Source of the DNA: Nitrospirota bacterium
GTDB taxonomy: Bacteria > Nitrospirota > Thermodesulfovibrionia > Thermodesulfovibrionales > Dissulfurispiraceae
Reading direction: 5' to 3'
Assembly (NCBI GenBank): GCA_016936655.1
Contig: JAFGXL010000037.1
Location: 1-35,977, forward strand
DNA length: 35,977 nt
Numbering within the stretch: the stretch's first letter is position 1; the number at the start of each line of letters is the position of its first letter. The notes under the pieces are model-generated. The model was not told where the DNA came from. It made no database searches and saw only the letters and a list, made by a program, of their open reading frames with translations. The position numbers and the translations under genes were made by a program. Shown piece after piece: positions 1-35,977 of the stretch.

Positions 1-443
1 TATCTTTTGGCCTCAACTGCTATGTCCCAATTGAATATCTGTCCAGTGCCTCCGTAAGACTGTGGAGAATATGCATCAAGCAGATAGGCAGATACCCTGT
101 ATTTGCGAAGCGGTTCAAGGTCTGTAAAGTTCCTCACTCGAAAAGCCTTTATCACCTTTGGCCACATGTCGCAAACCTCAGGAGACTCATCACCATGAAG
201 CTGGAGTATATTAATGCCTGTTGTCTCCATTATCCTCTTCATCTCAGCAGGGTCTTCATTCACAAAAACCCCTACAGTTGTTATGAAGGGCGGCAGAGCA
301 TATATAATCTGCTTCGCCTTTTCAGGGTCTATATATCTGGGGCTCTCTCTGGAAAAAATAAACCCCAGAGCATCCGCGCCATACTCAACAGCAGCCAGCG
401 CATCCTCAGGGGTTGTTATGCCGCATATTTTGACTTTAACCAT
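1..443 (-). CDS. trpF: Phosphoribosylanthranilate isomerase, 3' end cut by window
   Basis: The minus-strand frame starting at ATG 443 reads [15 protein letters not shown] and runs open to base 1, about 147 residues of a family that is usually about 200-220. The KICGIT motif with its catalytic Cys7 is present, and an LLDAY segment near the window edge carries the likely general-acid Asp of the TIM barrel. TrpF isomerises N-(5-phosphoribosyl)anthranilate to CdRP, the third step of tryptophan synthesis from chorismate, in the cytoplasm. The start lies 4 nt after the trpB2 stop, so the two genes are almost certainly co-transcribed and trpB2 is the first gene. In related genomes trpF commonly precedes trpB and trpA; here it lies on the opposite strand from them. 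The C-terminal third is outside the window. Confidence 0.95.
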
Positions 444-447
444 CTCT

Positions 448-1800
448 CTATATCACAGGCAGATTCTTCAATGACTCTTCTATAAGTTTAGCAGGATATT
501 CATAATCTTCAAGTTTGCCTGCCATAAAATCAGCATATGAAGCGAGATCAAGGTATCCATGTCCGCTCAGGTTGAAGAGTATGCACTTCTCCTTGCCCTC
601 TTCCCTGCATAACAGCGCTTCATCTATGGCTGCCCTTATTGCGTGCGAGCTTTCAGGGGCAGGAATTATCGCCTCTGCATTGGCAAATGTCATGGCAGCC
701 TCAAATATTGAGGTCTGTCCGTAAGCCCTTGCCTCTATAATTTTGTCATGATATAGCTGTGAGACAAGAGGTGACTCTCCGTGGTAACGGAGTCCTCCTG
801 AGTGTATGCCCGGAGGCATAAAATCATGGCCGAGTGTGTACATCATTAAAAACGGAGTAAGTCCTGCTGTGTCTCCGTAATCGTATCTGAATTCGCCTTT
901 TGTTAAAGATGGGCATGAGCTGGGCTCAACAGCTATTACCCTGAGATCCTTTCCATTTATCTTGTCATGCACAAAAGGAAAGCTCACTCCTGCAAGATTG
1001 CTCCCTCCGCCGCTGCATGCTATAACTATGTCCGGATAGTCTCCTGCCAGCTCCATCTGTTTCTTTGCCTCAAGGCCTATAACTGTTTGATGCAGCATAA
1101 CATGATTTAGTACAGAACCAAGAGCATAATTTGTATCACTGCGATTTGCAGCATCTTCAACAGCTTCAGAAATAGCTATCCCAAGACTGCCCTTATTGTC
1201 AGGGTCTGATTCAAGAATTTTTCTGCCGGAGTTGGTAACATTTGAAGGGCTGGCATGAACCTTCGCTCCCCATGTCTCCATAGCTATTCTTCTATATGGC
1301 TTCTGGTCATAACTAACCTTAACCATGTAAACAACAACCTCAAGACCGAACATTCTTCCTGCAAGAGACATGGCTATGCCCCACTGGCCAGCTCCAGTCT
1401 CTGTTGCAATCCTCTTAATCCCGGCTTGTTTGTTATAGTAAGCCTGAGCTATTGCTGTGTTTGGTTTATGGCTGCCTGCCGGGCTCACACCCTCGTATTT
1501 GTAGTAAATCCTTGCTGGCGTCTTAAGCGCAGCCTCGAGCCTTTTTGCTCTATAAAGAGGCGATGGCCTCCAGAGTGAATAAATGTCGAGCACCTCCTGT
1601 GGTATATCTATCCAGCGCTGTGTTGATACCTCCTGCTCTATAAGAGCCATAGGGAATATTGCGCTGAGATCATCAGGTCCTGCAGGCTGTCTTGTACCGG
1701 GATGAAGAGGTGGTTTCGGCAGGTTAGGCATATCCGCCATTATGTTGTACCACTGCCTCGGCATATCTTTTTCAGAAAGAAATATCTTTGTGTCTGACAT
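448..1800 (-). CDS. trpB2: Tryptophan synthase beta-like protein, TrpB2 type
   Basis: A 450-residue PLP enzyme of the TrpB2 (TrpB-related) subfamily. It has the longer N-terminus typical of TrpB2 ([13 protein letters not shown]), the PLP lysine K112 in GSHKPNTA where TrpB1 has GAHKINNA, the conserved glutamate E134 in [10 protein letters not shown], and a GGGSN phosphate-binding loop. TrpB2 enzymes condense serine with indole; some work without TrpA or with a different partner, and may salvage free indole. The canonical trpB and trpA genes lie on the other strand at 4925-6897, so this genome has two beta subunits. ATG 1800 is supported by GGAGG about 6 nt upstream. The gene leads a trpB2-trpF unit with a recognisable promoter. 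Family assignment is firm; the physiological role, as opposed to TrpB1, is inference. Confidence 0.93.
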
Positions 1801-1845
1801 AAATCCTCCGGCTGTATTTATAATTGATTCGCTATTTTAGCACAA
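1801..1845 (-). promoter_or_regulatory. Promoter and short leader of trpB2-trpF
   Basis: On the minus strand TTGTGC (1845-1840) is followed after 17 nt by TATAAA (1822-1817). A start of transcription near 1810 would leave a leader of about 10 nt that is little more than the GGAGG ribosome site. No attenuator, trp leader peptide or T-box can fit between this promoter and the start codon. Confidence 0.5.
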
Positions 1846-1873
1846 GGGACGGGCTTTGTACTTTCTTAAGAGG

Positions 1874-3760
1874 CTAGCGATCAGAAAAAGCTCCGCCTCC
1901 GCTTATAGATATCCTGCAGTCATTATCGGAATCATACGAAAGCCCCTCGCAAAAATTAAGCGGAGATGCATTGCCTGTACCGTTTGGACTCTGATAAATA
2001 ACATAGCTATGACCGGCGCTGATCGCAACAGGATTATTGCCATTGGTCCATGCAATAGGTGCGCTGCCGTCTATAGTATAAGACCTGTTGTTTTGGTTGC
2101 TGTACAAACTTAAACCGGAACAGCCTGTATTGTTTTGAACAGATATTGCAAAGCTGTTTGTTGTGTTCTGGCTACCTAATGGACAGCTGTCGTTAACCCG
2201 AACATTAAATGAGTACGATCCTGAGGGAGCATCAACATATCCGCTGACAGGCGTCACAAGACTGCATGTAGATGAGGTATTACCTGAGCAGAAATTTATA
2301 CCCTTGGGAAGAACACCACCAATTAATGACCAGCTGTATGGAGAGTATCCACCAAACACACTGATCGTGCCGGATGGATATGCCTGACAGGTGTGTGCGG
2401 TCGGCAGAGACGAACTCCAGCCTGTAAATAATGGACAACCAATAGTGATCTGAGTCTGTTTATCGCTTGTCTGAGCGCCTGATGAACAACTGTCAGTAAC
2501 TCTTGTTGTAAATGTATATGTGCCCATATCTGTAGGTATGCCAAATATTAAACACCAAAAACTAAAAAGACCAGGAGGCAGACTGCCGGAGACAATATTG
2601 CAAGACACAGGAGATTGACCGCCTGTATAAGTTATAAAATCGTGATATATCATATTAACATTGCCAGAAGCTAACGGATTTGAAGTTGTATTAATTAGCG
2701 GATCGCACAATGAAGTTGCATCAATTTTTATTGTGAGTCTTCTGTCGCTTGTTCTTGCGCGGTGGTCTGTAATTCTTACCGTAAATGTATATACTCCCGA
2801 AGCCGTAGGGCTTACAGTGCCTGATATCATGTCAACCATATGGGTAAGTCCCGGAGGAATAGAGCCGCCAACAACCGTGTATTTGTAGCCCGGTTTGCCG
2901 CCGTCTCCAACAAGCTGGGCTGAATAAGGCTGACCAGCTTTGCCGTCATGAAAAAATCCTGTTGTAACTCTCGGTCCGTTCGGCTTTACGGTTACAACCA
3001 GATTTTTGTCCGCTATTCTTCCTTCTGAATCTGTAACCCTTACTGTAAAAGGATAATTCCTTGTAGTAACAGGATCAATGCCTTCGGGCAGGCCGGAAAT
3101 GACACCTGTTGAGGCATTAAGAGTCATCCCGGGTGGAAGACCTGCTGCCGAAATTCTTGTCCATGTATAAGGTTTTGTACCATCAGTAGCTTCAAGGGTT
3201 GTGGATGAGTAAGCGACCTCTTCTGTGGCTATCGGCAGGCTGTCTGTGGTTATGCGCATCTCATGACATACTTTTTTTCTGAGATCAGCAAGGCTTATGT
3301 ATTCGACAATATCATCATAAGCATCAGATGGAGACTGGATAACAAAAGTTGATGGTCCAGTATTTGTCTCATCAGTTCTATTAGACCCTTTGGAATAGAC
3401 AACAAAAACACCGGCCGCAGAACCGTTTATCGTGAGAAGAGAAGGTGAGGCAGCCGGCATACAGAGATTAAGGCCGGGATTGTCCAGATCATCTGAAGCT
3501 GAATAGAGCAGAGGGATGCCCCACTCGTCTGTTGACCTGAACAATGTCTCAAACTCGGTCTGGGAAGGCAGCCTTTTATTTGTCGCTGCAAACCCAGTAA
3601 CAGCCTCTTTTGCCTCGAGCACAACCGTTCTTGTTGCCTTGATCTTTTTTGGCGGAACGCTTTTGCCTAGAATAAATGCTCCTGCAGTAACAAGCGCCAG
3701 AGCGAGCATTATCACCACAATTACAGCGATAAAGCCGCGGCTATTCTTCAGCTTGTTCAT
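1874..3760 (-). CDS. Pseudopilin-like protein with putative-Ig repeats, lacking Glu5
   Basis: A 628-residue protein with a type IV pilin/type II pseudopilin N-terminus: short basic leader, RG/F cleavage site (G9/F10) and a hydrophobic helix at about 10-31. Position +5 of the mature protein is Ile instead of the usual Glu, as in GspK-type tip pseudopilins. Residues 40-170 form a pilin-like head similar to that of the upstream gene. Residues 170-545 hold about four He_PIG-type putative Ig repeats, recognisable by LPPGMTLNASTGVISG and TFTVRVTDS-like strands. The C-terminal half has many cysteines (for example 352, 387, 425, 442, 458, 491), suggesting periplasmic or extracellular disulfides. The ATG overlaps the upstream stop as ATGA, so the two are translationally coupled. 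It could be an adhesin-tipped minor pilin; no assembly ATPase, platform protein or peptidase gene is nearby. Confidence 0.75.
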   Translation of the reverse strand: MNKLKNSRGFIAVIVVIMLALALVTAGAFILGKSVPPKKIKATRTVVLEAKEAVTGFAATNKRLPSQTEFETLFRSTDEWGIPLLYSASDDLDNPGLNLCMPAASPSLLTINGSAAGVFVVYSKGSNRTDETNTGPSTFVIQSPSDAYDDIVEYISLADLRKKVCHEMRITTDSLPIATEEVAYSSTTLEATDGTKPYTWTRISAAGLPPGMTLNASTGVISGLPEGIDPVTTRNYPFTVRVTDSEGRIADKNLVVTVKPNGPRVTTGFFHDGKAGQPYSAQLVGDGGKPGYKYTVVGGSIPPGLTHMVDMISGTVSPTASGVYTFTVRITDHRARTSDRRLTIKIDATSLCDPLINTTSNPLASGNVNMIYHDFITYTGGQSPVSCNIVSGSLPPGLFSFWCLIFGIPTDMGTYTFTTRVTDSCSSGAQTSDKQTQITIGCPLFTGWSSSLPTAHTCQAYPSGTISVFGGYSPYSWSLIGGVLPKGINFCSGNTSSTCSLVTPVSGYVDAPSGSYSFNVRVNDSCPLGSQNTTNSFAISVQNNTGCSGLSLYSNQNNRSYTIDGSAPIAWTNGNNPVAISAGHSYVIYQSPNGTGNASPLNFCEGLSYDSDNDCRISISGGGAFSDR

Positions 3761-4836
3761 GGATTAATTGCGATAGAGAGGTTTTTTGTCGCTGTGCGAC
3801 CTCTGTTGTCAGCAACCTGAAGAGTGAACGAATATGTGCCTGCTGCGCTCGGACTGCCTGATATGGCGATCGAAGGCGTGCCTGCGACGGTTGATGGACA
3901 ATTCGGCGGCATGGTTGTGATGCCTGTCGGATAAGAACCTGAGAGCTTGCACCAAGTATATGATGACCCTCCTCCTGCTGCTCCAACTATCGCGGTATAG
4001 GCGATGCCCACCTGTCCGTAGTTAAGAAATTCAGTTGTTATGACCGGAGGATTGGGATTAATGGTTACAGTCAGTCTTTTTGCGGCTATTCTTGAAGATG
4101 TCTCGCTATCCTGAACCTGCACCTCAAAATTATAGCTGCCGCTCGCAGTAGGAGTGCCGGAAATCATACCTGTGCCGAAAGCAAGGTTCAGTCCTGCAGG
4201 AAGCGAGCCTGAAATTATGCTCCATGTGTAGGGCTCTGTGCCATCCGTTGCCTCAAGAGTAGCTGGAGGGTACAGAGACTCTTCATAACCCAGAGGCAGG
4301 CTCTCTGTAGTAATTTTAAAAGAATGGCAGACTTTCTCTCGAAGAAAAGATATATCAACAAACTCCACTATATCATCATAATCTCCAGCAAACTGTTCAG
4401 AAATAGCAAATGGGCCTGTGCCTGTATTGTTAACTCCATTTTCTCCAAGACTGAAGAGCATAACAACAACGGAGTTTGTGAGGGTGACAGCAGGGCTTCT
4501 TCTGTTGTCTGTTACATCAGCAAGAAATGCGGGAGAAGTAGTGCATAGCTGGACTCCTGACATATTGGTGGAGTAGTAGAGCTGCCGACCCCATGCATCA
4601 GTATCGCGCACTCCTGCTGCTGCAAGGGTGGCAGGAAGCTGCTTGTTTGCTATCGCATAGCCTACTACAGCCTCGCGAGCAGCTCTCACAACCTCACGCG
4701 ACTCATTGAATTTAACTCTTTTTGTCAGAGGGCCTACCAGGCTGGCTCCTACGCCAAGAAGTATACCGATAACAACCAGCACAATGGCAAGCTCAACTAT
4801 TGTAAAACCTCTTTGGCTGGATACAGGTTTTGACAT
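3757..4836 (-). CDS. Pseudopilin-like protein with putative-Ig repeats
   Basis: A 359-residue protein with a classic prepilin signal: QRG/FTIVELAIVL, cleavage after Gly10 (counted from ATG 4836), Glu at +5 and one hydrophobic helix to about residue 37. The head to about residue 170 ends in an YDDIVEF...KVCH segment shared with the downstream protein. Two He_PIG-type putative Ig repeats follow (about 175-260 and 262-359), with LPAGLNLAFGTGMISG and YSFTLQVADN strands. An ATG three codons upstream (4845) is possible, but 4836 is preferred because GAGG lies just before it while 4845 has no ribosome site. It is the first gene of a two-gene unit, its stop overlapping the next start as ATGA. The shared architecture shows that the pair arose by tandem duplication. 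The machinery it belongs to (type II secretion or type IV pilus) cannot be told from this window. Confidence 0.8.
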   Translation of the reverse strand: MSKPVSSQRGFTIVELAIVLVVIGILLGVGASLVGPLTKRVKFNESREVVRAAREAVVGYAIANKQLPATLAAAGVRDTDAWGRQLYYSTNMSGVQLCTTSPAFLADVTDNRRSPAVTLTNSVVVMLFSLGENGVNNTGTGPFAISEQFAGDYDDIVEFVDISFLREKVCHSFKITTESLPLGYEESLYPPATLEATDGTEPYTWSIISGSLPAGLNLAFGTGMISGTPTASGSYNFEVQVQDSETSSRIAAKRLTVTINPNPPVITTEFLNYGQVGIAYTAIVGAAGGGSSYTWCKLSGSYPTGITTMPPNCPSTVAGTPSIAISGSPSAAGTYSFTLQVADNRGRTATKNLSIAINP

Positions 4837-4845
4837 ATTCCTCAT

Positions 4846-4924
4846 ACAGTTTTATCGGGTTTTTGTTATGCAGCTTAAGTATATCACACTATAATATATG
4901 ATATAATATGCAATCTTTAGAACC
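4846..4924. promoter_or_regulatory. AT-rich divergent promoter region, pseudopilins / trpB
   Basis: This 79-nt spacer separates the minus-strand pseudopilins from plus-strand trpB. For trpB there are two exact TATAAT boxes, 4890-4895 and 4902-4907, without a convincing -35; they would give leaders of only about 23 or 11 nt. For the minus strand TATACT (4883-4878) is a possible -10. No trp leader peptide, attenuator hairpin or T-box is visible. Confidence 0.4.
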
Positions 4925-6127
4925 ATGGAGGTACCCGCCATAAGGCTCCCAGACAAAAAAGGATACTTCGGCAAGTTCGGAGGCAGATTTGTCCCCGAAA
5001 CATTAATATCTGCCCTGAATGAGCTGGAACAGGCATACTCAGAGGCATCAAAAGACCGAGAGTTCCAGAAAAACTTTAAACATCTGCTCAGCACATATGT
5101 TGGCAGGCCTACTTCCCTATACTTTGCGTCAAGACTTACAGAACATCTCTGCGGAGCAAAGATATATCTGAAGCGTGAGGATCTTGCTCACACAGGAGCA
5201 CACAAGATAAATAATGCACTAGGACAAGCCCTGCTCGCAAAAAAAATGGGTAAAAAGCGGATAATCGCTGAAACAGGAGCAGGACAGCATGGAGTAGCAA
5301 CAGCAACAGGGGCAGCACTGACAGGGTTGGAATGCGAAATTTATATGGGTTCAGAAGATATCAAAAGGCAATCACTTAATGTATTCAGGATGCGTCTGCT
5401 GGGAGCAAAAGTCAATGAGGTATCCATAGGATCAAAAACTCTTAAAGACGCTATAAATGAAGCATTGCGCGACTGGACAACAAATGTGCGCACTACACAC
5501 TATGTGATGGGAACTGTTTTTGGTCCTCACCCTTTTCCGCTGATTGTACGAGACTTCCAGTCTGTAATAGGCTCTGAGGCTAAAAAACAGATACTTAAAG
5601 CAGAAGGCAGATTGCCGGACTATCTCGTAGCCTGTGTTGGCGGAGGCAGCAACGCTATGGGGCTTTTTTATGAATTTTTAGATGATAACATAAAAATTAT
5701 CGGAGTAGAAGCAGGCGGCACAGGCATATCCTCCGGAGAGCATGCCGCACGTTTTGCAGGAGGATCAATCGGCATTTTCCAGGGAACTAAGAGCTACCTG
5801 CTTCAGGATGACAATGGCAATGTGCTGGGGACTCACTCTGTATCAGCAGGATTAGATTATGCTGCTGTAGGGCCAGAACACGCATTTTTAAAAGAATCAG
5901 AAAGAGTGCTATATACTTACGCGACTGACGATGAAGCTCTGGCAGCTTTTGACCTGCTTGCAGCAAAAGAGGGCATTATTCCTGCTCTCGAATCATCACA
6001 TGCTCTCGCAGAAGTCATAAAGCTTGCGCCTACTCTGCCCAAGGACAAGATCATCTTGGTTAATCTATCAGGCAGAGGAGACAAAGACGTGCAGCATGTA
6101 GCCAGCTTGAGAGGTGAGGAGCTGTGA
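4925..6127 (+). CDS. trpB: Tryptophan synthase beta chain (TrpB1)
   Basis: A 400-residue canonical TrpB. It shows [14 protein letters not shown] at the N-terminus, the PLP lysine K94 in [11 protein letters not shown], the catalytic glutamate E117 in [15 protein letters not shown] for the cofactor phosphate, and the C-terminal LSGRGDKD. It condenses indole, channelled from TrpA, with serine to give tryptophan. The last codons overlap trpA as GTGA, typical of the tightly coupled alpha/beta pair. The start is uncertain: ATG 4925 has no upstream ribosome site, while GGAGGT lies inside the reading frame at 4927-4932, seven bases before an ATA codon (4940). No other ATG, GTG or TTG is available before the conserved YFG, so ATG 4925 is retained. 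First gene of the trpBA-accD-folC-lptD-truB run. Confidence 0.97.
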
Positions 6128-6897
6128 GCAGAATAAGATCAGCATTCAAAAAATGCCGCGAAAAAAACCGGAAAGCATTCATCGCCTACATAATGGCAGG
6201 AGATCCGGATCTTGACGAAACAAAAAGACGTGTTTTGTTGTTAGCAAAAACAGGAGCTGACATAATAGAGCTAGGAGTGCCGTTTTCTGATCCGCTTGCT
6301 GACGGCTCAACAATACAGCGCGCTGCTGAGCGCGCTTTAAGCGCAGGAGTTACTCTTAAAGATGTTATAAAGCTGGTTAAAGAGATCAAAGAGACAATCA
6401 ATATTCCGCTGGTTCTAATGACTTACGAAAACCTCATATACAAATACGGAGAAGAGCGTTTTGTAAATGATGCGGCTGCTGCCGGAGTTGACGGAGTAAT
6501 AATACCTGACCTGCCGCCTGATGAGGCTTTAGGGATAATAAAGCCAGCAAGGGCGGCTAAGCTGGACACAATATTTCTTGCAGCTCCCACATCTGCAAAA
6601 GAGAGGCTGACAAAAATAGCCTCAGCATCACGCGGTTTTGTCTATTATGTATCTCTTGTAGGCATAACAGGATCTAAACTCGATATTGGCGAAGAGCTGA
6701 GGAATCATATATCCTATCTTAAAACCTGCACTTCAACGCCTGTTGCTGCAGGATTCGGCGTCTCAAACCCGCAAGATGCAAAAGAGATGTCACAGATCGC
6801 TGATGGAGTGATAGTCGGCAGCGCTATAGTAAAAATATTTCATGAGCAGCCTGACAGGGCTGAAGAATTTATCAAACAATTGAGGGAGGCCATTTAG
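6124..6897 (+). CDS. trpA: Tryptophan synthase alpha chain
   Basis: A 257-residue TIM-barrel protein that cleaves indole-3-glycerol phosphate to indole and glyceraldehyde-3-phosphate and passes indole to TrpB. The catalytic residues E49 and D60 fall exactly where expected in [13 protein letters not shown], and the loop [13 protein letters not shown] and the phosphate site GFGVSNP are intact. The start is GTG 6124, overlapping the trpB stop as GTGA, with AGGTGAGGAG just upstream as the ribosome site. Length is normal for the family. It is followed after 29 nt by accD, a neighbour order (trpB-trpA-accD-folC) familiar from deltaproteobacterial-type genomes. Confidence 0.97.
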
Positions 6898-6926
6898 CCA
6901 TTCTTAGCAGGCTGAGAAGATAAATC

Positions 6927-7778
6927 ATGGCGTGGTTTAAAAAACATAAAGAACAGAAGACAGAAAAAAAGGTTAAGATACCCGAAGGGCTATGGGTAAA
7001 GTGCGACAATTGCAAAGAAATAATCTACAAAAAAGAGATTGAAAAAAATCTGCATGTATGTCCAAAATGCGACTACCACTTCAGGATAAGCCTCCTCGAA
7101 CGCATAGGCTTTCTTGTGGAGCCGGGCAGTTTTGAATCAATTGATGACGACCTGCTTTCAAACGATCCTCTAAAATTTAACGACTCAATACCATACGCAA
7201 AAAGACTGGAATCCAACAAAGGGAAAACCAGCATGAATGATGCCGCGCTTTATGGCACAGCATTAATAAACAGCAGACCTGTATGTATTGCAGGCATAGA
7301 CTTTTCATTCATGGGCGGCAGCATGGGTTCTGTTGTAGGTGAAAAAATAACAAGGGCAGCTGAACTGGCTGCTGAAAAAAATCTGCCTCTAATAACCATA
7401 ACTTCTTCAGGCGGAGCCAGGATGCAGGAAGGCATGTTCTCACTAATGCAGATGGCAAAGGCATCAGCAGCCATAGGCAGGCTAAAAGATTCAGGCTGCC
7501 TATATATATCTATACTTTCAGATCCGACATTTGGAGGAGTCACAGCCAGCTTTGCCATGCTTGGAGACATCATAATAGCAGAACCTAAAAGCCTTATAGG
7601 ATTTGCTGGCCAGAGGGTAATTGAGCAGACAATCAAGCAGCAGCTGCCTGACAACTTCCAGCGCTCCGAGTTTCTTATGGAGCATGGAATGATAGACCTT
7701 ATAGCATCACGCAAAGAGATGAAATCCACAGTCTATACATTGATTTCGCATTTCATGCCAGAACCTGTGGAATCATGA
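6927..7778 (+). CDS. accD: Acetyl-CoA carboxylase carboxyltransferase subunit beta
   Basis: A 283-residue AccD. The N-terminal zinc ribbon is complete (C26, C29, C45, C48), followed by the crotonase-fold carboxyltransferase core with the GARMQEG acyl-CoA-binding turn and GFAGQRVIEQT. With AccA it transfers the carboxyl group from carboxybiotin to acetyl-CoA, forming malonyl-CoA for fatty acid synthesis. The first ATG gives a normal N-terminus (MAWFKK); its ribosome site is weak (GAGAAG about 9 nt upstream), so translation may depend on the upstream trp genes. The stop overlaps the folC start as ATGA. No accA is in the window. Confidence 0.97.
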   Translation: MAWFKKHKEQKTEKKVKIPEGLWVKCDNCKEIIYKKEIEKNLHVCPKCDYHFRISLLERIGFLVEPGSFESIDDDLLSNDPLKFNDSIPYAKRLESNKGKTSMNDAALYGTALINSRPVCIAGIDFSFMGGSMGSVVGEKITRAAELAAEKNLPLITITSSGGARMQEGMFSLMQMAKASAAIGRLKDSGCLYISILSDPTFGGVTASFAMLGDIIIAEPKSLIGFAGQRVIEQTIKQQLPDNFQRSEFLMEHGMIDLIASRKEMKSTVYTLISHFMPEPVES

Positions 7779-9115
7779 ACTATAATGAAACCATCAGTTT
7801 TTTGTACGGACTGCAAAATCACGGCATAAAACTCGGCCTTAAACGAATCAGCAAAATACTAGATGCACTAGGAAATCCTCAGTATCAATTCAGATCAATA
7901 CACATTGCAGGAACAAACGGCAAAGGATCCACTGCTGCAGCCTGCGATGCCATACTTCGCAGCCACGGCTTCAGCACCGGCCTCTTCACCTCTCCGCATC
8001 TTGTCAGCTTCACAGAACGCATCAGGATAAACTGCAACGAGATAGAAGAGCCGGATGTGATAAGAATTGCTGACCACATACGCAAAAATATTAAAGAGCT
8101 ATCCGAAGAACATGGAGACCCCACATTCTTTGAATTTGTTACTGCTATGGCTTTCTTCCATTTCGCTGAAAAGAATATTGAGTGGGCAGTAGTTGAGACC
8201 GGCATGGGAGGCAGGCTCGATGCAACAAATATTCTGATGCCTGCTGCTTCGGTAATTACCCCGATAAGTTTTGATCACCAAATTTTTCTTGGAGACACAA
8301 TTGAAAAAATAGCAGCTGAAAAAACCGGAATAATAAAAGAGAATGTCCCTGTTGTATCCGGAATTCAGAAAAAAGAAGTTTCGTTTTTGTTAACAAAAAC
8401 TGCACACGAAAAAAAAACAAGAATATTTTTCTGTGGTTCTGACTTCAGCCCCAAAAACCTTAATATTGGTCATTCAGCATCTTCATTTGACTATTTAGAT
8501 CCTGAATTTTCTGCAGAGGGAATCCAGCTGAATCTTGCCGGAGCATTCCAGGCGCAAAATATCTCTGTTGCGATTAAAACTGTTTCTCTATGTCTTGGTA
8601 AAAATGCCATAAATCCTGACAAAGCTCGAAGCGCAATCTCAAAGCTGAAATGGCCCGGCAGAATAGAGACTATATCTGACAATCCGCCGTTCATACTGGA
8701 TGCTGCTCACAATCCTGAGGCTGCTGAAACCTTGGCAGAATATCTTAAAACAAGCCATGGGAGCAGGAAAATCATTCTTATTCTCGGAATGATGGCTGAC
8801 AAGGATATAACCCAAATATTAAAGCCGCTGCTGCCATTATCATCAAGAACAATATTCACAAAGCCGCTTACTGAAAGGGCTGCATCTTCCCATCAACTCA
8901 ACTCTGCAGCTATGGATCAGGGATACACAAACACCTGTACAACAGACAATATAAAAGATGCTATTGACCTGGCATACAGGATTTCAGCAGAATTATCTGT
9001 AAATGGAGAGCCTGCACCGCTTATCGTGGCAACAGGCTCTTTTTATACAATAGGAGAAATAAAAGCTGCTCTCGGAGCAGAACGAATACTACATGACCTT
9101 ACAGAAAAACTATAA
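7775..9115 (+). CDS. folC: Folylpolyglutamate synthase / dihydrofolate synthase
   Basis: A 446-residue Mur-ligase-family ATPase. The P-loop HIAGTNGKGST lies at 43-53, the folate-site loop VETGMGGRLDATN near 135-147, and LDAAHNPEA near 308 marks the C-terminal ligase domain. It adds glutamate to dihydropteroate and/or extends the polyglutamate tail of folates in the cytoplasm; which of the two activities it has cannot be read from sequence alone. Its start overlaps the accD stop as ATGA and its end overlaps lptD by 23 nt, so it sits inside one transcription unit. Length is normal for the family. Confidence 0.95.
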   Translation: MNYNETISFLYGLQNHGIKLGLKRISKILDALGNPQYQFRSIHIAGTNGKGSTAAACDAILRSHGFSTGLFTSPHLVSFTERIRINCNEIEEPDVIRIADHIRKNIKELSEEHGDPTFFEFVTAMAFFHFAEKNIEWAVVETGMGGRLDATNILMPAASVITPISFDHQIFLGDTIEKIAAEKTGIIKENVPVVSGIQKKEVSFLLTKTAHEKKTRIFFCGSDFSPKNLNIGHSASSFDYLDPEFSAEGIQLNLAGAFQAQNISVAIKTVSLCLGKNAINPDKARSAISKLKWPGRIETISDNPPFILDAAHNPEAAETLAEYLKTSHGSRKIILILGMMADKDITQILKPLLPLSSRTIFTKPLTERAASSHQLNSAAMDQGYTNTCTTDNIKDAIDLAYRISAELSVNGEPAPLIVATGSFYTIGEIKAALGAERILHDLTEKL

Positions 9116-11201
9116 AAAAATCCTCTTGCCCAGTATGACATTCTTTACATGTCTCTTCTCGGTAATTATATTTTTTGCACACAATGCATTTTGCGATGAC
9201 AGCACAACAATAAAAGCAGAGAGCCTTGAATACATAAAATCCGAAGACAAATACATAGCGACCGGAAATGTTGTAATAGAAAGATCAGGCACAATTGTGA
9301 CTGCAGACAAGGCTGTAATGATTGAAATGACATCAGAAGCTGTTGTTGAGGGAAATGTAATACTGGAAGACCAAAAAGCATTTGTAAAATGCGAAAAAGC
9401 TGAAATCAACTTTGATAAAAAAACCGGCACTCTTTATAACGCAATAGTAATGCTGAAGGATCAGAAGCTTAACAGAGGCATACCTGAGATAGCCAACCTC
9501 AATCTTGATGAAGCTTCAGTTGTATCTGACTACTGGATAAAAAGCGATCATATACAAAAACTGGGTGAAGATCACTATTTCGCAAAGACAGCCCAGATGA
9601 CAACGTGTTCGCCTCCTTCATACACACAGCTTAGAATAGACAGATTCAAAGAGATGCCCCAAGAGGGACTCTTCTCTTCAGCCACACCTGACTGGTGCTT
9701 TAAGGGTGATAATGTAGACATCATCAGAGAAGACCGCATAAAAGCCACTAATGTGAGACTATCAGCAAAAGGACTGCCGGTATTATATACTCCTGCATTC
9801 TGGATGCCTGCTGATACATCCAGACACTCAGGACTTCTGATACCCACATTCGGCAACAGCACAACAAAAGGATTCCAGTTCAGTCCGTTATATTTCTGGG
9901 CTATTGACGAAAACAAGGATGCCACATTTGGACTCGACTACTACACAAAACGGGGAATAGGCAAAAGCATAGAGTATAGATTTGTTGATTTCAATAGCAA
10001 AGGCGCTTGGTACGCATACCACATACATGACAGGCATTTTAAAAAAGATTACTTACAACTTAAAGGATCTCATCAGCATGACTTCGGCAAAATGAAGGCC
10101 TTCGCAGATATAGATTATGTGAGCAGATATGACTTTTTTAAGGAATACGCAAGAAAACAGGAGACTGAAAGAATCCAAAAATATACTCAATCAACAATTG
10201 AGCTATCCGTACCTATGGATAGCTCAAGATTGTATCTGCTTGCACAGAAATGGATAGACCTAGAGACAGATGGCACAAAGGTTCCATTTAAACTGCCTGA
10301 GATCGGATATTTTATAAACGCAACAAAACTAGGACCTTTTATGTTCACAATGTCTACATCAGCAGCAAACTTCAGCAGCAGCGCTGCTCCAGCAGGACAG
10401 AGGCTTGACATAAATCCCACAATCTCGCACTCTTTTGGAAATGCAGTTCAGGTATTTCAGTCTGTCTCTCTCAGGGAAACCGCTTACTCGCTCAAAAACA
10501 ATACAAGCGCTGACAGCTCTCCACACAGAGAATATGTTGATTACAGGGCTAACGCTCTTACAAGATTTTATAAACGCTATTCATCATTTACTCATATAAT
10601 AGAGCCGTCAATCGAATACAGATATATCTCAAGCCAAAAAGAGCTACCGATTTTTGACTCTACAGAAACAGTTGCCCAGACATCTACTGGCAGCCTATCT
10701 CTTTTAAATGCATTCTCATTCAGACATCTCAGTCTATCAGCAAGACTGTCGCAACCATATAATCTTAGAACGAATGGAAACAAATTCTCAGCCACAACAA
10801 TAGAGCTAACAATGAGTGGCCCTTTTTCTTTAATATTCAGCACTAATCATAACTTCAGCACAGGCAGAACTGAAAATATTAATACTGATATATATTTCAG
10901 GCCGTTCGAAAAAACAACTATCAGCATAGGCGAGCGATACACAAGGGGATTTCCTGATCTTTTCCAGTATAGCGTAGGGCTTTCATCAATCATAACAAAA
11001 AAATGGAGCCTCGCCTCAAACATACTGTACGACCTTAAAGGCGGAGGCATGAGAGACTCTAATATTAAAATAATCTACAGACAGCAGTGCTGGGCTCTTG
11101 TCTCGCACTTTTCAAGAACGCCTGGAGACAATGTGAGACCTGCAGAATACAAATATATGTTCATCATTGAGCTGTTAGGGGTTGGAGGCATCAGGATTTA
11201 A
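9093..11201 (+). CDS. lptD: LPS-assembly outer-membrane protein LptD
   Basis: A 702-residue LptD (formerly Imp/OstA). A signal peptide with a basic start (MTLQKNYKKI), a hydrophobic core at about 16-30 and a likely cut near AFC/DD is followed by an OstA beta-jellyroll domain (about 36-140) and the long beta-barrel domain. The segment TCSPPS...PDWCF, then YTPAFWMPAD and HSGLLIPTFGNS, is characteristic of the LptD barrel entry. Cys residues occur in these two motifs and near the C-terminus (CWALVSHF), so the disulfide-controlled assembly known in E. coli may be simplified here. It inserts LPS into the outer leaflet with LptE; no lptE is visible nearby. The gene overlaps folC by 23 nt and its TAA overlaps the truB ATG (TAATG). 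No clear ribosome site precedes ATG 9093. Confidence 0.93.
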   Translation: MTLQKNYKKILLPSMTFFTCLFSVIIFFAHNAFCDDSTTIKAESLEYIKSEDKYIATGNVVIERSGTIVTADKAVMIEMTSEAVVEGNVILEDQKAFVKCEKAEINFDKKTGTLYNAIVMLKDQKLNRGIPEIANLNLDEASVVSDYWIKSDHIQKLGEDHYFAKTAQMTTCSPPSYTQLRIDRFKEMPQEGLFSSATPDWCFKGDNVDIIREDRIKATNVRLSAKGLPVLYTPAFWMPADTSRHSGLLIPTFGNSTTKGFQFSPLYFWAIDENKDATFGLDYYTKRGIGKSIEYRFVDFNSKGAWYAYHIHDRHFKKDYLQLKGSHQHDFGKMKAFADIDYVSRYDFFKEYARKQETERIQKYTQSTIELSVPMDSSRLYLLAQKWIDLETDGTKVPFKLPEIGYFINATKLGPFMFTMSTSAANFSSSAAPAGQRLDINPTISHSFGNAVQVFQSVSLRETAYSLKNNTSADSSPHREYVDYRANALTRFYKRYSSFTHIIEPSIEYRYISSQKELPIFDSTETVAQTSTGSLSLLNAFSFRHLSLSARLSQPYNLRTNGNKFSATTIELTMSGPFSLIFSTNHNFSTGRTENINTDIYFRPFEKTTISIGERYTRGFPDLFQYSVGLSSIITKKWSLASNILYDLKGGGMRDSNIKIIYRQQCWALVSHFSRTPGDNVRPAEYKYMFIIELLGVGGIRI

Positions 11202-12070
11202 TGCATATTGTTGTTAATCTGGACAAGCCCTTAGGCATCACTTCACAAGAGGCTGTAACTGCGATAAAAAAAATATTTAAATGCCGCAAGGCTGGACATG
11301 CCGGTACTCTGGATCCGCTAGCTACAGGCGTGCTTATAGTTTGCCTGAACGAAGCTACAAAAATAACAGGATACCTTGCAGGACTTGATAAAGAGTACAT
11401 CATAACAGGAAAGCTTGGAGAAACTACTGATACATATGACTCTGAGGGTAGTATAACCTCCACACGCGACTACAGAAGCACAACTGGGGCAGATCTGATC
11501 GCTGCACTGGAGCATTTTAAGGGCGAAACACTGCAGATGCCTCCCGCATATTCAGCGATAAAGAAAAATGGAGAGCCGCTTTACAAACTCGCAAGAAAAG
11601 GGATCGTTCCTATGGTAGAGCCCAGAAGAGTGCGGATGGATAAAATAGAGCTCCTCTCTTTTACCCCCCCGCACTTTAAACTAAAAGTTAGATGCTCTAA
11701 AGGCACATATATGAGATCATTATGTTTTGATCTTGGAGAATTGCTCGGCTGCGGAGCTCATATTACGCAGCTCAGGCGCACCAGCACTGGCATATTCAGC
11801 ATAGAGAGATCAGCGCTTCTTGAAGAGCTGCCAGCAAAAACAGAAGCTCTTATGGATATAAATTCTGCCCTCTCCCACCTGAAAGACATTTCACTGGACG
11901 GCAGCGACCTTAAACTCGCTAAGAACGGAAACCCTGTTAAAATGCCGACTGTGTTGGCTCTGCAAGATGGCGAGCATGTAAAGCTTAAACATGCTGAATC
12001 AAGGAATGTTTTTGGCATAGCAAAGTCGGTCGGAGACTCGCTAAAAATAGAGCGTTTGTTTAATATATAG
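11201..12070 (+). CDS. truB: tRNA pseudouridine(55) synthase
   Basis: A 289-residue TruB. The catalytic Asp38 lies in the signature GHAGTLDPLATGVL, and KGTYMRSLCFDLG and QLRRTSTGIF match the RNA-binding core. A short PUA-like C-terminal domain spans about 235-289. The enzyme converts U55 in the T-loop of tRNAs to pseudouridine. The ATG shares one base with the lptD stop (TAATG), and the gene is the last of the trpB-to-truB run. No obvious terminator follows; purB starts 67 nt later with its own strong ribosome site. TruB more often sits with rbfA, infB and rpsO, so this lptD-truB linkage is less usual. Confidence 0.96.
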   Translation: MHIVVNLDKPLGITSQEAVTAIKKIFKCRKAGHAGTLDPLATGVLIVCLNEATKITGYLAGLDKEYIITGKLGETTDTYDSEGSITSTRDYRSTTGADLIAALEHFKGETLQMPPAYSAIKKNGEPLYKLARKGIVPMVEPRRVRMDKIELLSFTPPHFKLKVRCSKGTYMRSLCFDLGELLGCGAHITQLRRTSTGIFSIERSALLEELPAKTEALMDINSALSHLKDISLDGSDLKLAKNGNPVKMPTVLALQDGEHVKLKHAESRNVFGIAKSVGDSLKIERLFNI

Positions 12071-12094
12071 ATTGCCTGAATATACCTAATTCTT

Positions 12095-12108
12095 AACAAA
12101 ATTTTGTT
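12095..12108. promoter_or_regulatory. Perfect 14-bp palindrome upstream of purB
   Basis: AACAAAATTTTGTT is a perfect inverted repeat in the 67-nt truB-purB spacer, about 30 nt before the purB start. Its size and position would suit a dimeric repressor site. AT-rich palindromes also arise by chance and I see no second copy in the window. Confidence 0.3.
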
Positions 12109-12137
12109 GAAATCATAATGATAATAAGGAGGAGTTA

Positions 12138-13430
12138 ATGATACAGAGATACACAAGACCTGAGATGGGCAGACTATGGAACCAGGAGAACAGATACAAA
12201 AAATGGCTCGATGTTGAGCTGGCCGCGTGTGAAGCATGGGCAGAGCTGGGCGAGATACCTGCTGATGCACTCGCCACAATAAAGGAAAAAGCTGCTTTTG
12301 ACACAGTAAAAATTGATGAGATCGAAAAAACAGTAAAACATGATGTGATAGCCTTTCTCACCTCTGTTGCCGAGCATATCGGCCCTGATTCCCGCTTTGT
12401 GCATAAAGGACTCACCTCATCGGATGTTGTAGACACATCCCTCTCTCTGCTTATGCGTGAGGCAGCTGACATAATCATTAACGACCTTAAGGCTCTTGGA
12501 GATGTACTGAAGGAGCAGGCTCTTAAAAATAAAGATGTAGCGTGCATGGGCAGAAGCCACGGTGTGCATGCTGAGCCTATGACCTTTGGACTGAAATTCG
12601 CGCTCTGGTACCAGGATCTTAACAGAAACCTGGCACGCATGCAAAAGGCCAGAGAAACAATAAATGTTGGTAAAATTTCCGGAGCTGTAGGCACATTTTC
12701 GAACCTGCCTCCTGAGCTTGAGGAGAAGGTATGCGCAAAGCTAGGCCTAACTCCCGAGCCTGTTGCAACACAGGTAATCCAGCGCGACAGACATGCTGAA
12801 TACATGACGGCTCTTGCACTTATCGCAGCATCTATTGAAAAGATTTCTGTAGAGATAAGACATCTGCAGAGAACAGAGGTGCGAGAGGCTGAAGAGCCAT
12901 TTACATCTGGGCAGAAAGGCTCATCAGCAATGCCTCATAAGAGAAACCCTGTAGGAGCTGAAAATCTTTCTGGCCTCGCCAGAGTCGTCAGGACAAACGC
13001 ACTTGCAGCTATAGAAAACATAGCTCTGTGGCATGAACGAGACATATCTCATTCGTCTGTAGAGAGGATAATAATACCTGACAGCACCATCCTTGTAGAT
13101 TACATGCTTAATCGCATAACCGGCATGCTCAGAAATATGTATATATACCCAGAAAGAATGAAAGAAAATATGGCCAGAAGCTTTGGCCTCTTCAATTCTC
13201 AGAGAGTAATGCTTGCGCTCACAGAAAAGGGCATAACCAGAGAAGACGCATACGCTCTTGTTCAGGCAAATGCGATGAAGAGCTGGTCAAATGCAGAAAG
13301 CTTTCTCGATCTGCTGCTTTCTGACAAAGAGATCGCAAAGCATATTACCCCTGATGAGCTGAAGAATATATTTGATACGAAATACTATCTCAGAAATATT
13401 GACTTTGTTTTCAAGAGGGCTTTTGAATAA
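12138..13430 (+). CDS. purB: Adenylosuccinate lyase
   Basis: A 430-residue member of the fumarase/aspartase superfamily. The signature loop SSAMPHKRNP lies near 256-265, TSSDVVDTS and GRSHGVHAEPMTFG hold the conserved active-site histidine and serine/threonine residues, and the all-helical body has normal length. It catalyses two purine steps, SAICAR to AICAR plus fumarate and adenylosuccinate to AMP plus fumarate. ATG 12138 is preceded by AAGGAGGAG at good spacing. It appears to be monocistronic: the spacer before it carries a palindrome and a strong terminator follows directly. Confidence 0.97.
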   Translation: MIQRYTRPEMGRLWNQENRYKKWLDVELAACEAWAELGEIPADALATIKEKAAFDTVKIDEIEKTVKHDVIAFLTSVAEHIGPDSRFVHKGLTSSDVVDTSLSLLMREAADIIINDLKALGDVLKEQALKNKDVACMGRSHGVHAEPMTFGLKFALWYQDLNRNLARMQKARETINVGKISGAVGTFSNLPPELEEKVCAKLGLTPEPVATQVIQRDRHAEYMTALALIAASIEKISVEIRHLQRTEVREAEEPFTSGQKGSSAMPHKRNPVGAENLSGLARVVRTNALAAIENIALWHERDISHSSVERIIIPDSTILVDYMLNRITGMLRNMYIYPERMKENMARSFGLFNSQRVMLALTEKGITREDAYALVQANAMKSWSNAESFLDLLLSDKEIAKHITPDELKNIFDTKYYLRNIDFVFKRAFE

Positions 13431-13437
13431 AAACATA

Positions 13438-13469
13438 ACCGCCAAAAGTTTACTTTTGGCGGTTTGTTC
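13438..13469 (+). terminator. Rho-independent terminator of purB
   Basis: ACCGCCAAAAGT (13438-13449) pairs perfectly with ACTTTTGGCGGT (13452-13463) and is followed by the modest T-rich tract TTGTT. It starts 8 nt after the purB stop. The T-run is short, so some read-through into the next gene is possible. Confidence 0.8.
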
Positions 13470-13489
13470 CTGTATTCTTTAAATCTGAA

Positions 13490-14140
13490 ATGATAGACCT
13501 TCATACACATACAATATTCAGCGACGGCGAGCTGATACCATCTGAACTTATCAGAAGGGCCTCAGCAAATGGATACAGAGCGCTAGCGATTACTGACCAT
13601 ATGGACCAGTCAAATCTGGACTTTGCTCTGCCCAGAATTCTGAAGGCTCTTGAGAAAATGAAAAAGCATCTGCCTATGCCTGTCATAGCCGGAGCTGAGC
13701 TGACACATGTGCCCCCTGCGCTAATCCCTGAACTAATCAAGGAAGCAAGAGCACTAGGCGCAGGCATTGTAGTGGTGCATGGAGAAACAATTGTGGAGCC
13801 TGTAGCAGAAGGCACAAACAGGGCTGCAATAGAAGGAGGCGCTGATATACTTGCGCACCCCGGACTTATTACAAAAGAGGATGTTGTTCTTGCCAAAGAG
13901 CGTGGAGTACATCTTGAAATAACAGCAAGAAGGGGGCACAGCATCTCAAACGGCCATGTAGCCAAGATGGCTCTGCACTATGGAACCAAGATGGTTCTCA
14001 ATACTGACTCTCATGCACCGTCTGACCTCATAACCAAAGACTTTGGGATAAAGGTGCTGCTTTCAGCTGGGATTGCACCTGAGAATGTTGACGAGGTATT
14101 CATTAACTCAGCAGAACTGGTTAAAAAAACTACAAAATAA
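13490..14140 (+). CDS. PHP-domain metal-dependent phosphoesterase, histidinol-phosphatase family
   Basis: A 216-residue single-domain PHP protein with a full metal-ligand set: H5 and H7 (DLHTH), D12, H37 (ITDH), E70, H97 (VVHGE), H123 (AHPG), and D173/H175 (NTDSH). Such stand-alone proteins hydrolyse phosphomonoesters or nucleotides at a trinuclear metal site; the substrate here is unknown, and histidinol phosphate is only one option. ATG 13490 has no ribosome site and lies 11 nt after TATTCT (13473-13478), itself just beyond the purB terminator, so the mRNA may start within a few bases of the codon. The TPR gene follows after 28 nt, probably in the same transcript. Confidence 0.88.
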   Translation: MIDLHTHTIFSDGELIPSELIRRASANGYRALAITDHMDQSNLDFALPRILKALEKMKKHLPMPVIAGAELTHVPPALIPELIKEARALGAGIVVVHGETIVEPVAEGTNRAAIEGGADILAHPGLITKEDVVLAKERGVHLEITARRGHSISNGHVAKMALHYGTKMVLNTDSHAPSDLITKDFGIKVLLSAGIAPENVDEVFINSAELVKKTTK

Positions 14141-14168
14141 TTATTCAGGATATAGAGGAGGATTTTAG

Positions 14169-14852
14169 ATGCCAAAAACTATAAAAAAACACACAACATA
14201 TTCAACTCATGATCATACTGTGCAAGAGAGCATAGCTGACCTCAGAGACAAGTTTAAGGAAAAGCAGAAGCTTATGGTCGCAATACTTGCGGGATTCATA
14301 GCCATACTTATTGGCATAATCGGATATATAAGTTACAACTCTTACACAGCAAACAAAGCTCTGGAGCTGGAATCAGAAGCTTATAAAATTCTTTATGCTG
14401 ATTTTCAGACGCAGCCGATGGCTCCTGAGGACAGGATTAAAAAAGCGATGGAGCTTTTCAAAAAATCATATGATGTTAAAAAGAGACCGCATGTGCTTTT
14501 TATGATAGCCAATTGCCATTATGAGCTTGGACAATATGATGAAGCCATAAAAAATCTTCTCGATCTTACAGACAGGGACAGTGACCCGCTTATAGCTCCT
14601 CTTGCAAGATACAAGATGGCGATGACATACATAAAAAAAGATGACAAGCCAAAGGCCTTCAGTATGTTCGCTGTGCTCAGCTCATTGAATGAAACAGTAG
14701 CTTTTCAGGATCTTTCTCTTTTCGAAAACGCAAAGCTGCTTGATGAGGCAGGAAAAACAGAAGAGGCTAAAGCAAAATATAACGAGCTTATTACAAAGTT
14801 TCCGCAGTCGCCGCTTGCAGAAGAAGCAAAGAAAGCTCTCGCTGGAAAATAA
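14169..14852 (+). CDS. Membrane-anchored tetratricopeptide-repeat protein
   Basis: A 227-residue protein with a basic cytoplasmic N-terminus (about 1-35), a single transmembrane helix at about 36-55 (LMVAILAGFIAILIGIIGY) and a probably periplasmic domain with TPR-like helices. Repeat-like segments include PHVLFMIANCHYELGQYDEAIKN and the closing KTEEAKAKYNELITKFPQSP. The layout resembles YfgM-like or other TolA-associated TPR anchors, which act as chaperone or assembly partners, but sequence alone does not fix a role. GAGGAGG upstream of ATG 14169 supports the start. It closes the two-gene unit with the PHP gene and ends at a strong bidirectional hairpin. Confidence 0.8.
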   Translation: MPKTIKKHTTYSTHDHTVQESIADLRDKFKEKQKLMVAILAGFIAILIGIIGYISYNSYTANKALELESEAYKILYADFQTQPMAPEDRIKKAMELFKKSYDVKKRPHVLFMIANCHYELGQYDEAIKNLLDLTDRDSDPLIAPLARYKMAMTYIKKDDKPKAFSMFAVLSSLNETVAFQDLSLFENAKLLDEAGKTEEAKAKYNELITKFPQSPLAEEAKKALAGK

Positions 14853-14858
14853 AACCTC

Positions 14859-14890
14859 ATCAGGAGCATGCCTGAAGGCATGCTCCTGAT
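14859..14890. terminator. Bidirectional terminator between TPR gene and mltD
   Basis: ATCAGGAGCATGCC (14859-14872) and GGCATGCTCCTGAT (14877-14890) form a perfect 14-bp stem with loop TGAA. The plus side is followed by CAAATCTTTTT; read on the minus strand the stem is followed by GAGGTTTTATTTT. It serves two convergent genes, and its right arm includes one base of the mltD stop codon. Confidence 0.88.
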
Positions 14891-16407
14891 CAAATCTTTT
14901 TCGTCCTGCTTTTCTGTTTGCCAGTCTTTTTAATACTCTTCTTTCCACTCACCAGCTTCTTCTTGACTGATGTTTTTTTCTTGCTCTTTTTGGCAGTCCT
15001 AACCACCTTCTTTTTATTGGTCATCTTGTCATCAAGATCAGGCGCATACTTGCCGTCAGGCGGTAGCAACAAGACCTCTCCGGCACTAAGCCTCTCTATG
15101 CCGCCCAGTGAATTCATAGCCAGCAGCGCCTGAATGGGAGTATCTGTTTTTTTGGATATTTTTTTAATCGTGTCTCCTTTTTTTACAACATACTTTTCTA
15201 CACTGAAGAGATCTTCTTCTGGAACCTCATTAAAGTTGTCCATAAAAAATTCTTTTGTTCCGGCAGGTATTCTTACTTTATAGTTCTGAAGGTTTGGCGG
15301 GGTAGACCATCTACGCAGCTCAGGATTAAGTTCCCTTATTTCCGCAACTGTTGTGTCAGCGCATGCGGCTATAACCTGCAGATCAACCGGCCTCTTTAGT
15401 TCCACCTCATCAAAATCCATAGGCTGGTGCAGCTCGAGTTCAGTAAATCCATGGTCTTCAGGAGTATTGGCTATAGTTGCTGCAGCTATAAAACGAGGCA
15501 CATAATTCCTCGTCTCCAATGGCAACTGATTTTTATTCAAAAGCTCCCAATAATCATTGGCATTATTTTTTTTAAGTGTCCGTGCTACCCTGCCCTCTCC
15601 AGCGTTGTATGCTGCAAGGGCGAGCTTCCATGAGCCAAACATCTTGTAAAGATCATTAAGGTAGTCAGCAGCTGCCCTTGTGGATTTCACAGGATCCTTT
15701 CTCTCATCCCTCCACCAATCAATAACCAGCCCGTACCTCTTAGCTGTTCCTGATATAAACTGCCACGGACCTACAGCTCTGGCCTTTGAATAAGCATTTG
15801 TATTGAATCCGCTCTCTATCAACGGTAAAAACACAAGTTCATCGGGCATCTTCCGCTCTTTCAAAACACCCTTCATTATCTCAATGTACTTTGCTGACCT
15901 CTCAAGCCATACAGAAAAACGCTCTCTTATCGTCTCTTTAAAAAGTACAAAACTCCTGTCTATAGCCTTTATCCCCTTTTCATCCTGCGGATAAGACATA
16001 GATAGCGGAAGCTGCTGTGAAGCATCTGCCTGTTTTATAACAGGCTGGCCAGCAAACGGATCGTTGTCTGTTTTGGAAACTGACAGGTCTTCCTCTTGAT
16101 TGCTCCCTGTCTTATGTTTTGCGCGACGGGGTTTATCCTTGCCATCAGATATGGTATCAGACACTTCAGATGTTTTACTGTTTATGCTGTCCTGTCTTTC
16201 ATCATACATGTCAATCTGGGGGAAGGTAATCTCTATTTCAGGCTTTGAAAGCTCTAGATTAGGTGCAGATTCAGAGATTATTGATACATTATTCTCAGGC
16301 TTTGGCAACTGGAGCTGTATCCCTGCCTGATCCTCAGCATTTGCTGAAGCAGAGATTAAAAAAAACGCAGACAGATAGAATATTAGCAGCCCCAAGCATC
16401 GTATCAT
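14890..16407 (-). CDS. mltD: Membrane-bound lytic murein transglycosylase D-like protein
   Basis: A 505-residue MltD-type enzyme. A signal peptide ends near ANA/ED (residue 24); it has no lipobox. A low-complexity linker (25-150) leads to the SLT goose-lysozyme-like domain (about 160-320) with catalytic Glu198 in PLIESGF, then YSKARAVGPWQF and AYNAGEG. One clear LysM repeat (about 404-449, YVVKKGDTIKKIS) binds peptidoglycan, with a weaker LysM-like segment at about 340-382. The last 42 residues are almost all Lys, Arg, Ser and Thr, an unusual cationic tail that may bind acidic wall or LPS groups. The enzyme cleaves murein with formation of 1,6-anhydromuramic ends. ATG 16407 has no ribosome site but lies 9 nt after an exact TATAAT. 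Confidence 0.92.
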   Translation of the reverse strand: MIRCLGLLIFYLSAFFLISASANAEDQAGIQLQLPKPENNVSIISESAPNLELSKPEIEITFPQIDMYDERQDSINSKTSEVSDTISDGKDKPRRAKHKTGSNQEEDLSVSKTDNDPFAGQPVIKQADASQQLPLSMSYPQDEKGIKAIDRSFVLFKETIRERFSVWLERSAKYIEIMKGVLKERKMPDELVFLPLIESGFNTNAYSKARAVGPWQFISGTAKRYGLVIDWWRDERKDPVKSTRAAADYLNDLYKMFGSWKLALAAYNAGEGRVARTLKKNNANDYWELLNKNQLPLETRNYVPRFIAAATIANTPEDHGFTELELHQPMDFDEVELKRPVDLQVIAACADTTVAEIRELNPELRRWSTPPNLQNYKVRIPAGTKEFFMDNFNEVPEEDLFSVEKYVVKKGDTIKKISKKTDTPIQALLAMNSLGGIERLSAGEVLLLPPDGKYAPDLDDKMTNKKKVVRTAKKSKKKTSVKKKLVSGKKSIKKTGKQKSRTKKI

Positions 16408-16416
16408 TAGTTAAAT

Positions 16417-16422
16417 ATTATA
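16417..16422 (-). promoter_or_regulatory. -10 box directly upstream of mltD
   Basis: On the minus strand TATAAT (16422-16417) is followed by 9 nt and then the mltD ATG. Transcription starting 7 nt beyond the box would leave about a 3-nt leader, and no Shine-Dalgarno sequence is present. No good -35 hexamer is visible, so support is from the -10 and spacing only. Confidence 0.45.
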
Positions 16423-16481
16423 ATCTTTATGCTGGGCTAATTTCCTGCTTACGATTATGATGATACATAAAGGCAGCCAGA

Positions 16482-17639
16482 CTACGCTGTCTTTGCTGCC
16501 CGCTTCTCCTCTGCTTTTTTAATAATCTCGGCTGAGTTGAAAGCTCCATCAATCGCCTGAACAGGGCATTTGGCAACACATATGCCGCAGCCTATGCATT
16601 TGTCAGCATCAACCATATGCTTTTTCTTCTGCTCTCCTGTTATAGCGCTTACAGGACAGACCTTTGCGCATATGCCGCAGCCTATGCATTTGTCTGTAAT
16701 AAATGCCTTTGTCCTTACAGGAAGCATATCAACAATAGCCTTAGTTGGGCAGACAGCCACACATAGACCGCAAACACGGCATTTCGAAAGATCAATAACA
16801 GAGCAGTTTTTTTCTATTTTAGGCGCATCAAACGGACAGATCTTTACACACTTTCCACAGGCTATACATCCTGCATCGCAATGCTTTCTTGTATCAGCAC
16901 CCTTATCTTTTGAATGGCACGCTACAAGCACCATCTTTGAAGCAGGCAACACCTCTATAACATTTTTTGGACATGCCTCTTCGCATTTTCTGCATCCAGT
17001 ACATTTCTGTATATCAACTACAGGCAGTCCGTTATCACCCATATGAAGCGCGTCAAAAGGACATACTCTTACACATGTCCCATAGCCAAGACATCCGTAA
17101 ATACAGGCTTTGTCTCCGCCGCCTGCAAGTACAGCAGCCCTGCAGTCTTCAAAACCTTCATACTTGAAGCGCCTTTGGGAGTTATTGGTTCCTCCCTGGC
17201 ACATTATTCTTGCGTAAATTGGCTCTCTAGCCTCAGCTGTCTTGCCCGTGATTAAAGCCACAGCCTTTGTGCAGCGCTCACCGCCTGGAGTACAGAGATT
17301 AGGAGCAACATTTGGGTCATTGACTACAGCCTCTGCATACTGTTCGCAGCCAGCATATCCGCAGGCGCCGCAATGGGCATTAGCCAGCACTCCTTTGACC
17401 TGTTCAATTTTTGGATTAACTTTTACAGCAAACCTCTTTGCTGCCATCGCGAGGCCCAATCCAAAAACAGTAGCTATGCCTGCAAGGAAAATAAATGTGA
17501 ACTTAAGAACAGGAACTATATCAATGCTCTCCTTCACATCTATAGCTCCGCCGACACCAGCCTGCGGCAATATAAAACGCCAGATATCGGTCTGGGCTGC
17601 TGCTCTAAATATTTCTTCTATCAGTTTCTGTATATCCAT
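16482..17639 (-). CDS. rnfB: Rnf complex subunit RnfB, extended polyferredoxin type
   Basis: A 385-residue RnfB. After an N-terminal extension of about 43 residues comes one membrane helix (about 45-66), then the RnfB Fe-S domain (C90, C93, C98, C116). Six ferredoxin-type cysteine motifs follow: C179/183/189/193, C213/216/219/223, C258/261/264/268, C287/290/293/297, C318/321/324/328 and C348/351/354/358. That suggests seven [4Fe-4S] clusters, against three in the shorter proteobacterial RnfB. RnfB is the likely ferredoxin-docking, electron-entry subunit on the cytoplasmic face. A GTG two codons upstream (17645) is in frame, but ATG 17639 is chosen because AAAGGTG lies 5 nt before it. Last gene of rnfCDGEAB. 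Confidence 0.95.
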
Positions 17640-17661
17640 GTTCACCTTTCAGCAGTCCTTT

Positions 17662-18255
17662 TTAGAGAGTAATAAGCCCGGAAAAACCCGCAAAAGCGAG
17701 CGCCAGCAGGCCTGTAACAACAAATGCTATCGGCGATCCTTTAAAAGGACCCGGCACGTCAGCGATCTCGATCTTCTCCCTTATGCTGGCCATAATGAGC
17801 AAAGCTATCGCAAAACCAACTCCAGAGCCCAGTCCAAAAGCTATGCTCTGAAGAAAGCTATAGTGCTCTCCAGCATTTATAAGCGGAACCGCCAGTATTA
17901 TGCAGTTTGTGGATATAAGCGCCAGATATATACCAAGCTTATAGTAAAGCCCCGGGGCGACCTTCCTCATAATCGTATCAGACACCTGCACAAAACCTGC
18001 TACTATTCCGATAAAGATGACTATTTTCAGAAATGTAATCTCAAGCGGCACCATTACATAATTAAATACCACCCAGCTAAGGGCAGCGCTCACCATCATG
18101 ACAGCAGTAAATGTGACGCTCATTCCTGCTGCTGTCTCCATCTTTCTGGATACGCCAAAAAAGATACAGAGCCCGAGAAATCTTGTGAACACAAAATTGT
18201 TCACTATGGAAGCTGATATAAAAAGCTCCAGCATCTTGCCGAATTCACTGCCCAT
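17662..18255 (-). CDS. rnfA: Rnf complex membrane subunit RnfA
   Basis: A 197-residue integral membrane protein with about six hydrophobic helices. NNFVFTRFLGLC near the N-terminus and ALISTNCIILAVPLIN in the middle are typical RnfA/NqrE signatures; the cysteines within them (C30 and C117 by count) match those proposed to hold an intramembrane iron-sulfur cluster between RnfA and RnfE. It forms part of the ion-translocating core. ATG 18255 is preceded by a strong AGAGGAGGCG, and its first base is the last base of the stop of a 17-codon ORF that bridges from rnfE. Alternative start codons inside the helix can be ruled out. Confidence 0.96.
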   Translation of the reverse strand: MGSEFGKMLELFISASIVNNFVFTRFLGLCIFFGVSRKMETAAGMSVTFTAVMMVSAALSWVVFNYVMVPLEITFLKIVIFIGIVAGFVQVSDTIMRKVAPGLYYKLGIYLALISTNCIILAVPLINAGEHYSFLQSIAFGLGSGVGFAIALLIMASIREKIEIADVPGPFKGSPIAFVVTGLLALAFAGFSGLITL

Positions 18256-18308
18256 TATTCCGCCTCCTCTTGAGGAACTTCTTTATCCAGAGATCTGTAT
18301 TTCATCAT
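18255..18308 (-). CDS. Possible 17-codon micro-ORF between rnfE and rnfA
   Basis: The minus-strand frame 18308-18255 reads MMKYRSLDKEVPQEEAE followed by TAA. Its ATG overlaps the rnfE stop as ATGA and its TAA overlaps the rnfA start as TAATG, so it fills the 49-nt gap with no unused base. GGTGAG in the end of rnfE lies at suitable distance from the second ATG (18305). The peptide is acidic at the C-terminus and has no membrane segment. It may be a real small Rnf-associated peptide, a device that carries ribosomes from rnfE to rnfA, or chance. The last codons also contain the rnfA ribosome site (GAGGAGGCG), which explains part of the EEAE sequence. Confidence 0.35.
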   Translation of the reverse strand: MMKYRSLDKEVPQEEAE

Positions 18309-18916
18309 TTACTCACCATATATCTTTTGTTCATCCAGTTAAAAGCTGCCATCAGTATGCCCACTGCAAGAAATCCTCCAGCTGGCAGCACCATTATCAA
18401 GAGCGGCTTTGCATCTATCACAGGCACTCCCCATAATGTTCCTTTGCCGAGCAGCTCTCTGAAAAAGCTTATAGCTACAAGGGCAAAGAGAAAACCGAGA
18501 CCCATGCCTATGCCGTCAAACATAGAATGAACGACTTTGTTTTTGCTTGCGAACATTTCAGCCCTCGCAAAGATTGAGGCAAATGCGACGATCAGCTGAA
18601 TATAAAGACCCATTTGCTTATACGCATCAGGAGCAAAAGCAGCCATAGACATATCCGTAACAGTAACCCACCCGGATATTATCAGCATAAATACAGGTAT
18701 TCTTATTTTCGGGTGTATAAAATTCTTTAGCAGAGAAACTGTGATATTGACCATTGTCTGCACAAACATGACTGCCACTCCCATAAGAAATCCGTTTCTG
18801 AGGCTGTTGGTGACAGCTATGGCAGGGCACAGGCTGAGTACAAGTTTGAATATGGTATTTTCAGAAATAATACCGTTTTTTATGAGATCCCAGTTTTTAC
18901 CGTGGTAAGCTGCCAT
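18305..18916 (-). CDS. rnfE: Rnf complex membrane subunit RnfE
   Basis: A 203-residue integral membrane protein of the RnfE/NqrD family with about six helices. ENTIFKLVLSLCPAIAVTNS near the N-terminus and ELLGKGTLWGV near residue 155 are family hallmarks. The cysteine in LSLCPA is the counterpart of the RnfA cysteine proposed to bind an intramembrane cluster. It overlaps rnfG by 20 nt, and GGGAGG upstream of ATG 18916 supports the start. Its TGA overlaps the start of the micro-ORF that leads into rnfA. Confidence 0.96.
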   Translation of the reverse strand: MAAYHGKNWDLIKNGIISENTIFKLVLSLCPAIAVTNSLRNGFLMGVAVMFVQTMVNITVSLLKNFIHPKIRIPVFMLIISGWVTVTDMSMAAFAPDAYKQMGLYIQLIVAFASIFARAEMFASKNKVVHSMFDGIGMGLGFLFALVAISFFRELLGKGTLWGVPVIDAKPLLIMVLPAGGFLAVGILMAAFNWMNKRYMVSK

Positions 18917-19484
18917 CGCCTGCGCCTCCCTTATACTTTTGAGTCAAAAATACAAGTCCGTTTTTAACCGCATCCTCTGCAACAGCCCTTGTAGAGATGG
19001 TCGCTCCTGAAAGGGCCTGTATGTATTCTGTGGTATCTGTTTTAAGCACCTTCATCTGCTCCTTTGTCTTTCCCTTAAACATATCTGTAAACGAGTCGAA
19101 CTCTATCTCGTCTCCGAGACCAGGGGTCTCGCCATGGCTAAGAACATTGATCTTTTTTATCTTCATATCCTGATCAACAGCTATAAGAGTATTTATATAG
19201 CTCGAATATCCCTTACCAAACGACTGCACAATATATCCAAGTGTTTCGCTCCCTTTTTTGGCCTCATAATACTCAGCAGCCTTCTCATGTATAACCCAAT
19301 CGCCAACTTTAACTATCGAGTCTGCTTCGGGGATGAGCTTTTTAAGAGCCTCCTGTTTGGCCTTTTCATTGTTTTTATAAATTATCGGCGATGTCTTTGC
19401 ATATATCCCTGCAAGCACAAGACCGCCAATAACATAAATTATTACAAAGTTGAGTGTTATCTTAATTATGTCTTTGCCTGTCAT
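18897..19484 (-). CDS. rnfG: Rnf complex flavoprotein subunit RnfG
   Basis: A 195-residue protein with one N-terminal membrane helix (about 11-28) and an external FMN-binding domain. The covalent flavin motif SGATIST lies at 159-165, with T162 as the expected phosphoester-linked residue. Together with RnfD it carries electrons through the outer face of the complex. The frame is open 23 codons further upstream inside rnfD, but ATG 19484 is chosen: it overlaps the rnfD stop as ATGA, has GGGAG upstream, and gives the usual RnfG N-terminus. The length matches the family. Confidence 0.95.
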   Translation of the reverse strand: MTGKDIIKITLNFVIIYVIGGLVLAGIYAKTSPIIYKNNEKAKQEALKKLIPEADSIVKVGDWVIHEKAAEYYEAKKGSETLGYIVQSFGKGYSSYINTLIAVDQDMKIKKINVLSHGETPGLGDEIEFDSFTDMFKGKTKEQMKVLKTDTTEYIQALSGATISTRAVAEDAVKNGLVFLTQKYKGGAGDGSLPR

Positions 19485-20488
19485 CTCGCTGCTCCCTTGG
19501 CTGATCCGAACACCTTTGTTCTGAAGCCCCTGTCTATCATAGGGGTTAGACAATTCATAATAAGAATCGCAAACATAACGCCTTCAGGATAACCGCCCTT
19601 AAGCCTTATAAGCATTGTCAAAAATCCGCAGCCAGCTCCAAAAAGTATCTGCCCTTTTTTTACAGCAGGAGATGTAACATAATCAGTTGCCATAAAAAAT
19701 GAGCCGAGCAGCATACCGCCGCTAAGCATATGAAGCAGAGGATCGCCTGTAAAAAAAGCGCCCTTGCCTCCGAATATCCATGCCATCAGGGCGGCAGAGC
19801 CGAGAAAAGAAAACGGCACATGCCAGGTTATATATCTTTTGTAAAAGAGGAAAGCCGCTCCTGCGAGCAATGCTATTGCTGATGTCTCGCCTATAGAGCC
19901 GGCTCGGTTGCCTGAAAGCATCTGCATATACATATTAAAGCTGCCGCCGAATGTCTCGAGCAGCTTCTGTATACCCTCTTCCTTTAGTATTCCCAGAGGG
20001 GTCGCAGTGGTCACAGCATCAATCTTCACAAAAGCTGCTGTGGGCTGTGTCCATATTGTCATAAGCTTCGGGAATGACATCAGAAGAAACGCCCTGCCAA
20101 CCAATGCGGGATTAAATATGTTGTAACCGAGACCGCCGAATATAAGTTTTGTTATGAGTATAGCGACCACGGCGCCGACCAGAGGTATGTAAAAAGGAAC
20201 TGATGCCGGAAGATTAAGGCCGAGCAGCAGACCTGTTAGAAGTGCACTGCCGTCTCCTATAGTATTTTTCTTCTTCATGCCTTTTTGGTAGAGATACTCT
20301 GTGAGTACGGCCACGATAATAGATATGGAAATGGTTATTACAGCCTTCGGGCCGAAAAAGTATGCTCCCATAGCAGCAGCAGGCAGCAGCGCTGCGCTTA
20401 CGCTCCACATTATTCTGGCAGTAGTTTCTTCACTCCGGACATGCGGACTGACCGACACCAAAAACTGCCTGTCTTTATTCTTATCCAT
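19481..20488 (-). CDS. rnfD: Rnf complex flavoprotein membrane subunit RnfD
   Basis: A 335-residue integral membrane protein of the RnfD/NqrB family. SPHVRSEETTARIM at the N-terminus, GYNIFNPALVGRAFLL and FFMATDYVTSP are conserved. The flavinylation segment DAVTTATPLG gives T163 as the likely FMN-bearing threonine; proteobacterial proteins usually have SGAT at this point, so this is the variant form. ATG 20488 follows GAGGGG at 6 nt; the TTG codon immediately before it is unlikely to be the start. The 3' end overlaps rnfG as ATGA. Confidence 0.95.
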   Translation of the reverse strand: MDKNKDRQFLVSVSPHVRSEETTARIMWSVSAALLPAAAMGAYFFGPKAVITISISIIVAVLTEYLYQKGMKKKNTIGDGSALLTGLLLGLNLPASVPFYIPLVGAVVAILITKLIFGGLGYNIFNPALVGRAFLLMSFPKLMTIWTQPTAAFVKIDAVTTATPLGILKEEGIQKLLETFGGSFNMYMQMLSGNRAGSIGETSAIALLAGAAFLFYKRYITWHVPFSFLGSAALMAWIFGGKGAFFTGDPLLHMLSGGMLLGSFFMATDYVTSPAVKKGQILFGAGCGFLTMLIRLKGGYPEGVMFAILIMNCLTPMIDRGFRTKVFGSAKGAAR

Positions 20489-20514
20489 CAAATCCCCTCT
20501 GTAAAACAGAAATC

Positions 20515-20526
20515 GCGCTTAAGCGC
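20515..20526. repeat. Perfect 12-bp palindrome in the rnfC-rnfD spacer
   Basis: GCGCTTAAGCGC sits directly after the rnfC stop, in a 39-nt gap. As RNA it would make at most a 4-bp stem with loop UUAA, too weak for a terminator. It could be a protein site, an mRNA processing element or chance. Confidence 0.4.
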
Positions 20527-20527
20527 T

Positions 20528-21835
20528 CTAAGGCTTTACTAATGATTTTGCCAGCCTTATAAACTGCACTATCGGCCGTTTTGATGGGCAGACATATGTG
20601 CATGATCCGCACTCAAAACAGTCAAAAAGCTTATACTCTTTTGCCTCTTCATAAAGCCCTTTTTCTGACAGAACGCTCAACATAGAAGGCATCAAACCCA
20701 TTGGGCATACATCAATGCATCTGCCGCATCTTATGCATGGCCCGAAATGTTCATAATGTATTATAGGCTGCTCAGGGATAGCGAGCACTCCTGATGTACC
20801 CTTTGTTACAGGTACTTCAAGTGAAGAAAGAGCAAAACCCATCATCGGGCCTCCAGATATCACTTTTGCTGTATCTGAAGCAAGTCCTCCGCATTCTTCC
20901 ACAACATCAGATATCAATGTGCCGACCTTCACAAGAAGATTTTTAGGCTCTTTTATGCTTTCACCTGTAATGGTAACAACCCGCTCCACAAGAGGTTTTC
21001 CATATCTGACAGCTTCATAAACAGCAACAGCTGTGCCTATATTATGTACAACAACACCTGCATCCATAGGCAGTCCTCTTGGAGGCACCTCTCTGCCTGT
21101 AACAGACTTTATAAGCATCTTTTCAGCTCCCTGGGGATATTTAACCTCCAGAGCTATTATTTCTATTGCGCTGTCAGATTCAGCTGCCTTTTTAATAATC
21201 TCTACAGCATCAGGCTTGTTATCCTCTATTCCTATATAACCCCTGCTGACTCCAAGCATTTTCATCAAAACCTTTAGGCCTGCAATAACATCAGGGGCGC
21301 GTTCGATCATAATTCTGTAGTCAGCTGTAAGATAGGGCTCGCACTCAGCGCCATTAAGTATCACAGCATCTATCGGCTTCTCTTTTGGCGGAGATAGTTT
21401 CACATGCGCTGGGAATGCTGCTCCGCCCATGCCCACAATGCCTGCCTGCTTAATCTTTTCTTTCAGCTCTTCGGATGAAAGCTTTTCGTAGTCAGGATTA
21501 TCTTTAAGCGCAGCCCACTCTTCCTGCATATCATTTTCTATTACTACAGACTGCACCATCCTGCCGGTTGCTGATAAAAACTCTCCAATAGCTGCAACCT
21601 TGCCAGATACTGATGAATGTACAGGGGCAGATACAAAACCTTCTGCAGCGCCTATCACCTCTCCTTTTTTAACAGCCTGCCCTATCTCTACAACAGGCTT
21701 GCATGGCGCGCCTATATGCTGGCTCAGAGGCACAACAACCCTGGCTGGAGAGCTGCATGCAGCTATAGCCTTGTCTTTAGAAAGCTCTTTTTTATCAGGC
21801 GGATGAACGCCCCCCCTGAATGTGCCAAGAGTCAT
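20528..21835 (-). CDS. rnfC: Rnf complex NADH-binding subunit RnfC
   Basis: A 435-residue RnfC. The N-terminal RnfC barrel domain (to about 100) is followed by the NADH/FMN-binding region with GIVGMGGAAFPAHVKL and NGAECEPYLTADYR, a SLBB-like domain, and two [4Fe-4S] motifs near the C-terminus (CIRCGRCIDVCP and CFECGSCTYVCP). It links the complex to the NAD pool on the cytoplasmic side. An in-frame ATG at 21847 exists, but GGAGG lies between the two, 5 nt before ATG 21835, so the latter is the start. It is the first gene of rnfCDGEAB and follows a leader of about 85 nt from a plausible promoter. Confidence 0.96.
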   Translation of the reverse strand: MTLGTFRGGVHPPDKKELSKDKAIAACSSPARVVVPLSQHIGAPCKPVVEIGQAVKKGEVIGAAEGFVSAPVHSSVSGKVAAIGEFLSATGRMVQSVVIENDMQEEWAALKDNPDYEKLSSEELKEKIKQAGIVGMGGAAFPAHVKLSPPKEKPIDAVILNGAECEPYLTADYRIMIERAPDVIAGLKVLMKMLGVSRGYIGIEDNKPDAVEIIKKAAESDSAIEIIALEVKYPQGAEKMLIKSVTGREVPPRGLPMDAGVVVHNIGTAVAVYEAVRYGKPLVERVVTITGESIKEPKNLLVKVGTLISDVVEECGGLASDTAKVISGGPMMGFALSSLEVPVTKGTSGVLAIPEQPIIHYEHFGPCIRCGRCIDVCPMGLMPSMLSVLSEKGLYEEAKEYKLFDCFECGSCTYVCPSKRPIVQFIRLAKSLVKP

Positions 21836-21869
21836 TAAGTCCTCCATATGTTATTTAAAGGAGATTTTG

Positions 21870-21938
21870 ATGCTCAAGCAGTCTGGCGAAAACTGCCTAA
21901 ATATTGCCCGAAAAGGCATTAATGTAAATAACATTTGA
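21870..21938 (+). CDS. Possible 22-codon ORF with strong ribosome site, antisense to rnfC leader
   Basis: On the plus strand AAAGGAG lies 6 nt before ATG 21870, and the frame runs 22 codons to TGA at 21936-21938, beginning MLKQSGENCLNIARKG. The ribosome site is better than that of many genes here, but the ORF is short, has no recognisable domain, and no clear promoter precedes it. It would be transcribed against the rnfC leader. A chance ORF is the more likely reading. Confidence 0.2.
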   Translation: MLKQSGENCLNIARKGINVNNI

Positions 21939-21954
21939 CAAATCAATAAGTCAA
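21926..21954 (-). promoter_or_regulatory. Probable rnf promoter with palindromic operator
   Basis: On the minus strand TTGACT (21954-21949) is followed after 17 nt by TTATTT (21931-21926), a good -35 with a weak -10. The -35 lies inside an interrupted palindrome, TTGAC-N10-GTCAA (21935-21954). A regulator bound there would compete with RNA polymerase. The ArsR-type gene immediately upstream is the obvious candidate, by position only. Confidence 0.4.
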
Positions 21955-22003
21955 GGAATATCAGGATCAGCAGGTTTTAAAATAGAGGGAGAAAATGCAG
22001 ATA

Positions 22004-22336
22004 TTAAAACTTGGAAATTGACTGCGCCACCTTATCGCGCTCTATCATTGTCTCTACAAGAAGATCACGCATTATTGAACACGCATTTACAATCTTTTGA
22101 TTAGATATACTGTAATACACATGCACACCTGAGCGCCTGCTTTTTAATATACCCTTTAATCTCATTACGCTAAGATGTTGCGATACATTAGCCTTAGGAG
22201 TGCCGAGAATATTAACAAGCTCAAGCACAGATTTTTCGCCATCCTTGAGTGCATTGATAATCTCGATCCTCTTTGGACTGGACATTACCTTGCAAAGATC
22301 TGCCTGTAGCTCAAATGCTGTCTTCTGTTTTTTCAT
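22004..22336 (-). CDS. ArsR/SmtB-family winged-helix transcriptional regulator
   Basis: A 110-residue winged-helix protein: LCKVMSSPKRIEIINAL at the dimer/first helix, a recognition helix at about 48-62 (KANVSQHLSVMRLKG) and the wing at about 65-77 (SRRSGVHVYYSI). The classical ELCVCDL metal site is absent. Two cysteines remain, C15 in the N-terminal helix and C86 in the C-terminal helix. Family members with only such a pair include thiol- or reactive-sulfur-responsive regulators, so redox or sulfur sensing is a fair inference. It has its own strong promoter ending only 8 nt before the ATG and no Shine-Dalgarno site. The rnf operon begins 169 nt downstream on the same strand. Confidence 0.9.
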   Translation of the reverse strand: MKKQKTAFELQADLCKVMSSPKRIEIINALKDGEKSVLELVNILGTPKANVSQHLSVMRLKGILKSRRSGVHVYYSISNQKIVNACSIMRDLLVETMIERDKVAQSISKF

Positions 22337-22373
22337 TTACTCAAATTGTATTACTAAATAAAGCAAAGGTCAA
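22337..22373 (-). promoter_or_regulatory. Strong sigma-70-type promoter giving a leaderless arsR mRNA
   Basis: On the minus strand TTGACC (22373-22368), a 17-nt spacer, TACAAT (22350-22345), then 8 nt and ATG 22336. The expected transcription start is about 2 nt before the ATG, leaving no room for a ribosome site. It is the clearest full promoter in the window. Confidence 0.7.
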
Positions 22374-22397
22374 GCGTTTCTAAACTTATTGACCTTT

Positions 22398-23069
22398 CTA
22401 CTGTTCAGGGTTCTGGTAATTCCAGCCATATTTGCCCAAAAGCGGCACAAAAACACATTTTGTGTGGAATGTCTGTTGTGGGCCATTGACAGACATTACA
22501 ATACGCACAAGCGTCTGCGACCACCTGTCACCTACAGGCGCAACCAATATGCCTGCCTGTCCAAGCTGCTCAATCAGCGGCTCTGGAACAGACGGTGCTG
22601 CTGCTGTAACGATTATCCTGTCAAAAGGAGCCTTGTCTGGAAGGCCTGCTGTTCCGTCAGCAATAACCACATTTACATTGCTGTAGCCAAGCCTTTGCAG
22701 GTCTTGTTTTGCCTTTTCAGCCAGCTCAGGTATCCGCTCGACAGTGTATACTTCTGAAGCAAGCATAGATAGCACTGCTGCCTGGTAGCCTGACCCTGTT
22801 CCAACCTCGAGCACCTTCTCATCGCCATGCAGATCTAAAAGCTGCGTCATTACAGCAACCATATATGGCTGAGATATTGTCTGGCCAGCTGCTATCGGAA
22901 GAGCCATATCCTCATAAGCCATGCTCTTCTGAGCCTCAGGCATAAATTCATGACGAGGTACTGATGCCATGGCATCAAGAACCCTTTTATCCTGGATGCC
23001 CCTAGCAGCAAGCTGGCTGCGGATCATTAACTGGGCAAGCCCTCTGTAGTGCTGGTCTGATACTGACAT
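22398..23069 (-). CDS. pcm: Protein-L-isoaspartate O-methyltransferase
   Basis: A 223-residue SAM-dependent methyltransferase. The PIMT signature is intact: MVAVMTQLL after GQTISQPY, motif I VLEVGTGSGYQAA, VERIPELAEKA and the segment FDRIIVTAAAP. It methylates isoaspartyl residues in damaged proteins so that they can revert to aspartate. It follows surE by 29 nt, the surE-pcm pairing known from many proteobacteria. The ribosome site is weak (AGGG 5-6 nt before the ATG). Its end lies just before the arsR -35 box, and no clear terminator separates them. Confidence 0.96.
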   Translation of the reverse strand: MSVSDQHYRGLAQLMIRSQLAARGIQDKRVLDAMASVPRHEFMPEAQKSMAYEDMALPIAAGQTISQPYMVAVMTQLLDLHGDEKVLEVGTGSGYQAAVLSMLASEVYTVERIPELAEKAKQDLQRLGYSNVNVVIADGTAGLPDKAPFDRIIVTAAAPSVPEPLIEQLGQAGILVAPVGDRWSQTLVRIVMSVNGPQQTFHTKCVFVPLLGKYGWNYQNPEQ

Positions 23070-23098
23070 ATGCCCTATTATCCACTTGCTGGCATTTT

Positions 23099-23848
23099 TT
23101 AATCCTGCCAGCTGTTCCTAAGGTCCTCTATCGAGGAATAGCTTGTTAGGTCAAGATGCAGAGGAGTAACAGAGACATACCCATTCATAACAGCCTGTAT
23201 ATCATTAGCCTCTGACTGACCCCAGACTGGCTTGCCGCCTCCTATCCAGTAGTACTGTTCTCCACTAGGCGACAAAAGCTCCTGAATTGCGTTGTCATAA
23301 ACCCTTTTGCCCTGTCGTGTAAAGCTTACTCCCTTAATCTGATCGAGAGGGATATTAGGCACGTTGATATTCAATAATATGTCTGACTGCAGCTTCTTCT
23401 GAAGAATATACCCGGCTATTCTCTTGGCAAAAGGCAGCGCGCTATCAAACATAAAAGGCTTATCTCCAGCCATAGATATGGCAAACGAAGATACTCCAAG
23501 GAGCGTCCCTTCCATAGCAGCAGACACTGTGCCGGAATATGTTATGTCATCACCTAGATTTGACCCCTTGTTTATACCTGAAGCTATAAGATCAGGCTTT
23601 CTGGGGAGTATTTTATGAATTCCGAGGGCAACACAGTCTGTAGGCGTTCCATTAACACTGAATACTCTGTCTCTTAACTCTTCTGCCTTTAGAGGCCTGT
23701 GCAGCGTAAGGGCATGACCAACAGCGCTGCGCTCCCTATCAGGAGCCACAACATATACATCTCCAACCTCAGCCATAGCGTTCTGCAGCGCAGTAATTCC
23801 GTGCGAGTGTACTCCGTCGTCATTTGTTACAAGGATAAGCGGTATCAT
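23099..23848 (-). CDS. surE: 5'/3'-nucleotidase (survival protein) SurE
   Basis: A 249-residue SurE. ILVTNDDGVHS with the metal ligands D9 and D10, ERSAVGHALT, and SGINKGSNLGDDITYSGTVS are all present. It removes phosphate from nucleoside monophosphates and short polyphosphates and is linked to stress survival. GAGGAG precedes ATG 23848, which overlaps the stop of the upstream RNase Z-like gene as ATGA. With pcm downstream this forms a three-gene repair-type operon. Confidence 0.96.
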   Translation of the reverse strand: MIPLILVTNDDGVHSHGITALQNAMAEVGDVYVVAPDRERSAVGHALTLHRPLKAEELRDRVFSVNGTPTDCVALGIHKILPRKPDLIASGINKGSNLGDDITYSGTVSAAMEGTLLGVSSFAISMAGDKPFMFDSALPFAKRIAGYILQKKLQSDILLNINVPNIPLDQIKGVSFTRQGKRVYDNAIQELLSPSGEQYYWIGGGKPVWGQSEANDIQAVMNGYVSVTPLHLDLTSYSSIEDLRNSWQD

Positions 23849-24819
23849 ATATCTCCTCTGAAAGCTGCTTCTGCCTCATCAATTATTTCATTCTCTCTGC
23901 CTGTATACTTTGGTGAAAAGTGCATAGTTTGCAGCCTCTTTACGCCGGCATCTTTTGCGATTTTGCCTGCAATTGCTGCTGTCAAATGATTTCTTTCCCT
24001 TGCCCGGTCTATCTCGGCATGCAAAAAAAATGCCTCGCAGAATAACACATCAGCATCTTTGGCAAACTCAGATATTTTTTCAATGTTCTCATCTGCAGGA
24101 GATATATCTGTAGCGTATGTTATCTTCTGACCTTTAGTAAATATGGCGGCAGGCCTTAAATCTGCAAGCGCTATCTGTTTGCCATCAATATTAAAAATTT
24201 TATCGTCAGAAGCCTCTGTTCTTAATGCGTGCTTGAATTCAGTAATCCACCTGCCCACAGAAAGGTTCATCGATGCGAGAGCCTCTTTGTTTATATTTAT
24301 ATGAACACCCTCGTTTATACTGTATGCCAATACAGGCATGCCATGCCAAAGTTCAAGCGCCCTAACAGCAAATCCCTCTTCCTGCAGAATTATGCTTTTA
24401 AAAGAATCAGTGCCAATCTTTAATCTCATAAATTCATTTTCAGCATAAAATCCTGTATGTTTAATCTGAGAGCCGCTCACCTCATAAACATCTATTTTTG
24501 TCGGGTAGCCATGTATGAGATTCCAGGTATAGCCCTTAAGTTTCCCCTCCACCGCATCTGTTACCCCCAACGGTCCGAAAACCCTGAGCGGTGATTCGCG
24601 CCTCAGCAGCACCCTTAGCAGCATATCAAAGCCTATAAAATGATCGATATGCATGTGCGTAATAAATACATCACTCACCTTCATCATATCCGCTGCGCTC
24701 AGCCTGCTTATATCTCCCAGATCAAAAAGCAGAGCCCTGCGCTCTCTCAACAGCCTTAAAAAAAGAGCCGGATCGCCTAATGGATCATTAACTGTCTCAG
24801 CATGAAAAGTGGGCTTCAT
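23845..24819 (-). CDS. RNase Z-like metallo-beta-lactamase-fold hydrolase
   Basis: A 324-residue MBL-fold protein with the metal motif THMHIDH (H55, H57, D59, H60), downstream ligand candidates in RNHLTA, and a closing MHFSPKY that matches the HFS motif of RNase Z-type enzymes. True RNase Z proteins process the 3' end of tRNA precursors; this protein lacks the usual GTS loop near the N-terminus and starts instead with FHAETVNDPLGDPAL, so it belongs to a related group of unproven substrate. The reading frame is open far upstream across galT, but ATG 24819 matches the expected protein start. No ribosome site precedes it; TATAAT lies 9 nt upstream. The stop overlaps surE as ATGA. Confidence 0.85.
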   Translation of the reverse strand: MKPTFHAETVNDPLGDPALFLRLLRERRALLFDLGDISRLSAADMMKVSDVFITHMHIDHFIGFDMLLRVLLRRESPLRVFGPLGVTDAVEGKLKGYTWNLIHGYPTKIDVYEVSGSQIKHTGFYAENEFMRLKIGTDSFKSIILQEEGFAVRALELWHGMPVLAYSINEGVHININKEALASMNLSVGRWITEFKHALRTEASDDKIFNIDGKQIALADLRPAAIFTKGQKITYATDISPADENIEKISEFAKDADVLFCEAFFLHAEIDRARERNHLTAAIAGKIAKDAGVKRLQTMHFSPKYTGRENEIIDEAEAAFRGDI

Positions 24820-24821
24820 AG

Positions 24822-24837
24822 TGCTATAATTATAGCA
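24822..24837. promoter_or_regulatory. Symmetric divergent promoter: palindrome with -10 boxes on both strands
   Basis: TGCTATAATTATAGCA is a perfect 16-bp palindrome containing the extended -10 form TGnTATAAT on each strand. Leftward transcription would start near 24822, about 3 nt before the RNase Z-like gene; rightward transcription would start near 24837, about 74 nt before galT. Good -35 boxes are lacking on both sides, which extended -10 promoters tolerate. Confidence 0.6.
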
Positions 24838-24910
24838 ATTCAGAGCAGTATGATTAAAACAAAAACTCTGAAGATACACGCCAATGATGTTTCTGACTTG
24901 AGGAGGAATA

Positions 24911-25909
24911 ATGCCTGAACTGAGAAAAGACCCTGTATCCGGCAGATGGGTCATTATATCTATTGAGAGAGGGAAGAGGCCTTCAGATTTTTTATCCCCG
25001 AATCTAAAGAGAAAAAACGGAGGGTTCTGTCCTTTTTGTCCAGGGAACGAAAATACAACACCACCTGAGATAATCGCATTCAGACCATCAGACAGCCCTG
25101 CCGACTCTCCTGGCTGGTCGCTAAGGGTTGTATCAAACAAATTCCCAGCCCTCCAGATACAGGGAGATCTCAACAAGATGGGAGAAGGCATATTTGACAA
25201 GATGAACGGCGTTGGAGCTCATGAAGTAATAATCGAGACCCCAGACCATGATAAATCGCTTGCTACCATCAGCCAAAAGTCTGCAGAAGATGTACTTTGG
25301 GCATACTACTTCAGGTTGTCTGACCTAAAAAAAGATATGCGGCTTAAATACGCGCTCATCTTCAAAAACGAGGGTGAGACAGCAGGAGCCTCTCTTGAGC
25401 ACAGCCACAGCCAGCTCATTGCTCTTCCGATAGTTCCCAAGGTAGTCAAAGAAGAGATAGAGACAGCAAAAAAATATTATGAAAATAAAGAGCGCTGCAT
25501 ATTCTGCGACATTATCGTTCAAGAAGCTGCTGCTGACAAGCGAGTTATATACGAAAATGAGCGTTACATAGCGATAGCACCGTTTGCGCCGCGCGAACCT
25601 TTTGAAACATGGATACTGCCCAAAAAACATGAGTCTGCTTTTGCGCCGGCAGACAAAAGCTTCTCCGGTTTGGCAGAGATACTCCAGAGGGTGCTTAGAC
25701 AGCTAGACAAAGTATTGTCTTATCCTCCTTACAATTTCATACTTCACACCTCACCATTCAAGGATGAGCTGAACGAATACTACCACTGGCATATTGAGCT
25801 AGTGCCGAAACTCACAAAGACAGCAGGATTTGAATGGGGATCTGGGTTTTACATAAATCCGACACCGCCTGAAGAAGCAGTGAGATTTATGAAAGAAGCC
25901 AGGATATGA
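24911..25909 (+). CDS. galT: Galactose-1-phosphate (hexose-1-phosphate) uridylyltransferase
   Basis: A 332-residue GalT of the HIT superfamily. The catalytic HxHxQ motif is intact (H164, H166, Q168 in LEHSHSQLIALP), zinc-site cysteines occur at C40/C43 and C196/C199, and HWHIELVPK near 293 is the second family motif. It transfers UMP between glucose-1-phosphate and galactose-1-phosphate. Related proteins use ADP-glucose, and glgA directly downstream makes an ADP-glucose role worth considering. GAGGAGG precedes ATG 24911. An upstream ORF of 22 codons (24850-24918) covers the leader and overlaps the start. The stop overlaps glgA as ATGA. Confidence 0.9.
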   Translation: MPELRKDPVSGRWVIISIERGKRPSDFLSPNLKRKNGGFCPFCPGNENTTPPEIIAFRPSDSPADSPGWSLRVVSNKFPALQIQGDLNKMGEGIFDKMNGVGAHEVIIETPDHDKSLATISQKSAEDVLWAYYFRLSDLKKDMRLKYALIFKNEGETAGASLEHSHSQLIALPIVPKVVKEEIETAKKYYENKERCIFCDIIVQEAAADKRVIYENERYIAIAPFAPREPFETWILPKKHESAFAPADKSFSGLAEILQRVLRQLDKVLSYPPYNFILHTSPFKDELNEYYHWHIELVPKLTKTAGFEWGSGFYINPTPPEEAVRFMKEARI

Positions 25910-27387
25910 AAATTGCGATAGCTGCATCAGAGGCATTCCCGTTTTCAAAAACAGGAGGCCTAGCCGATGTTACAGGAGCGCTCTGGAAGGAATTCAGCAT
26001 CAAAGGCCACGAGACAATCCTGATAGCACCTCTTTATAAAGAGACAGCAGAATACTTCGGCAGAAATCTGCCCCCGGCATCATCAACAATCACTATTTCT
26101 ACGGGCAGCTCAAACATAAAATGCGATATTTATTTATACAGCTCTGGCAACGCAAAGGCGATTTTTATAGGAAATAAGAAATTCTTCATGCGTAGCAGCC
26201 TGTATGGCACAGATGCCGGCTATGTTGATAATGGTGAAAGATTCTCGTTCTTCTGCAGAGCTGCCATTGAGGCTGTCGAGACCTTGGGGTTAAGACTGGA
26301 TATAATCCATTGCAACGACTGGCAGACCGCTCTCATTCCTCTGCTCATAAAAACTACATACAAAAATTATGCGGCATTTAAAAACTGCACATCTCTGATG
26401 ACCATTCATAACCTGGGATATCAAGGTCATTTCAACCCAGATCTGCTGCCTGCTACAGGACTCGACTTAAAGCTGTTTAATCCGGAGGGCATAGAGTTTT
26501 ACGGAAAGATAAATTTTCTCAAAGCCGGCATAATCGGCGCAGACATAGTTGCAACAGTGAGCCGCAACTATGCCAATGAAATTCTCACCCCAGAAAATGG
26601 GTTCGGACTGGAAGGGCTGCTGAAAAACAGGATTGCAGATCTCTACGGCATACCAAATGGCATTGACTGCGACATATGGGATCCTGCAGCTGATCCTTTT
26701 TTGCCTTCTAACTACTCTGCTGCAAACAGGTCAGGCAAAACAGAATGCAGAAAATCGCTGATAAAAAATTGCGGATTCAACATCAGCAGCAGGGAGCCTG
26801 TATTCACCTTTGTTGGCAGGCTTGCATCACAAAAAGGCATTGATCTCATTGTTGATGCTGCAAACAGCATAGTAAAAATGGGCTGCCTGTTTATTGTCGG
26901 CAAAGGTGAGCAAAAATATCATACAGCGATCGAGGAGCTGCATAAAAAACATCCGTACCGCATAAATTTCTTTGCAGGATTCGACGAGTCCGCAGCGCGG
27001 CTCGCTTATGCAGGCTCTGACATATTTGTTATGCCCTCTCTCTATGAGCCTTGCGGCCTTGTGCAGATGATAGCTATGAGATACGGCTGTGTGCCTGTGG
27101 CAAGAAACACAGGCGGACTTGCAGACACCATAGTCAGTGCAGAATGCCTCCCAGCTGAAGATGCAGAGTCATCAATGCCGGATATTCGACCCACAGGATT
27201 TTTATTTGATGAATTCAGCGCCTCAGCTCTTACAGAAATGCTCTTTACAGCTACTCTGGCATTTAATATGCCCGATGTGTGGAATAAGCTTGTCCTGAAC
27301 AGCATGACAAGGGATTTTTCATGGTCAAAATCTGCTAATATTTATTTAGAGCTCTATAGAAAATACAGAAAAAATCTTAAAGGCTAG
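25906..27387 (+). CDS. glgA: Glycogen synthase (ADP-glucose starch synthase)
   Basis: A 493-residue GT5 glycosyltransferase. The N-terminal ADP-glucose site KTGGLADV (K15) is present, as are HCNDWQTALIPLL, MTIHNLGYQG, and the C-terminal GT-B signatures FVGRLASQKGIDL and MPSLYEPCGLVQMIAMRYG with the catalytic-site glutamate. It elongates alpha-1,4-glucan from ADP-glucose in the cytoplasm. Start and stop are well set: ATGA overlap with galT, and the histidine-kinase gene begins 5 nt after the TAG. No glgB, glgC or glgP is in the window. Confidence 0.96.
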   Translation: MKIAIAASEAFPFSKTGGLADVTGALWKEFSIKGHETILIAPLYKETAEYFGRNLPPASSTITISTGSSNIKCDIYLYSSGNAKAIFIGNKKFFMRSSLYGTDAGYVDNGERFSFFCRAAIEAVETLGLRLDIIHCNDWQTALIPLLIKTTYKNYAAFKNCTSLMTIHNLGYQGHFNPDLLPATGLDLKLFNPEGIEFYGKINFLKAGIIGADIVATVSRNYANEILTPENGFGLEGLLKNRIADLYGIPNGIDCDIWDPAADPFLPSNYSAANRSGKTECRKSLIKNCGFNISSREPVFTFVGRLASQKGIDLIVDAANSIVKMGCLFIVGKGEQKYHTAIEELHKKHPYRINFFAGFDESAARLAYAGSDIFVMPSLYEPCGLVQMIAMRYGCVPVARNTGGLADTIVSAECLPAEDAESSMPDIRPTGFLFDEFSASALTEMLFTATLAFNMPDVWNKLVLNSMTRDFSWSKSANIYLELYRKYRKNLKG

Positions 27388-27392
27388 CTTTG

Positions 27393-30017
27393 ATGGAACC
27401 ATTAGATCCGATTGACAACAACTCAGAGCATCTCGGATTTAAACAGGAGGGTATTGCTGGTGACAGCAGAGCCTCCAGCTTATTTACATCAGAAGCATCA
27501 CGATTTGCAAGGTCTCTATTTGCCGCGAAATCTGCTGATCAGCTCTTTAAAGCCATATGCGAGGAGTCATCAAGAATACTCAACTCCACCGGCGCAGCTC
27601 TATACATCACTCATGGCGCAGAACTTAGTCTAAAATATTCCCATGGCAATGCAGCTGCATTTATCGGCTGGGATATCAGCAGCAACGCATCCAGAGCGCT
27701 TTATGAAAACAGAGCTGTAACATATTCAGCGCCGCCAGGCATCGATCCTGGCTCACTGCCGCTCTCAGCAGTCTCTGTTCCTCTGTCTGCAAACGGGTCT
27801 GTAATTGGCGTGATCACACTTTTTACAAAAAAAGCCCAAGATAATTCTCCTGCAGAGTTTAGCTCAATTGACTCTATACTGCTTTCTGAACTAGGAGAAA
27901 CTTCTGCTGCTGCGTTGAGCAGCCGCAAAGAGTGCGACTGCGAAAACGCCGAGTCTGCAGCGCGAGACAGAGCAGAACTGCTAAAAGGATACCTGGACAG
28001 TTTCCTCGAAAATACAGCTGACGCGATCGTTACCACTGATTTGAATGGTTATGTAACATCATGGAACAAGGGCGCTGAAAAAATATACGGATTTGATCAT
28101 AATGAGGTGATTGGACAGCATATGCCGTTTGTCCCCGAATTTCTTATGGACTCTGAAAAAACCTTTATCGAACGTGTAGCGCTCGGAGAAACATTAAAAG
28201 GCATAGAGACCATACGAAAAAAGAAAGACGGCTCAATGATAGATGTAAGCCTAACTCTTTCGCCTATAAAAAACTCTTCCAGCAATGTCACAGGAATCAG
28301 CGGCATAGCCAGAGACATAACTCAGAAAAAGAAGACAGAAAAAAATCTGCTTCGCCGCAACTCAGAATTGTCGAGAATTCTCTTCATCAGCGCAGCTATG
28401 CGCGGCACGCTCGAGCTGGACAAGCTGCTCAGAATGGTTCTGACCGCCGTCACCATGGGAGATGGTCTCGGGTTTAACAGAGCAATGCTCTTTCTAAGAG
28501 ATGAAAAACAAAACATACTGAAAGGTGCGATGGGCGTCGGGCCTGCAAGCCATGAAGAGGCTTGGGAGATCTGGGCAAAACTCTCTCTTGAGCACAAGAG
28601 CCTAACATCCATTCTGAATGAAATGGACAAAAATCCCAACAAAAAAGAGTCATTTGTTGATATGCTCTGCAAAGGCATCGAAATATCATTGGAGTCTGAC
28701 ACAATACTTACAAGAACTGTAAAGAAAAAGAAGGCATACAATGTTATAGATGTGCAGAAGGAGTCTCTGTCAGACCTTGAGCTTATACAACAGCTCGGCA
28801 CAACTGCATATGCCTCTGTTCCGCTGATATCAAGAGACAAGGTTATTGGCGTACTCTGGGTAGACAACCTCTTTACGCGAAGGCCAATAACTGAACAGGA
28901 TATAGAGTTCCTAAGGATATTCAGCAACCAGATGGCCTCTGCTATAGAGAACGCCCAGCTTTTTGAGAGCATAAACAGCACTGAACAGCAGCTCTCAAAC
29001 ATATTTGAATCTATCTCTGATCTGCTCTTTTTCACAGGCACAGACTACACGATCAACAAGGTCAACAAGGCTGTAGTTAATAAAATAGGCATGCCGGAGG
29101 AAGAGATCGTTGGGAAAAAATGCTATCAAATCTTTCATGGCATGCAGGAGCCTCTCATGTCTTGCCCTCATATAAAAACATTGGATCAGGGCAAGGCATT
29201 TATTGAAGAGGTGGAAGACTTTCATTTGGGCGGCGCTTATATAGTCTCCTGCTCACCACTTTTTGACAAGTCCGGAGCCCTGCTCGGCACAGTTCATATT
29301 GCAAGAGACATCACAGAGCAGAAAAAACTGAGGGAAAAGGTAGCAAATGCTGAGCGAATGGCTGCTCTCGGTGAAATCGCTGCAAAAGTTGCTCATGAAA
29401 TACGCAACCCCCTGCTATCTGTCGGCGGCTTTGCCAGAAGGCTAGAAAAAAGGCTGAATAATGATCTAAAAGAGTACGCTAAAATCATAGTTGAAGAGGT
29501 TGGCAGGCTTGAGGAGATACTTAATGATACTCTCGGCTTTGTAAGAAGCAGCAGACTGGACATAAAAAAGACAGATATGGATGAGTTTATTGACAAAATA
29601 ATCACGCTGCTCGAATCAGCTGCAGCATCAAAAGAAGATATGCTCGTCAAAGAGATTAATGAGAAAGTTATACTTCAGGCAGACCAGAATAGACTAAAAG
29701 AAGCGCTTATAAATATTATAAACAACGCCATACAGGCCACAAAGAAGGGTACAATAGTCATAAGAGCGCTTTATGAAAACAACCCTGAAGGCATCAGGGA
29801 AGGCATAATAGAAGTGGAGGACTGCGGAGCAGGAATAAAGCCTGAAGATTTAAACAGGATATTTGATCCTTTTTTTACAACAAGATCAAGCGGCACAGGA
29901 CTGGGGCTTGCGATAACAAAAAAAATAATTGAATCCCACAGAGGCAGGATAGAGGTAAAAAGCGAGATGGGGAAAGGCACTAAATTCAGAATTTATCTGC
30001 CTGCACAGGAGGCTTGA
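27393..30017 (+). CDS. Soluble GAF/PAS sensor histidine kinase
   Basis: An 874-residue kinase with no transmembrane segment, hence cytoplasmic. Order (from ATG): GAF (about 45-178), PAS (about 198-312), coiled linker, larger GAF (about 330-525), second PAS (about 532-645), HisKA (about 652-720) with H668 in KVAHEIRNPLLS, and HATPase_c (about 755-874) with N-box INNAIQA, DCGAGI, FDPFFTT and GTGLGL. The second PAS holds a Cys/His-rich loop (KCYQIFHGMQEPLMSCPHIK) that could bind a metal or sense redox state. An in-frame TTG lies one codon upstream; ATG 27393 is preferred, with AAAGG 10 nt upstream. It is embedded between glgA (5 nt) and its receiver (0 nt), so it is probably co-expressed with glycogen genes. 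Confidence 0.92.
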   Translation: MEPLDPIDNNSEHLGFKQEGIAGDSRASSLFTSEASRFARSLFAAKSADQLFKAICEESSRILNSTGAALYITHGAELSLKYSHGNAAAFIGWDISSNASRALYENRAVTYSAPPGIDPGSLPLSAVSVPLSANGSVIGVITLFTKKAQDNSPAEFSSIDSILLSELGETSAAALSSRKECDCENAESAARDRAELLKGYLDSFLENTADAIVTTDLNGYVTSWNKGAEKIYGFDHNEVIGQHMPFVPEFLMDSEKTFIERVALGETLKGIETIRKKKDGSMIDVSLTLSPIKNSSSNVTGISGIARDITQKKKTEKNLLRRNSELSRILFISAAMRGTLELDKLLRMVLTAVTMGDGLGFNRAMLFLRDEKQNILKGAMGVGPASHEEAWEIWAKLSLEHKSLTSILNEMDKNPNKKESFVDMLCKGIEISLESDTILTRTVKKKKAYNVIDVQKESLSDLELIQQLGTTAYASVPLISRDKVIGVLWVDNLFTRRPITEQDIEFLRIFSNQMASAIENAQLFESINSTEQQLSNIFESISDLLFFTGTDYTINKVNKAVVNKIGMPEEEIVGKKCYQIFHGMQEPLMSCPHIKTLDQGKAFIEEVEDFHLGGAYIVSCSPLFDKSGALLGTVHIARDITEQKKLREKVANAERMAALGEIAAKVAHEIRNPLLSVGGFARRLEKRLNNDLKEYAKIIVEEVGRLEEILNDTLGFVRSSRLDIKKTDMDEFIDKIITLLESAAASKEDMLVKEINEKVILQADQNRLKEALINIINNAIQATKKGTIVIRALYENNPEGIREGIIEVEDCGAGIKPEDLNRIFDPFFTTRSSGTGLGLAITKKIIESHRGRIEVKSEMGKGTKFRIYLPAQEA

Positions 30018-30371
30018 ATGAAAAAGATACTCGTTGTAGATGATGAGAAAAATATCCTAAAACTCTATGAAACAGAACTCCAAGAAGAAGGATACTCTGT
30101 ATTCACAGCAAATTCCGGCAAAGAAGCGCTCGAGGCATTTGATAAGCATTCACCTGATCTTGTTACTCTGGACATACTCATGCCAGACATTGACGGCATA
30201 CAGATACTAAGAATGCTGAAAGAAAAAAATCCGCAGGTTCCGGTTATTATGTTAACTGCTTATGACTACAGGGATGACTTCTCTGTATGGGGCTCTGATG
30301 CCTATGTAGTAAAATCCTCAGACCTTTCAAGCCTGAAAGAAACCATAAAGACAATCCTTGAAGCCCGATAG
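30018..30371 (+). CDS. Stand-alone CheY-like response regulator receiver
   Basis: A 117-residue receiver domain alone. The acidic pocket D8/D9, phospho-acceptor D52 (TLDILMPD), the switch threonine in MLTAY and the conserved lysine K99 in YVVKSS are all present. There is no output domain, so it must act by protein contact or as part of a phosphorelay. It starts directly after the kinase stop, with AGGAGG inside the kinase's last codons, and is surely the partner of that kinase. The end overlaps rlmD by 14 nt. Confidence 0.93.
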   Translation: MKKILVVDDEKNILKLYETELQEEGYSVFTANSGKEALEAFDKHSPDLVTLDILMPDIDGIQILRMLKEKNPQVPVIMLTAYDYRDDFSVWGSDAYVVKSSDLSSLKETIKTILEAR

Positions 30372-31605
30372 CAGATTTATAACAGTCGCAACACAAAAGC
30401 CCGCCTATGGCGGGCTCTCTGTTGCACGCACAAATTCCGGCAAGGTCATACTACTTAAAGGCGCGCTCCCCGGAGAAAAGGTGCGCGCAAATATAGAATA
30501 TGACCATCGCGACTATTTTATAGGAACAGCATCAGAAATACTAGAACCATCCACTGAAAGAGTGTCTCCTGAATGTACCCATTTCGGCATGTGCGGGGGA
30601 TGTCAGCTCCAGCACGCTTCTTATAGAGAGCAGGTAAGAATGAAGGAGGATATCCTGACAGAATCCGTAACAAGGGCGCTCGGTCAGGAAGCAAAGCTTT
30701 CGCACACATTCTCGTCATCTGAGCATTGGGGATACAGACACAGAGGACAGTTCAAGACTTCTGAAGACAAAATTGGTTTTTTCAGGGAAAAGAGCGACAG
30801 CGTGGTTGATATAAAAAACTGCCCTATAATGGCAGCCTGCATAAACAGCCTTCTTTCGAAAGTACGTGGCAATCTGGACTCTGCTGCAAAAGAGATCCAT
30901 ATATCATCAGCCACAGGCTCATCAGCACTGGTGCGGTTGCGCAGTTATATGGCCAGCAAAGACGCGCCTCTAAAAACAGCTTCTGAACTTATGAGATCAG
31001 GATTTACAGGTGTAACAATAGAGACAGAAAAAGGATACCTCCAGTTTGGCGAGCCGACAATGCAGCTTGATCTATGCGGGCTTAAATACAGGGTTTCCCC
31101 TCTAAGCTTTTTCCAGAGCAACTGGCAGCTGAATAATGTTGTGGTGAAGTTTATAGACGATTACATACGCAGCTACTCTGCAAAAAATATTGTAGACCTC
31201 TATTCGGGCGCCGGGAATCTGGCTCTGCCTGCTGCCCAGTATGCAGAAAAGGTGATATGCGTAGAAGAAAACCCATATGCAGTACAAGACGGGATAAAAA
31301 ACGCACAGTTAAATTCTCTTTTAAATTGTGACTTCATAACCTCGGCTGCAGAGAAGTTTGACATCCCTGCTAAAACAGATATGCTAATACTCGATCCTCC
31401 AAGACCGGGGCTAACAAACAGGACTATCGAAAGTGTGCTGCGCACTTCTCCAACCAGGATAATCTATATGTCATGCAACCCTTCAACATTCTCACGCGAT
31501 CTGAAAAAACTTATGCGCATATACAGCCTAAATCAGCTCTGCATGATAGACTTTTTCCCACAGACTTACCATATTGAGGCTATGGCGTTTTTAGAAATCA
31601 GATAG
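30358..31605 (+). CDS. rlmD: 23S rRNA (uracil-C5)-methyltransferase, RlmD/RumA family
   Basis: A 415-residue SAM-dependent RNA methyltransferase. A TRAM-like OB domain (about 5-60) precedes the four Fe-S cysteines C73, C79, C82 and C155; the Rossmann domain has VDLYSGAGNLAL (279-290), LDPPRPG and the catalytic nucleophile C373 in MSCNPSTFSRDL. It methylates a uracil in 23S rRNA; RlmC, RlmD and TrmA specificity cannot be separated with confidence from sequence alone. The start is TTG 30358: an in-frame TAA lies four codons upstream and no other start codon occurs before the conserved TRAM domain. It overlaps the receiver gene by 14 nt, implying coupled translation. Confidence 0.9.
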   Translation: MKPDSRFITVATQKPAYGGLSVARTNSGKVILLKGALPGEKVRANIEYDHRDYFIGTASEILEPSTERVSPECTHFGMCGGCQLQHASYREQVRMKEDILTESVTRALGQEAKLSHTFSSSEHWGYRHRGQFKTSEDKIGFFREKSDSVVDIKNCPIMAACINSLLSKVRGNLDSAAKEIHISSATGSSALVRLRSYMASKDAPLKTASELMRSGFTGVTIETEKGYLQFGEPTMQLDLCGLKYRVSPLSFFQSNWQLNNVVVKFIDDYIRSYSAKNIVDLYSGAGNLALPAAQYAEKVICVEENPYAVQDGIKNAQLNSLLNCDFITSAAEKFDIPAKTDMLILDPPRPGLTNRTIESVLRTSPTRIIYMSCNPSTFSRDLKKLMRIYSLNQLCMIDFFPQTYHIEAMAFLEIR

Positions 31606-31614
31606 ATACTATCT
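31600..31614. repeat. Small inverted repeat holding both stop codons of two convergent genes
   Basis: AGATAG-ATA-CTATCT is a 6-bp stem with a 3-nt loop. The rlmD TAG and the CAP-gene TAG lie in opposite arms, only 3 nt apart. The stem is AT-rich with no T-tract, so I do not call it a terminator. Confidence 0.4.
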
Positions 31615-32187
31615 GAAGTTCTGGGTAAAATAGTATGTGCCTTCTGAATCGCATGCTATCCCTATACCCAGCAGTCCATAATCTGATGAAAGTATATTTT
31701 CCCTATGCCCCTTGCTCTTCATCCATATATCCATCATCACATGAGCCAAGTCATCCGATGTCCTTATCTCTCCATATCCCCTGAGCTGTCCTCTGGAAAG
31801 AAGCCCCACATTCTCGCCTACTCCTATCATCATCCTGCCTTTTTTTGTGTATGCGGACACACCCATCCTCTCTGCCCTTGCAACAGGGTCTTCACCGTCC
31901 GGATTTACATGAGCGAAGAATTTTCTGCGTATCATGTCAGAGCTATGACTTAGAGCGATTGACGCCAGGCCGCTGTCCCACGCAAGCTGTGAAACTCCAG
32001 CTTTTCTGCGCTCGGAATTAACCTTTATCAGTATCTGGTCTGCTAAATACTTAAGCTCAGAAGCTGAACATATACCGGTCTTGCCATAATGAGACGGAGC
32101 TGCATTGCGCTGACCGTAATCAAAAGTTACACATCCAGCAATGCCTAAAATGCATATCACCACCGCAGCAGGCAACCACAGGCACAA
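31609..32187 (-). CDS. CAP/SCP-domain lipoprotein (YkwD-like)
   Basis: A protein of up to 192 residues. A hydrophobic N-terminus ends in a lipobox, LGIAGC (Cys19 from TTG 32187), pointing to a lipid-anchored envelope protein. The CAP domain follows (about 45-192): NSERRKAGVSQLAWDSGLASIALSHSSDM, FFAHVNP with the metal-site histidine, GENVG, MDIWMKSKGHRENILS with the second His/Glu pair, and a C-terminal YYFTQNF. Bacterial members are widespread and mostly of unknown function. The start is unsure: an in-frame TAA lies upstream, TTG 32187 and a second TTG at 32175 are the choices, and neither has a ribosome site or the usual basic N-terminus. It is convergent with rlmD. Confidence 0.85.
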   Translation of the reverse strand: MCLWLPAAVVICILGIAGCVTFDYGQRNAAPSHYGKTGICSASELKYLADQILIKVNSERRKAGVSQLAWDSGLASIALSHSSDMIRRKFFAHVNPDGEDPVARAERMGVSAYTKKGRMMIGVGENVGLLSRGQLRGYGEIRTSDDLAHVMMDIWMKSKGHRENILSSDYGLLGIGIACDSEGTYYFTQNFR

Positions 32188-32217
32188 ATATATAGCTGTA
32201 TGTTAAATTATGTTTGA

Positions 32218-32724
32218 ATGCCTGATACCTTTAAAAGATTTCATGGCAGAGACCTGGTTTATTGCGACAGCAGAGCAGCTATCAGGGCTCACAGGAAACT
32301 TTTTGACTTCAGCCCGGACGCTTATCTTATTGAAGAAGACCACTCCTTAATTCCGGCCAGACTTTCTTTGCTCTCTGGATGCAACTCTACAGAACCTTTA
32401 CACCCTGCTAAACTGCACATAGTTTTGAACTGGGTAAATATGTTAAAACTAGCAAATTGGGCTGAACAAAAACCTGCTGTATCTGAACTTGTACTTGTGT
32501 TCAAAAAAGTCGGCATCAGAAGTGATGAGCTTCATCCGTTTTTATCAGGGGATGTTGAGGATATTTTCCCATGGCTCTACTATTCAAACAGGCACGAAAC
32601 CTTCAAAAAGATTTGCTATGCAGCAAAAGGCTCTCTTGAGACCAGACTTAAAAAGTCTGACATACGGATACATTGCCACCTGTTTTACGAACAAGAACAA
32701 ATAATAGTATCATCCAGCCTCTGA
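32218..32724 (+). CDS. Unrecognised protein of 168 residues
   Basis: I do not recognise this protein. It is 168 residues, mostly polar, with no signal peptide or membrane helix, and it starts MPDTFKRFHGRDLVYCDS. The middle (about 62-92) is a hydrophobic helix-rich stretch (LHIVLNWVNMLKLANWAE); aromatic residues cluster at PWLYYSNRHETF, and the C-terminus alternates His, Cys and Tyr (IRIHCHLFYEQEQ). ATG 32218 directly follows an in-frame TGA, so it is the earliest possible start; there is no ribosome site. It is divergent from the CAP gene with only 30 nt between them, and a GC-rich hairpin follows. Length and uninterrupted frame favour a real gene, perhaps lineage-specific. Confidence 0.6.
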   Translation: MPDTFKRFHGRDLVYCDSRAAIRAHRKLFDFSPDAYLIEEDHSLIPARLSLLSGCNSTEPLHPAKLHIVLNWVNMLKLANWAEQKPAVSELVLVFKKVGIRSDELHPFLSGDVEDIFPWLYYSNRHETFKKICYAAKGSLETRLKKSDIRIHCHLFYEQEQIIVSSSL

Positions 32725-32727
32725 AGA

Positions 32728-32760
32728 GCCTGCTAGCCTCCGGTCGGAGGCATAGCAGGC
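32728..32760. terminator. GC-rich hairpin between convergent genes
   Basis: GCCTGCTAGCCTCC (32728-32741) pairs with GGAGGC and TAGCAGGC (32746-32760) with one bulged A and loop GGTC. It fills the gap between the end of the unrecognised gene and the end of hemG. Neither side has a T-tract, so termination is inferred from stem strength and position. Confidence 0.5.
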
Positions 32761-32766
32761 AATAAA

Positions 32767-34128
32767 CTATCTATTCCCCTGCACTATTTTATCCGCAAGC
32801 TCCATACTGTTTGCTATTGAGTCATTCACGCTCACCCCACGGTAAGCATTGCCGGCAAGGTAAATATTTTTATGCTTTGAAATCTTCTCATCAAGAGCTG
32901 CCAGCTTTTCATGATGTCCGACAAGATATTGCGGTATAGCCTTCTCCCATCTGTATGTCCATATAAAATCAGGCTCTGGATCAACCTTTGCTATATCCTT
33001 CAGCTCAGCCCTTACTGTTGACACAAGCTTGTCTGGCTCCATCATGCCCAGCTCCGGCTGTCTTGCACCTCCAACCATAGAACGGAGCATCACATAGCCT
33101 TCAGGAGCTCTATTTGTAAAAATGGATGAATCATATAACGTGCCGAGCAGCTTACGCTTTTCTTTGCCGGGCACAAGAAATCCAAAAAGGTCTGTATCTA
33201 TCTTCAGCTTCTCCTTTTTGTATCCGAAGGCTGCGACAGATAGAGGAGGATATGGCGTCTCAAAAAGTATATCTGCTATACCTTTATCCATATCCGCCAT
33301 TATTTCAGCGGTGTTATAGGCAGGAGAAGCAAAGACTACGCAGTCAGCCTCATGCCATGAACCATCTTCAGTAAGAACAGAATAGACGCTGCCTTTCTTT
33401 TCTATACCCTTCACTGCGTTGCCTGTCTTTACCCTACTGCCAAGGCTGTTGCACAAAGCATCAACAAGGCTGCCCATGCCGCCAGAAAAAGACATCAGCG
33501 TTCCTCCGGGGCCAGCCTCTACCTTTTTACCGCTCTTTTTATTTTCCTTTCCAATAGCCATGAAGCCCTTTATCAGCCCTCCATGTTTCTGCTCCAGATC
33601 ATACACCTTGCCAAAGCAGCTTCTTATGCTCATCTTCGCCGGATCTCCGGCATAAATACCTGATGCCATAGGATCAAGCAGCTTTTCGAGAAACTCTCTT
33701 CCAACTCTTCTGACAGCAAACTCTTCCAGAGACTCATCCTCATACACCTTTTTAGGCACAAAAAACTCTGACATCATCCTCAGCCTGCCGCCAACAGACA
33801 GGAAATTAGACATTAAAAAAGAGACCGGAGTCTCTGGTATCCTCTTCAGCTCTCCATCAAGACATATGTATCTCTTTCTGCTGCTGTCATTGCTCTTTAG
33901 CGCCTCAATGTTCAGACTCTTTGCCAGCTCAAGCGTAGATGGCTTGTTGTCAAGAAAGCCGTTAACTCCTGCCTCGCAAAGGTACCCGTCAACCTTTTCT
34001 GTGCGTATCTTTCCTCCAGCCTGTTTTTCACCTTCAAAAACCGTCACATCCAGCTTTGGATCCCTCTGCAGGAGCCCAAAAGCAAGAGACAGACCCGATA
34101 TGCCTGCACCTGCAATAATGACTCTCAT
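32767..34128 (-). CDS. hemG: Protoporphyrinogen oxidase (oxygen-dependent, HemG/HemY flavoprotein type)
   Basis: A 453-residue FAD oxidase. The dinucleotide fold MRVIIAGAGISGLSLAFGL and EGEKQAGGKIRTE at the N-terminus, GGMGSLVDAL in the middle and IYLAGNAYRGVSVNDSI at the C-terminus are typical of HemY/PPOX proteins. It oxidises protoporphyrinogen IX to protoporphyrin IX; whether it prefers coproporphyrinogen cannot be told. An in-frame GTG lies two codons upstream, but ATG 34128 overlaps the hemH stop as ATGA and has AGGTG in front of it. The enzyme normally needs O2, notable beside an Rnf operon. It is the last gene of the ubiX to hemG cluster. Confidence 0.93.
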   Translation of the reverse strand: MRVIIAGAGISGLSLAFGLLQRDPKLDVTVFEGEKQAGGKIRTEKVDGYLCEAGVNGFLDNKPSTLELAKSLNIEALKSNDSSRKRYICLDGELKRIPETPVSFLMSNFLSVGGRLRMMSEFFVPKKVYEDESLEEFAVRRVGREFLEKLLDPMASGIYAGDPAKMSIRSCFGKVYDLEQKHGGLIKGFMAIGKENKKSGKKVEAGPGGTLMSFSGGMGSLVDALCNSLGSRVKTGNAVKGIEKKGSVYSVLTEDGSWHEADCVVFASPAYNTAEIMADMDKGIADILFETPYPPLSVAAFGYKKEKLKIDTDLFGFLVPGKEKRKLLGTLYDSSIFTNRAPEGYVMLRSMVGGARQPELGMMEPDKLVSTVRAELKDIAKVDPEPDFIWTYRWEKAIPQYLVGHHEKLAALDEKISKHKNIYLAGNAYRGVSVNDSIANSMELADKIVQGNR

Positions 34129-35078
34129 ATCCACCTCATGTGCTCAAGATTTTTTACAGCAATACCGCAAAGCGCTTTTATAAACTTTTCAGAAGTATTT
34201 AGCGACTCTGCCCGTTTCAGATTTATTCCAAGACGAGCCGCCATATCAGCATAAAGCATATCAATCTCATAAAGTGTCTCTATATGATCAGAGACAAAAC
34301 TGACAGGCACAACCAGCAGATTCTTTACACACTTTGCTCCAAGGGATTCGAGCATCTCTTCAGTTGAAGGCTCCAGCCACTTTACAGGACCGCTCTTTGA
34401 CTGAAAAGAGAGGTGCCAATCCATATCTATATGCTTCATAACCTCAGCAATTGTGCCCTTAGTTTCATTAAAATATGGATCTCCCTCATCAATAAACTTC
34501 TGAGGCAGGCTGTGCGCACTGAAGAGAAGTACAGGTTTTTCAGAAAATTGTGTCCTTGCAGCCTCTATCTTTTCGACAAGAGCATCTATGTATAACGGAT
34601 CATTGAACCATGTGCCAGCGCAGAAGTACTGAAATCCGTAGTTGGAAGCAGCCTTTTCAAATGCGCTAACAGACGACCCCGTTGTAGCAACAGAATATTG
34701 GGGATATAGGCTTAAAGCTATCACTTTTTTAACCCCATCTTTGTTCATTTTCAGAGCTGTATCCTCTATAAAAGGATGCCAGTACCTCATGCCAACATAG
34801 ACCTTTACATCACAAATGCCCGACGCCTTTATAGCATTCTCAAGCAGTTTTGCCTGGGCATCTGTAATTTCGGCTATTGGAGATCTGCCGCCGATAAGTT
34901 TGTAGAGTGCGGATGTCTTTTTTGATCTGGTTCTGGATATCAAAGAAGCGATAGGTTTCTGCATAAACGCAGGCCCGAGTCTTATGATATCCCTGTCAGA
35001 AAAAAGGTTGTAAAGAAAAGGCCTGACAGCATCAAGCGAATCAGGACCGCCGAGATTTAAGAGGATAATGCCTATCAC
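34125..35078 (-). CDS. hemH: Ferrochelatase
   Basis: A 317-residue ferrochelatase. NLGGPDSLDAVRPFL at the N-terminus, the metal-site histidine H189 in FSAHSLPQKFIDEGDPY, and E267 in SFVSDHIETLYEID are intact. It inserts Fe2+ into protoporphyrin IX (or coproporphyrin III in some lineages). The start is GTG 35078, giving the normal short N-terminus MIGIILLNLGG; no better ATG exists. A -10-like TATTCT ends 6 nt before it, so the transcript may begin at the GTG itself. The TGA overlaps the hemG start as ATGA. Confidence 0.95.
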   Translation of the reverse strand: MIGIILLNLGGPDSLDAVRPFLYNLFSDRDIIRLGPAFMQKPIASLISRTRSKKTSALYKLIGGRSPIAEITDAQAKLLENAIKASGICDVKVYVGMRYWHPFIEDTALKMNKDGVKKVIALSLYPQYSVATTGSSVSAFEKAASNYGFQYFCAGTWFNDPLYIDALVEKIEAARTQFSEKPVLLFSAHSLPQKFIDEGDPYFNETKGTIAEVMKHIDMDWHLSFQSKSGPVKWLEPSTEEMLESLGAKCVKNLLVVPVSFVSDHIETLYEIDMLYADMAARLGINLKRAESLNTSEKFIKALCGIAVKNLEHMRWI

Positions 35079-35084
35079 AGCTCT

Positions 35085-35114
35085 AGAATACAGAATTGAA
35101 GGTTAATGATTCAA
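35085..35114 (-). promoter_or_regulatory. Possible promoter directly at hemH
   Basis: On the minus strand TTGAAT (35114-35109), an 18-nt spacer and TATTCT (35090-35085). The predicted start of transcription falls on the first base of the GTG start codon. hemH may also be read from the upstream ubiX unit, so this would be an internal promoter. Confidence 0.4.
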
Positions 35115-35124
35115 GAGATAGCTG

Positions 35125-35382
35125 CTAGCTCTTTGATGAAGACTGTTCTTTAAGCTTAAGCATAAGCCTCTCATATTTTTCAGCTCCTACGCACTCTTTT
35201 GCGGCAGGGCACCACTGAAGACAAGAGGACTTCATATCTCTTGTTATATTCTTGCCGCACTTTTTGCAGGCCATGTCAGGCTCATCAGACCATATCTCAT
35301 TCTTTTGGCCGCAGAACACGCAGACAAGGTCTTCAGGGTATGGATTTGTTATCTCCCTGCTTCCAGGGCAGCTCTCTCTCAT
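35125..35382 (-). CDS. Small cysteine-rich protein, probable zinc ribbon
   Basis: An 85-residue soluble protein. Two CxxC knuckles, C21/C24 (CVFC) and C39/C42 (CKKC), form a probable zinc ribbon. They are flanked by C5 and a C-terminal C54-x3-C58-x4-C63 motif in SCLQWCPAAKECVG that may hold a second metal. The protein has no known function to me; similar small proteins occur in anaerobes. It lies between ubiX (27-nt gap) and hemH (46-nt gap) on the same strand. The ribosome site before ATG 35382 is weak (AGAG). The 27-nt gap is spanned by a 9-codon frame whose TGA overlaps this ATG. Confidence 0.75.
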   Translation of the reverse strand: MRESCPGSREITNPYPEDLVCVFCGQKNEIWSDEPDMACKKCGKNITRDMKSSCLQWCPAAKECVGAEKYERLMLKLKEQSSSKS

Positions 35383-35409
35383 ATCTCTATTTTACCAGAT
35401 AAAAGCATC

Positions 35410-35977
35410 CTACTTACCCCACCTATTAAAAAGCTGGTGCTGTACAGACATACTGTCCAGCAGCTTGCCGATCAGGAAATCTATCATTCCATCAAGGGAA
35501 TCTGCTCCGTGATAAAAACCCGGCACAGGGGGCGCAACAGTTACCCCAATTCTGGCAAGTTTAAGCATATTTTCGAGATGTATTGCGCTGAATGGCATCT
35601 CACGCGGTGCCAGAACCAGCCGCCTACTCTCCTTTATCGTCACATCAGCAGCGCGTTCTATAAGATTGTTAGCATATCCGTTAGCTATGCCCGAGAGGGT
35701 CTTCATTGAGCACGGCACAACAAACATGCCGTCTGTTATGAATGATCCGCTCGCTACAGGAGCGTAAAAATTATAATCTTCGTGTAGATAAAGCCTGTCT
35801 GAGCTGAAATATTTTATTGCTGACCCTGCATCAAAGCTGAAGTCCAGTCCTGTTTCTGATTTTATAACAGGAAGAGCTCCCTTTGATAAAATCAGATGCA
35901 CCTCTGATGTCTTTAACAGCTCCTGCACAAGCCTCAGACCCAATACAGAACCGCTCGCTCCTGTTATTGCTGCAACA
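35410..35977 (-). CDS. ubiX: Flavin prenyltransferase UbiX, 5' end cut by window
   Basis: The frame is open to the window edge: bases 35976-35941 read VAAITGASGSVL, the UbiX nucleotide-binding start, so the true ATG is a few codons outside. The visible 188 residues are nearly the whole protein. LILSKGA, FVVPCSMKTLSGIANGYANNLIERAADVTIKE and RRLVLAPREMPFSAIHLENM are characteristic. UbiX makes prenylated FMN for UbiD-type decarboxylases, often in quinone synthesis. No ubiD is in the window. It leads the ubiX, zinc-ribbon, hemH, hemG series. Confidence 0.95.
   Translation of the reverse strand, partial: VAAITGASGSVLGLRLVQELLKTSEVHLILSKGALPVIKSETGLDFSFDAGSAIKYFSSDRLYLHEDYNFYAPVASGSFITDGMFVVPCSMKTLSGIANGYANNLIERAADVTIKESRRLVLAPREMPFSAIHLENMLKLARIGVTVAPPVPGFYHGADSLDGMIDFLIGKLLDSMSVQHQLFNRWGK

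Follow-up and report, generated by a model that had tools for sequence, protein, structure and literature searches.

We found evidence that, in a clade of Nitrospirota, a substantial minority of operon-first genes are very probably translated from leaderless or near-leaderless messages produced by sigma-70-type promoters. The finding originated in the window, a stretch of 35,977 nt that constitutes contig JAFGXL010000037.1 (contig 25 of 42) of the 1.99-Mb genome of a Nitrospirota bacterium of the Dissulfurispiraceae (assembly GCA_016936655.1). The nearest relatives of the RnfC encoded in the window are Nitrospirota MAGs with ~59-73% identity, several of which are named Nitrospiraceae or Thermodesulfovibrionales, and no Rfam families or tRNAs were found in the window. 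The position of the promoters, the absence of Shine-Dalgarno (SD) sequences, the enrichment of this arrangement across the genome and its conservation among relatives were all observed directly. They suggest that operon-first genes with an adjoining promoter and no SD probably give rise to messages that start at the start codon or a few bases before it, and that would be recognized by the ribosome through an SD-independent route. The original prediction, according to which this lineage may routinely use leaderless initiation, is supported by a genome-wide tabulation and by gene-by-gene conservation, with SD-led initiation still representing the majority.

Five genes of the window illustrate the arrangement (Table 1). 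Their -10 boxes, previously proposed to lie 8, 9, 9, 6 and 11 nt before the starts of arsR, mltD, the RNase Z-like gene, hemH and the PHP gene, were all confirmed base by base, as was the full arsR promoter (TTGACC-17-TACAAT-8-ATG). We additionally identified two -35 boxes that had been missed, TTGAAT for hemH and TTTACT for the PHP gene, both with a spacer of 18 nt. Taking 6 nt as the usual separation of the -10 box from +1, only hemH presents zero-leader spacing; leaders of ~2, 3, 3 and 5 nt are predicted for arsR, mltD, the RNase Z-like gene and the PHP gene, respectively. The original prediction also contrasted these starts, described as lacking an SD, with strongly SD-bearing genes inside operons. 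Indeed, all five starts have SD log-odds between -5 and -7, and surE, the Rnf genes and the receiver gene do carry the contrasting SDs. Being first in an operon does not, however, imply leaderless initiation, since several operon-first genes of the window are strongly SD-led: those starting at 1800 and 21835 on the minus strand and at 12138 and 24911.

Table 1. Promoter elements and genes discussed in the text (positions are those of the window).
Feature	Position	Strand	Remarks
PHP gene -35 box TTTACT	13449..13454	+	18-nt spacer; TTTACT/TTTACA conserved; overlaps loop of terminator-like hairpin
PHP gene -10 box TATTCT	13473..13478	+	11 nt before ATG 13490
PHP-domain protein, predicted very short leader (~5 nt)	13490..14140	+	Pfam PHP; start aligned in all 30 orthologues
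MltD-like lytic transglycosylase (SLT + LysM), predicted near-leaderless (~3 nt)	14890..16407	-	Leaderless posterior 0.98
mltD -10 box TATAAT	16417..16422	-	9 nt before ATG 16407
ArsR-family regulator, predicted near-leaderless (~2 nt)	22004..22336	-	Pfam HTH_5; alignment with most orthologues starts at residue 1
arsR -10 box TACAAT	22345..22350	-	17-nt spacer from -35; 8 nt before ATG 22336
arsR -35 box TTGACC	22368..22373	-	TTGACC/TTGACT/TTGACA plus TAnnAT-type box in most of 26 orthologues
RNase Z-like metallo-beta-lactamase-fold protein, predicted near-leaderless (~3 nt)	23845..24819	-	Pfam Lactamase_B_2; start conserved
RNase Z-like -10 box TATAAT	24829..24834	-	9 nt before ATG 24819
Perfect palindrome TATAATTATA, candidate shared bidirectional -10 element	24825..24834	both	Includes the RNase Z-like TATAAT
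GalT-like nucleotidyltransferase, divergent neighbour	24911..25909	+	Pfam GalP_UDP_transf; SD-led GAGGAGG-AATA-ATG
Ferrochelatase hemH, GTG start, predicted leaderless (0 nt)	34125..35078	-	Pfam Ferrochelatase
hemH -10 box TATTCT	35085..35090	-	6 nt before GTG 35078
hemH -35 box TTGAAT	35109..35114	-	18-nt spacer; TTGAAT/TTGATT/TTGCAT conserved in family

Several features were noted alongside these starts. A terminator-like hairpin (13441-13470; CCGCCAAAAG-TTTA-CTTTTGGCGG-TTTGTT) is located 3' of the adenylosuccinate lyase gene, and the -35 box of the PHP gene shares bases with its loop, forming a terminator-promoter overlap. The ArsR-type regulator is conserved across the order with 56-83% identity; its conserved N-terminal E(L/M)Q stretch ends in Cys15 before the HTH, a possible sensing residue. 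Finally, a trpB-like gene at 4925 is devoid of SD and presents TATAAT 17 nt before its ATG (region 4890-4925). Its predicted leader of ~11 nt is intermediate between leaderless and leadered, and the gene is preceded by an AT-rich intergenic region in which both strands carry near-symmetric boxes.

The genome-wide analysis was conducted on 1.26 Mb (63%) of the genome, in which 1167 genes were called with a dicodon model. Start codons were those of our own gene caller. Since starts based on coding score only were too imprecise (that of mltD was off by 12 nt), they were re-chosen using a model with knowledge of SD sequences but blind to -10 boxes. With the coding-only starts, near-consensus -10 boxes peaked exactly 6 nt before operon-first starts but not before operon-internal starts. 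With the re-chosen starts, 202 operon-first genes were found to be SD-less, and these presented 68 boxes matching at least 5/6 consensus positions at a gap of 5-9 nt (in 67 genes), relative to 13.4 expected (~5-fold; Poisson p ~3e-26), whereas SD-led first genes presented a single such box against 24.6 expected. The distances from boxes to starts therefore peak at 5-9 nt before SD-less operon-first genes, and almost none fall in this range before SD-led genes. The modal gap among SD-less first genes is 6 nt, a distance at which the usual +1 coincides with the first nucleotide of the start codon.

This excess extends to other subsets of genes and genomes. The strongest effect was observed for the 31 SD-less genes for which only one start was plausible (12 boxes at a gap of 5-9 nt vs 2.0 expected); in the same test, SD-bearing first genes presented 2 boxes vs 6.2 expected. 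Operon-internal genes of the window genome displayed a weaker excess (12 vs 3.1 in 105 genes), possibly reflecting misjudged operon borders, and no clear excess was detected for operon-internal genes of three other genomes. Exact TATAAT boxes at a gap of 5-9 nt were 10-fold overrepresented (38 vs 3.8 expected) across four genomes comprising 373 SD-less first genes. Finally, an EM mixture initialized with a flat gap prior settled on TATAAT, with a gap mode of 6 nt, and no such motif was found by EM in dinucleotide-shuffled decoys. Uncorrected, this mixture classified 32% of first genes as leaderless, which we treat as an upper figure because decoys analyzed with the frozen motif still yielded 17%. 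Calibration against shuffles and shifted windows placed about a third (33%) of SD-less first genes above chance, corresponding to ~12% of first genes. Based on these two figures, it is well supported that leaderless or near-leaderless initiation is used by ~10-30% of operon-first genes in this lineage; SD-led initiation is the majority among first genes.

We then considered the conservation of the five promoters across orthologues obtained from up to 40 relatives, with the RNase Z-like gene additionally searched phylum-wide. The TATAAT of the RNase Z-like gene was found at a gap of 9-10 nt in 20/20 same-family genomes inspected, at a gap of 5 nt in several other families of the order and at a gap of 9 nt in family f10. 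It was not found in other classes, where the gene mostly follows a co-directional neighbor. In another Nitrospirota family (f21; loci L308-L314), the RNase Z-like gene is mostly located 15-20 nt after a co-directional gene, mostly without a -10 box or an SD. For arsR, the pattern TTGAC-17/18-TAnnAT was recovered at a gap of mostly 6-10 nt, and 22 of the 26 orthologues scored above the 95th percentile of shuffles. The PHP gene presented TTTAC-17/18-TATnnT at a gap of 10-14 nt in the family and of 6 nt in several families of the order. For hemH, TTGAAT-17/18-TATnnT was found at a gap of 6-7 nt in 19/21 same-family orthologues, and the pattern was lost outside the family. The 9-nt gap of mltD is identical in the same-genus genome, and many relatives possess TTGACA/T plus a box at a gap of 8-10 nt. 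SD sequences were virtually absent from these orthologues (0/26 for arsR, 0/45 for the RNase Z-like gene, 1/30 for the PHP gene, 1/29 for mltD and 3/28 for hemH).

Conservation was also apparent beyond the five genes. Orthologous first genes compared between two genera of the family tended to belong to the same class (leaderless in both, 8; leaderless and SD-led, 1; SD-led and leaderless, 2; SD-led in both, 24; p=1.6e-5). Pooled loci from named Nitrospirota displayed the same enrichment, as did three more genomes of the order, sampled over 400, 200 and 200 kb; E. coli (200 kb) and pooled Firmicutes loci had hardly any SD-less first genes and lacked the peak. Within Nitrospirota, our genome-wide sampling covers the Thermodesulfovibrionales-like order.

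These results bear on the possibility that the original boxes arose by chance, through lenient matches in the AT-rich upstream regions of a handful of genes. Boxes matching 4/6 positions, such as TATTCT, are common (~24/506 first genes per position, or ~5%) and the original spacings had been chosen freely between 6 and 11 nt. Because a single 4/6 box near a start is weak evidence alone, the boxes of hemH and the PHP gene rest on their conservation. Chance is nevertheless extremely unlikely as a general explanation given the genome-wide excess and the conservation across ~20 genera, which refutes it for at least four of the five genes; mltD is backed mainly by its congener and by the related arrangement in the family. 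Alternatively, the start codons could be wrong, the true starts lying downstream with SDs and normal leaders. Start prediction is generally uncertain and the start of mltD shifts by one codon between two same-genus genomes. We consider this very unlikely, however: from 34 nt upstream to 150 nt downstream of the five starts, no alternative in-frame start reaches an SD log-odds of +1, and, for arsR, the RNase Z-like gene and the PHP gene, alignments with orthologues begin at residue 1 in ~23 or more genomes. No conserved alternative start with a ribosome site was thus found near the five starts, and the genes with unambiguous starts are those with the strongest enrichment.

The sequences surrounding the boxes also resemble those of sigma-70-type promoters. 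Across 111 box-aligned promoters from three genomes, T and G were found at positions -15/-14 in 49% and 48% of cases, respectively, corresponding to an extended -10, and TTG-like bases were observed at -36 to -34. Matches to the -35 element peaked at a spacer of 17-18 nt in all four genomes tested. A TG upstream of the box and a -35 element at ~17 nt are the hallmarks of sigma-70 extended -10 promoters. ATG was the start codon of 107 of the 111 genes of the leaderless class relative to 407/493 SD-led first genes (p=5e-5), a preference for AUG that is consistent with leaderless initiation in E. coli as given in PMC3898074. A second promoter class was also considered from the motif shared by hemH and the PHP gene (TGTATYCT) but was rejected, as this motif does not recur genome-wide at the spacing of these two genes.

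The same properties help to evaluate a model in which transcripts are leadered but SD-independent, beginning well upstream, with an AT-rich S1-type or unstructured entry site mimicking -10 boxes. Among the 202 SD-less first genes, about two in three indeed have no near-consensus box at leaderless spacing, so that some of them may rely on weaker boxes, other sigma factors or longer non-SD leaders, or may be mis-started. Promoters located further upstream may also yield leadered messages. As an explanation of the boxes themselves, this model is very improbable: the signal is an extended -10 that is phased and paired with a -35 at a spacer of 17-18 nt, not general AT-richness, shuffles of the same composition reach only 10% against the 40% observed, and the promoter is kept among orthologues of the five genes as the remaining upstream sequence diverges.

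One of the promoters suggests a more elaborate architecture. The TATAAT of the RNase Z-like gene is embedded in the perfect palindrome TATAATTATA, of which only 5 copies exist in the 1.26 Mb of the window genome. The divergent GalT-like gene is oriented in this way and SD-led in 32/32 loci where it was found. Among these, 23 retain TATAATTATA and six others present two back-to-back -10 boxes; the palindrome is conserved across most of the family and in one other family of the order. The palindrome places a symmetrical -10 between divergent genes, as expected of bidirectional promoters, and the sequence predicts a divergent pair of transcription start sites ~15 bp apart, bidirectional promoters being defined by distances of 7-25 bp. 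We tentatively propose that TATAATTATA could act as one element feeding both a near-leaderless RNase Z-like message and an SD-led GalT-like message, such that the two initiation routes might be balanced when leaderless translation is favored. A pseudo-symmetric -10 between divergent genes is likewise described for the bidirectional promoters summarized in PMC10268837 (citing Warman et al. 2021); relative to that summary, the present locus differs in that one direction is predicted to be near-leaderless and the other SD-led, an arrangement conserved across genera.

Leaderless initiation from sigma-70-type promoters remains the explanation that we favor for the lineage as a whole. In this order-level, Thermodesulfovibrionales-like clade, such promoters, often combining an extended -10 with a -35 placed 17-18 nt away, would drive the first genes concerned. 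Transcription would begin at the start codon or 0-5 nt before it, so close that an SD could not fit in the message. As in leaderless mRNAs that have been studied, the 5'-terminal AUG or GUG would probably be read without SD pairing by a 70S ribosome or by a 30S subunit loaded with initiator tRNA. SD-led initiation would serve the remaining first genes and most operon-internal genes.

This is a known mechanism in a new lineage. The share of leaderless genes has been estimated at 19% in Actinobacteria, 39% in Deinococcus-Thermus and 27% in Aquificae (Zheng et al. 2011, PMC3160421), and a later survey cited in PMC9581028 predicted leaderless transcription in 21.6% of bacterial species. The TA-led genes described in PMC3160421 resemble those reported here: they present TATAAT/TAnnnT ~10-12 bp upstream of the start and no SD, they are mixed with SD-led genes within a single genome, and the motif given for medium-GC genomes (TAtaaT) is similar to ours. 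The main text of that study contains no match for Nitrospira, Thermodesulfovibrio or Leptospirillum, and we found no published report of leaderless initiation in Thermodesulfovibrionia or other Nitrospirota in the literature searched. In Deinococcus-Thermus, the -10 is also located a few bp upstream of the ORF, and experiments established leaderless mRNAs adjacent to a -10 for roughly one third of the genes of D. radiodurans (PMC12340547), whereas ours are predicted from sequence. The Deinococcus motif (TANNNT) works without a -35 (PMC12340547); the present motif is nearer to TATAAT and often accompanied by TG and a -35. Finally, experiments in M. tuberculosis show that about a quarter of the genes possessing a primary TSS are transcribed from within 5 bp of their start codon, and extended -10 boxes are present there as they are here (PMC3898074). 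In that species, however, a -35 motif was not detected, only 7% of TANNNT boxes are preceded by TGn, and ATG and GTG are used similarly in leaderless and leadered genes, in contrast to the TG, the -35 and the almost exclusive use of ATG observed here.

Our results add a Nitrospirota clade to the bacteria in which leaderless initiation looks common. Leaderless starts are one possible reason for the modest frequency of SD sequences in Thermodesulfovibrionia, where 45% of mRNAs bear an SD (PMC10783764). Taking them into account may improve the annotation of start codons in MAGs of the Thermodesulfovibrionales-like group. The RNase Z-like gene, arsR and hemH constitute conserved test cases for understanding why some genes remain leaderless over long evolutionary times.
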